A DNA stretch of 64,000 nt from Nocardia sp. NBC_01730. Lineage in GTDB: Bacteria; Actinomycetota; Actinomycetes; Mycobacteriales; Mycobacteriaceae. The stretch is taken from NCBI RefSeq assembly GCF_035920445.1, contig NZ_CP109162.1, positions 6,200,001 through 6,264,000 of the forward strand. Direction: 5' to 3'. Numbering within the stretch: position 1 is the first letter of the stretch; every line of letters begins with the position of its first letter. The notes under the pieces are model-generated. The model searched no databases. It was not told the DNA's origin and was given only the letters and a program-made list of their open reading frames with translations. A program made the translations under genes and the position numbers. Below are positions 1 to 64,000 of the stretch, piece by piece.

Positions 1-92
1 TCAGGGCGACCGGAACGCACTCATGGCCGTACTGGGAAGACGAGCTCGCCCTGTCCTGGCCGACGATCGCCGGCGCCATCGGCGTCCGCTAA
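1..92 (+). CDS. C-terminal end of a mycolyltransferase (antigen 85-like esterase), truncated by the window edge
   Basis: The last 29 codons of a plus-strand gene are visible and end in TAA. They include the motif GTHSWPYWEDEL followed by SWPTIAGAIGV. This is the C-terminal signature of the antigen 85/corynomycolyltransferase esterase family, in which the His of GTHSW completes the catalytic triad. These secreted enzymes transfer mycolic acids to trehalose and arabinogalactan. The stop overlaps the stop of the convergent aminotransferase gene by 4 bp. The rest of the gene lies outside the window, so signal peptide and nucleophile cannot be checked. Confidence 0.8.
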   Translation, partial: RATGTHSWPYWEDELALSWPTIAGAIGVR

Positions 93-1168
93 CCCAGGAA
101 CCGCGTGAGCACCTCGGGATCGGTGGCGAAGCCGAGGAACAGCTCGTTCTCGTGCGGGTCGCCGATGGTGACCCGCACGCCGTCGGTGCCGTACGGCCGC
201 ACCAGCACTCCCGCCTCCGCGCCTGCTTCGCCGTACTCCGCGCTGCGCTCGCCGAGCGGCAGCCAGACGAAGTTCGCCTCGCTCGGCGGCACCTGGTAGC
301 CGGCGGTCACCAGCACGTCGCGTACCCGCTCGCGCTCGGTGACGAGAAGATTGGTGCGGTCCAGCAATTCGTGCCGTGCCTCCAGCGACGCGATCGCCGC
401 TGCCTGCGCCACCTGGTTCACGCTGAACGGGATATGCACCTTCAGCAGCGCCGTGATCACCGCGGGATCGCCTACCGCGTAGCCGACCCGCAGCCCTGCC
501 AGCCCGTACGCCTTGGAGAAGGTGCGCAGCACAACCACATTGGGCCGGGTCCTGCCGAGCTCGACGCCGTCCGGCCGGTCCTCGGGGGCCAGCCGCACGT
601 ACTCGTAGTAGGCCTCGTCCAGCACGACGAGCACGTGCGGCGGCACCGCGCCCAGGAACCGGATCAGCTCAGCCTTCCCGACGGCGGTGCCGGTCGGGTT
701 GTTCGGGTTGCAGACGAAGATCAGCTTGGTCCGCTCGGTCACCGCCGCGGCCAGTGCGTCCAGATCGTGCTCCAGGTCCGCGGTGAGCGGGACCTGCACG
801 GCGGTGGCGTTGCCTACCTTGGTCACGATCGGGTACGCCTCGAACGAGCGCCAAGCGAACAGCACTTCGTCGGTGGGTGCGGCGCAGGTGATCTGCACCA
901 GCTCTTGGCACAGCGCAACGCTGCCGCAGCCGACCGCGACATTGGTGAATCCCACACCTAGGAAGTCTGCCAACGCCGTGCGCAGCTCGGTGACCTGATT
1001 GTCCGGATACCGGTTGGCCAGCTCGGCCGCCTCGGCGATGGCCTTGGCGGCGGCAGGCAGCGGACCGAAGGTGGTCTCGTTGCTGGCCAGTTTGACCGCG
1101 CCAGGACGGCTGCGGCCGGGGATGTACGCCGGGATCGAATCGAGGTCCGGCCGGATCTGCGGTGTCAC
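89..1168 (-). CDS. pat: Aromatic/histidinol-phosphate aminotransferase (HisC2/Pat type)
   Basis: This is a fold-type I PLP aminotransferase of 359 residues, the usual length for the HisC/Pat family. Visible signatures are LASNE near the N-terminus, CNPNNPTG, the DEAYYEY segment and the PLP-lysine motif TFSKAYGLAGLRVGY near residue 217. HisC2/Pat proteins of actinobacteria transaminate aromatic amino acids such as phenylalanine and can overlap with histidinol phosphate. There is no his operon around it, and it sits next to a mycolyltransferase, which favours the Pat role over HisC1. That substrate choice is inference. It starts at ATG 1168 and diverges from the hydrolase at 1287. Confidence 0.88.
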   Translation of the reverse strand: MTPQIRPDLDSIPAYIPGRSRPGAVKLASNETTFGPLPAAAKAIAEAAELANRYPDNQVTELRTALADFLGVGFTNVAVGCGSVALCQELVQITCAAPTDEVLFAWRSFEAYPIVTKVGNATAVQVPLTADLEHDLDALAAAVTERTKLIFVCNPNNPTGTAVGKAELIRFLGAVPPHVLVVLDEAYYEYVRLAPEDRPDGVELGRTRPNVVVLRTFSKAYGLAGLRVGYAVGDPAVITALLKVHIPFSVNQVAQAAAIASLEARHELLDRTNLLVTERERVRDVLVTAGYQVPPSEANFVWLPLGERSAEYGEAGAEAGVLVRPYGTDGVRVTIGDPHENELFLGFATDPEVLTRFLG

Positions 1169-1286
1169 ACTCCGACCCTAGTCCGCGCGCCGGAAAGCCC
1201 GATCTGGTGTATCGGAAATTCTCTGGGCGATAGGCCCTCACAGGCAACTTCTACCGAATATCGGGAACTCGCCCTACGCTTGTTTC

Positions 1287-1994
1287 ATGTCGGGCACCTA
1301 CGACGATATGGCCCCGTTGCGGGGCGGCGATGTAGAAGAAGAGCGGTCAACTGCCCATGCGCAGGTGCCCATCACCGTAGTGGAGCCAGAGGGCAACGCC
1401 CGCGGCGGGATCGTGCTGCTGCACGAGTGCTGTGAGATCACCGGCGCCGTGCGTGACCTGATGAGCGCGCTGGCCAGTGAGGGTTGGACGGTCGTTGCAC
1501 CCAACCTCTTACACCGGGTGGACGGTGAACCGGGGGGCGCGGTTTTCGGCGACCAGCTGTTCGACGACTTCGACGCCTGTTTCGACTGGCTCACCCGGCG
1601 CGGGGTATTTCCCGACACCGTCGGCGTGCTCGGCTTCGACTCCGCGGGAACCGCCGCTTTCCTGGTCGCCACCAACCGTCCAATCGGGGCCGCGGTGAGC
1701 GTCGCGGCGCCCGGCATTGTCGAGCCGCTCACCGACCAGGCCGACGCCTTGGTTCGCGCGGCCCCCAACCTGCAGGCGCCATGGCTCGGCCTGTTCGGCG
1801 CCGACGACCCGGCCACCCCGCCCGCCCAGGTCGACCAGCTGCGCGACGCGACCGCCCGCGCTGCGGTCGCGAGTCTGGTCGTCAGCTACCCGGGTCTGCA
1901 TCACCGCGCCGACAGCCCGGAGGTCGACGACGACACCGATGCCGTCGCTTCGCAGACCAGGATCTTCGACTGGTTCGACAGTAACCTACGCTGA
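1287..1994 (+). CDS. Dienelactone hydrolase-family protein with an altered nucleophile elbow
   Basis: A 235-residue alpha/beta-hydrolase fold protein. The dienelactone hydrolase signs are GIVLLHECCEI (strand and oxyanion region), VGVLGFDSAG (nucleophile elbow), a late GADDPATPP segment that would carry the catalytic Asp, and YPGLHHRAD with the catalytic His. In typical members the elbow reads G-F-C-x-G-G. Here the Cys position aligns with Asp and a Ser follows. The protein may therefore use the shifted Ser or be non-catalytic. It is expressed alone, diverging from the aminotransferase, with ATG at 1287. The substrate is unknown. Confidence 0.8.
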   Translation: MSGTYDDMAPLRGGDVEEERSTAHAQVPITVVEPEGNARGGIVLLHECCEITGAVRDLMSALASEGWTVVAPNLLHRVDGEPGGAVFGDQLFDDFDACFDWLTRRGVFPDTVGVLGFDSAGTAAFLVATNRPIGAAVSVAAPGIVEPLTDQADALVRAAPNLQAPWLGLFGADDPATPPAQVDQLRDATARAAVASLVVSYPGLHHRADSPEVDDDTDAVASQTRIFDWFDSNLR

Positions 1995-2082
1995 CCAGCC
2001 GTTTTGTGATCTGAAGGGTGGCTCCTGTAACCTTGCTGCTCGGCGGTTCGAAAGGACCGGTGCCCTCGAAGAGAAGGCTCCA

Positions 2083-2172
2083 GGAGGCGTGCCAGAGCGG
2101 CCGAATGGGACTCACTGCTAATGAGTTGTCCCTTCACGGGGACCGGAGGTTCAAATCCTCTCGCCTCCGCCA
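2083..2172 (+). tRNA. tRNA-Ser(GCU)
   Basis: The acceptor arm GGAGGCG pairs with CGCCTCC, followed by discriminator G and an encoded CCA at 2170-2172. The anticodon loop is CT-GCT-AA between CTCA and TGAG arms. The long variable arm (TTGTCCCTTCACGGGGAC) is typical of tRNA-Ser. GGTTCAAATCC is the T-loop. It reads AGC/AGU codons. Confidence 0.97.
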
Positions 2173-2207
2173 CGCCCGGGAAACTGGGTACAACTGAATA
2201 AACGCAT

Positions 2208-2280
2208 GCGCCCGTAGCTCAACGGATAGAGCATCTGACTACGGATCAGAAGGTTGGGAGTTCGAGTCTCTCCGGGCGCA
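2208..2280 (+). tRNA. tRNA-Arg(ACG)
   Basis: Acceptor GCGCCCG pairs with CGGGCGC with discriminator A. The D-loop contains AGCTCAACGGATAGAGC, the anticodon loop is CT-ACG-GA, and the T-loop is GTTCGAGTC. CCA is not encoded. An A34 anticodon must be deaminated to inosine to read CGU/CGC/CGA. The enzyme for this, TadA, is encoded at 17951-18427. The gene lies 35 bp after tRNA-Ser(GCU) and is followed by a terminator, so the two probably share a transcript. Confidence 0.97.
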
Positions 2281-2288
2281 CAACAAAC

Positions 2289-2323
2289 AGAAGGCCCCTT
2301 TCCCGCAACGGGAGGGGCCTTCT
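2289..2323 (+). terminator. Intrinsic-type terminator hairpin of the tRNA pair
   Basis: A 10-bp perfect inverted repeat, AGAAGGCCCC with GGGGCCTTCT, encloses a 15-nt loop and starts 9 bp after tRNA-Arg. No long T-run follows, which is common in high-GC actinobacteria. Confidence 0.8.
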
Positions 2324-2454
2324 CCCATGTTCCAGGCGGTACCCGCGTCCGACTGGGACTTCGCGAACCCCCGCAATCGCCTCAGCGGGGCCGGGGAACC
2401 GTCTCTCGGATGACGGTTGCGGCCTGCCTGGCCGTAGTTCACTGGGTGCGCGGC

Positions 2455-3180
2455 TCACTTCCAGGCAGGGAGGGGCGGCAGGGTTCCGGTCAGGTCGGTG
2501 CCGTCACTGCGACCGAGTAGCCAGGCGACCAGGGAGGCGGCGGGGCCGGAGATGGTGTGGGTGGTGTGGGTGGTGCCGATAGCGGCAGTGAAGTCGGCGT
2601 CGGTGGCGTGGATGGCGAACGGCTCGAGCGGGGTGCCGGCGGTGAGGCGGTTCAGGTCGGCGATTGCCTGGGGGAGGATGCGGGCGACGAAGGCGTCGGG
2701 CCAGTCGGATGGCTGGTAGCCCGCTTTCAGGTCGACGTGGTGGATCTCTACCTCCTGCAGGCGCATCCAGCGCACCTCGGTCGCCGGAATCGGGCGGCCC
2801 TGGCGAGTACGGACCTCCGCCTGCCAGGTGTCGTCGGTGAGGGAGCGGGCCAGGCCGAGCCAGCGGTTCGCGGCGGCCTCGTTGTCGGCGAGCTGCTCTG
2901 CCGACGGACGCGGTGCGCCTGCCTCGATGTCGTTGTCGCGGAGGAAAGTGCTGGCGTACTGCGGGATTTCGACGCCGGTGTGCGCCCACAGCAGCAGGTT
3001 CACCAGGCTGTCGGCGTTGCGAGCCAGGTGGGCGAGCACATGGCCCCGAGTCCAGCCGGGCAGCAGCGAGGGCTCCCCGACGGCTTGATCGCTGAGGCCA
3101 CGGATAGTGTCGAGCAGCCGGGCGGTCGCCTCGGCGACGCTGTCGAGCGGCACGGGAGTCTGCGAAGCGGCGCGGTTCAC
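2455..3180 (-). CDS. Maleylpyruvate isomerase-family mycothiol-dependent enzyme (DinB-like fold)
   Basis: A 241-residue protein of the MDMPI N-terminal family (TIGR03083-like). It has the opening LLPGWTRGHVLAHLARNAD and the metal-binding pattern His (in HVLAHLARNAD), Glu and His (in LQEVEIHHVDL). These enzymes use mycothiol, the actinobacterial thiol, as cofactor or co-substrate in isomerisation or detoxification. The C-terminal part (ISGPAASLVAWLLGR) matches the SCP2-like segment often present. The natural substrate cannot be read from the sequence. It lies downstream of the RidA gene in the same orientation with a 142-bp gap. Confidence 0.85.
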   Translation of the reverse strand: MNRAASQTPVPLDSVAEATARLLDTIRGLSDQAVGEPSLLPGWTRGHVLAHLARNADSLVNLLLWAHTGVEIPQYASTFLRDNDIEAGAPRPSAEQLADNEAAANRWLGLARSLTDDTWQAEVRTRQGRPIPATEVRWMRLQEVEIHHVDLKAGYQPSDWPDAFVARILPQAIADLNRLTAGTPLEPFAIHATDADFTAAIGTTHTTHTISGPAASLVAWLLGRSDGTDLTGTLPPLPAWK

Positions 3181-3322
3181 GGTCCGACCCTAGCGCCGCT
3201 TGTTGCGAGTCCCGACGGTAGTCGAATGGTGGCCCAACGGGGGGCCGCATCGCCGCCATATCACTACGCTCGGCATTACCACTCTAAGGCCGGTTCCGGA
3301 CACACGACCTAGTTTCCGCGGC

Positions 3323-3715
3323 TCAGTCGGGGACTATCGCGTCGGCTTCGATCTCCACCAGCAGAGCCGGGGTGATCAGGGCTTTGATCTCGTACATCGA
3401 GGCCGCGGGGCGGATCTTGTCGAATACCTCGGCGTGTGCCTCGGCGACCTGCGGCCAGCGCGCGATGTCGGTGACGAAGATGCGGGTGCGCACCACGTCG
3501 GCCAGGCTCGCACCTGCTTCGTTCAGCGCGGAGCCGATGCGGCGCAGGACTTCCCTGGTCTGCTCGCCGATATCGTCGCCCCCGACGGCGGTGCCGCCGG
3601 GCTCCGAGGCCGTGGTCCCGCTGACCGCGATGACGTTACCGAGCCGCACCGCCCGCGAGTAGCCGACGATATCTTCGAACTCCGAACCCGAGGAGATGTT
3701 CACGCGATCGCTCAT
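3323..3715 (-). CDS. RidA/YjgF family protein lacking the canonical arginine
   Basis: A small RidA-fold protein of 130 residues from ATG 3715. A GTG two codons upstream is also possible. Family features are the AVSGTTA core, the segment LADVVRTRIFVTDI and the terminal LLVEIEADAIV. Enamine/imine deaminase RidA proteins carry a conserved Arg in P-x-R-S near residue 105. Here the equivalent reads PAASMYEIKAL, so the Arg is absent. The protein then resembles the Rid subfamilies without deaminase activity. That functional conclusion is inference from the motif. Confidence 0.85.
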   Translation of the reverse strand: MSDRVNISSGSEFEDIVGYSRAVRLGNVIAVSGTTASEPGGTAVGGDDIGEQTREVLRRIGSALNEAGASLADVVRTRIFVTDIARWPQVAEAHAEVFDKIRPAASMYEIKALITPALLVEIEADAIVPD

Positions 3716-3808
3716 GGCCACAGCATGGCACGGGCCGTCGATGCGCTGGAGTACGCCGAACCCTCACCCGGGTGTCGACCATTTTCCGGATCAACGCGAT
3801 AGGCAGTG

Positions 3809-5383
3809 ATGGTGAAAGCTCATTCTCGTCCACGAATTGCCGCCGTGGCCGTCCTGTGCGTCGGCGTGCTCGCCGCGGGCTGTTCGTCCGCGGACCGGGC
3901 CACCGACTTCACCGTGGCGAAGGACCAGCCGCTGGTGATCTCCCTGGACGACCTGCTGGCGAACACCGGAGGGAGCGCGGCGGTCGCGACGGCCGACCCA
4001 GCGCACGGCACGCTGAGCCGCCGTACCGACGGCGCGCTGGTCTACACGCCGGACGCGGGCTACACAGGTGCGGACAGCATCGAGGTGACCACTACCGACG
4101 CGGTGCGGTTGTACACCACCGACATTCCGCCCATCGGCGAGCTCGGCGGAACCACGGTGCAGGGCAGCGGTTTCGGGTCGGCATGGACGCCGGTGCCAGG
4201 CAGCACGGACGAGTTCTACGGGCTCACCGATCGCGGTCCGAACGTGGACGGGCCGGGCAAGAACGAGAAGATCGCACCGACACCGACTTTCGTGCCGAAG
4301 ATCGGCCGTTTCCAGCTGGTCGGCAACCGTGCCGTGCTTCGCTCGGTCATCGAGTTGCATACCGCCGCAGGCGTTCCGTTCAACGGGCAGGTGGACGTCT
4401 CCGCGAGCACCGGCGAGACCATCAAAGATCTGGCCGGAAACGTGTTGCCCCCCACCGACCACGGTCTCGACCCGGAGGGGCTCGTCGCGCTGCCGGACGG
4501 CACGTTCTGGGTTTCCGACGAATACGGGCCGTTTCTGGTGCATTTCGACGCCAAGGGCGTCGAGCTCGAACGACTCGTCCCGGGACGAGGTCTGCCGAAA
4601 GAACTTTCGCTGCGCACGCCGAACCAGGGCATGGAGGGCCTGACCGTCACGCCGGACGGGGCCGCCCTTGTCGGTTTGATGCAAAGCGGCCTGAACACCC
4701 CGGGGCTGGCGGGGTCGGCCAGGGATGTGCCCGTAACCCGCATCGTCGCCGTGGATCTGAGGACCAAGGCGGTCAAGGAGTTCCTGCTCCCCCTGGAGAA
4801 CCCGAAAAGCACGAAGGTCGCCGACTCGGAGATCACCGCGCTGAGCGCCACCACCTTCCTGGTCGATGAACGGGACGGCAACCCGGCGCCGAAGGCGGAC
4901 AAGAAGCTGTGGACCGTGGACATCTCCGCCGCCACGGACATCGGCCCGGACTCGGAAGTCGACGGCGCGCAGTACGGCCGGGAGCGTGGCCTCCAGGTCG
5001 ACGGCAAGCCGGTGGAGACGTTGGTCGGGACGGTCCCGACAGCCGAGGGCGTCGCAGCGCTGAGCAAGGCGGGCATCACCCCGGCCGTCAAGTCCGCGCA
5101 CGTCGATCTCGGCGTGCTGGTCAGAACGCTGAATCCGGACGGAACGTTCTTCGGTCACGACAAGATCGAGGGCGTCGCCACCTCGGACGGCGGTAAGACC
5201 CTCTACATCGCCGACGACAGCGATTTCGGTCTGGCCGCGAGCACGGGCGAGCAGCCGCCGTTCGGGCTGAAGCCGAAGACGCTGCCCGGCGGCGTGCAGG
5301 ACACCGGCGAGATCCTGTTCGTCGACACCGCGAAACTGCCCGCGCGCACCGAACGCCACACTGTTCGGCTGAAGGTCGGGTAG
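3809..5383 (+). CDS. Secreted lipoprotein, esterase-like activity of phytase family
   Basis: A 524-residue predicted lipoprotein. An Arg-bearing n-region is followed by a hydrophobic stretch and the lipobox LAAGC, so cleavage and lipidation would occur at Cys near residue 25. An N-terminal segment (DQPLVISLDDLLANTGG...GYTGADSIEVTT) looks like a cadherin/Ig-type repeat. It is followed by the phytase-like beta-propeller domain (PF13449-type), with GLTDRGPNVDG, DPEGLVALPDGTFWVSDEYGPFL and NQGMEGLTVTPDG. The family hydrolyses phosphomonoesters or esters outside the cell; the substrate here is unknown. ATG 3809 is chosen over the GTG one codon upstream. Confidence 0.85.
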   Translation: MVKAHSRPRIAAVAVLCVGVLAAGCSSADRATDFTVAKDQPLVISLDDLLANTGGSAAVATADPAHGTLSRRTDGALVYTPDAGYTGADSIEVTTTDAVRLYTTDIPPIGELGGTTVQGSGFGSAWTPVPGSTDEFYGLTDRGPNVDGPGKNEKIAPTPTFVPKIGRFQLVGNRAVLRSVIELHTAAGVPFNGQVDVSASTGETIKDLAGNVLPPTDHGLDPEGLVALPDGTFWVSDEYGPFLVHFDAKGVELERLVPGRGLPKELSLRTPNQGMEGLTVTPDGAALVGLMQSGLNTPGLAGSARDVPVTRIVAVDLRTKAVKEFLLPLENPKSTKVADSEITALSATTFLVDERDGNPAPKADKKLWTVDISAATDIGPDSEVDGAQYGRERGLQVDGKPVETLVGTVPTAEGVAALSKAGITPAVKSAHVDLGVLVRTLNPDGTFFGHDKIEGVATSDGGKTLYIADDSDFGLAASTGEQPPFGLKPKTLPGGVQDTGEILFVDTAKLPARTERHTVRLKVG

Positions 5384-5390
5384 TAGGCGA

Positions 5391-6089
5391 TCAGCTCGGG
5401 TCGGTCCAGTCCCTCCCTTCCAGGAGCACGGCGGCGGCCAACGTGAGCAGCCACAGCGACATCGCCCCCACCTGGATGCGCTGAGCGATCCCGAGGGCGT
5501 AGTTCCCGGTCAGATTGTCCGCGACCAGCATCCACACCGTCGCCGCCGACCCGACCACCAGCACGACCAGACCGAATTCGCGCAGGATCCGCCAGCGGTG
5601 GTAGCGGAACGCGGCCAGGCTGAACGCGAAAGCGGCGACCGCGATCGAGGTCACCGCCAGCGTGCTCGACAGCGCGTGCGGCTGATGCAGTTGGGGGAAC
5701 AGCTCGCTCGGCCCGCCGCACGTGCTGTCGCCGGGAACGCAGTCGTGCAGCGGCAGCAGCACATCGGCGATGGTCGCCGCGCCGAAGCAGAACAGCGCCA
5801 CCCATCCGGCCGTGGTGAACCCGCGGCGCGGGAACAGCAGCAGTCCCGCGACCGCCGCGGGCATCAGCACCGTTCCCACGATCGTGTCGGCGACAGCGAA
5901 GACCTGACGGTACGGTTTGCCTTCCGCGTCGAGCTCGCTGAGAAGGGAGTTGACCGGGTCGACGCTGATCTTCAGCACGAATTCCAGCACCCAGGACGAA
6001 TAGCAGAGCCCCGCGATCGCGATCGCTGCCGCGATTATCGCCGACGCCAGTCGCACGCGCCGTTCGGCGACTTTCGGGCTACCAGTCAC
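5391..6089 (-). CDS. DUF998 integral membrane protein
   Basis: A 232-residue protein with about six hydrophobic helices. It shows the DUF998 arrangement: an N-terminal TM, the loop SVDPVNSLLSELDAEGKPYRQVFAVADTIVG, a conserved helix with LLPLHDCVPG, and LHQPHALSSTLAVT with the family's conserved His. No biochemical function is established for the family. It is convergent with the phytase-like gene with only 7 bp between stops. Confidence 0.8.
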   Translation of the reverse strand: MTGSPKVAERRVRLASAIIAAAIAIAGLCYSSWVLEFVLKISVDPVNSLLSELDAEGKPYRQVFAVADTIVGTVLMPAAVAGLLLFPRRGFTTAGWVALFCFGAATIADVLLPLHDCVPGDSTCGGPSELFPQLHQPHALSSTLAVTSIAVAAFAFSLAAFRYHRWRILREFGLVVLVVGSAATVWMLVADNLTGNYALGIAQRIQVGAMSLWLLTLAAAVLLEGRDWTDPS

Positions 6090-6223
6090 ACACCCATTGT
6101 CCTGCTTGCCCGCGCGGCCCCGACGGGTCTCCTGATCGACACGTCATTGCCACCCGGCACACAGGGTCTTACCAGGCTCACCGAACACCCTGTAGGGGCA
6201 GGTGAAATATCGAGGAGGTCCTC

Positions 6224-6337
6224 ATGCTCAGCTTCGCGACAGCCACCGCCGGAATCGCGGTGATGGCGGTGATGGCGGTGTCCGGTTATCTGGCTGCCCA
6301 CGCGCCGCGCTCACTCGTTCGGGTCCGGCACCGCTAG
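6224..6337 (+). CDS. Small (37-residue) membrane peptide, previously easy to miss
   Basis: A short ORF starts at ATG 6224 and stops at TAG 6335-6337. It is preceded by a near-perfect Shine-Dalgarno, GAGGAGG at 6212-6218, with 5-nt spacing. The peptide starts MLSFATATAGIAVMAVMAVS, continues GYLAAHAPRS and ends in a basic tail, LVRVRHR. One transmembrane helix with a positive C-terminus is predicted by eye. It overlaps the stop of the convergent vsr gene by 4 bp. The function is unknown. The strong SD and TM composition argue that it is translated. Confidence 0.6.
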   Translation: MLSFATATAGIAVMAVMAVSGYLAAHAPRSLVRVRHR

Positions 6338-6750
6338 CACGGCGGCCGCAACGCCGCCTGGACGCGGTCGGCAGCCGCGACGGCATCCTCGTGCTCCCAT
6401 ACCCGGACCACACGCCAGCCCGCCGCGATCAGCGCCGTGTCGGTGGCGCGATCCCTGGCCACATTGCCCGCTAGTTTGGTGGCCCACCACTCGGCATTGT
6501 TCTTCGGATCGGTCGCGTGCTGCGGGCAGCGGTGCCAGAAACAGCCGTCCACGTAGACCGCGACCCGTCGTCGTGGAAAGACCAGGTCGGCGCGTCGGCG
6601 CTGCCCGCGGATCGGCGCCCGATCGACGAAATAGCGCATCCCCCGCCGGTGCAGCTCGCGACGCAGCGCGAGTTCCGGATCGGTCCCGGTGCGCCGCTGG
6701 CGTGCCATCCGCGCACTGGTGGCCGCGTCCGTGCGTGGTCGGTCGCTCAT
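6334..6750 (-). CDS. vsr: Very short patch repair endonuclease Vsr
   Basis: A 138-residue Vsr family nuclease. Recognisable parts are MARQRRTGTDPELALRRELHRRG, the catalytic Asp segment RADLVFPRRRVAVYVDGCFWHRCP and the zinc-binding Cys/His residues, then NAEWWATKLAGNVARDRATD and GWRVVRVWEHE. Vsr nicks 5' of the mismatched T in T:G mispairs that arise by deamination of 5-methylcytosine. Its ATG overlaps the stop of the upstream cytosine methyltransferase (ATGA, 6747-6750). The two are translationally coupled, as expected for a methylase with its own mismatch guard. Confidence 0.95.
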   Translation of the reverse strand: MSDRPRTDAATSARMARQRRTGTDPELALRRELHRRGMRYFVDRAPIRGQRRRADLVFPRRRVAVYVDGCFWHRCPQHATDPKNNAEWWATKLAGNVARDRATDTALIAAGWRVVRVWEHEDAVAAADRVQAALRPPC

Positions 6751-8039
6751 GCCGCCCAGCCGCCCATCCGGTCGAGGTGACTTTCCACGTCGGCGAGGAA
6801 ACCAGGCGGAAAACGCAGGCTGCCCATGCCGGTTCGGCGCAGGAATCCGGCCGTCGCGCGGGCGGAGAGCAACCGCGCGTCGGTGAGGAAGTGGGTCAGG
6901 TCTTCGTACGGCTCATGCACCGGCCAGGTGGACACCGGCACCCGGTGCGCGACACCGCCGCGCCCCCACGCGGCGACCGGCCACGGCGTGCCGGTCGGCA
7001 GCGGCTGATCGCCTGAAATCGGGCCCAGAGGCGTGGCCAGCCGCGATCCCACCCAGGCCGCCATCCGTACACTCACCGCATTACCGACCAGCTTCCAGCG
7101 ATGGCCGTTGCGGATGCCGGGAACCTCGGTCGCTGCCGCGGTCCAGCCCGCGTCGAAGCCCTGGAGGCGTTCGGCGTCGGCGATGCCCGGCGTGACGATC
7201 TCGCCGGAGGGCAGTCGCACCGCGGGCGGGCTGGCGATGCCGAGCGCCGAGCCGCCCTTCAGCGTTGGCACCGCGTTCACCGCCCAGCCGAGCCCGCGGA
7301 CCCCCTCGGTCCAGTAGAAGCCGCACGGATCGCGCTCGGGGTCGCCCACCGTTCGGAGACCGGCGTCCTCGCCGAACAGCACCGGACGCGGGTCCTCGGT
7401 GCGGGAGGCCAGCATCAGCACCCGCTGACGGCGCTGCGGCAGGCCGAACGCGCGCGCGTCCACCACCCGGTAGGCCCAGGTGTAGCCGAGCTCCTCCAGC
7501 GCGCCGGTGATATGCCGCATCGCCGCACCGCGGCCGAGTTGCAGCATGAATGGGACGTTTTCGATCAGCAGCCAGCGTGGCCCGCGTTTGCGGCGTACCA
7601 GCCGGAACACTTCGTCGACCAGACCGGACCGGGTGCCGGTGATGCCCGCGGTACGCCCGGCCTGGGATAGGTCCTGGCACGGAAACCCCGCCGCGACCAG
7701 TTCGGTCCCCGACGGGATCGCGCGCAGCCGGGTGATGTCGGAATGCAATGGCACGTCCGGGAAGTGGGCCGCGAGCACGCCCTGGGCGCCGGGCTCGATT
7801 TCGCACAGCAACTCGGTCTGCCAGCCGTGCCTGCCGAGGCCGAGCTCGAGTCCACCGATACCGGCGAACAGCCCGACCATCCGCGCGCCCGTCAACAGTC
7901 TTCCCTTCCTCACGTCCACGACGAGACGCCGCCGAACGCGCGACCCGTACCCGGGAGCAGGGTACTCGAGTTGCCGGAGGCGATCGGCGAACCAGGCGAC
8001 CGACAACCCGGCACCTGGTACCGTCCGCGTGTCACGCAC
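6747..8039 (-). CDS. dcm: DNA (cytosine-5) methyltransferase
   Basis: C5 methyltransferase motifs are in order: motif I MVGLFAGIGGLELGL, motif IV GFPCQDLSQAG with the catalytic Cys, motif VI ENV, motif VIII QRRQRV, and motif X RNGHRWKLVGNAVSV. A C-terminal tail of about 90 residues follows. From the GTG at 8039 the protein has 430 residues with about 53 residues before motif I. A GTG at 7917 would give the shorter N-terminus usual for this family. No restriction endonuclease is visible in the window, so this is an orphan methylase paired only with Vsr. The target sequence cannot be deduced. Confidence 0.92.
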   Translation of the reverse strand: MRDTRTVPGAGLSVAWFADRLRQLEYPAPGYGSRVRRRLVVDVRKGRLLTGARMVGLFAGIGGLELGLGRHGWQTELLCEIEPGAQGVLAAHFPDVPLHSDITRLRAIPSGTELVAAGFPCQDLSQAGRTAGITGTRSGLVDEVFRLVRRKRGPRWLLIENVPFMLQLGRGAAMRHITGALEELGYTWAYRVVDARAFGLPQRRQRVLMLASRTEDPRPVLFGEDAGLRTVGDPERDPCGFYWTEGVRGLGWAVNAVPTLKGGSALGIASPPAVRLPSGEIVTPGIADAERLQGFDAGWTAAATEVPGIRNGHRWKLVGNAVSVRMAAWVGSRLATPLGPISGDQPLPTGTPWPVAAWGRGGVAHRVPVSTWPVHEPYEDLTHFLTDARLLSARATAGFLRRTGMGSLRFPPGFLADVESHLDRMGGWAA

Positions 8040-8232
8040 TGCGATCGGCGTGTTCTTCTCAATAATGCACAGGGCCGATCACATGCGCGGCCCCGATGAA
8101 TGGCGGGCAGGCCGACCCGCCTGCGCTTCGGTGCCGTCCGCGCGGGTTGTCCCACGACCCTGGTGGCGCGCGATCGCGAATTGCCATTGCTCGACAAAGT
8201 TTCCAGAGCGACGCTAGGGAAAGTGAGCGAGA

Positions 8233-9483
8233 ATGCGGATTTCTTCCACCAGAAATGGGAACTTTCCTACGGTCGTGGTCACCGGACTCGCGGCGACCAC
8301 GTCCATCGCGGGCGATGCGGACTCCACCTGGAAGGGCCTGCTCGACGGCGAGAGCGGCATCGACGTCCTGGACGACGACTTCATCGACCAGTTCGAGCTG
8401 CCGGTCCGGATCGGCGGTCATCTGAAGGTCAAGCCCTCGGCCCGCCTCTCCACCAGCGAGGCGCGCCGGCTTGCGTATGTCGAGCAGATGGCCACAGTGC
8501 TCGGTCGCGACGTCTGGCGCAACGCGGGCAGCCCTGAGGTGGACAAGGACCGCCTCGGGGTGTCCATCGGCACCGGACTCGGCGGCGCCGAGGGGATCAT
8601 CGACGCGCGCGACAAGCTGAGCAACGGTGGCTACCGCAAGGTTTCGCCACTCACCGTCCAGGCCGTCATGCCCAACGGCGCCGCCGCGTGCGTCGCGCTG
8701 GAACTCGGCGCGCGGGCCGGTGCGGCGACGCCGGTCTCGGCCTGCTCATCGGGGTCGGAGGCGATCGCCAACGCGTGGAAGATGATCGTCATGGGTGACG
8801 CCGACATGGTGGTCACCGGCGGAGTCGAGGGCTCGATCCAGGCGCTCGCGATCGCGGCGTTCACCATGATGCGCGCCATGAGCACCCGCAACGACGCGCC
8901 GAAGTGCGCCTCCCGTCCGTTCGACACCGATCGTGACGGGTTCGTGTTCGGCGAGGCAGGCGCGATGATGGTGGTCGAGACCGAGGAACACGCCAAGGCG
9001 CGCGGCGCGACCATCCACGCGCGGCTGCTCGGAGCCGGCATCACCTCGGACGGCTTCCACCTGGTCGCACCCGACCCCGATGGCACCGGCGCGGCGCGCG
9101 CGATGACGCGGGCGCTGCAGACCGCAGGGCTGGTCAAGAGCGATATCTCGCACATCAACGCGCACGCGACGGCCACTCCGATCGGCGACACCGCCGAGGC
9201 GCGCGCGATCGCGGAGGCGGTCGGCAACCACGCGTCGGTCTACGCGCCCAAGTCGGCCCTCGGCCACTCGATCGGTGCCGTCGGCGCCCTAGAATCGGTG
9301 ATCACCGTGCTCAGTGTGCGCGACGGCATCGTGCCGCCCACGCTGAACCTGGACAACCAGGATCCGGACATCGATCTGGATATCGTGCGTGGCCGATCCC
9401 GGACCGGGCGTATCGACTACGCCGTGAAGAACTCCTTCGGCTTCGGCGGGCACAACGTCGCACTCGCGTTCGGCCGCTATTGA
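8233..9483 (+). CDS. KasA/KasB-like beta-ketoacyl-ACP synthase II (paralogue)
   Basis: A 416-residue KAS II very similar in layout to mycobacterial KasA. It has [18 protein letters not shown] near the start, [13 protein letters not shown], the nucleophile motif [13 protein letters not shown] (Cys near residue 171), the first catalytic His in [11 protein letters not shown] and the second in [16 protein letters not shown], and the C-terminus [17 protein letters not shown]. The usual NAHGTATP reads NAHATATP here, a Gly-to-Ala change beside the active-site His. KasA enzymes extend meromycolate precursors in FAS-II, normally inside an acpM-kasA-kasB-accD6 cluster. None of those partners is next to it. 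It is followed by a FadD32-like ligase. Confidence 0.9.
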
Positions 9484-9590
9484 GCGTCGGGAGGTCGCGC
9501 ACCTGCTAGCCTTCCCGACGCTTCGCTATCGACCTGTGTTCGGTGTCATTGCACGGCCTGAGTGCCGGTGCGCTGGAAAAGGATGAGGCG

Positions 9591-11519
9591 ATGATCGACG
9601 AAACCTTCGACGACTATCTGGACGATCAGGGCAATATCGAGATCCGCGGTGACAGGACCCTGATCGACTTCGTCGACAAGCACACGGCGGAGAACGGCGA
9701 CGACCTCGCCTACCGCTTCATCGACTACTCCCGCGAACGCGACGGTGAGTACTACGAACTCACCTGGCGGCAGTTCGGTGTGCGGTTGCGAGCGGTGGCG
9801 GCCCGGCTGCAGCAGGTCACGCGGCCGGGCGACCGGGTGGCGATCCTGGCTCCGCAGGGGCTCGACTACGTCGTCTCGATATTCGCCGCGGTGTACGCAG
9901 GCAATATCGCGGTGCCGCTGTTCGATCCGGAGGAGCAGGGCCACACCGATCGGTTGCACGCGGTGCTCGGCGACTGCAGGCCTGCGGCGATTCTGACGGT
10001 GGGGTCCGCGGCGGGCGGGGTACGGAACCTCTTCCGGAATCTGCCTGCACCGCAGCGGCCGCGCATCATCGCGGTGGAAGCGGTCCCGGACAGTGTCGGC
10101 GCGCTCTGGGTGCTACCCGACATCAACATCGACAGTGTCGCCTACCTGCAGTACACCTCGGGCTCCACTCGGACACCCGCTGGGGTGGAGATCACCCACC
10201 GTGCGGTCGGCACGAACCTGCTGCAGATGATCGACGCCATCGGCGTCACCGAGCATTCGCGCGGTGTCACCTGGCTGCCGCTGTTCCACGACATGGGTCT
10301 GCTGTCTGTGATCCTGCCGACCATCGGCGGCGGATTCATCACGATCATGTCGCCGAGCGCGTTCGTGCGCCGGCCGTACCGCTGGATCAAGGAGTTGGCC
10401 GCGGCCTCCGACGGCGCGGGAACCTTTGCCGCCGCACCGAATTTCGCGTTCGAGCACGCCGCGGCGCGGGGCAAGCCGAAGCCGGACGAGGAGTTGGATC
10501 TGTCGAACGTGATCGGGTTGATCAACGGCAGCGAGCCGGTCTCGGTGTCATCGATGAAGAAGTTCAACGAGGCGTTCGCGCCGTACGGGTTGCCCGAGAC
10601 GGCGATCAAGCCCTGCTACGGCATGGCGGAGGCGACGCTGTTCGTGTCGGCGACCAAGGCCGAGGACAAGGCGAAGGTCGTGTACGTGGATCGCTCCGCG
10701 TTGAACGCCGGGCGCATGGTCGAGACCTCGCAGGACGCGGACAATGCGATCGCCCAAGTGTCATGCGGCTACGTCGCGCTGACCCAGTGGGCGGTGATCG
10801 TCGACCCGGAGCAAGGCACCGAGCGGCGCGACGGCGAGGTCGGCGAGATCTGGCTGCACGGCGATAACATGGGCATCGGGTACTGGGGCCGCCCTGAGGA
10901 GAGCCAGGCCACTTTCCGCGCCCAGCTGGCCGCGCGGCTGGCAGCGGGCAGCCATGCCGAAGGCACCGAGCCGGACGCCAACTGGATGCGCACCGGCGAT
11001 TACGGCGCGTACCTGGACGGCGAGCTGTACATCACCGGCCGGGTCAAGGACCTGGTGATCGTGGACGGACGCAATCACTACCCACAGGACCTGGAGTTCT
11101 CCGCCCAGGAATCGAGCACGGCGCTACGTCCTGGCTTCGTCGCGGCGTTCTCGGTGCCCGCCAACGAGCTGCCCGTGCTGGTTTCCGATCAAGACAGTCA
11201 CGTCGGCTTGACGTTCGACGCCGACGATACCTCCGAGCAGCTGGTGATCGTCGCGGAGCGCAACATCGGCGCGGGGAAGCTGGAACCCCGGCCGGTCGCC
11301 GACACCGTGCGTGCCGCCATTTCCCAGCGTCACGGCGTCACGGTGCGCGACGTGCTACTCGTGCCCGCCGGCTCGATCCCACGCACCTCCAGCGGCAAGA
11401 TCGCCCGCCGCGCCTGTCGTGCGGCGTACCTGGAGGGCACGCTGCGCGGCGGCCACCAGCAGCAGGCGTTCCCGGACGCGCAGGCGGAGTGGGACTCGGG
11501 GAGCGTGATCGTCGGCTAG
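9591..11519 (+). CDS. FadD32-like long-chain fatty acid-AMP ligase (FAAL)
   Basis: Adenylate-forming ligase of 642 residues from ATG 9591, chosen for the AAGGATGAGG ribosome-binding site just upstream. Motifs include [19 protein letters not shown] (P-loop), [68 protein letters not shown] and [11 protein letters not shown]. These, with [14 protein letters not shown] at the end, match FadD32, which loads meromycolyl-AMP onto Pks13. FadD32 normally neighbours pks13 and accD4. Here it stands with a KasA paralogue and ABC exporters, so it is probably a second copy for another lipid. Gap to the KAS gene: about 107 bp. Confidence 0.9.
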
Positions 11520-11552
11520 CCGCCGAAATTCGGTGGTGCACTCGAATTCACG

Positions 11553-11585
11553 GACGTCGGCGCCTGCGATGTGGGCGCCGACGTC
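11553..11585 (+). terminator. Terminator hairpin after the FAAL gene
   Basis: A 12-bp perfect stem, GACGTCGGCGCC with GGCGCCGACGTC, has a 9-nt loop. A second hairpin with stem CGTGCCGCGG/CCGCGGCACG follows at 11598-11627. Tandem stems this close after a stop codon suggest transcription termination. Confidence 0.7.
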
Positions 11586-11645
11586 GTCACAGGTGCCCGT
11601 GCCGCGGAAGCGCTCCCCCGCGGCACGAGCGCCGAGTCCATGCCC

Positions 11646-11676
11646 TTGACCTCGAGGTTGCTCGAGGTTGTTCGCT
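11646..11676 (+). promoter_or_regulatory. SoxR/MerR-type promoter dyad upstream of the ABC exporter
   Basis: TTGACC (11646-11651) overlaps the dyad CCTCGAGGTTGCTCGAGG (11650-11667), which has 7-bp arms and a 4-bp centre. MerR-family activators such as SoxR bind an 18-bp dyad of form CCTCAAG-n4-CTTGAGG placed between a TTGACC -35 and a -10 at 19-bp spacing. At that spacing the -10 would be TTCGCT at 11671-11676, a weak match. No MerR gene is present in the window. The site type is inference from the pattern. Confidence 0.45.
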
Positions 11677-11865
11677 GAGGGCATGAACGCCGTTCCCGCT
11701 TGCGGGCCGACCGTTGTGTCCAGCGTGGACGCGGTATCGGGCCAGCCGGAAAATCGGTTGGCCGATCCGGGGCCCGGTGCGACCCTGGAATGTCGGACCT
11801 CGATGCGAACATCATCGAGAGTTCCGTCTTCCGACACCGCAATCCACGGAACTCGAGGGGGAGCT

Positions 11866-13671
11866 TTGTCAGTCGCACTGGACATTTCGGCCGAACCGGA
11901 GGCCGACAGACCGGCGCGGCCCGCCGCCGCGCCGCGCCGCCTGCATTCACTGCGCCGTTTCTGGCCGTATCTGCGTCCGCACCGCGCCGCGCTGCTCGCC
12001 GCCTGCGGCCTCGCGATCCTCGCCACCTTCACGGCCATCGTGATTCCGCTGATGATCGCCAGAATCATCGACGGGCCGATCGCCGAGCGGGATTTCCCGA
12101 AAGCCCTCGGGCCGGTGGCTGTCGTGCTGGTACTCGGCCTGCTGGAGGCGCTCGGCGTGTGGGGGCGTCGCTGGCTGGTCTCCAAACCGGCCACCCAGTT
12201 CGAGATCGCCATGCGCGCCGAGATCTTTCGCAAATTGCAGTCGCTGGCGATCGGTAGGCACGATGCATGGGAGTCTGGTCAGCTGCTCTCGCGCGCGGTG
12301 GACGACCTGGCGACCATGCGGCGGTTCGTCGCGTTCGCCGGGCCGTTCCTGCTGATGCACACCGTGATCATCCCGGTCGGCCTGCTCGTGCTGTTCGCGC
12401 TGAACTTGCAGATCGGCCTGATGTTCGCGACCGTGTCGATTCCGTTGGTGTACATCTGCATTCGGTTCGAACGGCAGTACTCGGTGGCCTCACGGCGTTC
12501 GCAGGACCAGTCCGGCGACTTGGCCACCACGGCTGAGGAATCGGCACAGGGGGTGCGCGTGCTCAAGGCGTTCGGCCGCGGCGTGTTCTTCGGCGGCCGG
12601 TTCACCGCCCAGTCGCGCGAGCTGCAGCGGACGGAGCTGCTGAAGGTGCGGCTGGACGCGACCCTGTGGTCGGCCATGGTGGGCCTGTCGCAGCTGGCCA
12701 TCGCGTTCGCGCTCGGCTACGGCGGCTACGCGGTGGTGCACGGCGCGATGACGCTCGGCACCCTGGTTGCGGGCATTACGTTGGCTACCTTCCTGCAGTG
12801 GCCGATCATCTGGACCGGCTTCCTGCTCGCCGAGCTGAACGACGCGCGCACCGCGGCGGACCGGTACTGGGAGATCATCGACACCCCGATCGACATCACC
12901 GATCCGGCCGATCCGGTGGACCTGCCGGATCGGCTCGTCGGCGAGTTGCGCTTGGAAGGTGTGCATTTCACCTTTCCTGATGCCGAAACCGGAGTACTGC
13001 AGGATGTTTCGCTGACAGTACGGCCCGGTGAAACGGTGGCCCTGGTCGGTGCGACCGGCAGTGGAAAGACGGCGCTGCTCAATCTGATTCCGCGCCTGTA
13101 CGACGTGACGGGTGGCGCCATCACCGTCGACGGCATCGATATCGCCGGCATGCTGCTGGCAGATCTGCGCTCGCTGGTATCGGTCGCGTTCGAGGACCCG
13201 GTGCTGTTTTCGGCGAGCGTGCGGGAAAACGTCGCGCTCGGCGTCCCGGACGCCACCGACGCCGATGTGCGTCGCGCGCTCGACGTCGCCCAGGCCACCG
13301 GGTTCGTCGACGACCTGCCCTGGGGTCTGGACACCAGGATCGGCGAACAGGGCCTGAGTCTGTCCGGCGGCCAGCGTCAGCGGCTCGCGCTGGCCCGCGC
13401 GGTGCTCGGCGGCGCGGGGAAGCGCAGCCGGATCATGGTGCTCGACGACCCGCTGTCCGCGCTCGACGTGGAGACCGAGGAGCGGGTGCAGGAGCGGCTG
13501 CGCACAGTGCTTGCCGACGCGACGACGCTGCTCGTCGCACACCGTCCGTCCACAGCGGCACTGGCCGATCGGGTCGCGGTGCTGGCCGACGGCCGGATCG
13601 TCGCCGAGGGCACACACGACCACCTGCTGCGGGTCAGCGGCAGATACCGAGAACTGATGGGAGGTGAGTAG
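11866..13671 (+). CDS. ABC exporter subunit (TM + NBD), degenerate-site half of a heterodimer
   Basis: A type IV exporter half of 601 residues from TTG 11866, preceded by GAGGGGGAG. About six TM helices occupy roughly residues 40-320. The NBD has Walker A VGATGSGKTALLN, Q-loop VAFEDPVLFS, canonical signature LSGGQRQRLALARA and H-loop VAHRPST. Walker B is MVLDDPLSALD, with Asp where the catalytic Glu normally sits. The partner gene begins 2 bp after the stop and carries the consensus Glu but a variant signature. This split is characteristic of asymmetric heterodimeric exporters such as TM287/288. Substrates are probably lipids or drugs; this is not determined by the sequence. Confidence 0.9.
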   Translation: MSVALDISAEPEADRPARPAAAPRRLHSLRRFWPYLRPHRAALLAACGLAILATFTAIVIPLMIARIIDGPIAERDFPKALGPVAVVLVLGLLEALGVWGRRWLVSKPATQFEIAMRAEIFRKLQSLAIGRHDAWESGQLLSRAVDDLATMRRFVAFAGPFLLMHTVIIPVGLLVLFALNLQIGLMFATVSIPLVYICIRFERQYSVASRRSQDQSGDLATTAEESAQGVRVLKAFGRGVFFGGRFTAQSRELQRTELLKVRLDATLWSAMVGLSQLAIAFALGYGGYAVVHGAMTLGTLVAGITLATFLQWPIIWTGFLLAELNDARTAADRYWEIIDTPIDITDPADPVDLPDRLVGELRLEGVHFTFPDAETGVLQDVSLTVRPGETVALVGATGSGKTALLNLIPRLYDVTGGAITVDGIDIAGMLLADLRSLVSVAFEDPVLFSASVRENVALGVPDATDADVRRALDVAQATGFVDDLPWGLDTRIGEQGLSLSGGQRQRLALARAVLGGAGKRSRIMVLDDPLSALDVETEERVQERLRTVLADATTLLVAHRPSTAALADRVAVLADGRIVAEGTHDHLLRVSGRYRELMGGE

Positions 13672-13673
13672 CA

Positions 13674-15668
13674 GTGACTACGGACACGATCGTGTCGAAA
13701 GACGTGGCGACACAGGATGCCCAGGTTGCCCGGGACGAAGTGGCCGACTGGCGCGGCATCGCGAGCGAGGACAAGGAGGTCACCGAGACAGGAAATCTGG
13801 CGCTGGCCGACCGGTCCCGGCTGCTGCTGCTCGACCTGGTCCGGCCCTACCGCAAGCTGACGGCGTTCGCGCTGGTGCTCATCGTGGTCGACAACGTGGC
13901 GACGGTGTCGGCGCCGCTGTTCGTCGCACACGGGCTGGACACCGGCATCGCGCGGGGTGCGGAAGGCAACTGGCACCCGCTCACCTTGACCGTGGCCGGT
14001 TACCTCGGCTCGGTGCTGCTCGGCGTGCTCACCACGTTCTTCTTCCTGCGGGTGTCCGGCAGGCTCAGCCAGAGCGTGCTGTTCGACCTGCGAGTGCGCT
14101 CGTTCACGCACATACAGCGGCTCAGCGTCGCATTCCATGAGAAGTACACCTCCGGCAAGGTGGTCGCCCGGCTCACCGGAGACATCGAGACGCTGCAGGA
14201 GCTGCTGGAGGGCGCGCTCAACCAGGCGCTGAGCGCGATCCTCTCGGTGCTGACCATCGCGGCGCTGCTGATCTATCTGGATAAGACTCTCGCGGTGATC
14301 GTGCTGGCCGGTTTCGTGCCTTTGGTGCTGGTCACCCGCTGGGCGCAGCGCAGGCAACGCGCGGGCTACCGCCGCACGCGCGGCGCGATCGCCAAGGTGG
14401 TCGTGCAGTTCGTCGAGTCGATGGGCGGCATGCGCGCGGTGCAGACGTTCCGGCGCGAGCAGCGCAACGAGGCGGTGCTCGCCGTCGAGGACGGCGAATA
14501 CCGCCGGGCGACCACCGCGGCCATGCGCGGCATGGGCGACTACGCGGGCCTCACCAGGCTGCTCGGCAACCTGACGACGGTGATCGTCATCCTGGTCGGC
14601 GCGTGGCGGGTGATCGAGGGCGACCTAGCGGTCGGGGTGCTCGCGGCCTACCTGCTCTACCTCAACGAGTTCTACGGTCCGCTGGACGAACTCGCGCAGG
14701 TGTTCAACTCGTACCAGTCCGCAGCGGCGGCGCTGGAGAAGATCTCGGGTGTGCTCGAGGAGGAGCCGTCGGTCCCGGAGCCGGCGCAGCCGGCAGCTCT
14801 GGGCAAGGCGTCGGGCGCGATCCGGATGGACAAGGTGTGGTTCGGCTACGGAGCCACGTCCGCCGAGCTGCCCGACGGTCCCGGCGGGGAGGTCACGCGG
14901 CTCCCCGCGAACAGCGCGGCCGTGGTCGCCGAGGTGGCGGGCTCGGGCGAATCCGAGGGCGAGCGGGACAGCCGCAGGAAGCGACCGGTGCTGCCGGAGT
15001 TCACCTTGGACATACCGGCCGGACAGGTGGTCGCGCTGGTCGGAGCGACCGGGGCGGGCAAGTCGACACTGGCCAAGCTGCTGACGCGGTTCTACGACCC
15101 GTCCGGTGGCTCGGTCACCCTGGACGGCGTCGACCTGCGTGACCTCTCGGACGCCGACCTGCGTCGCAACGTCGTGATGGTCACTCAGGAGTCCTACCTG
15201 TTCTCCGGGTCGGTCGCCGACAACATCCGGTTCGGTAGGCCGGACGCCACCGACGCGGAGGTGTTCGCCGCGGCACGCGCGGTCGGTCTGTACGACTTCG
15301 TGCGGTCTCTGTCCGAGGGCTTCGCCACCGACGTGCGCAAGCGTGGTGGCAGGCTCTCGGCGGGTCAGCGGCAGCTGGTCGCGTTCGCCAGGGTGTTCCT
15401 GGCCGATCCCGCCGTGATCGTGCTCGACGAGGCCACCTCGAGCCTGGACATCCCGAGCGAGCGGCTCGTGCAGCATGCGCTGGAGACCGTGCTGCGCGGG
15501 CGCACCGCGGTGATCATCGCGCACCGGTTGTCCACGGTGGCGATCGCGGACCGGGTGCTCGTGCTCGAGTCCGGACGGATCGTCGAGGACGGTGCACCGG
15601 ACGAGCTGATCGTAGGGACCGGCAGATTCGCCGGTCTGCACGCGGCGTGGCGCGAGTCGTTGGTGTGA
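13674..15668 (+). CDS. ABC exporter subunit, catalytic partner with an inserted NBD segment
   Basis: Second half of the exporter, 664 residues from GTG 13674. After a charged N-terminus come about six TM helices, then the NBD. The NBD has Walker A VGATGAGKSTLAKLL, Walker B VIVLDEATSSLD with the catalytic Glu, H-loop IAHRLST and variant signature LSAGQRQLVAFAR. Between the A-loop strand (VWFGYG, near residue 391) and the strand leading to Walker A (FTLDIPAG) there is an extra segment of roughly 50 residues. It is rich in Gly, Ser, Glu and Arg and absent from typical exporters. Mycobacterial Rv1272c/Rv1273c are comparable two-gene exporters. It is co-translated with the preceding gene. Confidence 0.9.
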   Translation: MTTDTIVSKDVATQDAQVARDEVADWRGIASEDKEVTETGNLALADRSRLLLLDLVRPYRKLTAFALVLIVVDNVATVSAPLFVAHGLDTGIARGAEGNWHPLTLTVAGYLGSVLLGVLTTFFFLRVSGRLSQSVLFDLRVRSFTHIQRLSVAFHEKYTSGKVVARLTGDIETLQELLEGALNQALSAILSVLTIAALLIYLDKTLAVIVLAGFVPLVLVTRWAQRRQRAGYRRTRGAIAKVVVQFVESMGGMRAVQTFRREQRNEAVLAVEDGEYRRATTAAMRGMGDYAGLTRLLGNLTTVIVILVGAWRVIEGDLAVGVLAAYLLYLNEFYGPLDELAQVFNSYQSAAAALEKISGVLEEEPSVPEPAQPAALGKASGAIRMDKVWFGYGATSAELPDGPGGEVTRLPANSAAVVAEVAGSGESEGERDSRRKRPVLPEFTLDIPAGQVVALVGATGAGKSTLAKLLTRFYDPSGGSVTLDGVDLRDLSDADLRRNVVMVTQESYLFSGSVADNIRFGRPDATDAEVFAAARAVGLYDFVRSLSEGFATDVRKRGGRLSAGQRQLVAFARVFLADPAVIVLDEATSSLDIPSERLVQHALETVLRGRTAVIIAHRLSTVAIADRVLVLESGRIVEDGAPDELIVGTGRFAGLHAAWRESLV

Positions 15669-15719
15669 TGAGCGTTGGTGTTGTGCGGGTTACGGCAAGG
15701 TGTCGCTTACGGTAGATAC

Positions 15720-16334
15720 GTGACAACCCCAGCCTCCGACCCCGAGATTCCCGCCGAGAGCCCGCGGGCATCCCGGTGGCCGGCGATTCTCACCTGGCGC
15801 GCGCCTGACGCGTCGCGGATGGAGTCGGTCCGGGTGACGGTCAATGGCAACCGCATCCGTGCCGCCGGGCGCATGATCGGCGGCGCGGGCGCGGACCATC
15901 CCGCGTTCAGCGCCTCCTATGACCTGGTCACCGACGAGAACGGCAGGACGAAGCGGCTCTCGCTGCGCACCACGACCGCCGCTGGCGAGCGGCAAGCCTC
16001 GATCGCCAGGGACGAGGAGAACTATTGGCTCGTCGACTCGGGCGGCAACCACGTCCGCTCCACCTTCGCGGGCGCGCTCGACGTGGACGTGGTGCTCAGC
16101 CCGTTCTTCAACACTTTGCCGATCCGTCGCTACGACCTGCAGCACGCCGTGGAGGCCGTCCAGGTCCCGGTGGTCTACGTCCGCCTGCCCGACCTGCTCG
16201 TGCAGGAGGCCACGTTGATCTACAGCAGCGCGGCCGAGGGCATCAGCGTGCTGTCCCCGGTCTCCAGCGCGACCGTCACCGTCGACGCCGACGGCTTTCT
16301 CCTGGACTACCCGGGCCTGGCCGAGCGGATCTGA
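15720..16334 (+). CDS. Putative glycolipid-binding protein (PF06475-type)
   Basis: A 204-residue soluble protein from GTG 15720, 52 bp downstream of the ABC pair and probably in its operon. It has the family traits AILTWRAPDASRMESVRV near the start, FSASYDLVTDENGRTKRLSLRT, YWLVDSGG, DVDVVLSPFFNTLPIRRYDL and a C-terminal FLLDYPGLAERI. Structural work on the family describes a barrel suited to glycolipid binding. Its place behind a lipid-type exporter fits a lipid-handling job, but this link is inference. An upstream ATG-less extension to 15675 is rejected because its residues look non-coding. Confidence 0.75.
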   Translation: MTTPASDPEIPAESPRASRWPAILTWRAPDASRMESVRVTVNGNRIRAAGRMIGGAGADHPAFSASYDLVTDENGRTKRLSLRTTTAAGERQASIARDEENYWLVDSGGNHVRSTFAGALDVDVVLSPFFNTLPIRRYDLQHAVEAVQVPVVYVRLPDLLVQEATLIYSSAAEGISVLSPVSSATVTVDADGFLLDYPGLAERI

Positions 16335-16400
16335 TCTTCGGTTCTCGTCGACCGGCGCCCGCCGTAGGTCGAGGCTGGTACCGCAGCAGAAAGAGTGTGT

Positions 16401-17351
16401 TCAGTCCAGCCGGGTGATGACTCCGCCACGCTGTCCGGCCGCGCGCAGGTCTTCCAGCCAATGGTGATCCCCGGGGCGGACATCGGTGATTTCCCACCGT
16501 CGCGCCGATTCGTAGCGTTGCCTGGCGTCGTGTCCGGCTTCGACCAGATCGACGAGGGAATTCTCCGCACGCAGGCTGTCGCGTGCAGCGCCGAGGACAG
16601 TGAGGGTTTCTTCCAGCACGTCCAGCAGCGCGTCGGAATTCGGTTCGCAGATCGCGCGGACCATGTCCGGCGCGGTGCTTGCGACGCGGGTGCCATCGCG
16701 GAATGATCCGGCGGCGAGCCCCAGAGCGAGATCGCCGCCCGAGGCACCGGACAGCGCCAGCGCCTCGGCGAGCACATGCGGCAGGTGCGAGATGCGGGCG
16801 ACGGCGCGGTCGTGTTCCTCGGCCACCACCGGGACGACGACCGAGCCGCAGTCCAGCGCGAGCCGCGCCACCCGGGTCCACGGGTCGGCACGGGTTCCTA
16901 CGTCCACCCCGACCGCCCACACGGCGTCGCGGAACAGGTCGGGATCGGTAGCGGCCCACCCGGATTCGGCGGTGCCCGTCATCGGATGGCCGCCGACGTA
17001 TCGGGCCCCGAGCCCATGTTTGTGCACGGCGGCGGCGACTGGCGTCTTCACACTCACCACGTCGGTCAGCGCGCACTGCGGCGCGAAGGTCGCGACCGAG
17101 GAAAGTATGTGGTCCACCGCGGGCATCGGCACCGCGACGACGATCAGCGCATCGGCGTCCGCGGCGCGTTGTAGTGCGGCGGGCAAGTCCTCCGTGACGG
17201 CGAAACCGTCGGCTCGCGCTGCCCGCGCCCCCGCGGCTGATCGGTTGTATCCCCAGCCGTCATAACCCGCGCCGACGGCCGCGCGCAGCAGCGAACCACC
17301 GATCAAACCCGTCCCGAGGACGCACACGGGTGCTTTCTTCGCGGAAGTCAC
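16401..17351 (-). CDS. tyrA: Prephenate dehydrogenase
   Basis: A 316-residue NAD(P)-dependent dehydrogenase from GTG 17351. The Rossmann motif is VCVLGTGLIGGSLLRAA, followed by PMPAVDHILSSVA, TDVVSVKTPV, GGHPMTGTAESGW and LPHVLAEALAL, all family landmarks. It converts prephenate to 4-hydroxyphenylpyruvate for tyrosine synthesis. It diverges from the TadA-associated gene with 58 bp between starts. An ATG at 17411 would extend it through that promoter region and overlap the neighbour, so the GTG is preferred. The same neighbour order is known in M. tuberculosis (Rv3754/Rv3753c/Rv3752c). Confidence 0.9.
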   Translation of the reverse strand: MTSAKKAPVCVLGTGLIGGSLLRAAVGAGYDGWGYNRSAAGARAARADGFAVTEDLPAALQRAADADALIVVAVPMPAVDHILSSVATFAPQCALTDVVSVKTPVAAAVHKHGLGARYVGGHPMTGTAESGWAATDPDLFRDAVWAVGVDVGTRADPWTRVARLALDCGSVVVPVVAEEHDRAVARISHLPHVLAEALALSGASGGDLALGLAAGSFRDGTRVASTAPDMVRAICEPNSDALLDVLEETLTVLGAARDSLRAENSLVDLVEAGHDARQRYESARRWEITDVRPGDHHWLEDLRAAGQRGGVITRLD

Positions 17352-17409
17352 CGGAACAGATTGGCATACGACTTCAACATTTCCGCTCGAGCCGACTACC
17401 GTTGCGGCC

Positions 17410-17949
17410 ATGGCAGCACAGCGCTCGGGCACGAACAGGGCGGCGTCGGACGATGACGACGACGTGGAAGGGTTCGCAGTGGCGGTTGTCCGCGAAGACG
17501 GCAAGTGGCGATGCAGTCCGCTGACCCGGGCTGCGCTCACCGATTTGTCCGCGGCGGAAACCGAGCTGAAGGCTTTGCGCAGCTCCGGAGCGGTGTTCGG
17601 ACTACTCGACGTCGATGACGAGTTCTTCATCGTGCTCCGGCCCGCGCCGAGCGGAACACGGATGCTGGTGTCGGACGCGACGGCCGCGATCGATTACGAC
17701 ATCGCCGCGGATGTCCTCGATGCCTTGAATGTGGAAATTCCCGACATCGACCCGGACGAGATCGACGACATCGAACCGTGGGAGGAGGGCGACCTCGGTG
17801 TGCTCGCCGATCTCGGCCTGCCCGAACCGGTGCTGAGCGTCATCCTCGCCGAGACCGACCTCTATCCGGACGAGCAGCTCGGCATGATCGCCCAGCGGCT
17901 CGGCTTCGCCGACGAACTCTCCGCGGTCCTGGACAAGCTGCCCCACTGA
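17410..17949 (+). CDS. TadA-associated acidic protein (TIGR03941-type)
   Basis: A 179-residue, very acidic protein (for example IPDIDPDEIDDIEPWEEGDLG) with a short disordered N-terminus containing DDDDD. It corresponds to the conserved actinobacterial 'tRNA adenosine deaminase-associated protein', encoded directly before tadA. No catalytic motif is visible and its function is not established. It ends 1 bp before the GTG of tadA, so the two are translationally coupled. Confidence 0.85.
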   Translation: MAAQRSGTNRAASDDDDDVEGFAVAVVREDGKWRCSPLTRAALTDLSAAETELKALRSSGAVFGLLDVDDEFFIVLRPAPSGTRMLVSDATAAIDYDIAADVLDALNVEIPDIDPDEIDDIEPWEEGDLGVLADLGLPEPVLSVILAETDLYPDEQLGMIAQRLGFADELSAVLDKLPH

Positions 17950-17950
17950 C

Positions 17951-18427
17951 GTGGGAGTTTCGCCGGACACCCCGGTCCCCTCGGACGCCGAGATGGTGCG
18001 TGCCGCCATCGATGCGGCGGCTGCCGCCGGGGATCGTGACGTACCGGTGGGCGCGGTCGTATTCGATTCGGCAGGAAGGGAACTCGCGCGCGCGGCGAAT
18101 GCCCGCGAAGCACTCGGTGACCCGACCGCGCACGCGGAGATCCTCGCGCTGCGCCGGGCCGCCGAAGTTCTCGGCGACGGCTGGCGGCTGGCGGGGACGA
18201 CCCTCGCGGTGACACTGGAGCCGTGCACCATGTGCGCGGGCGCGCTGGTGCTCGCCAGGGTCGGCCGCTTGGTCTTCGGCGCGTGGGAGCCGAAAACCGG
18301 CGCCGTCGGCTCCCTCTGGGACGTGGTTCGGGACCGTCGGCTGAACCACCGGCCAGAGGTGCGCGGGGGAGTGCTCGAAGCGGAGTGCGCCGCGCTGCTC
18401 GACGAATTCTTCCGCACCCAGCGCTGA
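17951..18427 (+). CDS. tadA: tRNA-specific adenosine deaminase
   Basis: A 158-residue zinc deaminase. The HAE motif (PTAHAEILALR) supplies the zinc ligand and the proton-shuttling Glu, and PCTMC (EPCTMCAGAL) supplies the two Cys ligands. It converts A34 to inosine in tRNA-Arg(ACG), which is present at 2208-2280. GTG start, coupled to the acidic partner gene; tRNA-Ser(CGA) lies 141 bp downstream. Confidence 0.92.
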   Translation: MGVSPDTPVPSDAEMVRAAIDAAAAAGDRDVPVGAVVFDSAGRELARAANAREALGDPTAHAEILALRRAAEVLGDGWRLAGTTLAVTLEPCTMCAGALVLARVGRLVFGAWEPKTGAVGSLWDVVRDRRLNHRPEVRGGVLEAECAALLDEFFRTQR

Positions 18428-18568
18428 GCTCCAGGGTGTCCAGACCTATGCCGCACCGAGCCTCGGTGAGATCGCTCCGCCACCGGCCGTCAGAACGGGA
18501 CACCGAACGGTCAGCCCAGCTCTCGAGCCGATTTAACGATCCGGCAACGGTCCGGTATGGTTGTCGGC

Positions 18569-18656
18569 GGTGGCGTGTCCGAGCGGCCTAAGGAGCACGC
18601 CTCGAAAGCGTGTGAGGGGTAACCCCCCTCCGAGGGTTCAAATCCCTCCGCCACCG
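18569..18656 (+). tRNA. tRNA-Ser(CGA)
   Basis: The acceptor GGTGGCG pairs with CGCCACC, discriminator G. The anticodon loop is CT-CGA-AA between CACGC and GCGTG. A long variable arm (TGAGGGGTAACCCCCCTC) and T-loop GGTTCAAATCC follow. It reads UCG; CCA is not encoded. A hairpin terminator follows at once. Confidence 0.97.
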
Positions 18657-18662
18657 CATACG

Positions 18663-18690
18663 CCCTTCACCTGTTCGCGCAGGTGAGGGG
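18663..18690 (+). terminator. Terminator of tRNA-Ser(CGA)
   Basis: Stem CCCTTCACCTG/CAGGTGAGGGG (one G-U pair) with a 6-nt loop, followed by CTATTTCTCC. It sits 6 bp after the tRNA. Confidence 0.75.
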
Positions 18691-18822
18691 CTATTTCTCC
18701 TCTGGTAGTAGGGATTTGGTCTTGGCCGTGTCGGCCGGTCGACACGTGACACGACCGAACAACAACGCCTCCCTGAATCCGTGAGTGAAACGGTCCAGGT
18801 AGACCGGATTCGGCCGTCGTGG

Positions 18823-19617
18823 TCAGGATGGGTGCTGCGCGCAGGAGGGTTGTGCCCCGTCCGGGACCGGCACGGCCTGTCTGCTCTGGGCCGGAAGGCT
18901 GGCGGCGATGCCGTTGAGCACGTGGTCGAGCCCGTACCGGAAGCGCGCCTCCGGGGGTAGATGCGGGATCCGTGCCTGCCTGATCGAACGATTGAACATC
19001 GGGTACTGTCCGCAGGCGACGATCCGTGCGACATACGGTCCGACGTAACCACTCATCCACTGGGCCATGTCCATGCCTGTGCGGCGGGCTTCTTCCAGCC
19101 ATCCGATCTCCCGGTGGACGGCGCTGTGGGCGTAATCGCTGACCATCCCGACCAGGCTGGCGATTTCGTCGATGTCCAGCCCGAAGCCGTCGAGTGCGGA
19201 CATTGCGAATTCCTGCACGCGCAAGGAGTTCGGCCCCAGGGTGGGGCGCCGATTGGCGAGGGTGATCTGCCAGGGGTGACGCAACCCAACCGCGCGGGTT
19301 TCCTCAGCGACGAGCGACAGGTCGCTGCGCCAGTCTCCGCTCGGCCGTGCGGGGAGGTCGATCTCGCCTAGGGCGGCGTCGATCATCAGGTCGACCAAGT
19401 CGTCGCGGCTGGTTACATATCGGTACAGCGACATGGCGCCGGTGCCGAGTTCTACAGCGATCCGCCGCATCGTCGCGGCATCCAAACCCTCCACGTCGGC
19501 GACCTTGACGGCAGCCTCGATGATCTTGGCCCGACTGTAGCCCGGCCGACGCCCCGGACCGGACCGCTCCAACTCCTCCGGGCGCATCCAGATTGTCGTG
19601 TTCTCGTGACTGGACAT
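18823..19617 (-). CDS. TetR-family repressor (TetR_C type) of the adjacent redox operon
   Basis: A 264-residue regulator from ATG 19617, preceded by AAGGGGAAG. The N-terminal helix-turn-helix runs over GYSRAKIIEAAVKVADVEGL, MRRIAVELGTGAMSLYRYV and SRDDLVDLMIDAALGE. The C-terminal all-helical domain (YGLDHVLNGIAASLP near the end) is of the TetR_C_1 type. It diverges from the SnoaL/FMN-reductase/F420-oxidoreductase genes, and the 97-bp gap holds two related palindromes. It should repress itself and that operon and release on binding a small molecule. The ligand is unknown. Confidence 0.88.
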   Translation of the reverse strand: MSSHENTTIWMRPEELERSGPGRRPGYSRAKIIEAAVKVADVEGLDAATMRRIAVELGTGAMSLYRYVTSRDDLVDLMIDAALGEIDLPARPSGDWRSDLSLVAEETRAVGLRHPWQITLANRRPTLGPNSLRVQEFAMSALDGFGLDIDEIASLVGMVSDYAHSAVHREIGWLEEARRTGMDMAQWMSGYVGPYVARIVACGQYPMFNRSIRQARIPHLPPEARFRYGLDHVLNGIAASLPAQSRQAVPVPDGAQPSCAQHPS

Positions 19618-19633
19618 GCACTTCCCCTTTCTT

Positions 19634-19687
19634 GCGTACAGGGTACTTGAATTACCGAAGCCAATTAGAGTACGCTGTACTCGAATT
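19634..19687. promoter_or_regulatory. Tandem TetR operators between divergent genes
   Basis: Operator 2 (19663-19687) is a palindrome: GAGTAC-gct-GTACTC with a further AATT on each side. Operator 1 (19634-19653) is a weaker version, GTAC-agg-GTAC followed by TTGAATT. The centres are 34 bp apart. A plausible -35 TTGAAT (19647-19652) and -10 TACGCT (19671-19676) for the rightward operon place the -10 inside operator 2, so binding would block polymerase. Promoter boxes are inference. Confidence 0.75.
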
Positions 19688-19714
19688 GATGATCGGCGGA
19701 CGAAGGGATGGGAA

Positions 19715-20146
19715 ATGGATGTGCGACCTACTTTGAGCGATCCAGAGGGTGGTGTGCGGGCGCATGAGGTGGCAGCCGGGTTTGCCGCCGGATTGCAGCG
19801 GGCCGGCGACGCCGACGGGTACGACTCCGACTTCGCGGCAGATGTGTTGTGGGGCAGCCCTTTCGGGGCAAGTGTGGCCGGATATGCTGAGCTGAATGCG
19901 CTCCACCACCGACTGATGGCGGCGAACGTCGCACCCCCGTCGCGATTCGAGGTGGTCGCCGCACTGACCCCCGCGCCCGGTGTCGTGGTAACGCAGATTC
20001 GCAGGCAGGCGGCCGATACCGAGGGGTTCTCGGAGATGGCGATGTACGTGCTGGTCGAACGTGGCGGGCGGTGGTGGCTGGCGGCAGCGCAGAACACTCC
20101 CGTCGGGGTGTCGCCGCTGCAGCGCGAAGCAGCCGCCAGCTCCTGA
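19715..20146 (+). CDS. SnoaL-like (SgcJ/EcaC-type) NTF2-fold protein
   Basis: A 143-residue protein with the SnoaL/NTF2-like pattern: DGYDSDFAADVLWGSPFGASVAGYAELNALHHRL, then TQIRRQA and VLVERGGRWWLAAAQNTPV. Members are small enzymes or ligand-binding proteins in redox and natural-product pathways. ATG 19715 with purine-rich GAAGGGATGGG upstream. First gene of the operon facing the TetR gene. The exact reaction is unknown. Confidence 0.75.
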   Translation: MDVRPTLSDPEGGVRAHEVAAGFAAGLQRAGDADGYDSDFAADVLWGSPFGASVAGYAELNALHHRLMAANVAPPSRFEVVAALTPAPGVVVTQIRRQAADTEGFSEMAMYVLVERGGRWWLAAAQNTPVGVSPLQREAAASS

Positions 20147-20272
20147 TGATCCTCGAGCGCCAAGTCGCCGGCCTTCTCCCCGGCATCGCGGCGCCGTGAG
20201 CGGTGCACAGCCGCCAGCGTCCCTGCCTGCGTCAAGGCGGGCCGTATTCGCCTCGAAAGAAGGAACACCGAT

Positions 20273-20860
20273 ATGTCCCCCGGCACTGTGAGACTGGCCA
20301 TCGTCATCGGAAGCGTCCGCGAAGGACGCTTCGCTCCCATCGTGGCCGCCTGGTTCATAGCCCAGGCTCGGCAGCGCGGCGATCTCGAGATCGACGTCAT
20401 CGACTTGGCCGAGATCCCGCTCGGGTCGACCGCGCCATCCACGTCGCCGCCGGTGCACGTGCGGCAGGCGCTCGATCAGTTGACTCCGCGCCTCGCCGAC
20501 GCCGACGCCTTCGTTGTAGTGACCCCGGAGTACAACCACAGCTACCCGGCAGCCTTGAAGAACGCTATCGATTGGCATGGCCCGCAGTTCCACGCCAAGC
20601 CGGTCGCCTTCGTCTCCTACGGCGGCATGTCCGGTGGTCTGCGCGCCGTGGAACACCTGCGTATGGTCTTCGCCGAATTGCACGCCGTAACCACCCGGGA
20701 CACGGTCAGTTTCCACGGCGCGTGGCAGCAGTTCGACCAACAGGGAGAACTCAAAGAGCCCGAAGCTGCCGCCACTGCGGCCAAAACCATGCTGGACCAG
20801 CTCATCTGGTGGGCTCACGCGCTGCGGGACGCCAAAGCCACTCGGCCCTACGTCGCCTGA
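20273..20860 (+). CDS. NADPH-dependent FMN reductase
   Basis: A 195-residue flavodoxin-fold reductase. [13 protein letters not shown] binds the FMN phosphate, [18 protein letters not shown] contacts the flavin, and [16 protein letters not shown] is a further family landmark. It probably reduces FMN or quinones with NADPH. It lies 126 bp after the SnoaL gene and 19 bp before the F420-type oxidoreductase. A 49-bp decayed copy of its middle part sits inverted at 23032-23080. Confidence 0.9.
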
Positions 20861-20879
20861 ACACGAAGGAACGATCACC

Positions 20880-21317
20880 ATGCCACTGACCGGCGAGTAT
20901 GAACGCGGCACCATGGATTGGGCTGCGAATCAGGCCGAACGAATAATGGAATCCGGTGGCACGGAAGGTATGACGGCAATGGGCATGCCGGTCATCCTGC
21001 TGACCACCATCGGCAACAAGACCGGCAAACTACGCAAAACCCCCTTGATGCGGGTTGAGTACAAAGGTGAATACGCTGTGGTTGCGTCACTGGCCGGAGC
21101 GCCCAACCATCCGGTCTGGTACTACAACATCATCGCCGACCCGCACGTCGAGTTGCAGGACGGCACCGTCGCTAATGACTACACCGCTCGCGAAGTTTTC
21201 GGTGAGGAGAAGGCACTGTGGTGGAGGCGCGCCGTCGCGGCGTACCCGCCGTACGCCGACTATCAGAGCAAGACCACCCGTCAGATCCCGGTCTTCGTCC
21301 TGACCCCACGCTGGTGA
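20880..21317 (+). CDS. Deazaflavin (F420)-dependent nitroreductase-family oxidoreductase
   Basis: A 145-residue protein of the DDN family of split-barrel flavin/F420 enzymes. Signatures are [56 protein letters not shown] and the end [13 protein letters not shown]. Actinobacterial members use reduced coenzyme F420 to reduce quinones and nitro compounds. Last gene of the TetR-controlled set, which would then be a xenobiotic or oxidative-stress operon. The substrate is unknown. Confidence 0.88.
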
Positions 21318-21382
21318 AGGCTCGCTCACCTCTCGGCCTGGGCGGTGGCGCTGGTAGCCGAACGCTGTGAGCATTCAGGAGT

Positions 21383-21856
21383 TCAGCTCGCTACAGCGGC
21401 GGCGAAGAGGCACCCAACCGCGACGGCTTGCAGGGTCGTGCGGGGGATGGAGACGCTTTCCCACTTCCGTTGGAGCATTCTGATGTCACCGAGGGTCTCG
21501 CCCCTCAGGGCCGCTTCGGTCATCGCACGGTTGATGGGGGCATTGATCCGCAGGTAGATGCCGAGCCAAGCCAGTAGAGCGGTGAGAGCCACGCTGTCGA
21601 GCACGATCGTCTCGAGGTTTTCCTGCATGATGGCCACTAGCGTGGCCGCTCCCGCCGCGACTGTGCCTCCTATGCCTGGTATCACGAGTCTTCGGTCGCC
21701 GTATAGATGGACGAACCCGCTCAAGACGCCGAGAGCACGGTCGTCGAGGTGGGTCAACGCGGGGCGAAGTACGGTGGCGGCGAAGGTGTCGGATCCGTAG
21801 ATGACGGCGGTTCCCATGATCGCGATGGCGGTGAGGATGGCGTGCGCTGTACCCAC
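21383..21856 (-). CDS. DUF1772 (anthrone oxygenase-like) membrane protein
   Basis: A 157-residue protein with four hydrophobic segments. DUF1772 traits are the N-terminal GTAVIYGSDTFAATVLRPAL, the central VIPGIGGTVAAGAATL, and the motif LRINAPINRAM followed by RKWESVSIPRTTLQAVA. Fungal relatives oxidise anthrones; bacterial functions are unknown. It is convergent with the oxidoreductase operon. Confidence 0.8.
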   Translation of the reverse strand: MGTAHAILTAIAIMGTAVIYGSDTFAATVLRPALTHLDDRALGVLSGFVHLYGDRRLVIPGIGGTVAAGAATLVAIMQENLETIVLDSVALTALLAWLGIYLRINAPINRAMTEAALRGETLGDIRMLQRKWESVSIPRTTLQAVAVGCLFAAAVAS

Positions 21857-21899
21857 GAGGTCTCCATTCTTCGAACCGTCCCCGAGTTCGATGCCGGCT

Positions 21900-22200
21900 T
21901 TATGGTTGAGACATCGCCGGCTGGGACGTCGCGATCTGAGCGTAGTAGGCGGCTTCGAACTCCTCGGGCCGGGTGTGGTCGAGGAGGCTGTGCAGGCGCC
22001 GGTTGTTTCGGCCGGAATCGGCGGCGTAGTTGTACCATCCCCGCAGGACAGGGTTGACCTGCCGAAGCGGGTAGGTGAGGGTTCGATGTTTGTTGCGGTG
22101 CGTCAATTTCCAGACCTTGCTGGTCTCCGATGTCAGTGACCTCCTCGGCGGTCAGGGGAGGCGAACCGCTTGCTGCTGCCCGGTTTGAGCCGCCTATCGG
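21900..22200 (-). pseudogene. Chimeric scar: group II intron maturase end joined to an IS3-type transposase end
   Basis: On the minus strand, 22106-22020 reads RHRTLTYPLRQ-like residues followed by VNPVLRGWYNYAAD, the hallmark of the group II intron maturase X-domain. In the same frame, 22010-21936 then reads NNRRLHSLLDHTRPEEFEAAYYAQ-like residues (given in parts: NNRRLHSLLDHTRP, then EEFEAAYYAQ). That is the typical C-terminus of IS3-group integrase-type transposases. Further upstream, a frame around 22190-22230 contains EAEAVLAPIG, also reminiscent of a group II reverse transcriptase. No intact reverse transcriptase, transposase or terminal repeats remain. Confidence 0.65.
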
Positions 22201-22320
22201 TGCGAGCACCGCCTCGGCCTCGTCCCCACAGCGTTTCGGCATCTTCAACGAATTCCTGGCGCAGGATACTAGGACTGTAGCATTCTGTACACCACGTAGC
22301 AGTTTGAGTAGCCTGGGGGT

Positions 22321-22572
22321 ATGAAAACGATCCAGCAACGCGACCTCCGCAACGACAGCGGCAAGGTCCTCGCCGCTGTCGAAGCCGGCGAGAGCTTCAC
22401 TATCACCCGTAATGGCAAACCTGTCGCCGAACTCAAGCCCCTGACACGGCAAACCTTCGTGCCCATCGCCGAACTCGCCCGCACCAGCACCCACCTCCCG
22501 CGTATCGACTACAACGAGTGGCGTGCCGACATGGATGCGATGATCGACCAGGAGATCCCTGGCCGTGAATGA
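22321..22572 (+). CDS. Phd/YefM-type antitoxin
   Basis: An 83-residue antitoxin with the Phd fold: MKTIQQRDLRNDSGKVLAAVEAGESFTITRNGKPVAEL is the DNA-binding N-terminal half (written here as family pattern IQQRDLRNDSGKVL plus TRNGKPVAEL). A flexible acidic C-terminus would wrap the toxin. It overlaps the toxin gene by 8 bp, the usual arrangement. GTAGC occurs three times in the 65 bp upstream and may mark autoregulation; this is weak. Confidence 0.88.
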   Translation: MKTIQQRDLRNDSGKVLAAVEAGESFTITRNGKPVAELKPLTRQTFVPIAELARTSTHLPRIDYNEWRADMDAMIDQEIPGRE

Positions 22573-22978
22573 ACCCACCAGTCCCCGGCACGTGCTGCTC
22601 GACACATCAATCCTTATCGATTACCCCGAGGTGCAATCAGCGCTGCCCGATGAAGCGGAAGCCGCCATCAGTGCGATAAGCCTTGCCGAACTCGCCGCGG
22701 GACTGCACTCCACCAAAGATCCGATGAAACAAGCCCGACGCCAACTCCAGTTTCAGTGGGTCGCGAAATCGTTCAATCCACTCGCGTTCGACGCCGAGAC
22801 GGCCAACGTGTATGGGTCATTGGCTTTTCTCCTCGAGCGGATCGGGCGTAAACCCCGAGGACGAGTGGCCGACCTCCAGATAGCAGCTACGGCAGTCCAG
22901 CACAGCTTGCCGCTGTACACCCGCAACCCTGACGACTTCAAGGGGCTTGGACCGCTGCTGAACGCCGTCGCGGTGTAA
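22565..22978 (+). CDS. vapC: PIN-domain (VapC-type) ribonuclease toxin
   Basis: A 137-residue PIN toxin from GTG 22565. The acidic residues expected for the active site are visible: Asp in LLDTSILID, Glu in ISLAELAAG, Asp in RVADLQIAATA, and the terminal YTRNPDDFKGL. It would cleave RNA (for VapCs often initiator tRNA or rRNA) when freed from the antitoxin. The module lies between mobile-element remnants and a decayed reductase fragment, suggesting horizontal arrival. Confidence 0.88.
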   Translation: MNEPTSPRHVLLDTSILIDYPEVQSALPDEAEAAISAISLAELAAGLHSTKDPMKQARRQLQFQWVAKSFNPLAFDAETANVYGSLAFLLERIGRKPRGRVADLQIAATAVQHSLPLYTRNPDDFKGLGPLLNAVAV

Positions 22979-23031
22979 GACGGGCGCAGGGCGGCGGACG
23001 GCCGGTTCGGTGGGCGCAACGGGACCGCATC

Positions 23032-23080
23032 CCGGGGTCGCTACAACGAAGGCATCGGCTGCGGCCAGGTGCGGAGTCAA
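23032..23080 (-). pseudogene. 49-bp remnant of an FMN reductase gene
   Basis: Read on the minus strand, this stretch gives LTPHLAAADAFVVATPG. It matches [17 protein letters not shown] in the intact FMN reductase at 20273-20860, with roughly 85 percent of bases identical by eye across 49 positions. Nothing else of the gene remains on either side. It is inverted relative to the intact copy. Confidence 0.6.
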
Positions 23081-23166
23081 CGGTCATCGCCTTCGAACGT
23101 GAGAAGCTCTCAGCGCGGTGAATCACTTGCCGGAGATCGAAAACCTCGGTTCGCAGCGGAAATTCG

Positions 23167-23454
23167 TTAGCGGTGTTCGTCTTTGCGCAGCACGACGGTG
23201 TGGCGGTCCAGGTCGACGCCGAGCAGCGGTGGCGCACCGTGGTCCTGCTCGTCGCGCAGCATGGAGATCGATTCGCGGTGGTCGAGTTCCATGCGTTTGG
23301 TGCTGTAGAGCAGCGCGGTGAACTCGTCGGTGAACGTGCCCGAGAGTGGGGTGCGGCGCCGCCTGCGGCGCTTGTTGACGGTCAGCTCGTAGACCGCGAC
23401 GAGCACGAGGAGGATCACCCAACCTGGAATCGACGACTGCAATACCGACGCCAT
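23167..23454 (-). CDS. DUF6191-type small membrane-anchored protein
   Basis: A 95-residue protein from ATG 23454. One N-terminal TM helix (IPGWVILLVLVAVYELTV) is followed by the basic stretch NKRRRRRRTPLSGTFTDEF and then ALLYSTKRMELDHRES, LLRDEQDHGAPP and VDLDRHTVVL. This matches an actinobacterial family of small proteins annotated as DUF6191, with no known function. It diverges from the small-protein array at 23656. Confidence 0.65.
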   Translation of the reverse strand: MASVLQSSIPGWVILLVLVAVYELTVNKRRRRRRTPLSGTFTDEFTALLYSTKRMELDHRESISMLRDEQDHGAPPLLGVDLDRHTVVLRKDEHR

Positions 23455-23655
23455 GCCACCCGAAAGTACCAGGGACGGGGCGAACGGCCGCGCTCCCGAC
23501 ATCCGAACCGGTTGGTCGGCGAGCCGAGAATCCCCCCGCATACGGCGGATATTCGGCGAAATCGGGGGTATACGCCGGATACGGAAGTGCGGAAAGGACG
23601 CGATGTCATAATGCGCCGTAGAACAGTCCGCGCGGGAACGATGCGCGAGAGAAAC

Positions 23656-23856
23656 ATGAGAATCGGAAGTGTAATCGTCTTGGTCTGGCTGCTGATCGGC
23701 GTGGTCGCCGCCGCGCAGCGCCACTACTTCGACAGCGGCCCGGTCAACTGCGCCGGTGTGGGCACCGTCGCTGTCACCGTCATCGCAGGTCCGCTGAACT
23801 ATATGGGCGTGAACCCGAAGATTGCGGATTGCAATGTGCCGCAACCGAGTCCGTAG
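23656..23856 (+). CDS. Small membrane protein, copy 1 of a tandem family
   Basis: A 66-residue protein: an N-terminal TM helix (RIGSVIVLVWLLIGVVAAA), then QRHYFDSGPVNCAGVGTVAV, and a second hydrophobic part ending GPLNYMGVNPKIADCNVPQP. Two Cys are placed to form a disulfide or ligand pair. ATG 23656 is chosen; ATG 23641 is equally weak in SD. Similar short proteins are common in actinobacteria, but I know no function. It is the first of three tandem copies. Confidence 0.7.
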   Translation: MRIGSVIVLVWLLIGVVAAAQRHYFDSGPVNCAGVGTVAVTVIAGPLNYMGVNPKIADCNVPQPSP

Positions 23857-23928
23857 TACGGCAGAGTGACCTCGGCGGCCGGGCGGATTCCGCTCGGCCG
23901 CCTGCGCAAAACATGGGCCGCTCGACGA

Positions 23929-24063
23929 GGGCCGGCGACGCTACTTCGGCCGTAGCCCGGTGACTACGCCCCGCTACGCAGCACTGTGCTCGCGGCGCCG
24001 GTCGACTACGTCGGGATGAACCCGAAGGTCGCCGGCGGACACGTTCCGCGGCCACGCCAGTAG
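23929..24063 (+). pseudogene. Decayed middle copy of the small membrane protein
   Basis: The reading RYFGRSPVT near 23939 corresponds to RHYFDSGPV in the intact copies. VDYVGMNPKVAGGHVPRPRQ then stop at 24061-24063 corresponds to LNYMGVNPK...VPQPSP. The two parts are in different frames (77 bp apart from CGC to ATG), and the TM region is not recognisable. It is a frameshifted duplicate. Confidence 0.65.
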
Positions 24064-24126
24064 CGGCGGGGTAACCAACCTGCATCCGGGTATCCAGCCA
24101 TGGCAAGCACGGAAGGGAGCGATGAG

Positions 24127-24375
24127 ATGCGCGACCATGGAACTCACAGGCGTGCCGCACGCGGAACGGGTACCCGACTTGTCGGGTTCGTGCTGATGAT
24201 CTGGCTGGCCGTCGGGCTGCTCGCCGCCGGTCAGCGCCATTACTTCGACAGCGGCCCGATTATCGACTGTGCGGGATGGGGCACGATCGCCGTGACGGCG
24301 CTCGCTGGCCCGCTCAACTACACGGGCATGAATCCGAAGGTCGGCGACTGCGAGCTTCCGGAGCCCAGCCAGTAG
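24127..24375 (+). CDS. Small membrane protein, copy 3 of the tandem family
   Basis: An 82-residue protein from ATG 24127, with GGAAGGGAG 7 nt upstream. Basic N-terminus, TM helix (LVGFVLMIWLAVGLLAAG), then QRHYFDSGPIIDCAGWGTIAV, GPLNYTGMNPKVGDCELP. It shares QRHYFDSGP and GPLNYxGxNPK with copy 1 and keeps both Cys. It is convergent with the MMPL gene across a strong bidirectional terminator. Confidence 0.75.
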   Translation: MRDHGTHRRAARGTGTRLVGFVLMIWLAVGLLAAGQRHYFDSGPIIDCAGWGTIAVTALAGPLNYTGMNPKVGDCELPEPSQ

Positions 24376-24411
24376 CCGAACGAATGCCCACGAACTCGAG
24401 AACCGGAAACG

Positions 24412-24452
24412 CGCTCGGCCCCGCACCCGAAATCGGGATGCGGGGCCGAGCG
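24412..24452. terminator. Bidirectional terminator
   Basis: Stem CGCTCGGCCCCGCA/TGCGGGGCCGAGCG (14 bp) with further inner pairing, followed by GCGGTTTT on the plus strand. It lies between the convergent small membrane protein and MMPL genes. Confidence 0.85.
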
Positions 24453-24464
24453 GCGGTTTTCGGA

Positions 24465-26759
24465 TCAGCTGACGCCGACTGGCATCTGCACGGTGTCCAC
24501 CGAACGCTGCTGTAGCTCACGCAGTTTCGCGCCCTCGACGTCGATGTCCGGCAGGATCCGGTCGAGCCACTCGGGCATCCACCACGACCACTTGCCCATC
24601 AGCACCAGCAGCGACGGGATCAGCACCATCCGGACGATGAACGCGTCCAGCAGCACGCCTGCCGCCAGCGCGAAGCCGAACGACTTCGCCGTCACATCCG
24701 TCTCGAGCAGGAAGGAGCCGAACACCGAGATCATGATGATCGCGGCCGCGGTCACCACGCGGGCGCCGTGGTGGTAGCCGGCGACCACCGCTTCCTTGGG
24801 AGACCTGCCCTTGACGAACTCCTCACGCATCCGGGTCACCAGGAACACCTGGTAGTCCATCGCGAGGCCGAACACCAGGCCGATCAGCATGATCGGCAGG
24901 AAGCTGACCAGCGGATGCGGGTCCTCGATCAGCCCGAGCTTGCCCTGCTGGAAGATCAGCACGGTCGCGCCGAAGGTCGCGGCCATCGAAAGCAGGAATC
25001 CGAGTGCCGCGGTGAGCGGCACGAGGATGGATCGGAACACCAGGATCAGCAGAACGAATGCCGCACCCGCCACGATCGCCAGGTAGGGCACGATCTTGCT
25101 GAGCAGCACGTGGTCGACGTCGGCGTAGATCGCGGTGCTTCCTGTGATGCCGTACTCGATGCCGTACTGGGCCTTCAGCTGTCCTTCGGCGTCGCGGGCG
25201 TCCTGCACCAGATCTTTGGTGGCCTGGTTGTTCGGGCCCGACTTCGGCACGCCGTCCAACAGCACGCCCTGCTCGTCCTTGCTCCACTGCGGCTCGGTGA
25301 CGTAATCCATGCCCGGGTAGGAGGCGAGCTTGTCGCGCAGTGCCCCGACTGCGGCCTGCCGGTTCTCGGCGGGCACGTCGGTCAGGTCGGCGGCCACGTT
25401 CAGCACGCCGTTGCTGCCTTCGCCGAAGCCCTCGGTGCGCAGCTCATAGGCCTTGCGGACGGTAGATGTCTTCGGCATGCTGTCGTCGCCGGGCAGGCCG
25501 AGGTTCAGGCCCGCCGCGGGCGCGGCGAGCGCGCCGAGCACCACGACGCTGAGGATCAGCGCCGCCCACGGTGCCTTGCCGATCAGTCGGCCGAAGCGCA
25601 TGCCGTTGGTGACCGAGTGCTCGTCCTCGGGGTCGTGCTGGGCCACCACCGGCAGCTTCGGCTTGAACAGCACGCGGCCGAACGCGCCGAGCAGCGCTGG
25701 CATGAGGGTGATCGCGGTGAGCACCGCGAAGCCGGCGGCGATCGCGCCACCCAGACCCATGAACGTCATGAACTGGACGCCGACGATGCTGAGGCCCGCC
25801 AGCGCGATGATGACGGTCAGGCCGGCGAATACCACCGCGGAACCGGCCGTGCCGAGCGCGGTGCCCGCCGCCTCCTCGGGCGAATCCTGCACCGCGAGTT
25901 CGTGTTTGTACCTGGACACGATGAACAGCGCGTAGTCGATGGACAGCGCGATGCCGATCATCGATGCGAGGAACGTGGTGAAGCTGGGGACCTCGATCAC
26001 GGAGGTGCCGAGCATGATCAGCGAGGTGGCCGCGCCGAGTCCGACGATCGCGGTGACGATCGGCACGAACGCGGCGACGATGGCGCCGAACGCCACGATC
26101 ATGACGACCAACGCGACGGCCATGCCGATCATCTCGGACTTGCCGCTCGGGGCCTCCTGCTTCGTCGCGATGGAGCCGCTCATCTCGACCGTGAGCCCGG
26201 CATTGCGTGCGTCGGCGGCCACCTGGTACGCCGCGTCACGGTCCGTATCGGTCACATCGGTGAACTTCGCGATGGTGAACGGGACGTTCATCACCGCCAC
26301 GGTGTCGGGCGCGGTCTTGCTGAGCACGTTGAGCGGCGCGCCACTGCACTGGGCGGGGTCGGGGTTGGCCAGGCAGCCCATCTTCTCGGCCGCTTCGACC
26401 GGGTTCGTGATCGGCTTGCCATGGTCGACGATGTCGAGCTGGCCGAGCTTCGCGATGAACGCTTCGACCGCGGCACGGTTCGCCGAATCGGTCAGCTTCT
26501 GCCCTTCCGGCGCGCTGATGACGTAGGTGCCGGTGACCGCGTCGAACTTGAACGCGTCGGAGGCGCCAGGGAAGTGCTTGTCGAGGATGTCGTTGGCTCG
26601 GGCGGACGGTAGGTCCGGCATGCTGAAGTCGTTGGTCATCGGCTTGCTGAGCTGTGCGCCCAAACCGCCGAGGAGCACGAACAAGACGAGCCAGACGGGA
26701 AGAACGATCCATTTCCTGCGGAAAGCGAACTTTCCCCATCTGTACAGATAAACGGACAC
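24465..26759 (-). CDS. MMPL-family RND transporter
   Basis: A 764-residue inner-membrane transporter. It has a first TM near the N-terminus, a large periplasmic domain, two blocks of TM helices and a second periplasmic domain. The proton-relay segment IGIALSIDYALFIVSRYKHEL near residue 280 and GLVFGLAMDYQVFLVTRMREEF in the second half are the MMPL hallmarks. MMPLs export envelope lipids or siderophores in mycolate-containing actinobacteria. A TetR gene diverges from it with a palindromic operator in between. The cargo is unknown. Confidence 0.9.
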   Translation of the reverse strand: MSVYLYRWGKFAFRRKWIVLPVWLVLFVLLGGLGAQLSKPMTNDFSMPDLPSARANDILDKHFPGASDAFKFDAVTGTYVISAPEGQKLTDSANRAAVEAFIAKLGQLDIVDHGKPITNPVEAAEKMGCLANPDPAQCSGAPLNVLSKTAPDTVAVMNVPFTIAKFTDVTDTDRDAAYQVAADARNAGLTVEMSGSIATKQEAPSGKSEMIGMAVALVVMIVAFGAIVAAFVPIVTAIVGLGAATSLIMLGTSVIEVPSFTTFLASMIGIALSIDYALFIVSRYKHELAVQDSPEEAAGTALGTAGSAVVFAGLTVIIALAGLSIVGVQFMTFMGLGGAIAAGFAVLTAITLMPALLGAFGRVLFKPKLPVVAQHDPEDEHSVTNGMRFGRLIGKAPWAALILSVVVLGALAAPAAGLNLGLPGDDSMPKTSTVRKAYELRTEGFGEGSNGVLNVAADLTDVPAENRQAAVGALRDKLASYPGMDYVTEPQWSKDEQGVLLDGVPKSGPNNQATKDLVQDARDAEGQLKAQYGIEYGITGSTAIYADVDHVLLSKIVPYLAIVAGAAFVLLILVFRSILVPLTAALGFLLSMAATFGATVLIFQQGKLGLIEDPHPLVSFLPIMLIGLVFGLAMDYQVFLVTRMREEFVKGRSPKEAVVAGYHHGARVVTAAAIIMISVFGSFLLETDVTAKSFGFALAAGVLLDAFIVRMVLIPSLLVLMGKWSWWMPEWLDRILPDIDVEGAKLRELQQRSVDTVQMPVGVS

Positions 26760-26861
26760 GAGGGGTTACTCCTAGCGATGGCTGGGACGTGCTGGTTCCG
26801 CGTGTAGACAGCACTCTCGCGGGGAGCCCTGCCTGCCCCGCCTCCACACTGACGCTTTCTG

Positions 26862-26886
26862 CCTACCGTGCGGTAGGTAGACTACC
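26862..26886. promoter_or_regulatory. TetR operator between MMPL and its regulator
   Basis: A perfect palindrome CCTACCG-tg-CGGTAGG at 26862-26877 is followed by an overlapping dyad GGTAG-a-CTACC at 26876-26886. The form CTACCG-n2-CGGTAG is typical for actinobacterial TetR sites. It lies in the 204-bp divergent gap, so it can control both genes. Confidence 0.75.
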
Positions 26887-26963
26887 CAGGAGCTAAGCGG
26901 AGGTGCAACCTCTATTTTGCTGGCACCGTTAGCTCAGCGCAGAAGTGATGAGAGGATCATCCC

Positions 26964-27557
26964 ATGGCTGTCCGAGATGCACCTGACACTGTTGTGGCAG
27001 GTGGAGGCACTAAAATTGCAATCCGCGACGCAGCGGTCAAGCTGTTCGGAGCCAAAGGATTCGAACAGACGAGCCTGCGCGAGGTCGCGGATGCGGTAGG
27101 AATCACAAAGGCTTCGCTCTACTATCACTACGCCTCGAAGCTCGATCTGCTGCTCGCGATCATCGATCCGATCGTCGATCACATGCGATCGGTGGTCGTC
27201 GATCTGGACCAGGTGCCGCACGATGCCGAGGGTATTCGCCAGGTCCTGCGGACCTACTTGCGCGGGCTGATCCACCACCGCGGCGCCGGGGCACTGATCA
27301 TGCGCGACACGGTCGCGATCATCAACGCGATGGCCGACCGCTACCCGGATGTGATGGACGCGAGCCGGGTGCTGCGGGAATGGCTGGCCGGGCCGAATGC
27401 CACCGAGGAGGCCAGGCTCCGGGCCTGCGCGGCGCTCGAGGTGATCGGCGTCGCGCTGGTGACCAAGGAATTGGTCCCCGGCGCCGACGATTCGCTGGTC
27501 GAGTCGTCCCTCCTGGACGCGGCGACTTGCGTGCTCACCGCGTGTGGAACCGCGTAG
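26964..27557 (+). CDS. TetR-family regulator of the divergent MMPL gene
   Basis: A 197-residue regulator. HTH helices run over KIAIRDAAVKLFGAKGFEQTSL, REVADAVGITKASLYYHYASK and LDLLLAIIDPIV. The C-terminal ligand domain is all-helical. Divergence from the MMPL gene and the palindrome in between suggest it represses the transporter. The Rrf2-like gene follows 38 bp downstream in the same direction. Confidence 0.9.
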   Translation: MAVRDAPDTVVAGGGTKIAIRDAAVKLFGAKGFEQTSLREVADAVGITKASLYYHYASKLDLLLAIIDPIVDHMRSVVVDLDQVPHDAEGIRQVLRTYLRGLIHHRGAGALIMRDTVAIINAMADRYPDVMDASRVLREWLAGPNATEEARLRACAALEVIGVALVTKELVPGADDSLVESSLLDAATCVLTACGTA

Positions 27558-27595
27558 ATTCGACCTACCGCCGCCAACGCCAGGGAGTTGTCGCT

Positions 27596-28099
27596 GTGCA
27601 CATCAGCGCGAAGGTCGATTACGCGGTGCGGACGCTGCTCGAGATCGCGCGCGCATCGCGGCTGAACCAGACCACGGTCGGACTCGGCGTATCCATCGCG
27701 GAGGCCGCCCCGGTGGTCAAGGCCGAGGCCATCGCCACCGCGCAGCGAATTCCGCCCAAGGTGCTCGAGTCGGTGCTCGGCGAGCTCCGCAGGGCCGATC
27801 TGGTGATCAGCAGGCGAGGTCCGGAGGGCGGCTACTGGCTGGCCAGGCCCGCATCCGAGATCTCCATCGCCGACGTGATCCGCGCGGTCGAGGGCCCGCT
27901 GGCGTCGGTCCGCGGCGAACGACCAGAGGACGTGCGCTATCCCGGCGCGGCCGACTCGTTGCAGCGGGTGTGGATCGCGCTACGGGTGAACCTGCGCGCC
28001 GTACTGGAGAACGTGTCGATCGACGACATCGCGCGGAATCAACTGCCCGGATTCGTCGAGTCGCTCACCGAGGATCCGGGAGCGTGGTCGCGCAGATAG
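27596..28099 (+). CDS. Rrf2-family regulator without Fe-S cysteines
   Basis: A 167-residue protein from GTG 27596 with CAGGGAG upstream. The Rrf2 winged helix is visible: ISAKVDYAVRTLLEIA, IPPKVLESVLGELRRADLVISRRGPEGGYWLARP, and ISIADVIRAVEGPL (each a family landmark). No Cys is present, so unlike IscR or NsrR it cannot bind a cluster through cysteines. An insertion of about 20 residues precedes the recognition helix region. It lies 87 bp before the ABC exporter genes and may control them. Confidence 0.85.
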   Translation: MHISAKVDYAVRTLLEIARASRLNQTTVGLGVSIAEAAPVVKAEAIATAQRIPPKVLESVLGELRRADLVISRRGPEGGYWLARPASEISIADVIRAVEGPLASVRGERPEDVRYPGAADSLQRVWIALRVNLRAVLENVSIDDIARNQLPGFVESLTEDPGAWSRR

Positions 28100-28186
28100 C
28101 GCCGCGCACCCCGACGAAAGGGTATTCATGCTGGTCAGGAATCTCCGCGACGGAGTACACCGTTTGCCGGTAGCCTGCGACTCATC

Positions 28187-29920
28187 ATGCTGATCAGACT
28201 GCTTCGCGCACATCTGTACCCCTACCGCGCCCAATTGGCGGGGGTCGTTGTGCTCCAGCTGATCTCCGTCATCGCGATGCTGTACCTGCCGAGTCTGAAC
28301 GCGGATCTGATCGACGGCGGCGTCACCAAGGGTGATATCGGCTATATCTGGACCATCGGCCTATGGATGCTCGCGGTCACCGGTGTGCAGATCGTCGCGT
28401 CGGCCTCGTCGGTCTATCTCGGTGCGCAGGCGGCTATGGGTGCCGGACGTGATCTGCGCGGCGCGGTGCTGCACCGGGTCGGCACATTCTCCGCGCGGGA
28501 AGTGGGGATGTTCGGCGCTCCGTCGCTGATCACCCGTAACACCAACGACATCCAGCAGGTTCAGCTGCTCATCGTGATGTCGGCGACCATCCTGGTGATG
28601 GCGCCGATCATGTGCGTCGGCGGCATCATCATGGCGCTGCGCGAGGATCTCGGCCTGTCCTGGCTGCTGCTGATCGCGGTGCCCGCACTCGGATTGTCCA
28701 TGGGTTTCATCATCTCCAGGATGGTGCCCGGCTTCCGCGAGATGCAGACCAGGATCGACGAGGTGAACCGGGTGCTGCGCGAGCAGATCACCGGCATCCG
28801 CGTGGTCCGGGCGTTCGTGCGGGAGCGGCAGGAGACCTGGCGCTTCGGCGTGGCCAACACCGAACTCACCGAGACCGCGCTGCGTGTGGGCCGGTTGACG
28901 GCGCTGATGTTCCCGACGGTCATGCTGATCAGCAACGTCACCGCCGTCGCGGTGATCTGGTTCGGCGGGCACGCGATCGATGCGGGGCACATGCAGATCG
29001 GCTCGCTCACCGCGATGCTGTCCTACATCATGCAGATCCTGATGGCCGTGATGATGGCTTCGTTCCTGGCCATGATGGCGCCGCGCGCCGCGGTCTCCGC
29101 GGACCGCATCGCCGAGGTGCTGGACACCGAATCCTCGGTTCGCCCACCGCGATTGCCGCAGCCGTTCAAGGACGACCCGGCCGCAGTGGATTTCCAGTTC
29201 GCCGAATTCGCCTTTCCCGGCGCGGAAAAGCCGGTGCTGAAGGCCATCCGGTTCCAGGTGCGCCCCGGCACCACCACCGCGATCGTCGGGTCCACCGGCG
29301 CGGGCAAGACCACCTTGATCAACCTCGTTCCCCGGTTGATGGACGTCACCGACGGCGCGGTCTACGTCGGCGGAACCGACGTCCGCCACATCGACCTCGA
29401 GCTGCTGCGCTCACGGATCGGCCTCGTCCCGCAGAAGGCGTATCTGTTCTCCGGGACGATCGCGAGCAACCTGCGCTACGGCGATCCGGACGCCACCGAC
29501 GAGGATCTCTGGCACGCACTGGAGATCGCGCAAGCCGCCGATTTCGTCCGGGATATGCCGAAAGGCCTCGAAACCCCGGTCGCGCAGGGCGGCACGACGG
29601 TCTCCGGCGGTCAGCGCCAGCGACTGGCGATCGCGCGGGCACTGGTGAAGAAGCCGAGGGTGTACCTGTTCGACGACTCGTTCTCCGCGCTCGATGTCGC
29701 GACCGACGCCAGGCTGCGAGAGGCGCTGAAGCCGGAGACCGCGAACGCCTCGGTGGTCATCGTCGCCCAGCGCATCACGACCATCCGCGACGCCGATCAG
29801 ATCGTGGTGCTCGAGGACGGCGCGATGGCGGGCGTCGGCACCCATGAGCAGCTGATGCGGGACTGCTCGGAGTACCGGGAGATCGTCGAATCGCAGCTGA
29901 GTGCCGAGGAGGCGCGATGA
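28187..29920 (+). CDS. ABC exporter subunit, degenerate half of a heterodimer
   Basis: A 577-residue exporter half with six TM helices (LLRAHLYPYRAQLAGVVVLQL begins the first) and an NBD. Walker A is GSTGAGKTTLINL, the Q-loop is VPQKAYLF and the signature is VSGGQRQRLAIARAL. The catalytic Glu of Walker B is replaced (VYLFDDSFSALD), and the switch His is Gln (VIVAQRITT). Both losses define the non-hydrolysing site of asymmetric exporters such as TM287/288. Its TGA is overlapped by the ATG of the first mini-ORF in the 71-bp repeat. Confidence 0.92.
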   Translation: MLIRLLRAHLYPYRAQLAGVVVLQLISVIAMLYLPSLNADLIDGGVTKGDIGYIWTIGLWMLAVTGVQIVASASSVYLGAQAAMGAGRDLRGAVLHRVGTFSAREVGMFGAPSLITRNTNDIQQVQLLIVMSATILVMAPIMCVGGIIMALREDLGLSWLLLIAVPALGLSMGFIISRMVPGFREMQTRIDEVNRVLREQITGIRVVRAFVRERQETWRFGVANTELTETALRVGRLTALMFPTVMLISNVTAVAVIWFGGHAIDAGHMQIGSLTAMLSYIMQILMAVMMASFLAMMAPRAAVSADRIAEVLDTESSVRPPRLPQPFKDDPAAVDFQFAEFAFPGAEKPVLKAIRFQVRPGTTTAIVGSTGAGKTTLINLVPRLMDVTDGAVYVGGTDVRHIDLELLRSRIGLVPQKAYLFSGTIASNLRYGDPDATDEDLWHALEIAQAADFVRDMPKGLETPVAQGGTTVSGGQRQRLAIARALVKKPRVYLFDDSFSALDVATDARLREALKPETANASVVIVAQRITTIRDADQIVVLEDGAMAGVGTHEQLMRDCSEYREIVESQLSAEEAR

Positions 29921-29991
29921 GACACAATCGCGCAGCGCTCGTCGAGCCGACGGGGTGCGGGAACCCCCGCAGGACGCGGGAGGCGCGATGA
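29917..29991 (+). CDS. Repeat-encoded 24-residue mini-ORF, copy 1
   Basis: Starts at ATG 29917, overlapping the stop of the upstream ABC gene as ATGA, with GGAGG ending 5 nt upstream. The peptide begins MRHNRAALVE and ends RRTREAR. It stops at 29989-29991, overlapping the start of copy 2. It is basic and hydrophilic, with no TM. It probably serves to pass ribosomes between the two ABC genes rather than as a functional peptide; this is inference. Confidence 0.55.
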   Translation: MRHNRAALVEPTGCGNPRRTREAR

Positions 29992-30062
29992 GACACAATC
30001 GCGCAGCGCTCGTCGAGCCGACGGGGTGCGGGAACCCCCGCAGGACGCGGGAGGCGCGATGA
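29988..30062 (+). CDS. Repeat-encoded 24-residue mini-ORF, copy 2
   Basis: Identical peptide to copy 1, from ATG 29988 to TGA 30060-30062. Its stop overlaps the ATG (30059) of the second ABC gene. Together the two form an uninterrupted ATGA chain: ABC subunit 1, mini-ORF 1, mini-ORF 2, ABC subunit 2. Confidence 0.55.
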   Translation: MRHNRAALVEPTGCGNPRRTREAR

Positions 30063-31963
30063 GGCCAGGAATGCCGAGTCCCGGTGCGCCGGACGCCAAG
30101 GCGAAATCGTTCGGCCCTTCGCTGCGGCGCTTGCTGCGCAGGCTCGCTCCCGAACGGTTCTACGTCGGGTTGATCATCCTGCTCGTCGTCGTATCCGTGG
30201 TACTGAACACGCTGGGCCCGTACATCCTCGGCAAGGCGACCAATCTGGTCTTCGACGGCGTGGTCGGCAAACAACTGCCGTCCGGCGTCACCAAGGACCA
30301 GACGATCGAGGCGCTGCGGGCCAAGGGCGACAACACCTTTGCCGACATGCTCGGCGCGATGAACGTGATCCCGGGCGTGGGAGTCGATTTCGCCGCGGTC
30401 GGCAAGATTCTCACGCTCGTGCTCGTCCTCTACCTCGGCGCCGCGGTGTTCGGCTGGTTGCAGGGCTATCTGCTCAACATCGTCATCAATCGGACAGTGA
30501 AGCGGCTGCGCAGCGACATCGAGGACAAGATCCACCGGCTTCCGTTGCGCTACTTCGATTCCGCGCCGCGCGGTGACGTGCTCAGCAGGGTCACGAACGA
30601 CGTGGACAACATCTCGCAGAGCCTGCAGCAGACCATGAGCCAGCTGCTGACCTCGGTGTTCTCGGTGCTCGGCATCCTGATAATGATGTTCTGGATCTCG
30701 CCGCTGCTGGCGGTGATCGCGCTGCTCACCGTGCCCGCCGCGGTCGTGGTCACCGCGCAAATCGCGAAACGCTCCAAGCCGCACTTCGTCAACCAGTGGA
30801 AATATACCGGCCTGGTCAACGCTCAGGTCGAGGAGGCGTACACCGGGCACGAGGTGGTCACCGCATTCGGCCGCAACCGCGAGGTCGGCAAGGAGTTCGA
30901 CAAGCGCAATCAGGAGCTCTACCAGGCCAGCTTCGCGGCACAGTTCATCTCCGGTCTGATCATGCCCGCGATCATGTTCCTCGGGAACGTGAATTTCGTG
31001 CTGGTCGCACTGGTCGGCGGCCTGCGGGTAGCGACAGGCAACCTGTCGCTCGGTGACGTGCAGGCGTTCATCCAGTACTCCCGCCAATTCAGCCAGCCGC
31101 TGACCCAGATCGGCGCGATGGCCAACCTGCTGCAGTCCGGTGTCGCCTCGGCCGAGCGGATCTTCGAGATTCTCGACGCCGAGGAGCAGAGCCCGGACCC
31201 GGCGATGGCCGACACCCGCCCGGTGGATCGCGGCCGGGTGGAATTCGAGGCCGTCTCATTCCGCTACGAACCGGACAAGCCGGTGATCGAGAGGCTCTCG
31301 CTGCTGGTCGAGCCTGGTCACGTGGTCGCCATCGTCGGCCCTACCGGCGCGGGCAAGACCACGCTGGTGAATCTGGTCATGCGGTTCTACGAGCTCGACG
31401 CGGGCACCATCACCATCGACGGCGTCGATATCACCGAGATCACCCGCGACCACCTGCGCTCGCGCATCGGCATGGTGTTGCAGGACACCTGGCTGTTCCG
31501 CGGCACCATCCGGGAGAACATCGCCTACGGCAACCCGAACGCGAGCGAACAGGACATCATCGCGGCCGCGCGCGCCGCGTACGTCGACCGTTTCGTACAC
31601 GCGCTGCCCGACGGCTACGACACGATCATCGACGAGGAGGGCTCCGGCGTCAGCGCGGGCGAGAAGCAGCTGATCACCATCGCGCGAGCATTCCTGGCCA
31701 AGCCGTCCATCCTCATCCTCGACGAGGCGACCAGCTCGGTGGACACCCGTACCGAGCTGCTGGTGCAACACGCGACCGCCGCGCTGCGCCGGGACCGGAC
31801 CAGCTTCGTCATCGCCCACCGCCTCTCCACCATCCGCGACGCCGATCTGATCGTCGTCATGGAGGCGGGCCGGATCGTGGAACACGGCACGCACGAACGC
31901 CTGCTCGAGGAGCGCGGGCCGTACTACCGCCTGTACAACGCCCAGTTCGCCGCGGCTCTGTAG
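30059..31963 (+). CDS. ABC exporter subunit, catalytic half of the heterodimer
   Basis: A 634-residue exporter half from ATG 30059 with SD GGAGG supplied by the repeat. Six TM helices are present, with an extracytoplasmic insertion of about 60 residues after TM1 (NLVFDGVVGKQLPSGVTKDQ region). The NBD has Walker A GPTGAGKTTLVNL, Walker B ILILDEATSSVD with the catalytic Glu, H-loop IAHRLST and variant signature VSAGEKQLITIARA. This complements the degenerate partner. The substrate is not evident. Confidence 0.92.
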   Translation: MRPGMPSPGAPDAKAKSFGPSLRRLLRRLAPERFYVGLIILLVVVSVVLNTLGPYILGKATNLVFDGVVGKQLPSGVTKDQTIEALRAKGDNTFADMLGAMNVIPGVGVDFAAVGKILTLVLVLYLGAAVFGWLQGYLLNIVINRTVKRLRSDIEDKIHRLPLRYFDSAPRGDVLSRVTNDVDNISQSLQQTMSQLLTSVFSVLGILIMMFWISPLLAVIALLTVPAAVVVTAQIAKRSKPHFVNQWKYTGLVNAQVEEAYTGHEVVTAFGRNREVGKEFDKRNQELYQASFAAQFISGLIMPAIMFLGNVNFVLVALVGGLRVATGNLSLGDVQAFIQYSRQFSQPLTQIGAMANLLQSGVASAERIFEILDAEEQSPDPAMADTRPVDRGRVEFEAVSFRYEPDKPVIERLSLLVEPGHVVAIVGPTGAGKTTLVNLVMRFYELDAGTITIDGVDITEITRDHLRSRIGMVLQDTWLFRGTIRENIAYGNPNASEQDIIAAARAAYVDRFVHALPDGYDTIIDEEGSGVSAGEKQLITIARAFLAKPSILILDEATSSVDTRTELLVQHATAALRRDRTSFVIAHRLSTIRDADLIVVMEAGRIVEHGTHERLLEERGPYYRLYNAQFAAAL

Positions 31964-32153
31964 TTTTGGCCGCGCGGGCCGTGAACGGGGAATGCTCGGT
32001 TTCGCTGCGCTCGGAAGTGGGGGTCGGGCCGAGTGGTTGGGTCTGGAGGCGATCACTGTGCAGGGTTGCCTTCGCCTGCGGCGCGGCGGTGTTCGCCGCC
32101 GTGCTGGGCGACGATGTCGACACGCGCGCACCCACGGGCGGTGCCGGAGCTGA

Positions 32154-33449
<1,296 letters not shown>

Positions 33450-33488
33450 GGTCTGAACCGGACTCCGCATCGTGGACTCGACACCCCT

Positions 33489-34265
33489 TCATCGGAGCAG
33501 AGCGGGAACTTCGCTCGGCGCGTAGCTGGGTTCGTGCTTCTTGAGCCACGCAATCACCCGATAGGTGATCGGCAGCACGATGACTTCCGCGAGCGTCTTC
33601 CAGAGGAAGCCGACGATCACGAAATTGACGAACTGTCCCCAGGAGTCGATGCCGATGGCCGTGGCCGCGATCGAGCAGAAGATCAGCGTGTCGCCGAACT
33701 CGCCGACCACGGTCGACCCGATCAGGCGCGCCCACAGGTGCCTCTCCTTGGTCCGCTCCTTGATCAGCACCAGTGTCGCCGAATTCAGCATCTCGCCGAC
33801 GAAATAGCCCGCCAGACCGGCGGCGACGAGCTGCGGGGTTGTTCCGATGACGGAACGGAACGCGTCCTGGTTCTCGTAGAAGGTCGCGGCGGGCAGTTCG
33901 ATGGCGATCTTGAAGCACACCACGGTCAGCAGCAGCATGGCGAAGCCGTAGTAGATGGCCCGGCGCGCGGCGCGGAAGCCGTAGATCTCGCTCAGCACGT
34001 CGCCGATGATGTAGGCGAGGGGAAAGAGGAACCAGGCGCCGTCCGTGGTGATCGGCAGGATCTCCAGCGGACCCAGTTTCACCGAATGGTCGCTGAGGAA
34101 CTGCACGCCCTTGGTCGCGCAGATGTTGGAGATGATCAGCGTCGCGGTGAACACCGCCACGATCGGTGTGTAGTACCCCCGCGCCACCTGGGCGAATGCC
34201 GCATGCTCTGGCGCGGGGTCTCCAGGTCCGTGTTCTTCGGTTGTCTTCGACTCACTCACGTGCAT
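33489..34265 (-). CDS. Queuosine precursor transporter (QPTR/YhhQ family)
   Basis: A 258-residue membrane protein from ATG 34265. About six TM helices and family motifs are seen: ISNICATKGVQF, the SEIYGFRAARRAIYYGF segment, YFVGEMLNSATLVLIKERTKER and STVVGEFGDTLIFC. YhhQ imports queuosine precursors (preQ0/preQ1). It is convergent with tgt, 39 bp between stops. No queC/queD/queE/queF, queA or queG gene is visible in the window, so salvage is the likely mode. Confidence 0.9.
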   Translation of the reverse strand: MHVSESKTTEEHGPGDPAPEHAAFAQVARGYYTPIVAVFTATLIISNICATKGVQFLSDHSVKLGPLEILPITTDGAWFLFPLAYIIGDVLSEIYGFRAARRAIYYGFAMLLLTVVCFKIAIELPAATFYENQDAFRSVIGTTPQLVAAGLAGYFVGEMLNSATLVLIKERTKERHLWARLIGSTVVGEFGDTLIFCSIAATAIGIDSWGQFVNFVIVGFLWKTLAEVIVLPITYRVIAWLKKHEPSYAPSEVPALLR

Positions 34266-34297
34266 CATCCAACCAGGTTGTGGAATACGCTGTACCA

Positions 34298-34813
34298 ATG
34301 ACGAATCCCGGCGATTCCGACGAATGGTGGAAGCAGTACAGCGGCCAAGGCGTGTCGCCGGAGTCCGGTGGGCAGAGTTCGGTTCCGCAGTACCCGAACG
34401 CCGAGCCGCCTTCGGGTTATCCGTCGGCGCCGCAGCACCCGGTGCAGCCGCCGTCGCAGCCGATGACGCCCCCTCCGCACCCGCAGTACCCGTCCTATCA
34501 GCAGCCCGCGCAGCCCTATCCGCAGCCGAACTACGCCTACCAGAGCCCCTACCAGCCCTATGGCGCTCCGGTGCAGGGCACCAACGGTGTGGCGATCGGT
34601 GCGCTGATCTCGTCGCTGGTCGGGTTCGTCACCTGTGGAATCGGCTCGATCGTCGGCATCATCCTCGGTGCGGTCGCGTTGAACCAGATCAAGCAGTCCG
34701 GGCAGGAGGGGCGCGGCATGGCGCTCGCCGGCGTCTGGATCGGTGTCGGTGCGATCGTGCTCGCCATCCTGTGGTTCGTCGTCGTGATCATCGTGGGGTC
34801 GACGAGCTCATAG
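34298..34813 (+). CDS. DUF4190 membrane protein with Pro/Gln/Tyr-rich N-terminus
   Basis: A 171-residue protein from ATG 34298. Residues 1-95 are disordered and rich in Pro, Gln, Tyr and Ser. The DUF4190 domain then has two TM helices joined by a short loop: IGALISSLVGFVTCGIGSIVG, ILGAVALNQIKQSGQEGRGM, AGVWIGVGAIVLAILWFV. No enzymatic role is known. It diverges from the transporter with 32 bp between starts. Confidence 0.85.
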   Translation: MTNPGDSDEWWKQYSGQGVSPESGGQSSVPQYPNAEPPSGYPSAPQHPVQPPSQPMTPPPHPQYPSYQQPAQPYPQPNYAYQSPYQPYGAPVQGTNGVAIGALISSLVGFVTCGIGSIVGIILGAVALNQIKQSGQEGRGMALAGVWIGVGAIVLAILWFVVVIIVGSTSS

Positions 34814-34833
34814 CGGCAAGGGCCGGGAAAGCG

Positions 34834-34870
34834 TAAGGGGCGCACCCGAATCGGGTGCGCCCCTTACGCG
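34834..34870. terminator. Bidirectional terminator
   Basis: A perfect stem of 18 bp (CGTAAGGGGCGCACCCGA and its complement) with one central base lies between convergent DUF4190 and RDD genes. It is near-symmetrical, so it can act on both strands. Confidence 0.88.
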
Positions 34871-34888
34871 TCGTACCGCTGCCCCGTG

Positions 34889-35626
34889 TCAGGCCTTGAC
34901 GACCTGGGTGCCGCCGGCGAACTTATCGTGCCAGCCCTGCTTGTTCGGGTCCTGCGAGATGGTGACCATGATGTAGATCGCCAGGCCCAGCGCGACGAGG
35001 CCGCCGACGCACGGGATGATGTTCGCCGCGAGGAAGAGGTTCCGCTTCAGCGAGGTGACCGGGTCGATCTTGGCGGCGCCGCCGGGGGCGAGCACCTTCA
35101 GGCCGAGGATCTTCTTGCCCAGCGTGGTGCCCTGCGAGGTCTCCATGCCGACGAAGTAGCCGAGCTCGACAAGGGTCCAGACCAGGCCGAGACCAATGGT
35201 CAGGCCGAGCGAGTTGTTGACCAGGATGTACAGGATGAAGTAGGGGATCATCAGGATCAGCCCGTCGATGACGCGGGCGCCGATGCGGGTGCCGAGGTCA
35301 CCAGGCTGGCCGTTGTAGCCGAAGTTGCCCGGCTGCTGCGGGTACGGCTGCTGACCGTAGGCATCCTGCCCGTACTGCGGCTGCTGCCCGTACTGCGGCT
35401 GCTGCCCGTACTGGGGCTGCTGCCCGTACTGCGGCTGCTGGCCGTACTGCTGCTGCGGCTGCTGGCCGTATTGTGGCTGCTGCCCATGCTGGGGCTGCTG
35501 GCCATGCTGGGGCTGCTGCCCGTACTGGGGCTGCTGCCCGTACTGGTCGCCGCCCTGCGGGTACGGCTGCCCGTACGGCTGCCCGCCCTGCGGATACTGG
35601 TTGGGGTCGTACCCACCGCTTGTCAT
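34889..35626 (-). CDS. RDD-family membrane protein with QPQYGQ repeats
   Basis: A 245-residue protein from ATG 35626. Residues 1-105 consist of about nine near-perfect hexapeptides (QQPQYG, two with His for Tyr). The RDD domain follows: LGTRIGARVIDGLILMIPYF, VELGYFVGMETSQGTTLGKKILGLKV, and a C-terminal TM with SQDPNKQGWHDKFAGGTQVV. RDD proteins are poorly characterised; some act as cation/proton antiporters. The repeated tail may scaffold or phase-separate at the membrane, which is inference. Confidence 0.85.
   Translation of the reverse strand: MTSGGYDPNQYPQGGQPYGQPYPQGGDQYGQQPQYGQQPQHGQQPQHGQQPQYGQQPQQQYGQQPQYGQQPQYGQQPQYGQQPQYGQDAYGQQPYPQQPGNFGYNGQPGDLGTRIGARVIDGLILMIPYFILYILVNNSLGLTIGLGLVWTLVELGYFVGMETSQGTTLGKKILGLKVLAPGGAAKIDPVTSLKRNLFLAANIIPCVGGLVALGLAIYIMVTISQDPNKQGWHDKFAGGTQVVKA
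35350..35545 (-). repeat. 18-bp coding repeats (QQPQYG) in the RDD gene
   Basis: The unit reads CTGCTGCCCGTACTGCGG on the plus strand, with single-base variants, repeated in phase about nine times with one irregular unit (QQPQQQYG). The in-frame 18-bp period means copy-number changes would keep the reading frame. Confidence 0.85.
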
Positions 35627-35673
35627 AATTGTTTGTCCTCGTCGAGTGATCGGTAGTTCGGACGTTGCGTACG

Positions 35674-36591
35674 TTACGGACATCGACTGCGTTGCAACAA
35701 CCCACTCACGTCGAGTATCCACGGTTCCCAGGGCAGAAGCCCGGGGTCGAAATGTGCGAGTAACTCAGATGACGATGTCGCGGTGCAGCCGAGTGAGGCG
35801 GCGAGGGCCGCCACGACCTGTTCGGGCGTGTTGCCGAGCGCCCGTTGGTCGGCCAGGGGCACCGCGGCGTCTCGCTTCGCCAGCCGCTTCCCGTCCGGGT
35901 CGAGCACCAGCGGGACATGGGCGTAGCGGGGCACCGGAAGATCGAGCAGCGTCGCGAGATAGGCCTGCCGTGGTGTCGACGGCAGCAAATCGTTGCCGCG
36001 CACCACCTGGTCGATGCCCTGCGCCGCGTCGTCCACGACGACCGCGAGGTTGTAGGCCGGGACACCGTCGCCGCGGCGCAGCACCAGATCGTCGACCGGG
36101 CCGCGGTAACGTCCGTGCAGTTCGTCGACCACCTCGAACTCGGTCGCCTTCGCGCGTAAGCGCAGAGCGGCCGGGCGGCCGTCGGTATACAACCTTTCTC
36201 GCGCCCGTGCGGTCAGTGTGCGGCAGGTGCCGGGATAGGCGCCCATCGGCCCGTGCGGCGCCGTCGCGGCCTGCTGGATTTCCCTTCGGGTGCAATAGCA
36301 TTCGTAGGTCAGTCCGGCGGCGGTGAGGCGTTCGATCGCGGCCTCGTAGTGTGGCAGCCGCTCGGACTGCCGCACCACCGGCCCGTCCCAGTCCACCCCT
36401 ATTGCGGCGAGGTCGTCCAGCTGCCGCTGCTCCGCGCCGGGGCGCACCCGGTCCAGATCCTCGATCCTGAGGAGGAAGCGCCGACCCGTGGAGCGGGCGA
36501 ACGCCCAGGCGAGCAGGGCGGTGCGGAGGTTGCCCAGGTGCAGGTCCCCGGACGGGCTCGGCGCATACCGGCCCGCGCCGACCTCAGGCAC
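35674..36591 (-). CDS. gluQ: Glutamyl-queuosine tRNA(Asp) synthetase
   Basis: A 305-residue paralogue of the GluRS catalytic domain without an anticodon-binding domain. It has YAPSPSGDLHLGNLRTALLAW (HIGH motif as HLGN), RIEDLDRVRPG, the zinc-binding CYCTRREI followed by YPGTCR, and a KMSKS-like KRLAKRD. It attaches glutamate to queuosine at position 34 of tRNA-Asp. Its existence implies that tRNA-Asp here carries queuosine, in line with tgt and the transporter nearby. It lies 47 bp upstream of the RDD gene, same strand. Confidence 0.93.
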   Translation of the reverse strand: MPEVGAGRYAPSPSGDLHLGNLRTALLAWAFARSTGRRFLLRIEDLDRVRPGAEQRQLDDLAAIGVDWDGPVVRQSERLPHYEAAIERLTAAGLTYECYCTRREIQQAATAPHGPMGAYPGTCRTLTARARERLYTDGRPAALRLRAKATEFEVVDELHGRYRGPVDDLVLRRGDGVPAYNLAVVVDDAAQGIDQVVRGNDLLPSTPRQAYLATLLDLPVPRYAHVPLVLDPDGKRLAKRDAAVPLADQRALGNTPEQVVAALAASLGCTATSSSELLAHFDPGLLPWEPWILDVSGLLQRSRCP

Positions 36592-36646
36592 GGGGCCGAC
36601 TGGAGAACGATGAGGTGCGCACGGTGGCCATGGTAGGGGTGTGCGA

Positions 36647-37138
36647 TCAGCCGCGGAGACGGGGCTTGAGGTTGTCGGCGGCCGGTTCGACGCCCGCGTC
36701 GAGCGTGGCGAGCAGCGATTCGGCGTGAGCGATCAGTCCGACACGGTCGATCCCGTAGGGCACTCTGTCGTCTTCCGGCCGATAGGCGGCCAGCCGGGTC
36801 ACAGCCCGGTCCAGCAGTGTACGCGCCCCTTTGGGATTTCCACGCTGTATGTGGGTAAGGCCGACAGCGAACTGAGCAAGCGCCTGCCACAGCATCCGCT
36901 CAGCGAACGGCCCGTTCTTCCATGCTGCCTCTAATACCTCATGTGCATTGAATGCTAAACCGTCGTCCAGCAGTTGCTGGGCGAAGGTCAGGGTTTGCTG
37001 TGGCGGCAGATTCAGATCGTCCGGAATTCGGGCAACTCCGGCACTTCCCGGCGGCAGCGGACGCCCGAGGCGGTCGCGCGGACGGGTGCTACGGGCACGA
37101 CCTGCATCGTCACGATCGCGTTCCACCATAGGTTCCAT
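36647..37138 (-). CDS. DUF309 protein
   Basis: A 163-residue protein from ATG 37138 (ATG 37129 also possible). The N-terminal 40 residues are basic and disordered. The DUF309 helical core follows: LTFAQQLLDDGLAFNAHEVLEAAW, ERMLWQALAQFAVGLTHIQRGNPKGARTLLDRA. HE in NAHEVLE and the HIQRGN segment are conserved. Function unknown. It lies 55 bp upstream of gluQ. Confidence 0.85.
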   Translation of the reverse strand: MEPMVERDRDDAGRARSTRPRDRLGRPLPPGSAGVARIPDDLNLPPQQTLTFAQQLLDDGLAFNAHEVLEAAWKNGPFAERMLWQALAQFAVGLTHIQRGNPKGARTLLDRAVTRLAAYRPEDDRVPYGIDRVGLIAHAESLLATLDAGVEPAADNLKPRLRG

Positions 37139-37552
37139 GATGCACGGCCGCGGCGGCACCGTCGAAGGGGCACTGCCCGCCGGGCGAATTGTCCGAGTGA
37201 TAACGGAGCAATTACATCCGTTAAAAAGATTGTGGAACGCCGGTGTTCGGAATGGATGCCACCGGCTGGCAATGCTCCCGCAACTCTCGTCCTTCGCAAA
37301 CGTGCGTGGTTGCGATGATTGAATAGATAAGAGGCGGGCAAACTTTCGATGGACCTGCTAGTGTTTACCGCACGGGGACAACCCCGCGCGAGGTGAATTC
37401 CTCTCGAACCCGATGTGCGATATGGACGCACCGGGAAAGTGTGCTCTCCCGAAGGGTGCGCTACGGCATTCGGCGTCTCCGCCGAGTGCCGATGGTAGTT
37501 AGAACGATGTCAGGAGAAATCTCGTTCTCGACGCAGCAAAGGAGCTAGTGCC
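37139..37552. other. 414-bp intergenic region with several dyads before DUF397
   Basis: No convincing ORF. Features: CGGGG-acaa-CCCCG at about 37373-37386; GGCATTCGGCG/CGCCGAGTGCC at about 37463-37488; GAACGA...TCGTTC at about 37500-37526. A TAGTGT-like -10 lies at 37359-37364. A structured leader for DUF397 is possible but not demonstrated. Confidence 0.4.
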
Positions 37553-37762
37553 GTGAAGGTTGATGTGGCGGGCGCTGTGTGGCGCAAGAGCACATACAGC
37601 GGTCCGGATGGGAACTGCGTGGAAGTCGCCTTTCTCATCGACGGCAATGTAGCGGTCCGTGATACCAAGGACAGTGGACGTGGCCCGGTCCTGGCCTTCG
37701 CGCCGGGCGAGTGGGATGCATTCCTAGCGGGGGTCTCGACGGGAGAGTTCCGGCGCAGCTGA
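37553..37762 (+). CDS. DUF397 protein, orphan
   Basis: A 69-residue protein from GTG 37553 with AAGGAG upstream. It shows the family outline WRKSTYSGPDGNCVEVAFL, VAVRDTKDSGRGPVLAF, and WDAFLAGVSTGEF. In Streptomyces, DUF397 proteins are partners of XRE-type (Scr1-like) regulators encoded next to them. No such regulator is adjacent here. Confidence 0.9.
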   Translation: MKVDVAGAVWRKSTYSGPDGNCVEVAFLIDGNVAVRDTKDSGRGPVLAFAPGEWDAFLAGVSTGEFRRS

Positions 37763-37794
37763 ACTGGTTCGGAAACGCCTGAATAAGGCAAGCG

Positions 37795-37822
37795 GGCCCC
37801 GGGGCGGGATGGACTCGGGGCC
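37795..37822. terminator. Terminator hairpin between DUF397 and qcrB
   Basis: A 7-bp stem GGCCCCG/CGGGGCC with a 14-nt loop lies 33 bp after the DUF397 stop, between convergent genes. Confidence 0.6.
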
Positions 37823-37867
37823 TTCGCGGTATTCAGGGCGCGTGCGATGCGATGCGATGCCGAATCA

Positions 37868-39508
37868 TCAACCGGCGGAGCCGTTGCCGCGGCCGTTCGT
37901 CCGCTCCTGATATCTGCGCAGCACAGCAAGCTGCTTGCGTTCTTCTTCGTGCTCCAGCGACCGGTTCCGCTCCGACTCCTGCCGCGGGTCCGCGCGCAGG
38001 AAGCTGCCGGTGCCCGGCTTGCCCGCGGAACCCAACTTGCTCATCTTCTTCGGCACCGGGGCGCCTTGATACTCCAGCGGAATCGGATGGCCGTGCTCGT
38101 CGACCGGGCCCAGCGGTTGGTGCACCTCGATGTACTCGCCGTGCGGAAGACGCTTGACCACACCGGTTTCCACGCCATGCTCGAGCACCGCACGATCACT
38201 GCGCTGCAGACCCAGACAGATCCGGTAGGCGAGGAAGTACGCGATCGGCGGTGCGAGCAGAAGCCCGATCCGGCCGACCCACGTGGTCGCGTTCAGTGAG
38301 ATGTCGAACTTGTAGGCGATGATGTCGTTGACGCACGACAGGGTCAGTACCACGTAGAACGCGATGGACATAGCGCCGATCGCGGTGCGCACCGGCACGT
38401 CGCGGGGACGCTGCAGCAGGTTGTGGTGCGCGCTGGTGTCGCCGGTGAGCCGCTTCTCGATCCACGGGTACGCGATCAACACGGTGAACACCAAACCCAT
38501 GATCAACGCGACCCAGAACGCTGCGGGCACCGTGTAGCGACCCAGATACAGCTCCCATGGCGGCATCAGACGCGCCATACCGTCGGTCCACATCATGTAG
38601 AAGTCCGGCTGCGACCCCGCCGACACCTGCGACGGGTTGTACGGGCCCAGGTTCCAGATCGGGTTGATCTGGAACACCCCGCCCATGATGCCGACGATTC
38701 CGAGGGTGAAGGCGAAGAACGCACCCTGATCGGCGGCGAACACCGGCACGATACGGGCGCCGACCACATTGTTCTCGGTACGGCCTGGTCCGGGGAACTG
38801 GGTGTGCTTCTGGTACCACACCAGCGCCACATGCGCGGCGATCAACGCCAGGATGATGCCGGGGAACAGCAGCACATGCGCGACATAGAGACGGGGGATG
38901 ATGATCTCGCCGGGGAAGTCACCGCCGAAGATCAGCCAGTGCATCCAGGTACCGATGATCGGGATGCTCATCGTGATACCCGAGAACGCGGCGCGTAGAC
39001 CGGTGCCGGACAACAGATCATCCGGCAGCGAGTAGCCGAAGAACCCCTCGAACATCGCCAAGATCAACAGCAGCGACCCGAGCACCCAGTTCGCCTCCCG
39101 CGGCTTGCGGAACGCGCCGGTGAAGAAGATACGGAACAGATGCACGATGATCGACACCGCGAACAACAACGCCGCCCAATGGTGCACCTGGCGGACGAAC
39201 AAACCACCACGCACCTCGAAGGTGATGTCCAGCGCGGTCTCGTACGCCCGCGACATGGTCACACCGCGCAACGGCTGGTATGTCCCGTTGTAGACCACCT
39301 CGGTCATCGAGGGATCGAAGAACAAGGTCAGATACACACCCGACAGCAACAAGATGATGAAGCTGTAGAGCGCGATCTCACCGAGCAGGAACGACCAATG
39401 AGTCGGGAAGACCTTGTTGATCGACCGCTTCAGAAATGCGGCGGCACGATAGCGTTCGTCCGCCTCGTCGGCTTGCGCGCCTATTTTGCGAACCAGTTGT
39501 GTAGCCAT
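37868..39508 (-). CDS. qcrB: Cytochrome b subunit of the bc1 complex (QcrB), isolated copy
   Basis: A 546-residue actinobacterial cytochrome b from ATG 39508. Four heme-ligand His residues are recognisable in [30 protein letters not shown] and IAAHVALVW. The Qo-site segment is [14 protein letters not shown]-terminal cytoplasmic extension of about 120 residues ([20 protein letters not shown] onward) is typical of actinobacteria. QcrB transfers electrons from menaquinol in the bcc:aa3 supercomplex. The usual partners ctaE-qcrC-qcrA are absent. It therefore looks like a second or relocated copy. Confidence 0.92.
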
Positions 39509-39678
39509 GGCCGACACCCCGCCCTGGTTGAGAGTGGTATCTGTTCCTACTACGGACGGTAGCAGACGGGATCCGCGGAATCGAGAGGGGTTTCGGTCTC
39601 AATTGTGGAACAAGATCATTTATATTTTTTTCTACGTCGTCGAATGCCGCCGCAATCAGGGTCGATATCGTTCCATCC

Positions 39679-41292
39679 GTGAGCGCGATGGCACCGCAGG
39701 ACGCGACGATGTACTGGCTGTCGAAGCGCACGCGCAACGACTTGTTTCTCTTGTATTGCTTCCACGACGAGGGGTGCCCGACCGAGGAACTGCGCGCCTC
39801 GGTCGCCGAACGCAGTGCGCGGATCGATGATCTGCGGGTTCGACTGCGCGAACTGCCCGCGGACATCGATTACCCATCGTGGATGCCCTGCGAATTCGCT
39901 GCCGAGCAATTCGTGGAGCATCGGCTGGTGGAGCCGAATTGGGTGCATCTGGTGGACGCTCTCGGGGAGGTGCTCGGCACCGGCGTGGATGCCGCCGTAC
40001 GTCCATGGCGGGTGCACGTGTTCCGCGGGGTCGTCGACGCGCCAGGCCCGGAGGATGGACCCGCGCTGGTGGCAGTGTTGCAGATGTCGCATGCTCTGGC
40101 GGACGGGCGGCGGGCGGCGGCTATCGCGCGGGCGTTGTTCATCGAGTCCGACGTGCGGAAGGGGGATGCTCCGCCTCTGAGTTATCGCCGAACGGGTCTG
40201 GTGGCGCCGAGCAGTCGCGGTGCCGGCGGTACGGGAGTGGTGGATGGGCAGGCCGATGCGGGGGTGAGCGGTGTCTGCCGCAGTGTGATTCCGGGTGGCG
40301 AGACACAGGCGTTGTCCACCCTGTTCGCTCGGGTGCGCGAGGTCGGCTGGGCGGTGGTCACCGGTGGGCTGTCGATCGGTTCTGCGGTGGTGGCCCGCGG
40401 GCAGATGATCGTGGGCGGGCGGATATCCACTGGGACACTGGTTGATTCGGCGCTGGGGCTGCTGTGCATTCCGGTTCGGTTGGCGTCGACCGCGGTGCGC
40501 GGTTACCAAGCCTTCCACGCGCAGCAGCAGTTGGCGTACCTGACCGATACTGGTCGACTACCGCCGCCTGGCGTCGGCTTTCTGCCGAGCCAGGTGAATC
40601 GAACTGTGGCAGAGGGCATCTCGCAACACCAAGTGCGTATGCTCGTGTGCGCTGCCGAGCGTCTTCGGGCACCTGGTGACACGGTGACCGTTGTGGTCCT
40701 GACCGCGGTGTCACTGGCGCTCGCGCGGTATCTGGCGGACCGGGGCGAACATGTGGAACGTCTCGGCGCGCAGGTTCCGATGGCGCTGCCCGAGCCGTCG
40801 GCCGGAAGCGACGACGACCCGCGCAACAACTACCGCAGCCTCGGCGTCGACCTGTTCGCCGACGAACCGGACCTGCGCCTGCGCGCCGACAAGATCGGCA
40901 CGGCGCTCGCCGATCGCCGTCTCCGGGCACGCCACCCGCTGCTGTCCGCCCAGGACCGGGTCACCGCGACCCTCCCTGCCCCGCTGCTACGCCGCGACGT
41001 CGACCGCTATCCCCTCGACACTGTCCCCGACTCGATCGCGGGCCACACGATTGTCTCCAGCGTCGATCGCGGGCCCGCCGACCTCACCTTCGGCGGCGGC
41101 CGGGTCCGCTTCACCGCCGGTTTTCCCGCCGTCGGCTCGGTCATGCACCTCACCCACGGCGTACACGGCCTCGGCGACACCATCACCCTCTCGCTGCACG
41201 CCGATCCCGCGGTCCTACCCGACCTCGACACCTACGCGTCCCTACTCCGCTCCGCGCTGGACGAGGTCATCGCTGCCCTCCGAACCTGCTGA
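39679..41292 (+). CDS. Wax ester synthase/diacylglycerol acyltransferase (WS/DGAT)-family protein
   Basis: A 537-residue protein from GTG 39679 (ATG 39688 also possible). It has PQDATMYWLSKRTRNDLF at the N-terminus, the active-site block QMSHALADGRRA near residue 137, and the C-terminal PMALPEPSAGSDDDPRNNYR with VSSVDRGPADL. The canonical HHxxxDG reads SHALADG, so the second (catalytic) His is kept and the first is lost. A 100-residue Gly/Val-rich region around 165-285 is longer than usual. WS/DGATs make storage TAG or wax esters; activity here is uncertain. Confidence 0.75.
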   Translation: MSAMAPQDATMYWLSKRTRNDLFLLYCFHDEGCPTEELRASVAERSARIDDLRVRLRELPADIDYPSWMPCEFAAEQFVEHRLVEPNWVHLVDALGEVLGTGVDAAVRPWRVHVFRGVVDAPGPEDGPALVAVLQMSHALADGRRAAAIARALFIESDVRKGDAPPLSYRRTGLVAPSSRGAGGTGVVDGQADAGVSGVCRSVIPGGETQALSTLFARVREVGWAVVTGGLSIGSAVVARGQMIVGGRISTGTLVDSALGLLCIPVRLASTAVRGYQAFHAQQQLAYLTDTGRLPPPGVGFLPSQVNRTVAEGISQHQVRMLVCAAERLRAPGDTVTVVVLTAVSLALARYLADRGEHVERLGAQVPMALPEPSAGSDDDPRNNYRSLGVDLFADEPDLRLRADKIGTALADRRLRARHPLLSAQDRVTATLPAPLLRRDVDRYPLDTVPDSIAGHTIVSSVDRGPADLTFGGGRVRFTAGFPAVGSVMHLTHGVHGLGDTITLSLHADPAVLPDLDTYASLLRSALDEVIAALRTC

Positions 41293-41428
41293 ACCTGCCA
41301 TGCCACCGGGTACGTCCGGCACCCGCGGGCTCTCCACCTCGGAGGGCGCGCTTCACAAGGTGACAGGCTCTTCGCGCGGTTCAGAACCTGTGCGGAGCGT
41401 CCTGCGTCGGCGAAGCGGAACCGGTGGA

Positions 41429-42067
41429 TCAGGCTCGGTTGAGGGCCAGTTCGGGCGAAGCCGAGTGGAGGTCGGTGGAGATTTTGATCTCGAGCTCGAC
41501 ACGGGTCGCGTTGATGACCGAGCGTTCCTCCTCGACGGTGTTCTCGATCGCCCTCGACCACAGCGCTTGGATTTCGGAGATCTCCTCACCGGTCGCCTCG
41601 GCGTCCATTTCGATCCTGCGCCGCTGCAACGAAATGTTCAGCGCCGCGGTGAGCGTCCGTGTCAGATCCTCGCAGCGATTCGGGATCTTCCGATGCGCGA
41701 GGACACGCAGATTGCTGATGTATCCCCTTGCCCCAGCGATGGTCTGGAGCACGTCCGCGCCGATCTCGTCCAGCTCGTCGGCCTCCCAGCGGTCGCAGTA
41801 CAACAACTGCTGGCGGACATCGGCGGAGATCGCCAGCACGGAAGCCACTGCGGCCAGCACGGACTCACGCCGCCACTTATCGTGCTCGCGGCGTTCCGCG
41901 GCCGAGTTCGTCAACTCCACATTCCGCTGCGCCGCGTCGAGCGTGACCCTGTTGCGCTCGTCCGCGGCGGTCACCGCCGCGCGATTGGTGCGGTTGTTGA
42001 GAAGTACGCCGACCACCGCCGCGATGGCGACGACAAGGGAACCGAAGAGTGGAAGCCACTGAGTCAC
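41429..42067 (-). CDS. Single-span membrane protein with helical cytoplasmic domain, unknown
   Basis: A 212-residue protein from GTG 42067. One TM helix (WLPLFGSLVVAIAAVVGVLL) at the very N-terminus is followed by a long charged helical region (NRAAVTAADERNRVTLDAAQ and onward) likely to form a coiled coil. No catalytic motif is recognised. It diverges from CapA with 149 bp between starts and has no other obvious partner. The family is not identified. Confidence 0.6.
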   Translation of the reverse strand: MTQWLPLFGSLVVAIAAVVGVLLNNRTNRAAVTAADERNRVTLDAAQRNVELTNSAAERREHDKWRRESVLAAVASVLAISADVRQQLLYCDRWEADELDEIGADVLQTIAGARGYISNLRVLAHRKIPNRCEDLTRTLTAALNISLQRRRIEMDAEATGEEISEIQALWSRAIENTVEEERSVINATRVELEIKISTDLHSASPELALNRA

Positions 42068-42216
42068 CGGGAAATCATCGCATCGCGATCGTGGCTCGCA
42101 CAGCCGACGAAGTTCGAATGTTCTCGATTCCGCTCGAAGCTGCCCATGTCCTGCAGGCGGGGCCGGGTGCGCTACTAGTAGGTGCACTCTTTGTCCGGTA
42201 GATCGACAATGGTGGT

Positions 42217-43320
42217 ATGGCGACGGTCCTGCTCGGCGGTGACGTCATGCTGGGGCGCGGTGTGGACCAGATCCTGCCGCATCCCGGCGACCCGACGCTG
42301 CGCGAACGGTATGTCGACGATGCGCGGACGTATGTGGAGTTGGCCGAACGTGTGCACGGCGCATTTACCCGTCCGGTGGATTTCCGCCGACCATGGGGTG
42401 ATGTGCTGCCGATTCTCGCGCAGGTCCACCCCGAGGTGCGGTTGATCAACCTGGAAACCGCTATCACCGCTGACGGTGCGTTCGCCCCCGCCAAGGGCAT
42501 CCACTACCGGATGAACCCCGGCAATCTGCCGGTGCTGACCGTGATCGCACCGGTCGTTTGCGCGCTGGCCAACAATCACGTCCTCGATTTCGGTATCCAC
42601 GGGCTGGTGGACACCCTCGAAGCGCTCGATACCGGGGGCGTCCGCCGCGCCGGAGCGGGCGCGGATCTCGACGACGCCCAGGCACCGGCGATATCGGAAC
42701 TCGACGACGGACGCAGGGTGGTGATCGTCTCGGTGGCCGCGGGCTCGAGCGGGGTCCCGGAATTCTGGGCAGCGCGTCGCGATCGGCCCGGGCTGTGGCG
42801 GGTCGGAGATTCACCGAGCGTTGATGTCGCCGACCAGGTGGCAGCACAAGTGCTGGCCCATAAGCGCGACGATGATATCGCGATCGTGTCCGTACATTGG
42901 GGACCCAACTGGGGTTACGGGGTGGCACGAAGCGAAACACAGTTCGCTCATCGGTTGGTCGATGCCGGCGTCGACCTGGTGCACGGCCATTCCGCGCATC
43001 ATCCGCGGCCGATCGAGATCTACCGGGGCAAACCGATTCTGTACGGGTGTGGCGACGTCATCGACGACTACGAGGGCATCCACGGTCACGAGCGGTACCG
43101 CACCGATCTTCATCTGCTGTATCTCGTGTCCATCGATCCGGGTGCGGTGGAGGTGCGAATGATTCCGCTGCGGGTGCGGCGCATGCGCCTCGAATCGGCG
43201 GCGCGCAGCGAATCCAGATGGCTGTGCGAAACGATCGAACAGATCAGCCGCGGCTTCGGTACCAGAGTCGCATCACGGCCCGACGACCTGCCAGTAGTGT
43301 TCAACGCCACACAACGCTGA
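42217..43320 (+). CDS. CapA-family (PGA_cap) metallophosphatase-like protein
   Basis: A 367-residue protein of the PF09587 family. The metallo-hydrolase motifs appear in order: LLGGDVMLGRGV, NLETAIT, LANNHVLDFGIHGL, VSVHWGPNWGYG and HGHSAHHPRPIEIYRGKPILYGCGD. CapA relatives function in poly-gamma-glutamate capsule assembly; many actinobacterial members act alone with unknown substrate. No signal peptide, and no capB/capC nearby. Its last 20 bp overlap the convergent hydrolase. Confidence 0.88.
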   Translation: MATVLLGGDVMLGRGVDQILPHPGDPTLRERYVDDARTYVELAERVHGAFTRPVDFRRPWGDVLPILAQVHPEVRLINLETAITADGAFAPAKGIHYRMNPGNLPVLTVIAPVVCALANNHVLDFGIHGLVDTLEALDTGGVRRAGAGADLDDAQAPAISELDDGRRVVIVSVAAGSSGVPEFWAARRDRPGLWRVGDSPSVDVADQVAAQVLAHKRDDDIAIVSVHWGPNWGYGVARSETQFAHRLVDAGVDLVHGHSAHHPRPIEIYRGKPILYGCGDVIDDYEGIHGHERYRTDLHLLYLVSIDPGAVEVRMIPLRVRRMRLESAARSESRWLCETIEQISRGFGTRVASRPDDLPVVFNATQR

Positions 43321-43972
43321 GATGGCGGCGGAACCAGTCGCTGGCCAGATCCGCCACCTGCTCGAGTGCGCCGGGCTCCTCGAACAGGTGCGTCGCACCG
43401 GGGACGACATCGATCTCGCTCGGACACGGCATCCGCAGCCTGGCCTCCCGATTGAGCTCGAGCACCTGTTGATCGTTACCGCCGACGATGAGTAGCGTCG
43501 GTGCGTGGACCAGCGCCAGCCGCGGACCGGCCAGGTCGGGGCGGCCGCCGCGAGAGACGACGGCCGCGATCTCGGTGCCGGGTTCGGTGGCCGCCCACAG
43601 CGCGGCACCGGCACCGGTGCTCGCCCCGAAATATCCGGTGGGAAGGCCGCTCAGACCCGATCGCGTGCGCAGCCAGCGGGTCACGTCGACGAGACGATGG
43701 GCGAGCAGCTCGATATCGAAAACGCGGGTACGGTCGCCCTCCTCGTCCGCGACCAGCAGGTCGACCAGCATCGTCGCGAGTCCCGCCCGATTCAGTACGT
43801 CGGCGACGAACCGATTCCTCGGACTGTGCCGGCCGCTTCCGCTCCCGTGCGCGAAGACGATCAGGGCGGTGGAGTTCTCCGGGACGGCCAGTAGCCCCGC
43901 CAGCCGGATGGACTCCGACGGCACGATGACCTCTTCTGTCCGCGTCATGGGATCGGGTGCGGAGGACGGCAT
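43301..43972 (-). CDS. Alpha/beta hydrolase (dienelactone hydrolase-like)
   Basis: A 223-residue hydrolase. It has IVFAHGSGSGRHSPRNRFVA (oxyanion region), nucleophile elbow YFGASTGAGAAL with Ser, LLIVGGNDQQVLELN near the acid residue, and PGATHLFEEPGALE with the catalytic His. In actinobacteria, similar genes sit beside phosphoribosyltransferase domains in stress loci; none is seen here. The substrate is unknown. The 3' end overlaps capA by 20 bp in convergent orientation. Confidence 0.85.
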   Translation of the reverse strand: MPSSAPDPMTRTEEVIVPSESIRLAGLLAVPENSTALIVFAHGSGSGRHSPRNRFVADVLNRAGLATMLVDLLVADEEGDRTRVFDIELLAHRLVDVTRWLRTRSGLSGLPTGYFGASTGAGAALWAATEPGTEIAAVVSRGGRPDLAGPRLALVHAPTLLIVGGNDQQVLELNREARLRMPCPSEIDVVPGATHLFEEPGALEQVADLASDWFRRHLSVVWR

Positions 43973-44040
43973 CGAACACCTCCTGATATCCGGGATACCC
44001 GATCAGGCCGGTCATGTGCAAGAGGCGCGGGATCCTCAAT

Positions 44041-44175
44041 CTATGCGAGGTGTTCGGTCAGGAAGTCGATCTGGTCGGCGACGACCCGCTGCACGATCGG
44101 CGGGGGATAAACAGTGAAGTGATCGGCGTCGTAGTGCTGGACGATGGTGTGCGGCGCGTCGGTCGCGACCTTCTC
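44041..44175 (-). pseudogene. C-terminal stump of an alpha/beta hydrolase
   Basis: The minus-strand frame ends ...APHTIVQHYDADHFTVYPPP then IVQRVVADQIDFLTEHLA and a stop. This matches the C-terminus of dienelactone-type hydrolases, with the catalytic His in DADHF. Upstream of about 44175 the homology stops, and nucleophile and acid residues are missing. The remaining frame to 44247 is antisense to the TetR stump. Confidence 0.7.
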
Positions 44176-44583
44176 CGCTACGACTGGACCGACGAGATCC
44201 TCGCGGTGGCCGGGGGCATGTGGCGCGCCATTCGGGCCAACCCGCACGCCATTCCTCTCCTTCTCACGCGCCGCAGCCTCGACCTGCCCACCCTCGTGAT
44301 CGCGGAGGCGTTGTTACAGGCCCTTGCCCGAAGCGGCAGATCCGGTGCCGAACTACTGATCGCGTTCCGCGCGGTGTCCGGGTTCATTACCGGGCTCGCG
44401 CAAGCCGAACTGGCTGGACCGCTCTCCGCGGCGCGCGAGCCGGACCCTGTCACCATCACCGAACGTATCGCGGCCTTGCCACCCGATGGCTTCGCCAAGC
44501 TGATCGAGATCGCCCACGCCGCAACCGGCAGCGACCCTGAAGACGAGTTCCGTTCCGGCCTGTCCATCATCTTGACGGGTTGA
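44170..44583 (+). pseudogene. C-terminal half of a TetR-family regulator
   Basis: From about 44170 the plus-strand frame reads LLRYDWTDEILAVAGGMWRA, then NPHAIPLLLTRRSLDLPTL, GRSGAELLIAFRAVSGFITG, DGFAKLIEIAHAA and DPEDEFRSGLSIILTG. This is the TetR_C ligand-binding domain. The helix-turn-helix half is absent. The codons before the junction are antisense hydrolase sequence. It cannot be a functional repressor. Confidence 0.72.
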
Positions 44584-44769
44584 AACGAGCGCAATCAACG
44601 GAGTGTAGTGATCCGATCTGAGTGCGGGCCCGCACGGGAGCAGATCCCTGTTGGGGATGCCAAATGCAGCCCTTGGACTACGGTTTCGGCATCATGCCCG
44701 GTGACATTTGCCCCCGTTTCGCCGCGCTGAGCATGGCAATTGGGGAGACACCGCGGACGCGGGTGCGCA

Positions 44770-47013
44770 ATGATGATGTCCGTGTCGCCAGGTCACCCTA
44801 CGTCGTGGTTGCGGATCGGTGCCATTGCTGGCGGAGTTTCCTTTGTGGCGTTTGTCAGTTGGCTCGTCCTGCGGCTGACACAGGAGGATCTCGAACGCGG
44901 CAGTTGGCTCGCGGGCATTGTGAGCATGTGGGTTGCCGTGGTTGGCTTTCCGCTGGCGGTGGTTGCGCTGGTAGTCGCGGTCTGGCAAGGGCGGCGGACT
45001 CCGGCTCATCACGATTCGTCCGGGCAACTCGACGAGCTCACCGAGACGCTCGCCGCTGCGGTACGAGCACTGTGGCGCGACGAGGAAACGGTTCGCCGCG
45101 TGCATGACTCGTTGCCGATGGAAACTCGTTGGGACAACGGGCCGGACCACCTCGCGGACCACTGGGAGAACATCCATGGATCGGCGGAGCGGCATACCCC
45201 GATCGACCTGAGCGGTCGACTCGACCAGATCGTCGACGTCTTCCAGCGCATACCCTCGGGGCGGATTGTCGTACTCGGGAAGGGCGGTGCGGGAAAGACC
45301 ATCTTGGCGTCACGGTTCGTGTTGGACTCACTCGAGCGCAGGATCCCCCGTTCACGTCAGCCGGTGCCGGTCCTGTTCTCGGTGTACTCATGGAACCCCA
45401 CCGCGATCCCCCTGCGCCTGTGGCTGGTCGATCAGCTGGTCGAGATCATCTCGCCGCAGCTGACGGGAGAAGATGCGGTCGGAAAGTCCTTCGCCGCTCG
45501 ACTCTTGGACGACCAGCGCATCATCCCCGTGCTCGACGGATTCGACGAGATCAACAAGAAACTGCGGGCCGCCGCGATCCGCGGCATCAACGCAGCCCTC
45601 CGCCCAGGCGACCGGTTACTGCTGACCAGTCGTCTCGACGAGTACGAGAGTGTCGTGCCGGCCGAAGACGTCCTCAGCGCCGCAGCGGTGGTCCAGCTGG
45701 CTGACCTCACCCCCGATCAGATCACCGAGTACCTGCCGCTGACTACCCCGAAGAACCTTGGCGGGCAAACCAAATGGCATCCAGTGCTGGCCCGCGCGCG
45801 GGCACAGCCCCGATACACCGTGTTGCTGGATGTGTTGTCCACGCCGTTGATGATCATGCTGGCGCGGACGATCTTCAGCGAAACCGACGCTGATCCGGCC
45901 GTGTTGCTCGCCATCCTCGACCAGCGGGTAGCCGATCCTGCGGACGACCGCCGACGCGCGTTGGAGCACCGGCTGCTGGACGGATTCGTTCCCGCGGTGT
46001 ACTCGCGCATCTACCGCACCCAAGTACCGGGCCTCCGAAAGCATTACAACGCCGACGACGCGAATAAGTGGCTCGGCTTCCTTGCCAGGCATGTGAAACG
46101 GAGGAATACCAACGAACTCGTCTGGTGGCAACTGATCTATGCCGTCCCAAGGACCATCGTCGGCCTGGTCGCGGGTTCGATCATTGCCTTGACGGTGTGG
46201 CCGGTCATCGGGATCACCGGGTGGGTCGGTGAATGGCGCGGTAGTGATGGCCAACTGGCCTGGCTGACCGCGACGCTCGTGTCCGGGGTGGTCAGCGGCG
46301 TCGTGGGCGGCATCCTCGTCGGTCGGGGCCGCGGTATCCGGCGCACACCCGCGCGGGTGCGGCTGCGGGCCAAGGGCCGCGTCGGCGAGATCGTTCAGGA
46401 CTTGTCCCGCAGGCTGCGCAGCTGGCGCACACTAGCGTGGATCATTGTCTGGACGGCGGGCGGAACATTCTTCGGAGTCGCGGCCGCCCCGGTCATGGAA
46501 ACCTACAACGTGATTCCGGTCGGTTCCGCCGCGGGGGTGTTCGCCGGATCCGGCATCTGGCTCGTCGTCACCTTCATCAGGGCCATGGGAGTGCCGGTCG
46601 ATCCGACGGAGACGGTGAGCCCGGCGGACCTGCTCCACACCGACCGCGTGACCGCACTACGGCAAGGACTCGGCATCGGCGTGGGCGGCGCATCCGTGTT
46701 CTGGTGCATGATGTGGTTCGCGTTCGAGCGCGCGTTCGGGCTGCCCTTCGACGCCGTCCTCGGTGACGGCCGATGGGCGCTCGGTTGGCTGGCCACCATG
46801 TACGCGGGTTTGTTGAGCTGGGTACTCTTCTTCCCGGTGTGGGGTCCGTGGTTCATAGCCCGCGTCTACCTGCCACTCGGCCGCAAATTGCCCTGGGGAG
46901 TGATGGCGTTCCTAGATGACGCCCATCGGTCGGGTGTCCTTCGGCAGGTTGGGGGTGTCTACGAGTTCCGCCATATCCAACTGCGGGACCACCTTGCCAC
47001 CCCTTCCTCGTGA
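44770..47013 (+). CDS. Membrane-anchored NACHT NTPase
   Basis: A 747-residue protein from ATG 44770. Two N-terminal TM helices (around 13-35 and 45-68) are followed by a helical linker. The NACHT domain has Walker A VVLGKGGAGKTILASRF (near 169), Walker B RIIPVLDGFDEIN (near 255) and the sensor RLLLTSRLDEYE. A winged-helix-like region follows, then about six further TM helices (460-700). The tail ends VYEFRHIQLRDHLA, a motif shared by actinobacterial NACHT proteins. Related STAND NTPases include antiviral Avs-type sensors, but this one has no recognised effector domain besides the membrane helices. It stands alone. Confidence 0.85.
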   Translation: MMMSVSPGHPTSWLRIGAIAGGVSFVAFVSWLVLRLTQEDLERGSWLAGIVSMWVAVVGFPLAVVALVVAVWQGRRTPAHHDSSGQLDELTETLAAAVRALWRDEETVRRVHDSLPMETRWDNGPDHLADHWENIHGSAERHTPIDLSGRLDQIVDVFQRIPSGRIVVLGKGGAGKTILASRFVLDSLERRIPRSRQPVPVLFSVYSWNPTAIPLRLWLVDQLVEIISPQLTGEDAVGKSFAARLLDDQRIIPVLDGFDEINKKLRAAAIRGINAALRPGDRLLLTSRLDEYESVVPAEDVLSAAAVVQLADLTPDQITEYLPLTTPKNLGGQTKWHPVLARARAQPRYTVLLDVLSTPLMIMLARTIFSETDADPAVLLAILDQRVADPADDRRRALEHRLLDGFVPAVYSRIYRTQVPGLRKHYNADDANKWLGFLARHVKRRNTNELVWWQLIYAVPRTIVGLVAGSIIALTVWPVIGITGWVGEWRGSDGQLAWLTATLVSGVVSGVVGGILVGRGRGIRRTPARVRLRAKGRVGEIVQDLSRRLRSWRTLAWIIVWTAGGTFFGVAAAPVMETYNVIPVGSAAGVFAGSGIWLVVTFIRAMGVPVDPTETVSPADLLHTDRVTALRQGLGIGVGGASVFWCMMWFAFERAFGLPFDAVLGDGRWALGWLATMYAGLLSWVLFFPVWGPWFIARVYLPLGRKLPWGVMAFLDDAHRSGVLRQVGGVYEFRHIQLRDHLATPSS

Positions 47014-47062
47014 CGCGGAGCATTCCGTCATAGGTCATGACCTCGGCACCGAGAGGACAAAC

Positions 47063-47100
47063 AACAGCAGGTCAGGGCAAGCTTGCCCTGACCTGCTGTT
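47063..47100. terminator. 38-bp perfect palindrome, bidirectional terminator
   Basis: Arm AACAGCAGGTCAGGGCAAG is followed directly by its exact complement. The palindrome lies 4 bp beyond the 3' end of the minus-strand tRNA-Ser and 49 bp after the NACHT gene. TTT follows on one side and TTTG on the other strand. Confidence 0.85.
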
Positions 47101-47104
47101 TCTG

Positions 47105-47189
47105 CGGAGGATAGGGGATTTGAACCCCTGAGGGCGTTAACCCAACCCGCGTTCCAGGCGAGCGCCATAGGCCACTAGGCGAATCCTCC
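47105..47189 (-). tRNA. tRNA-Ser(GGA)
   Basis: Minus strand. Acceptor GGAGGAT pairs with ATCCTCC, discriminator G. The anticodon loop is CT-GGA-AC, with a long variable arm (GGGTTGGGTTAACGCCCT) and T-loop GGTTCAAATCC. It reads UCC/UCU. It is the third tRNA-Ser of the window. Confidence 0.96.
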
Positions 47190-47319
47190 GTGCAGCAGCA
47201 TACCGGTAGCCCCCGGCGAGTCGCCAAATGCCCCCGGGTGATCGGGCGAAGTGCCTGGTGAGTCAGGGTTGGTCGACCCGAAGATCGGGTTTCGCGCGGG
47301 AGCCGCTACACTGGCCTAC

Positions 47320-47407
47320 GGATCCCGCGCGGCGCGCATCCTGTGAACTCCCCCAGGGCCGGAAGGCAGCAAGGGTCAACGGGCTCTGCCGGGTGCGCGG
47401 GGTCCCC
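47320..47407 (+). ncRNA. ffs: Signal recognition particle RNA, small (4.5S) type
   Basis: Contains the invariant apical domain GGGCCGGAAGGCAGCAAGGG, with the GGAA tetraloop and AGCA bulge that bind Ffh, then GGGCTCTGCCGGGTG. Flanking arms ATCCCGCGC and GCGCGGGGT close the hairpin. It scaffolds SRP for co-translational membrane targeting. Its position just before the AspC-type gene matches other Mycobacteriales. The ends are approximate. Confidence 0.93.
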
Positions 47408-47479
47408 TTTCGGAGGGCTCGCACGGACGGATGTCCGGCTGTCGAATAACGCCTCCAATTCCGAGCAACGCACGGGTAA

Positions 47480-48880
<1,401 letters not shown>

Positions 48881-48885
48881 CCGGA

Positions 48886-48934
48886 CACAACGCGAGCGCC
48901 CGGCACGAATTTCGTGCCGGGCGCTCGCGTTGTG
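48886..48934 (+). terminator. Very long perfect terminator stem after aspC
   Basis: Two 24-nt arms with a single central T: CACAACGCGAGCGCCC plus GGCACGAA, and the exact complement. It begins 5 bp after the stop codon. It may also protect the convergent SRPBCC transcript. Confidence 0.88.
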
Positions 48935-48986
48935 CGGCTGCCTCGCCTTCGCTCGGCCCGGCGGGGCTGAGGGGACGGTGCGCCGG

Positions 48987-49427
48987 CTACCGGGTCTCCA
49001 ATAGCGTCTTCAGCCGTGCGAGGTCGGCGCGATTGGCCCGTCGGATCGCAGCTTCCAGTACGCGTCCGGCGACTTTGCCGAATCCGCTCGGTTCGCCGCG
49101 GTTGCGCAGCGTCATGCGCGTGCCGCCCTCCGGGGTATCCGCCCAGGTGCAGGTCATCTCAATCGGAAAAGGACCGGCGGAGGTGCGCATCACCAGCCGC
49201 TCGCCGGGTGCGTAGTCGACCACCTCGTAGGTGTAGGCCAGCCGCCTGCCGTGGGAATGCACGACGAAATCCATCTGCGAGCCAACTCGCAGCGGTGGTG
49301 CCGTGCGCCAGTCGACGCCGCGGATTTTGTCGTACCAAGCGGGAGTGTTCGTCGGGTCGCCCGCGAACGCCGCGACCAACTCGCGCGACCGGTTGATCAC
49401 GACCTCCGTCACCACGTCGACGGACAT
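48987..49427 (-). CDS. SRPBCC-family (START-like) protein
   Basis: A 146-residue ligand-binding fold protein: TEVVINRSRELVAAFAGDP at the start, WYDKIRGVDWRTAPPLRVGS, TYEVVDYAPGERLVMRTSAGPFP, TWADTPEGGTRMTLRNRGEP. Members bind hydrophobic molecules; no catalytic residue can be assigned. It follows the methyltransferase gene at 8 bp on the same strand, so they form an operon. Confidence 0.85.
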   Translation of the reverse strand: MSVDVVTEVVINRSRELVAAFAGDPTNTPAWYDKIRGVDWRTAPPLRVGSQMDFVVHSHGRRLAYTYEVVDYAPGERLVMRTSAGPFPIEMTCTWADTPEGGTRMTLRNRGEPSGFGKVAGRVLEAAIRRANRADLARLKTLLETR

Positions 49428-49435
49428 CGGCAGCC

Positions 49436-50299
49436 TCAGCGCGGCTTGTGTGCGAGAACCGCGAACATGCTGACCGAGAGGTGGATGTCGCCGCTGTCGG
49501 CGCCCGCTCGCAGGTCGGCGATCAGCTGATCACGCTGTGCCTCGCTGATCACGCCGCGCGCGACCGCCATCGCCGAGATCCTGTTGACCAGCGAGCCTGC
49601 GCCCACACTGCGGTCCTGCACCAGGGCCTGCGAGCCGATGTCGTCGATCACAAGACCGGCCTTGGTGAGCAGGCCGGGGATGCGGCGCCCGGCGAGCGGA
49701 TTGGTGGTCGCCGACACCAGCGTGTCGATCACCTCGCGCACGACCTGCCGGTTGCCGGGGTGCACGATCGCGGTGCCCCAGTCGCTGTCCACTACGACGA
49801 CGCGGCCGCCGGGACGCAGCACGCGCGCGATCTCGTTCGCGGCGCGGGCAGGGGCGGTCAGGTGCTGGAAGACCCGCTCGCACAGGGCAGCGTCGAAGCT
49901 GCCCGCGCCGAACGGCAGGCCGTAGGCGTCGCCGGAGTGGAATTTCGCGGTGGAGCCGGCCTGGGTGGCGCGGCGTTCGGCAGAGGCGAGCAGGTGCGGG
50001 TCGGGCTCGACTCCGACCGCGCTGCCGTTCGGGCCGACTGCTTCGGCGAAGGCCATGACCTCGGAGCCGGTGCCGGATCCGATATCCACCGCGCTCTCGC
50101 CGGGCTGCAGCGCGAGGGCTTCGTGCGCCCAGGTTCGCAGTCGGCGGATGCCCGGGAGCGCGGCCTGGAGGTCGCGCACATCGACGAGCTGGTCCTGGCC
50201 TGCTCGGTCGAACCGATCGGGGCGCAAAGTGTAGGTGTTCATGGGCCCGTGTCCATCCGTGGCCATTGTGGGGGTGGGTGTCGCCGTCGTCTGAGGCAT
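49436..50299 (-). CDS. Class I SAM-dependent methyltransferase
   Basis: A 287-residue methyltransferase from ATG 50299. Motif I is AVDIGSGTGSEVMAFA, the acidic residue ending strand 2 is in VGVEPDPHLL, motif II is SFDAALCERVFQHL, and motif III is VLRPGGRVVVVDSD. The methyl acceptor is unknown. An upstream start at 50476 is rejected because it would overlap the SD of the divergent HhH-GPD gene. Confidence 0.85.
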   Translation of the reverse strand: MPQTTATPTPTMATDGHGPMNTYTLRPDRFDRAGQDQLVDVRDLQAALPGIRRLRTWAHEALALQPGESAVDIGSGTGSEVMAFAEAVGPNGSAVGVEPDPHLLASAERRATQAGSTAKFHSGDAYGLPFGAGSFDAALCERVFQHLTAPARAANEIARVLRPGGRVVVVDSDWGTAIVHPGNRQVVREVIDTLVSATTNPLAGRRIPGLLTKAGLVIDDIGSQALVQDRSVGAGSLVNRISAMAVARGVISEAQRDQLIADLRAGADSGDIHLSVSMFAVLAHKPR

Positions 50300-50451
50300 G
50301 GTCTGGAGCCTACGCGGGGCATCATCTACCCGCGCGTAAGATCTGTGACTCGAGTCACTGCGTGTGGGGCCGGCGGGTGCCGATGCGGTCGGCGCCGATG
50401 CGATGATCGAATCCGTCAGGAGCACACCACGTGGGGAGCAGGAGGTAGGCG

Positions 50452-51027
50452 ATGAGTCGCAAGCTTTGCCTCGCACAGGACGTCGAGGCGGACGAACTAC
50501 TGACCGAGGACCACTTCGCGACCCTGCTCGGGATGCTTCTGGACCAGCAGTACCCGATGGAGCACGCGTTCCGCGGCCCGAAGAAGATCGCCGACCGCAT
50601 GGGTGGCTTCGACATCCACCGCATCGCCGAGGCCGATCCGCAGGAGTTCGAGGACCTGGCCGCGACCCCGCCCGCCATCCACCGCTACGGCCGCTCGATG
50701 GCCCGGCGCGCTCAAGAGCTGGCGCGCTACGTCATCGAGAACTACGACGGCGAGACCGAGAACATCTGGACCAAGGGCGACCCGGACGGCGCTGAGGTGC
50801 TGCGCCGGCTGAAGGACCTGCCCGGCTACGGCGAACAGAAGGCCAAGATCTTCCTCGCGTTGCTCGGCAAGCAGCGCGGCGTGCGGCCGGAGGGCTGGCG
50901 CGCGGCGGCGGGCGTGTACGGTGCGGAGGGGTCGCGGCGGTCGGTTGCCGACGTGACCGACGTCGAATCCCTAACTCAGGTAAGGGAATTCAAGAAGCAA
51001 GCGAAAGCGGCCGCGAAAGCGAAGTAG
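50452..51027 (+). CDS. HhH-GPD-type base-excision repair-like protein
   Basis: A 191-residue protein of the actinobacterial HhH-GPD family (TIGR03252-type). It has ATLLGMLLDQQYPMEHAFRGP, the helix-hairpin-helix LKDLPGYGEQKAKIFLALLGK, and a Lys/Ala-rich tail. The catalytic Asp expected after the hairpin in true glycosylases is not obvious: the segment reads RGVRPEGWRAAAG. Its glycosylase activity is therefore open. Strong SD GGAGG upstream of ATG 50452. Confidence 0.85.
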   Translation: MSRKLCLAQDVEADELLTEDHFATLLGMLLDQQYPMEHAFRGPKKIADRMGGFDIHRIAEADPQEFEDLAATPPAIHRYGRSMARRAQELARYVIENYDGETENIWTKGDPDGAEVLRRLKDLPGYGEQKAKIFLALLGKQRGVRPEGWRAAAGVYGAEGSRRSVADVTDVESLTQVREFKKQAKAAAKAK

Positions 51028-51191
51028 CGGGCGGCCGAAACACAGTTGAAATCGAAAGGGCTCGTCCGGTGCTTCTCCGCCGGGCGAGGCCTTTATTCTT
51101 GTATCTGTCACCTGGGGAAACTGTGTGCGCATGCACACAACGGCGAGTCGGGGCTTGGTGCGTCGCGGATATCGGTGTTAATTTGAATGAC

Positions 51192-51299
51192 ATGTCTGTC
51201 GGCCGGCCGAACTCGCTGCGGGTCACTTACGTGACCGCGGCGCTGGGTTTGCGGCTGCCATTGACACGTGAACTGTGTTGCGCCTCTTGCTGCGGCTGA
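51192..51299 (+). CDS. Candidate cysteine-rich leader peptide
   Basis: A 35-residue ORF from ATG 51192 ending in CCASCCG then stop. TAATTT at 51179-51184 is a good -10 whose start point would fall at or next to the ATG, predicting a leaderless mRNA. There is no SD. The four Cys codons end 1-6 codons before the stop. A perfect 7-bp hairpin (51298-51315) begins in the stop codon. Poly-cysteine leader ORFs regulating downstream genes by attenuation are known in mycobacteria. The ROK regulator begins 84 bp further. Confidence 0.5.
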   Translation: MSVGRPNSLRVTYVTAALGLRLPLTRELCCASCCG

Positions 51300-51315
51300 G
51301 CTGGTTTTCCAGCTC
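51298..51315 (+). promoter_or_regulatory. Attenuator-like hairpin after the cysteine leader
   Basis: GAGCTGG-TTTT-CCAGCTC is a perfect 7-bp stem with a 4-nt loop, followed by GTTTG. It overlaps the leader stop codon, so ribosomes reaching or stalling before the stop would affect its folding. Confidence 0.5.
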
Positions 51316-51383
51316 GTTTGCTGCTTCGTCGCCCATGTAGGCACGTCCCGTTCGATCGCGGGACTTCAGCAAGGATCTGCACA

Positions 51384-52673
51384 ATGTCCCCCCTCACCCT
51401 GACGTCCCTCCCTACCCTTGAACGATCTGTCGCCAGGGTTGCCGCCGGCCGTGCTCGTGTTCAGCGTCCGGTGGTCGCCCCCGAACTGCGGATCGCCGAC
51501 AACCCGGCGGCCGCGGTTATCCGCGCCGCGATCGGTGGTCCAGTTTCACGCGACAATGCCGCGCGCACAACGGGTTTGAGCATCGCGACGGTCAACCGTC
51601 AGGTGTCCGCGCTACTCGCCGCCGGTCTGCTGCGTGAGCGCCAGGACCTGACGGCCTCGGGTGCGGTCGGACGCCCCCGGGTGCCGTTCGAACTCGACCA
51701 CGAGGCCTACCTGACCATTGGCATCCACATCGGCGCCGCGGTCACCAAGATCGTCGCGGCCGATCTGCGCGGCCGCATCCTCGGTGGCCTCGCCATCGCC
51801 ACCCCGCAGACCGGGCAGGAGTTCGCCACCACCACGGTCGCCCGCAGCGCGAAGGCGTTCCTGCAGCGCTGGCATCGGCGCAAGGCGTTATGGGCGGGCG
51901 TCGCGATCGGCGGCCGGGTCGATCCGCTCACCGGCGTCGTCGACCACCCCAAGCTGGATTGGCATGGCGCGCAGGTCGGTTCGGTGCTCGGCGAGGTACT
52001 CGAGCTGCCCGTCTCGGTGGCGCCGCACGTCGAGGCGATGGCCGGTTCGGAGCTGTTGCTACGCACCGCCGAACCGCGTGACCAAGCGCGCGCCGAGCAC
52101 GGCAGCAGCCTGTATTTCTATGTCCGCGAAACCGCGGGTGTGGCGGTGACTTTGGATGGCCGTGTGCACACGCCGAGCAACGGCCCCGGCTCGATCGCGC
52201 ACCTTCCCACCGGCTCGGACGTCGAATGCACCTGCGGACGGCGTGGCTGCCTGGAGGTGACCGTGGGTGATCGGTCGCTGCACTCCAGGGCCGTCGGTCG
52301 TGGAATCATCCCGGCGCACAACGGGACCGCGGGATCGACCATCGCGGACCTGTACCGGGCTGCGGAGTCGGGCTCGGAACCCGCGCGTGAACTGCTCGCC
52401 GAGCGCGCCACGATCCTCGGCCACACCGTGGCGATGGTGCGCGACATGCTCAACCCTGATCGCGTGATCCTGGGTGGCCAGGCCTTCACCGGCTACCGGC
52501 CTGCGGTCGCGCACGTTGCGCGCGCGTTCAACCAGGGCTCGACCTTGCCTCCGACCGACATCCGGATCAGCGGATTCGGCGGCAAGGTGCAGGAATTCGC
52601 CGCCGTGGTCACCTCGCTGAGCGTCCTCTACGCCGATCCGCTCGCCGCGATCCGGCGAACGCTGGGCGACTGA
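51384..52673 (+). CDS. ROK-family transcriptional regulator
   Basis: A 429-residue protein from ATG 51384 with AAGGA upstream. The N-terminal winged helix is VIRAAIGGPVSRDNAARTTGLS and SIATVNRQVSALLAAGLLRE. The ROK kinase-like domain follows: LTIGIHIGAAVTKIVAADL, GVAIGGRVDPLTG, and the ROK zinc motif CTCGRRGCLEV (ligands Cys, Cys, Cys). It resembles mycobacterial Rv0485, which lies beside mshA (mycothiol synthesis). mshA is not present here. It probably senses a sugar-like ligand. Confidence 0.88.
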   Translation: MSPLTLTSLPTLERSVARVAAGRARVQRPVVAPELRIADNPAAAVIRAAIGGPVSRDNAARTTGLSIATVNRQVSALLAAGLLRERQDLTASGAVGRPRVPFELDHEAYLTIGIHIGAAVTKIVAADLRGRILGGLAIATPQTGQEFATTTVARSAKAFLQRWHRRKALWAGVAIGGRVDPLTGVVDHPKLDWHGAQVGSVLGEVLELPVSVAPHVEAMAGSELLLRTAEPRDQARAEHGSSLYFYVRETAGVAVTLDGRVHTPSNGPGSIAHLPTGSDVECTCGRRGCLEVTVGDRSLHSRAVGRGIIPAHNGTAGSTIADLYRAAESGSEPARELLAERATILGHTVAMVRDMLNPDRVILGGQAFTGYRPAVAHVARAFNQGSTLPPTDIRISGFGGKVQEFAAVVTSLSVLYADPLAAIRRTLGD

Positions 52674-52683
52674 GCGATTCGAG

Positions 52684-52718
52684 AAAGGGCGACCGGCCGC
52701 GGTGGCTGGTCGCCCTTT
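52684..52718. terminator. Terminator after the ROK gene
   Basis: An 11-bp perfect stem AAAGGGCGACC/GGTCGCCCTTT with a further small inner pairing. It lies 10 bp after the ROK stop and 18 bp before the end of the convergent DUF2207 gene. Confidence 0.85.
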
Positions 52719-52736
52719 GATCATCCGCGTGCGGCG

Positions 52737-54368
52737 CTACCGATGCGGATCGCCCGCGGTGGCGAACAGACCTTCCAGCGCGGTGATGAAGAATGGGAAG
52801 TGTCCTGCGAAGCGCTGCAGGTTGCGGTCGCGTTCGAAGCCGCCGAACCAGTAGAGGCCGGCCTGGGAGTCGGCTGACAGGTCGAGGTCACGGAAGGCGC
52901 GGATCCAGTTGTCGGCGCGTCCGCCGATCACCATGAACGGCAGGGCGCGGGAGAACACCGTCTCCTGGTCGAGCGGCGGGATCTGTTCGCGCCGAGTCGC
53001 TTCCAGGCCGCGTTGCAGCGCGCGGATCTGCCCGGTGAGCTCCACCCCGCGCGCGGTCCTGACCGGCAGGTACTTCGGAAGCAGTAGGGTCGCGACACCG
53101 GCGAGCGCGATGGCGACGCCGACCAGGGCATGCCCGGAGGTGAGTGCGAGCGCGACCGTCGCGGCGATGCCCGCGACGACCAGCGCGCCGCCCAGCCATA
53201 CCGCGAGGCCGGGGCGACGGCGATCGGTGAAGCTGCCGCGGGCGACGGCGTCGGCCAGCAAGGCGGTGCGAACCGGACCGGATTGGATGCGGCCCGGCTT
53301 GCGCAGGTCGGTGACGGTCACCGCGTCGGCGCCGTCGGGCAGCAGCGCCCGGTAGACCGCCTTCTCGTAGTCGCGCAGCTGGTCGTCGGGTGCGTTCACC
53401 CGGTTGATTCGCCAGTCGGTGTCGCCGAGCGGGGTGATCCGGACGTACCGGCGCACTGCGAGATCCACCACCGTCGCGGCGATATCGACCGGATCGACGT
53501 GCCCGTCCAGCAGCAGGCCCGCCTCCCCGGGAAGCACTCCGTCGGGCGAGATGAACTGCACACGGTCACCCTCGCGCAGCAGCGGATCGATCGCGTCCGA
53601 GCCACCGCCTGCTGCGACGTCGCGGCGCCGGGCCCGCAGCACGAAGGCGATCACGCCCGCCAGCGCGAGCAGCAGCACACCGAACGCGACCAGCGCCGGC
53701 GTGGTGACTGTGAACGGGCCCGCGTCGCCGCTGTCGCGCACGTCGGCGTTGCTCGGCACGGTGCCGGGCGGCAGTTGCAGGGTCAGATCGATGACGTCGC
53801 CCTTGTGCAGGTCGGTCTGCTCGAGGAAGAGCACGCCGTCGGTCTCGATTTTGACGTCGGCGCACGGCCGGGCATTGCCGGGCGGGCCGAGTCTGCAGTC
53901 GACGATGCCCATCTCGAAGCTCGGGCTGATCAACGAAGCGCTGATCGAGGCGATGTCGGTGCTCAGCACGCCGAGCCAACGGAAAACCTGGGTACCTGGC
54001 GCGTCGCTGACCGTGTTGCGCACCGAGTACTCGAAAGTGGATTCGCCGGGTCGCGCCTCGATGGTGAACTGGTCGTCGGCCACCGTCGCGGTGCCCGCGC
54101 CCTCGGTGTCCACGTCGGTGACCTGGAAAACCCGCTCGACGTCGTCGCTCACCCTCAGCCGCAATGGAAGTGACATCCGGAACGTGCGGTCCTGCGGCAC
54201 CGCCACCCGCTCTACCACCTCGAGGACGCCTTCGCGGCTGAGTTTCAGGTCGGCGGTGATGGTCACGCCGCTCGGTGCGGGCTCCGTGTGGGCGACCGGG
54301 GCGGTCGCGAGCATTCCCGCGGTGGCGAGAAGGAGCGCGCCTACGGCGCCCCCCCGAAAAGTCAGCAT
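52737..54368 (-). CDS. DUF2207 membrane protein
   Basis: A 543-residue protein. Signal peptide (GALLLATAGMLATAPVAHT), extracytoplasmic beta-rich DUF2207 domain over about 35-225 (ITADLKLSREGVLEVVERVAV, WLGVLSTDIASISASL), one TM helix (VAFGVLLLALAGVIAFVL), a cytoplasmic part (PVDIAATVVDLAVRRYVRI), two further TM segments and a C-terminal DNWIRAFRDLDL region. Function unknown; common in actinobacteria. It diverges from the metallopeptidase with 76 bp between starts. Confidence 0.85.
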   Translation of the reverse strand: MLTFRGGAVGALLLATAGMLATAPVAHTEPAPSGVTITADLKLSREGVLEVVERVAVPQDRTFRMSLPLRLRVSDDVERVFQVTDVDTEGAGTATVADDQFTIEARPGESTFEYSVRNTVSDAPGTQVFRWLGVLSTDIASISASLISPSFEMGIVDCRLGPPGNARPCADVKIETDGVLFLEQTDLHKGDVIDLTLQLPPGTVPSNADVRDSGDAGPFTVTTPALVAFGVLLLALAGVIAFVLRARRRDVAAGGGSDAIDPLLREGDRVQFISPDGVLPGEAGLLLDGHVDPVDIAATVVDLAVRRYVRITPLGDTDWRINRVNAPDDQLRDYEKAVYRALLPDGADAVTVTDLRKPGRIQSGPVRTALLADAVARGSFTDRRRPGLAVWLGGALVVAGIAATVALALTSGHALVGVAIALAGVATLLLPKYLPVRTARGVELTGQIRALQRGLEATRREQIPPLDQETVFSRALPFMVIGGRADNWIRAFRDLDLSADSQAGLYWFGGFERDRNLQRFAGHFPFFITALEGLFATAGDPHR

Positions 54369-54444
54369 GGCTGCCTACTCTAGACAGCTTGCTATCCTGC
54401 GTCAGCGGCTGTCGGCGATCACTGAGACGAGGGGGTACGGGGGC

Positions 54445-55596
54445 GTGACACAACCACCGTACGGATACGGACCGGTTCCGCATGGCGGGCGCCCGGTTCC
54501 GCCCCAGCCCGGCTACGGTCCGCCACCTGCCTACGGTTCGCCGCCCGCATACGGACCGCCACCCGCATACGGTTCGCCGCCCGGTTACGGTTCGCCGCCG
54601 GGATATGGTCCGCCGCCCGGTTATTCGCCGCCCGGTTACGGTCCGCCACCGGGTTATCGCCCGCAGATGCCGCCGCCGATGCCCTACGGTCCGCCTGGTC
54701 GACGGCCGTATCCGCCGCCGCGCAAACGGGGCGGCGGATGGGTGGCGTTGTTGATCGTCGTCGTGTTTCTCGTCGCCGGAGGGCTGGTGCGCAACGCGGT
54801 CTCCGTCGGACGGAACAACAGTGGCCCGTCCGGTCCGCAGCCCACCTTCACTTTCACTCCCCAGCCAGACGGTTCGACGGGTCCGGCCGAGACGGGCAGC
54901 AACCCGCTGCTCACAGACCCGAACGTGACTCTGCTCCCGGCGCGGTGCGCGTACTCCCCGTGGGGCACTCAGGTCGACGCCGCGCGCAAGTTCTTCGAAA
55001 GCGCCGCGTCGTGCCTGGAGGCGGCGTGGAAACCGGTGTTGCGAAAGGAGAATCTGCCGTTTCAGCCGCCCGCGTTGAACGTCAGCGCGACCACGACGGG
55101 CATCACGACGCCGTGCACCGGGTCGACGAGCAATTTCGCCGCGTTCTACTGCCCGGCGAACAAGACCATCTATATGCCGATCAGCCAGCTGCAGACCGAC
55201 TACTTCAAGGACAACTGGGTGGTCTACCTGTCGGTCTTCGCACATGAGTATGGTCACCACGTGCAGGCGATGTCCGGCATTCTGCGCAAGGCGAACAGCG
55301 ATCGGGCCGACGCGGGCCCGCGCAGCGCCAAGGGGCTGGAACTGTCGCGCCGAGTCGAATTGCAGGCCAACTGCTTCGACGGCATGTACCTCTCGTCCTC
55401 GGCCGGAGGCGGCTCGCTGACCAACCCGCAGCTCACCTTGGCCCGCAAGGACGCGTACGGCCGTGGTGACCAGGCAGGCGACATGCGAGACCACGGCACG
55501 TCCGAGAACGGCGGCCAGTGGTTCGAGACGGGGTTGGACAACAACCGTGCGGCCCAGTGCAATACATTCACCGCATCGACGGGCGAGGTGAACTGA
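54445..55596 (+). CDS. Neutral zinc metallopeptidase (YpfJ family) with Pro/Gly/Tyr-rich tail
   Basis: A 383-residue protein from GTG 54445. Residues 1-90 are PPPGYG/SPPAYG repeats, then one TM helix (VALLIVVVFLVAGGLV). The extracytoplasmic peptidase domain has the metal-binding HEYGHHVQA and, later, the Glu-bearing RRVELQANCFDGMYL. The domain is PF04228-like. Two Cys pairs may form disulfides. Substrate unknown. Confidence 0.9.
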   Translation: MTQPPYGYGPVPHGGRPVPPQPGYGPPPAYGSPPAYGPPPAYGSPPGYGSPPGYGPPPGYSPPGYGPPPGYRPQMPPPMPYGPPGRRPYPPPRKRGGGWVALLIVVVFLVAGGLVRNAVSVGRNNSGPSGPQPTFTFTPQPDGSTGPAETGSNPLLTDPNVTLLPARCAYSPWGTQVDAARKFFESAASCLEAAWKPVLRKENLPFQPPALNVSATTTGITTPCTGSTSNFAAFYCPANKTIYMPISQLQTDYFKDNWVVYLSVFAHEYGHHVQAMSGILRKANSDRADAGPRSAKGLELSRRVELQANCFDGMYLSSSAGGGSLTNPQLTLARKDAYGRGDQAGDMRDHGTSENGGQWFETGLDNNRAAQCNTFTASTGEVN

Positions 55597-55645
55597 GGCG
55601 ATGACGCAACCTCGCAGTCGAGCGGCGGAAACACACTAACGCTGG

Positions 55646-56335
55646 TCAGGCCGGGGAATCGTGGTGCCTTAGACGGCCGAGCCAGGCAGTAACGGTTTCC
55701 GGTGTCGGCAGGTCATCGCCGATCAGGTCGAGCACGCTGTATCCGATGCACGCGGCGCCCATCACGCGCGACGCAGCCGCTTCCACGTCGCCCCAGGGCA
55801 GGTAGGGCTTGGCGATCAGCAGGGAGGCGATGCCGTGGGCGACGGACCAGAGTTCTAGCACGACGGGCAGCGGATCGCGCGGTGCCATCGTTCCCTCGTC
55901 CATGCACTTGTGCACGGTTGCCGCGAAATGCTCGAACGCTCCGCTGGTGAGAACTTGGTCGACCGCGCCGCCGATCTTCGTGGGCGCGATCGCCAGCCGG
56001 TACTGCTCGGGATGCGCGAGGGCGAACCGAACGTAGGCCATGCCCTGGTCACGCAGCTGGGTCATCGGCGAGGTCGCCGGGTCGGTTGCCGTCCGCAACG
56101 CCTCGGCGAGGTCCTCGAAGACCCGGGCAACGACGGCTTCGATGAGCTCGTCCTTGTCCCCGAAGTGTCGGTATATCGACGGCGCGCTCACTCCGACCAG
56201 CTCGCTGACCGCGCGGATCGACACCGCCTCGGCGGCACCGGTGCGTGCGAGCAGGTCGGCGGTGGCGCGCAGGATCTCCTCGCGTAGCTGGGCTCCGGAG
56301 CCGCGTGGCGAGCGCGGCCGGTGCGAGCCGATCAT
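55646..56335 (-). CDS. TetR regulator co-translated with MMPL
   Basis: A 229-residue TetR. The HTH lies in LREEILRATADLLARTGAAEAV, IRAVSELVGVSAPSIYRHFGDKDEL. The C-terminal domain is of the WHG type (YVRFALAHPEQYRLAI, LWSVAHGIASLLI). Its ATG overlaps the stop of the MMPL gene (56332-56335), so it is the second gene of the operon. The operator in front of MMPL (58595-58631) suggests it controls both. Confidence 0.9.
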   Translation of the reverse strand: MIGSHRPRSPRGSGAQLREEILRATADLLARTGAAEAVSIRAVSELVGVSAPSIYRHFGDKDELIEAVVARVFEDLAEALRTATDPATSPMTQLRDQGMAYVRFALAHPEQYRLAIAPTKIGGAVDQVLTSGAFEHFAATVHKCMDEGTMAPRDPLPVVLELWSVAHGIASLLIAKPYLPWGDVEAAASRVMGAACIGYSVLDLIGDDLPTPETVTAWLGRLRHHDSPA

Positions 56336-58578
56336 GGGCGATCTGCGGTTTCGAGGTCGGGTGTCGCGGACGCGTGGTCGACCTCGGTCAGCCCGATCTT
56401 CGCGTGCAGGCGGGCCAGCGGTTCAGGCGCCCACCAGTTCGCCGGGCCGAGCAGCCGCATGAGCGCCGGTGCGAGCAGGCCGCGAATGATTGTCGCGTCG
56501 GCGAGCACGGTCAGCGTGAGGCCGAGCCCCATCAATTGCATGAACGACACCTTCGAGGTGACAAGGGCGCCCAACACGATAGCCATCAGCACGGCGGCCG
56601 CAGTGAAGATGCGACCGGTGCGGGCGACGCCGATCGCGACCGCGCGGGCGTTGTCGTGCTCGGCCAGCCACTCCTCACGCACCCGCGAGAGCAGGAACAC
56701 CTCGTAGTCCATCGACAGGCCGAAGGCCAGGCAGAACATCAGGATCGGCATGGTCGGCACCAGGTAGCCGACCGGGGTGAACCCGAGTAGCCCGGACAGG
56801 TGGCCCTCCTGGAACACCCATACCATCGCACCGAACGCGGCGGCGAGCGAAAGCGTATTCAGCACAAGCGCTTTGATCGGAAGCACGACGCTCCCGGTGA
56901 ACAGGAACAGCACGACGAAGGTGGTCAGCGCGATCAGCGCACCCGCGAGCGGCAGCCGGGCGGCCAGTACGTCCAGCGAGTCGTCGTTGATCGCCGCGGC
57001 GCCGCCGTAGAGCGCGGGGCCCGGCGCGGGTACCGCCCGGATCGCTTGCAGCTGCCGGTCACCCGCGGGGGAGAAGGGGTCGAGCTTGGTGGCGACGTTG
57101 AGGTAGGTCCCCGTGTCATTGGCCATACCGGGCGTGGGCGCCGCGAACCGGAATCCGGAGGCGTAGATCCCGGCGCTGGACTGTACGGCGGGTACGCCGT
57201 CGACCTTGGATAGCTCGGCGGCGTACGCGCCGATCGCCGCGGTATCGCCCCGGTAGCCGTCCAACACGATCGTTGTGGTGGCCGCCGGGTCCGCCTGGGG
57301 GAACTGGCTGCGCATTACGTCACCGACCTGACGGCTGGCGGCGCCGGTCTGGAGCACCCGGTCGTCGGGGTAGCCGAACTTCACCGAGAGGAACGGTGCG
57401 CCGAGCGCGAGCAACACCACGATGAGCACGACCGCGACCGGCGGCGCGTGACGCATTACCGCGGAAACCGTTCGGTACCAGCGGGTCTCCTCCGGCGCAA
57501 GCGGGGCCGGCGCGGGTGTGCCTGGACGGAACAGCCGACGCAGGGGAACTCGCAGGTCGAGGGCGTTCACCCGATGGCCGAGCAGCACGAGCGCCGCGGG
57601 CAGGATCAGGATCGATGCTGCCGCGGCCGCGACGACCACGGCGACGCCCGCATAGGCGAAAGACTTGAGGAAGTACAGGTCGAACACGCTCAGCACGGCC
57701 ATCGAGAGGGCGACGGTGAGTGCGGAGAACAGTACGGTTCGTCCAGCGGTCTGCACGGCGCGGATGGTGGCCGCGGTCGGGTCGAGGCCGTTGCCGAGTT
57801 CCTCTCGGTAGCGGCTCACGATGAACAGGCTGTAGTCGATGGCCAGCGCGAGTCCCATGGCAGTCGTCATGTTCAGCGCGTAGATCGAGACATCGGTGAA
57901 CAGCGTGCACAAGCGCAGGATGGCCAGCGTCGCCGCGATCGCGAACAAGCCGATCACCAGCGGCAGTGCGGCCGCGATAAGGCTGCCGAACACCAGGATC
58001 AGCACGATCATCACCAGCGGCAGCGCGACGCCTTCGGCGAGGGCGAGATCTCGCGTGGTCTGCACGGTTACGTCGTGGTAGATCGCGGCGATGCCGCCCT
58101 GGCGGACCGTGACGCCGTCGGAGGTACCGGCGAGCTGGTCGGTCAGCTCGCCCGCGGTCTGCTGGACGTGGGATTCGTCGCCGGTGAGGTAGGCGACTAC
58201 CAAGGCGCTCTTGCCGTCGCTGCTGCGTAAGGCGGTCGACAGCGGGGACGGGGCGGTCCAATAGGACTGGACGCCCTGCACGTCGGCGCGCGCTTTCAGG
58301 GTGTCGGCAAGCCCGATACCCGCCGCCTTGGTAGCCGGATCGTTCGCACCGGCGTCGGAGCTGACCAGCAGCACGAAATTAGGCGCGGCGCCGCCGAAGT
58401 TGTCGGCGATCAGCTGGACCACCCGTGCGGACTCGGCATCGTTCGAGGTGAATCCGCCGGATTTCAGGTGCGCGGCCGCGGTCGCTCCGAAAATACCGCA
58501 CAGCACGGCGATAGCGAACGCGGCTGCGAGCACGGCACGGGGGAATCGGGTCGTGAATCGGGCTATCCGGGTCAGCAT
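56332..58578 (-). CDS. MMPL-family RND transporter (second)
   Basis: A 748-residue transporter: N-terminal TM (VLAAAFAIAVLCGIFGATAA), periplasmic domain, TM block with TTAMGLALAIDYSLFIVSRYRE, second periplasmic domain and TM block with FCLAFGLSMDYEVFLLSRVREEW. These two Asp-containing helices form the proton path. Only distantly similar to the MMPL at 24465. The cargo is probably a lipid or small hydrophobic molecule, unknown. Confidence 0.9.
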   Translation of the reverse strand: MLTRIARFTTRFPRAVLAAAFAIAVLCGIFGATAAAHLKSGGFTSNDAESARVVQLIADNFGGAAPNFVLLVSSDAGANDPATKAAGIGLADTLKARADVQGVQSYWTAPSPLSTALRSSDGKSALVVAYLTGDESHVQQTAGELTDQLAGTSDGVTVRQGGIAAIYHDVTVQTTRDLALAEGVALPLVMIVLILVFGSLIAAALPLVIGLFAIAATLAILRLCTLFTDVSIYALNMTTAMGLALAIDYSLFIVSRYREELGNGLDPTAATIRAVQTAGRTVLFSALTVALSMAVLSVFDLYFLKSFAYAGVAVVVAAAAASILILPAALVLLGHRVNALDLRVPLRRLFRPGTPAPAPLAPEETRWYRTVSAVMRHAPPVAVVLIVVLLALGAPFLSVKFGYPDDRVLQTGAASRQVGDVMRSQFPQADPAATTTIVLDGYRGDTAAIGAYAAELSKVDGVPAVQSSAGIYASGFRFAAPTPGMANDTGTYLNVATKLDPFSPAGDRQLQAIRAVPAPGPALYGGAAAINDDSLDVLAARLPLAGALIALTTFVVLFLFTGSVVLPIKALVLNTLSLAAAFGAMVWVFQEGHLSGLLGFTPVGYLVPTMPILMFCLAFGLSMDYEVFLLSRVREEWLAEHDNARAVAIGVARTGRIFTAAAVLMAIVLGALVTSKVSFMQLMGLGLTLTVLADATIIRGLLAPALMRLLGPANWWAPEPLARLHAKIGLTEVDHASATPDLETADRP

Positions 58579-58594
58579 CGGGGCGCTCCGCTCG

Positions 58595-58631
58595 ATAGGT
58601 TAGCGACGTTAGAGTAACGCCGTTAACCTAT
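58595..58631. promoter_or_regulatory. 37-bp near-perfect palindromic operator of the MMPL-TetR operon
   Basis: Outer arms ATAGGTTA/TAACCTAT and inner arms CGTTA/TAACG are symmetrical around 58613; only a few bases break the symmetry. It begins 17 bp before the MMPL ATG. Its length would allow two TetR dimers. The regulator is most likely the operon's own TetR. Confidence 0.8.
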
Positions 58632-58662
58632 GGGTGTCGAGAGGCCGGGATGCGCTGAAGGG

Positions 58663-59484
58663 TCAGCCACGGGACTTGCGGATTGCCCGAAGCCCCCTGC
58701 GGCCAGGGACGGGAAAGTCGTCGTGCATCTCCACCCACTCCGCCGTGGTCAACCAGAGTTGCTGAGCGCGGGCGTCGGCGGTGTTGTGGAAGATCCGGCG
58801 GCCTCGGTCGTCGCGTAATTCCTGTGTGACCACCGACCAGCGTGGCGGGCGTCCGTGCTCGGCCAGGTAGTCGTTGAGGTAGGCCGCGACCGCGGTGCCG
58901 ATGGTGTTCACCGGGCGCAGCGACACCCGGTTGCCGTACTGGGCGGCGTGGAAACGTCGTGCAGCACAAAGGGATCGGGGATTGGCATTGGAGGCGATCC
59001 AGCCTGCGCGCTGCGCCCGCTCGATCAGCCAGAGGTGCTTGACGGCTGATGGGGCGATATTGCCGATGCGGGTGCGGATCAGGGTCATGATCTGCTCGGA
59101 GCACAGCACGTCACGGCGCGTCGGCCCGATGCCGTGCGAGGTCCAGTGCGCGTCGGCAAGTCTGGCGAGTACCCGGCCGAAGTCGTCGATGCTGCGCTGG
59201 GCGCGCCGCCCGAGCCGCTCGATGCGCTCGGCCTCGCGGCGCATCTCGTTCTGTGTCGTCAGGGTGCGGATCGCGGCTATGGTCGGAACCTGGCCGCGTT
59301 CCAGGAGTTCGAGAATCGCGGCGGCGGTGGCCGGGTCGGCCGCGGCGGTCACCGGTAGCGAATCGCGCTTGATCGCGAAGTCCTGCGGGCTGATCGCCCG
59401 GCTCAGCAGGGCGACGGCGGAGTGATCGCCTGCGAAATCGGTACTGGACAGCCAGGCGGCGGCGATGTCGTCACACGACGGCAC
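58663..59484 (-). CDS. Unknown 273-residue helical protein
   Basis: From ATG 59484. No family recognised. The protein is Arg-rich and mostly helical, with MRREAERIERLGRRAQRSIDD in the middle, a segment VLCSEQIMTLIRTRIGNIAP suggesting a winged-helix-like fold, PRSLCAARRFHAAQYG, and GTAVAAYLNDYLAEHGRPPRW. GC3 and codon use look normal. It has a long private upstream region (449 bp) shared with divergent dnaX. DNA or RNA binding is possible from the charge but unproven. Confidence 0.65.
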   Translation of the reverse strand: MPSCDDIAAAWLSSTDFAGDHSAVALLSRAISPQDFAIKRDSLPVTAAADPATAAAILELLERGQVPTIAAIRTLTTQNEMRREAERIERLGRRAQRSIDDFGRVLARLADAHWTSHGIGPTRRDVLCSEQIMTLIRTRIGNIAPSAVKHLWLIERAQRAGWIASNANPRSLCAARRFHAAQYGNRVSLRPVNTIGTAVAAYLNDYLAEHGRPPRWSVVTQELRDDRGRRIFHNTADARAQQLWLTTAEWVEMHDDFPVPGRRGLRAIRKSRG

Positions 59485-59933
59485 GGTGGAATTTCCTCCG
59501 GTGGAAGTGTGGGAATGGTGCTGGTCACCGTGGGCCGAACTCGGTGGTTGTGCCCCGGTCGGGATGAGGGACCGGCCGGGGTCACCAACCTGATGAAGGT
59601 TTGGCTACCGAAGTTGCCGATTGCCACGTTAGCCAGACGATTGCGTTCATGTCACCAGTGGTGACTGTTTCGTTATGTCCACAAACTTGCGGTGAAGCGG
59701 GGCGTAGGTACGTATTTTCGCGCTATTAGGGAGAATGTGGTGGCAAACGTCCGGGTTCGGTTGGCGGCGATGTGTGATTGCTGACGCGTTGCCGTCTTGC
59801 TTGCCGGGAAGCGGGGTGTAAGAAGTCATGGCGTATCATGTGATCTGGGTCACAGATCTGGTGGTCGATGTGCTCGTGCGAGCCGCGCTGGGCGGGAATG
59901 TTCTTTGTCGGTGCTCGCCGGTAACCTCTGGCC
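59485..59933. other. 449-bp divergent intergenic region before dnaX
   Basis: No gene seen. It contains the dyad GTCACC-agt-GGTGAC (59651-59665), an AT-richer patch about 59700-59750 that may hold the promoter of the leftward gene, and a CRP-type site at 59839-59854. Confidence 0.6.
59839..59854. promoter_or_regulatory. CRP/GlxR-type binding site
   Basis: TGTGA-TCTGGG-TCACA has both consensus half-sites intact and lies 80 bp before the dnaX start. Actinobacterial Crp/GlxR proteins bind TGTGA-n6-TCACA. Function at this promoter is inference. Confidence 0.6.
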
Positions 59934-62900
59934 GTGGCTCTGTACCGAAAGTACCGACCGGCAACATTCGCTGAGGTGGTGGGTCAGGAGCACGTCACCG
60001 ACCCGCTGAGTACCGCGCTCGACACGGGGCGGATCAGTCATGCCTATCTGTTCTCCGGTCCACGAGGCTGTGGCAAGACCTCTTCGGCGCGCATTCTCGC
60101 CCGGTCGCTGAACTGCGTGCAGGGTCCCACCTCGACGCCGTGCGGCGTCTGCCCGTCCTGTGTTGCGCTCGGCCCAGGTGGCCCGGGCAACCTGGACGTG
60201 ATCGAGCTCGACGCCGCGAGCCACGGCGGCGTCGACGACACCCGCGAGCTGCGCGACCGCGCCTTCTACGCCCCCGCCGAGTCCAGGTACCGGGTGTTCA
60301 TCGTGGACGAGGCGCACATGGTCACCACCGCGGGCTTCAACGCGCTGCTGAAGATCGTCGAGGAGCCGCCGGCCCACCTGATCTTCATCTTCGCGACCAC
60401 CGAGCCGGACAAGGTGCTGCCCACCATCCGCTCACGCACACACCACTATCCGTTCCGGCTGTTGCCGCCGGCGACCATGCGCGGGCTGCTCGGCCGGATC
60501 TGCGAGCAGGAGCACGTTCCGGTCGAAGAGGCGGTGTACCCCTTGGTGATTCGCGCGGGCGGCGGTTCGCCGCGCGACAGTCTGAGCGTGCTCGACCAGC
60601 TTGTGGCCGGCGCGGGCCACGAGGGCGTCACCTATTCCCGCGCGGTGTCTCTGCTTGGCGTCACCGACGTGGCGCTGATCGACGACGCCGTCGAGGCGTT
60701 GGTCACCGACGACGGGGCGGCACTGTTCGGCACGGTCGATCGGGTAATGGAGGCGGGACACGACCCGCGCCGTTTCGCCGTCGACCTGCTCGACCGCTTC
60801 CGCGACCTGATCCTGCTGCGCGCGGTGCCCGACGCCACCGATCGCGCCCTGGTCACCGGCCCCGGCGACGTGCTCGACCGCATGCGCGATCAGGCCGAGC
60901 GTCTCGGTTCGGCCACCTTGACCCGCTACGCCGAGCTGTTACACGAAGGGCTCGGCGAGATGCGTGGTGCCACCGCGCCCCGACTTCTGCTCGAGGTCGT
61001 CTGCGCCCGCATGCTGCTGCCCTCGGTCTCCGACGCCGAATCCGCGACGCTGCAGCGCCTGGAACGACTGGAGCGGGGGGTGGCGACCGGCTCCCTCGCG
61101 GCAGCGCCCACCGCGTCTCCGGCGCCGGCTACCGCGCCTGCCCGGCCCGCGCCTGCGAGCGGATCGCCGTCCGATCCGCCGCGCCGGCGCGGCGCGGAGG
61201 CACTGGCCGCTATTCGCCGTGAGAGCCATGACGGCAACCCGCCTGCCGGTACGGCCTCGACTGTCGGGTCCGCCGCGTCGGCGGATACCACTGAAACCGG
61301 TGGCGTTGCATCCGTTGGTGATAGCGCGTCTATCGGTGCCGCGGTGCCTACGAGCGGTACGGCACAGGTTGGCGATCCCGGTGGTGTGGCGCCTGGCGGT
61401 GACGCGGCATCTGCCGATACCGGGCCCGTTGAGCGCATAGTGCCCATCGCTGGCGAGGATTCCGCAGAGGGTCGGACGCATATCGGATCCGCCGGTCGTG
61501 GCGCGTCCGACGCGTCGTCGGCTGGTGGCGGGTCTGCCACAGGGGAGCCGGCCGGCAGTGCGCCCGACGTTCGACGTGCTGGTCCCGGCCAGGAAGACGC
61601 GCGATCCGCGCAGGTCGGTGCATCCGGGTCGCCGGTCGTAGGAGCGGAGAGGGGCCGGAATACCGCTGCTACCTCCGGACCGGGGTCGTCGGGTGCCGCG
61701 TCGGACGTATCGGGTGGTTCAGCCGGCAACACGCTGCCCTCGTCGCCGAGCGGGCCCACCTTGCCCACCGAGTCGAGCTCCGTGGCCGCCCCCCCGAGTT
61801 CGACGGCCGACTCCGCGAACGCTCCAGGTGGTTCCGCAGCCGCGGCCGAACGGTCCGGATCGGCGCCCGCCAGGGCCGAATCGAGCTCGAGTCGCCGTCC
61901 TCCCGCTGTCCACGACCCGGACTCCGCGGCGGCGCAGCCTATCTCCGCGGGAGATGCGGCTGACGAACCTTCGTCCGCTGCGAAGGCCAGGCCGACGGGT
62001 GCGTCCGATGCGCAGGCCGCAGATGCGAATACCGCAGCGGCGGCTCGGGCCACGCCGTCGACGGCCGCGCATACCGCACCCGCGGAAGCCCACTCGGCGC
62101 ACGAACCAGGGCAACCGGAACCCGTCACGCAGAGCGATGACCTGCTGCGCGAGGTGGAAGCCGCCTGGGCGGAGATCCGCACCAAGGTGCGCGAGTTCGG
62201 CGCGGCCGTGCAGGCGATGCTGGCCGGCGCGTCGGTGTCGCGCGTCGAGGGCAATGTCATCGTGTTCGCGCATCAGCACGCCCCACTGGCGCAGCGATTG
62301 TCTGATCCGCGGAATCTGGAAGCGGTGCGGTCGGCGGTGCGCGCTGTGCTCGGTCGCGACCATGAGGTGCGCTGGGAAGCGGGTGGTGCGGCACCGCGGC
62401 CTGCCGCGGCGCCGCGGTCCGGCGGCGGGGGGAACCGATCGCGCGGATCGGCGGGCAGTCAAGCCGCAGGACGTGAATCGGGCAACGCGGCCGGACGTGG
62501 TTCGGATGCCGCTGCGCCGCCGCGCTTTTCGCGCCCGAGTCAGGCCAGGAATGCAGGCGCGGACCAGCAGACCGGTGCAGGCCGGTCGCGCCAAGGCCGC
62601 TCCGACTCACGTCCGTTCGGCGGCGATGACGATATTCCACCGCCCGACTATCCCGATCTGCCGGACGATCCCGGCCCCGCGGACTCCGCGACGTTCGATG
62701 CCGCTGCGAGCGGAAACGACGCCGCGACCAGCAGGGGATGGGACAACGACGGGGTCGTTCCCGCCTCGACGCCGGAGGAGGAGCAAGAGATGCTGGCCGC
62801 CGCGGCGGATCCGGTGGCTCCTGGCGACCGGCGAGACCCAGACGAGGTCGCTCTCGAATTGCTGAAGAGTGAGCTCGGTGCCACACGGATGGACGGTTGA
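59934..62900 (+). CDS. dnaX: DNA polymerase III subunit gamma/tau with extremely long linker
   Basis: A 988-residue clamp-loader ATPase from GTG 59934. Residues 1-370 are the AAA+ module: YRKYRPATFAEVVGQEHV, Walker A GPRGCGKTSSARI (near 42), zinc-binding Cys in CVQGPTSTPCGVCPSC, Walker B VFIVDEAHM, and TIRSRTHHYPFR. Domain III follows to about 380. Residues 390-730 are low-complexity Ala/Ser/Gly/Pro. A folded segment (DDLLREVEAAWAEIRTKVRE) lies at about 735-820, then another disordered tail. M. tuberculosis DnaX is 578 residues. No frameshift heptamer was noticed. Confidence 0.95.
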   Translation: MALYRKYRPATFAEVVGQEHVTDPLSTALDTGRISHAYLFSGPRGCGKTSSARILARSLNCVQGPTSTPCGVCPSCVALGPGGPGNLDVIELDAASHGGVDDTRELRDRAFYAPAESRYRVFIVDEAHMVTTAGFNALLKIVEEPPAHLIFIFATTEPDKVLPTIRSRTHHYPFRLLPPATMRGLLGRICEQEHVPVEEAVYPLVIRAGGGSPRDSLSVLDQLVAGAGHEGVTYSRAVSLLGVTDVALIDDAVEALVTDDGAALFGTVDRVMEAGHDPRRFAVDLLDRFRDLILLRAVPDATDRALVTGPGDVLDRMRDQAERLGSATLTRYAELLHEGLGEMRGATAPRLLLEVVCARMLLPSVSDAESATLQRLERLERGVATGSLAAAPTASPAPATAPARPAPASGSPSDPPRRRGAEALAAIRRESHDGNPPAGTASTVGSAASADTTETGGVASVGDSASIGAAVPTSGTAQVGDPGGVAPGGDAASADTGPVERIVPIAGEDSAEGRTHIGSAGRGASDASSAGGGSATGEPAGSAPDVRRAGPGQEDARSAQVGASGSPVVGAERGRNTAATSGPGSSGAASDVSGGSAGNTLPSSPSGPTLPTESSSVAAPPSSTADSANAPGGSAAAAERSGSAPARAESSSSRRPPAVHDPDSAAAQPISAGDAADEPSSAAKARPTGASDAQAADANTAAAARATPSTAAHTAPAEAHSAHEPGQPEPVTQSDDLLREVEAAWAEIRTKVREFGAAVQAMLAGASVSRVEGNVIVFAHQHAPLAQRLSDPRNLEAVRSAVRAVLGRDHEVRWEAGGAAPRPAAAPRSGGGGNRSRGSAGSQAAGRESGNAAGRGSDAAAPPRFSRPSQARNAGADQQTGAGRSRQGRSDSRPFGGDDDIPPPDYPDLPDDPGPADSATFDAAASGNDAATSRGWDNDGVVPASTPEEEQEMLAAAADPVAPGDRRDPDEVALELLKSELGATRMDG

Positions 62901-62919
62901 CAACCACTGCTCCGACGAC

Positions 62920-62930
62920 GTTAAGTTAAC
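62920..62930. promoter_or_regulatory. Candidate operator before the thiolase gene
   Basis: GTTAA-g-TTAAC is an 11-bp perfect dyad in the 294-bp gap between dnaX and fadA. TetR-type regulators of fatty-acid oxidation in actinobacteria bind similar AT-rich dyads. It is short and the assignment is weak. Confidence 0.35.
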
Positions 62931-63194
62931 CAGAGTTCGCACACCGCCGGTAGTATGAATGGGCGGCCGTGAGCTCAGGTACGACGAGGTTCTATGGTAG
63001 GCCCAGACGTACGGGCGACCGGGAATATGCGTCCGCTGTCGCTTGCCCTGTTTTGTACAGCGTCAGGACGGTCGGTCGCAGGGCCGGTCGATGAGGTCAG
63101 CCGCAGCCATGCCGCAGCACGCGGTGTTGCCGCACAGAGCGCCCGGACGGACGAGGGTCCGGCCGCCGCACCTTTAAGGAAGGAACACTCCGAT

Positions 63195-64000
63195 ATGACC
63201 ACAGAGGCCTACATTTACGAGGCCATCCGCACTCCGCGCGGCCGCGGCAAGAAGAATGGCTCGCTGCACTCGGTCAAGCCGATCGACTTGACTGTTGGTC
63301 TGATCCAGGAGCTGCGCGGCCGTTTCCCGAACCTCGACGAGGACCGCATCTCCGACTTGATCCTCGGCGTGGTCGCGCCGGTCGGCGACCAGGGCGCCGA
63401 CATCGCTCGCACGGCGGTGACCGTGGCCGGACTGCCCGACACCGTCGGCGGCTTCCAGCTCAACCGCTTCTGCGCCTCCGGCCTGGAGGCCGTCAACCTG
63501 GCCGCGCAGAAGGTCCGCTCCGGCTTCGACGACCTGGTTCTCGCCGGTGGCGTCGAGTCCATGTCCCGCGTGCCCATGGGTTCGGATGGCGGCGCGTGGG
63601 CGCTCGACCCGGCCACCAACTACGACACCTACTTCGTTCCGCAGGGTGTGTCCGCCGACCTGATCGCCACCATAGAGGGCTTCGGCCGCGACGACGTCGA
63701 CGCTTACGCGGTGCGCTCGCAGGAGCTGGCCGCCAAGGCCACCACCGGCGGCTACTTCGCCAAGTCGATCGTTCCGGTCAAGGACCAGAACGGCATCATC
63801 GTGCTGGACAAGGACGAGCACATGCGTCCCGGCACCACCGCAGAGGACCTGGCGAAGCTGCAGCCGTCCTTCGCCGTGATCGGTGAGATGGGTGGCTTCG
63901 ACGCGGTGGCGCTGCAGAAGTACTACTTCGTCGAGAAGATCAACCACGTCCACCACGGCGGTAACAGCTCCGGCATCGTCGACGGTGCCGCGCTCGTGCT
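63195..64000 (+). CDS. fadA: Acetyl-CoA C-acyltransferase (thiolase), N-terminal part
   Basis: 268 codons are visible; the gene runs off the window. ATG 63195 with AAGGAAGG upstream. It has [20 protein letters not shown], the acyl-accepting Cys in [12 protein letters not shown] (near 94), [12 protein letters not shown], and [15 protein letters not shown] near the edge. FadA carries out the last thiolytic step of beta-oxidation; a fadB gene commonly follows. Confidence 0.9.

Follow-up and report, generated by a model that had tools for sequence, protein, structure and literature searches.

Mycobacterial interspersed repetitive units (MIRUs) include the 77- and 53-bp units of senX3-regX3. Supply and colleagues are said to have proposed originally, in 1997, that they insert at DTGA sites that serve to couple translation. 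REP/BIME sequences and their RAYT (Y1) enzymes, of the IS200/IS605 type, constitute another system of small, dispersed, hairpin-bearing repeats, which are mobilized in trans and directed to a short fixed target. TM287/288-type heterodimeric exporters, for their part, are encoded by adjacent genes; one subunit has lost the Glu of Walker B, and the signature of the other is altered. How does the array that lies between two exporter genes in the window (the whole 64,000-nucleotide stretch of Nocardia sp. NBC_01730 that was analysed) compare with these?

The array between two exporter genes

Tandem Repeats Finder places a perfect tandem array at 29908-30063 (period 71, 2.2 copies, 100% matches, score 312). 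Together with the sequence this confirms that two perfect 71-bp units separate the two subunit genes of an ABC exporter of the heterodimeric type, as a sequence-only reading of this DNA had claimed. That reading had also joined each step by an ATGA stop/start overlap, and such overlaps stand at 29917-29920, 29988-29991 and 30059-30062; its two mini-ORFs of 24 codons and its hairpin in each unit are likewise present (table 1). Its statement that each unit carries an SD of its own is not supported: GGAGG does precede each ATG, but the SD looks mostly like a duplication of the site. The 13-bp stretch from GGAGG to ATGA in each unit probably does not belong to the element and is a copy of the insertion site; ABC1 has it at its own 3' end. 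Site copies 1 and 3 are the same, with a longest common suffix of 13 bp. The mechanical ORF of ABC2 could open at GTG 30026; the relay uses ATG 30059.

Table 1. Features of the exporter locus and its repeat array (window coordinates).
Feature	Position	Strand	Basis
ABC1, first half-transporter of heterodimeric ABC exporter	28187..29920	+	ORF and translation
Site copy 1, GGAGGCGCGATGA, 3' end of ABC1 (SD, spacer, stop/start overlap)	29908..29920	+	sequence
Start hairpin, left arm GGCGCGATGAG, unit 1	29911..29921 (unit 2: 29982-29992)	+	duplex prediction; locus-specific complementarity in relatives
Mini-ORF 1, 24 codons; ATG overlaps ABC1 TGA, TGA overlaps mini-ORF 2 ATG	29917..29991	+	
Element core, unit 1, 58 bp	29921..29978	+	lies between site copies; core recurs across genome
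Start hairpin, right arm CTCGTCGAGCC, unit 1	29938..29948 (unit 2: 30009-30019)	+	duplex/fold prediction
Inner hairpin TGCGGG-AACC-CCCGCA, unit 1	29956..29971 (unit 2: 30027-30042)	+	
Site copy 2	29979..29991	+	sequence
Mini-ORF 2, 24 codons; TGA overlaps ABC2 ATG	29988..30062	+	
Element core, unit 2, 58 bp, same as unit 1	29992..30049	+	sequence, Tandem Repeats Finder
Site copy 3, with ABC2 SD and start	30050..30062	+	sequence
ABC2, second half-transporter	30059..31963	+	ORF and translation

The two genes follow the TM287/288 pattern described above. The Walker B of ABC1 reads LFDDSFSALD, where Asp substitutes for the catalytic Glu; its nearest solved chains are 8wcw_A and then TM287 (3qf4_A), and it stays under every curated NCBIfam cut-off among the matches listed, the best being TIGR02204 (MsbA_rel). 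ABC2 has LDEATSSVD at Walker B and VSAGEKQ as its signature, and its nearest solved chains are 8wcw_B and then TM288 (3qf4_B). The difference is that here the exporter pair only hosts the insertion. Of 140 orthologous pairs, 105 lack the repeat at this junction, and we conclude that the unit is dispensable for the exporter.

Dispersal, empty sites and probable insertion

Could the array be a product of chance or of assembly? With two antisense self-matches left out, there are 39 units at 20 loci (E <= 0.001) in this one-contig genome, where BLASTN gives 26 matches to the repeat. Of the 148 Nocardia genomes sampled, 105 contain matches, as do named genomes of Pseudonocardiaceae and Promicromonosporaceae; the sampled genus was recognized as Nocardia because ABC1 has the same positions in three of its genomes as in three named Nocardia genomes. 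The orthologous ABC junction also holds units in a genome whose family we take to be Pseudonocardiaceae (ABC1 64%, ABC2 58% identical). Dispersal is thus observed; the outcome that the sequence-only reading had named as speaking against its view, a unit unique to one site in one assembly, is not what we find. Because the units are so numerous in one contig and matched in many assemblies, chance or assembly error is unlikely to lie behind the array, and the same counts, with the inserts at orthologous junctions, rule out an artefact or a single duplication. The period is 71 bp in the window and about 68-78 bp elsewhere, and arrays of one to three units stand at many loci. The repeats are candidate strain-typing markers in Nocardia and Pseudonocardiaceae. 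The plasmid collection gave no match to the repeat, and Rfam gave none at gathering score over 27000-33000 of the window. The strict pattern of the youngest subfamily had no match in the named genomes, a set from which close neighbours of the window's genome may be missing.

What does the junction look like without the repeat? Seven of the 148 genomes, those with the lowest ABC1 similarity, lie outside the junction set; the 140 readable junctions are that of the window and 139 of 140 fetched, one contig stopping at the junction. The 105 empty junctions have a bare NTGA overlap (101 ATGA, 3 GTGA, 1 TTGA), while 35 hold an insert of 29-218 bp. Single inserts measure 29, 53, 56, 68, 71, 74 or 77 bp; arrays measure 72+71, 72+74, 75+74 or 72+72+74 bp, sums that restore the frame. 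On the tree there are 23 changes of state, at least 15 of them forced by starred branches. Near relatives that differ at 7-15 of 650 flanking bases (species representatives, draft assemblies) hold inserts of 149, 29, 29 and 0 bp.

In 22 of the 35 filled junctions, against 6.7 in shuffled ones, the 6-bp spacer before the last NTGA is identical to that before the first; in 13 it differs. Because the last NTGA is thus preceded by a copy of what precedes the first, insertion probably duplicates the target site together with its Shine-Dalgarno sequence (SD). Some traits of a site duplication could also arise by recombination between the direct repeats on either side. The empty sites and the repeated site sequence suggest how such elements insert. 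The empty sites have a mycobacterial parallel: PMC2734929 gives the rnc-fpg1 spacing as 279-358 bp for the M. tuberculosis complex and as 1-54 bp for other mycobacteria.

We favour, with a probability of about 0.82, a small non-autonomous mobile repeat that inserts at NTGA overlaps in operons, its relay keeping translational coupling. A repeat with a core of about 58 bp would enter operons where a stop and a start overlap as NTGA, and would end up flanked by two copies of that site, each of about 11-17 bp and made up of SD, spacer and NTGA. With a copy at either end, the upstream gene would retain its stop and the downstream gene its SD and start. Ribosomes that terminate and reinitiate would read the insert as a single mini-ORF or as several linked through NTGA, and the coupling of both genes would survive. 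Purifying selection would clear indels that break the relay, and copy number would shift by tandem duplication and by precise loss between direct repeats. The computations show the dispersal, the preference for such sites, the empty and the repeated sites, the kept frame and the arm that fits the start region; movement, reinitiation and selection are deduced from these.

It counts against this reading that no transposition was seen and no mobilizing enzyme was found for the repeat; so do the filled junctions whose spacer differs and the loci without a relay (below). With REP/BIME sequences the repeat shares its small size, dispersal, hairpin and short fixed target, but it is located in translated junctions. 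We reject a Y1/RAYT transposase as mobilizer, because Y1_Tnp (PF01797) is carried by none of the 11 repeat-rich genomes other than the window's own; the domain is present in 4 of 24 genomes, namely that genome and 3 of the 12 without a repeat match.

The relay across junctions and genomes

How faithfully is the relay kept? The ATGA chain that the sequence-only reading had traced between the two genes is real, and an NTGA relay runs unbroken through every one of the 35 filled ABC junctions; 17.8 intact relays are expected after shuffling at the same length, and 7.5 after shuffling with 0-2 added bases. Simulated indels of +1, +2, -1 and -2 keep it in 8%, 32%, 32% and 8% of cases, those of +3 and -3 in 95% and 98%. 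At the junction of a second gene pair it is kept in all 20 readable genomes with a match (98 searched), decayed remnants included. Of 106 named loci (14 of 120 stretches dropped, their flanks too short), 57 have a relay that begins where the unit does, against 17 of 5075 control positions. It is missing from 49 of the 106 if it must start at the unit, and from 46 by a looser rule. Many of these relay-less loci nevertheless have an SD on one side and a start on the other. In the window's own genome a strict rule finds the relay at 12 of 19 loci. Inspected by eye, two of the seven failures pass (L162, L014), two pass with TGATG as the last step (L018, L161), and 3 of the 19 loci lack the relay even so (L163, L164, L019).

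Neither the 35 filled junctions nor the named loci can be counted as so many independent events. Part of the frame conservation comes from the fixed unit length, 2 mod 3; since the unit itself gives part of the frame, only length variants are independent evidence. No exit frame is broken among the 35 inserts, and we infer that selection lies behind this conservation. One junction, read in 140 genomes with many insert lengths, provides a natural replicated test of selection on translational coupling at overlapping genes.

What, beyond this, might the arrays do? Each extra mini-ORF may cost ribosomes, arrays then being adjustable attenuators of the second gene and hence of the ratio of degenerate to catalytic ABC subunit, as proposed for MIRUs. 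The differing insert lengths of near relatives and the many arrays of one to three units are consistent with such tuning, and PMC2734929 has differential translation within an operon among the proposed MIRU-VNTR functions; on the other hand, 105 of the 140 genomes manage without any unit at the ABC junction. Such tuning, which the sequence-only reading had suggested, is a tentative possibility. That the arrays act on transcription, by starting or ending it within the operon, with the relay as a mere by-product, is improbable: promoter activity is reported for the MIRU-bearing senX3-regX3 intergenic region (PMC4213456), but this would leave the exit frames of both gene pairs unexplained, and no T run follows the inner hairpin. 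Might the mini-ORF peptides themselves be the functional product? Every filled ABC junction read has an open frame, and RVRVSR..TQEAR is common to some peptides. However, the reading frame of this DNA changes from locus to locus and with units of 72 or 75 bp, lengths span 10 to 73 codons, and it is the exit frame that is kept, not the peptide. Because frame and length vary, we regard a functional peptide as very improbable indeed.

Is the repeat then a MIRU? The parallel drawn by the sequence-only reading holds for the logic but does not extend to the sequence. Both are short tandem units dispersed at gene junctions, with a unit length of 2 mod 3; both begin at NTGA, end in an SD just before the next start (mostly NTGA) and form a relay of mini-ORFs. 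The mycobacterial 53/50-bp units have the relay at 13 of 27 loci, against 46 of 969 control positions. The Nocardia repeat likewise occurs as short (about 50-100 bp) tandem units at many loci per genome, inserted at NTGA overlaps with a linking mini-ORF in the proportions given above, though not at every locus. It differs in its 58-bp core, its inner TGCGGG/CCCGCA hairpin and its start-complementary arm. Over 30 loci bearing what we take to be the MIRU motif, model R1 gave no match at E < 0.01: the best, at E 0.015, was off the motif, and near-motif matches had E 1.8 or worse, these E-values being rough and scans of more than 40 genomes using stricter filters. None of the 29 matching genomes of the order scan falls in the genus taken as Mycobacterium, an assignment made from the MIRU motif alone.

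On sequence grounds, then, the Nocardia repeat is a new family, while its MIRU-like logic was already known. None of the papers listed reports such a family in Nocardia or Pseudonocardiaceae. The repeat shows that a MIRU-like mode of life extends beyond mycobacteria. According to PMC4213456, the senX3-regX3 MIRUs are confined to M. leprae and the M. tuberculosis complex; across the genus taken as Mycobacterium, the MIRU motif itself runs far wider than that stated range.

The internal arm and its start regions

What role might be played by the internal arm? In the window the right arm departs from full complementarity to the left arm by one mismatch and one G.U pair. Across loci the right arm fits its own start region at -16.86 kcal/mol, against -11.7 crossed (0 of 5000 shuffles), and the 3' flank with the next start at -15.86, against -14.04 crossed (0 of 5000 shuffles). 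Three control comparisons of arm pairing were flat, and the start region showed no locus-specific signal with the inner segment (+5 to +18; -6.43 vs -6.45). In six young copies from the window's own genome the order is reversed, own-site pairing reaching -19.3 and crossed pairing -21.4. Because of these copies we disfavour insertion guided by perfect pairing of arm and target.

Does the arm act as an RNA switch? It might pair with the preceding or the following copy of the start, ribosome traffic on the upstream gene opening or closing the downstream start. The two locus-specific fits agree with this model, as does the predicted fold of the window's last unit with the ABC2 start, in which the arm pairs with that start. 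However, the 3' signal may reflect the site copy alone, the young copies fit their own site worse than others, the window unit alone is predicted to fold into a different 7-bp hairpin (29912-29918 with 29927-29933), and the z-scores of the folds, from -2.0 to -2.9, are modest. We also find 15 spacer G.U pairs where shuffling gives 25. This shortfall leans towards a cause at the DNA level, for instance templated repair of imperfect palindromes. Overall, the switch is rather doubtful.

A site-adapting mobile RNA/DNA element is a further, speculative possibility. It would copy the SD-start overlap as it inserts, and its arm would then become complementary to that start region, building a locus-tailored hairpin that can close the preceding or following start. 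In this way it would spread among the operons of several families of actinobacteria; older copies would match their site, and the arm of young copies would fit another. If true, this would be a portable, locus-tailored translational switch. None of the papers listed describes an arm fitting the start region of its own locus. In the inner hairpin, compared over 14 units of the window's own genome, the stem is nearly unchanged and the loop variable.

The relay at the ABC junction

The sequence-only reading of this stretch, which is 6200001-6264000 of a genome of 8.68 Mb in one contig, described two perfect 71-bp units between two ABC half-transporter genes, and these are borne out (see table). 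The chain that it traced, from the ABC1 stop through two mini-ORFs to the ABC2 start, is real and better supported than first claimed: after ABC1 come two 24-codon mini-ORFs, then ABC2, and every start overlaps the preceding stop. The top structural matches of ABC1 and ABC2 are two chains of 8wcw, with the TM287/288 chains lower down. Since the translated ABC1 has Asp in the catalytic Glu position and the signature of ABC2 is altered, the pair is likely to form a heterodimeric exporter in which one site is degenerate. A further proposal of that reading is that the number of units could tune the ratio of the two subunits.

Repeats and junction features in the window
Feature	Position	Remark
Two perfect 71-bp units, tandem	29908-30063	between ABC1 and ABC2
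ATGA	29917-29920	3' end of ABC1
Further tandem repeats (periods 12-96)	35345-35597 and 54507-54664	perhaps low-complexity coding stretches

How does this junction look in relatives? ABC1 is present in all 148 genus genomes searched. Of 140 relatives fetched, one has a contig ending at the junction; 139 relatives and the window thus gave 140 junctions. In 105 the junction is empty, the genes overlapping directly as NTGA (101 ATGA, 3 GTGA, 1 TTGA), and in 35 an insert lies exactly at that overlap. Translation begun at the ATG or GTG overlapping the ABC1 stop would, in every filled junction, cross a single mini-ORF or two in succession (10 to 73 codons each) and arrive exactly at a start in the ABC2 frame; at one junction, L120, that start is 12 bases upstream of the expected codon 1. 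Shuffled inserts would give 17.8 passes among the 35 at equal length, or 7.5 with 0-2 extra bases, a comparison in which the 35 are not independent, inserts being common to relatives, and in which a 71-bp length passes by design. For these reasons we place the weight on the length classes and on a second junction.

Single inserts measure 29, 53, 56, 68, 71, 74 or 77 bp, every one 2 mod 3, and in the arrays (72+71, 72+74, 75+74 and 72+72+74 bp) the frame is restored by the sums. Under simulated random indels the relay is kept in 8% of cases for +1 or -2, 32% for +2 or -1 and 95-98% for three bases. A search of 98 genomes located the second junction (L010 in the window's genome) in 20, the window's among them, and its relay is unbroken in all 20: 11 overlap directly, eight have mini-ORFs (8, 10, 22, 24, 24, 24+24, 59 or 70 codons) and one has a remnant fused to the gene. 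At L340 the downstream gene carries a decayed unit as an in-frame extension (310 versus about 289 codons); such repeats may be a source of new N-termini.

On the flank tree the empty or filled state of the ABC junction changes 23 times, gains and losses together, at least 15 of these forced by starred branches; with shuffled labels the figure is 31.4, so the state is clustered above chance. The empty genome L153 is next to L147, which has a 149-bp insert, on that tree; their flanks differ at 7 of 650 bases, so the precise loss or fresh gain between them is recent.

Dispersal, and comparison with mycobacterial MIRUs

BLASTN found the unit dispersed, with 26 matches in its own genome. The covariance model R1, built from 14 units, finds 39 units at 20 loci there (E <= 0.001; two antisense self-matches excluded), and matches 105 of 148 sampled genus genomes (E <= 0.01). 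Across the order it matches 29 of 298 genomes: five Nocardia, 22 of the family taken as Pseudonocardiaceae, and two others with E close to the limit. A 25-base core pattern occurs in at least 120 stretches in named genomes; among the matches listed are Nocardia, Skermania, Aldersonia, Amycolatopsis, Saccharopolyspora, Prauserella, Myceligenerans and Antribacter (the last two Promicromonosporaceae) and others.

Does the relay accompany these copies? We took 120 named stretches and excluded 14 for short flanks. A full relay from the unit start is found in 57 of the 106 tested versus 17 of 5075 control positions, and under a looser rule in 60 versus 121. The window's genome contributed 19 loci (18 plus the window; two of the 20 R1 loci were left out and one weaker locus added), 12 of which satisfy the strict rule. 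L011 is among the 12, but its real upstream stop probably lies 37 bases before the unit, linked via TGATG and a 15-codon remnant. Inspected by eye, four of the seven failures pass, L162 and L014 by NTGA at every step, L018 and L161 by a final TGATG step; at L163, L164 and L019 the relay is absent even then. L164 (near 2974107) is a single degenerate unit beside an unrelated ~80-bp tandem array. At L019 (near 5295283) GTGC replaces ATGA, away from any stop/start overlap, and the tandem 71-bp spacing is kept. In the family taken as Pseudonocardiaceae, an orthologous ABC pair (L176; 64% and 58% identity) has two units at a GTGA junction, where the repeated site seems to extend past GTGA into the downstream gene.

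The description of the repeat as MIRU-like holds for its way of working and fails for family membership. A 25-base motif taken as a MIRU marker occurs with at most two mismatches in 178 of 396 genomes of the genus taken, from this motif alone, as Mycobacterium; its reversed control gave 0 among the matches listed. The copies form 50- or 53-bp arrays or singles, shortly before starts, mostly at NTGA. Of 30 loci fetched, 27 match a looser form of the motif, and 13 of these 27 have the relay versus 46 of 969 control positions. R1 has no match in the 30 fetched loci at E < 0.01; the likeness is one of working. The range that PMC4213456 gives for the senX3-regX3 MIRUs is narrower than these 178 genomes.

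The repeated site and the complementary arm

The bases before the last NTGA agree with those before the first at 10.1 of 14 positions versus 9.0 when shuffled (a level that none of 20000 shuffles reached), and the 6-bp spacer is identical at both ends in 22 of 35 filled junctions versus 6.7. At L013 and L018 of the window's genome unusual tails are repeated (CGACCCGATGA, AGGGCAGGATGA), in place of the GGAGG that most loci carry a short way upstream of ATGA. These repeated spacers and tails suggest that the unit's SD and spacer are largely host-derived, the signals of both genes seemingly kept after insertion.

Four other Nocardia (L111, L115, L119, L127) carry a different repeat, CTCCGCCTTCGCTGCGG and related, at the same NTGA, in relay-compatible inserts of 68-139 bp; the ABC junction therefore accepts more than one element family. 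A third type, GCGAGCTTGCGAGCGAA...GAGGTGGAGTC-ATGA of 77 bp, lies at L099 and L132, and L017 (near 6031414 in the window's genome) has a similar end, GAGGTGGAGTC-ATGA, after the start of a 71-bp unit. The six ABC junctions with other-sequence elements have 3-5 bases in common with the tail, save L115 with 15.

Just before the GCCGACCGGG core lies an arm of 11-14 bases, complementary to the SD, spacer and start at its own locus. A start with an SD-like stretch is present in 113 of 120 named stretches (104 distinct). In 103 named units the arm pairs with its own start at -16.86 kcal/mol versus -11.7 crossed (0 of 5000 shuffles), and with near-duplicates removed (55 units) at -16.41 versus -11.32; the inner segment and the upstream and downstream stretches of named units give no locus-specific pairing signal. 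The ABC set (25 of 35; ten junctions with other or shortened elements excluded) gives -21.2 versus -18.1, and 16 of the 19 loci of the window's genome -19.3 versus -16.1, each with 0 of 10000 shuffles. Six young copies in that genome do the reverse, pairing at -19.3 with the site where they lie and at -21.4 when crossed, which suggests that the arm moves along with the element and only afterwards comes to fit its site, whether through selection or through templated repair of imperfect palindromes. In 62 distinct units whose geometry is ungapped, 109 of the 186 pairs at the three spacer positions are Watson-Crick versus 55.7 shuffled, and 15 are G.U versus 25; because the G.U count is low, we lean towards a cause at the DNA level.
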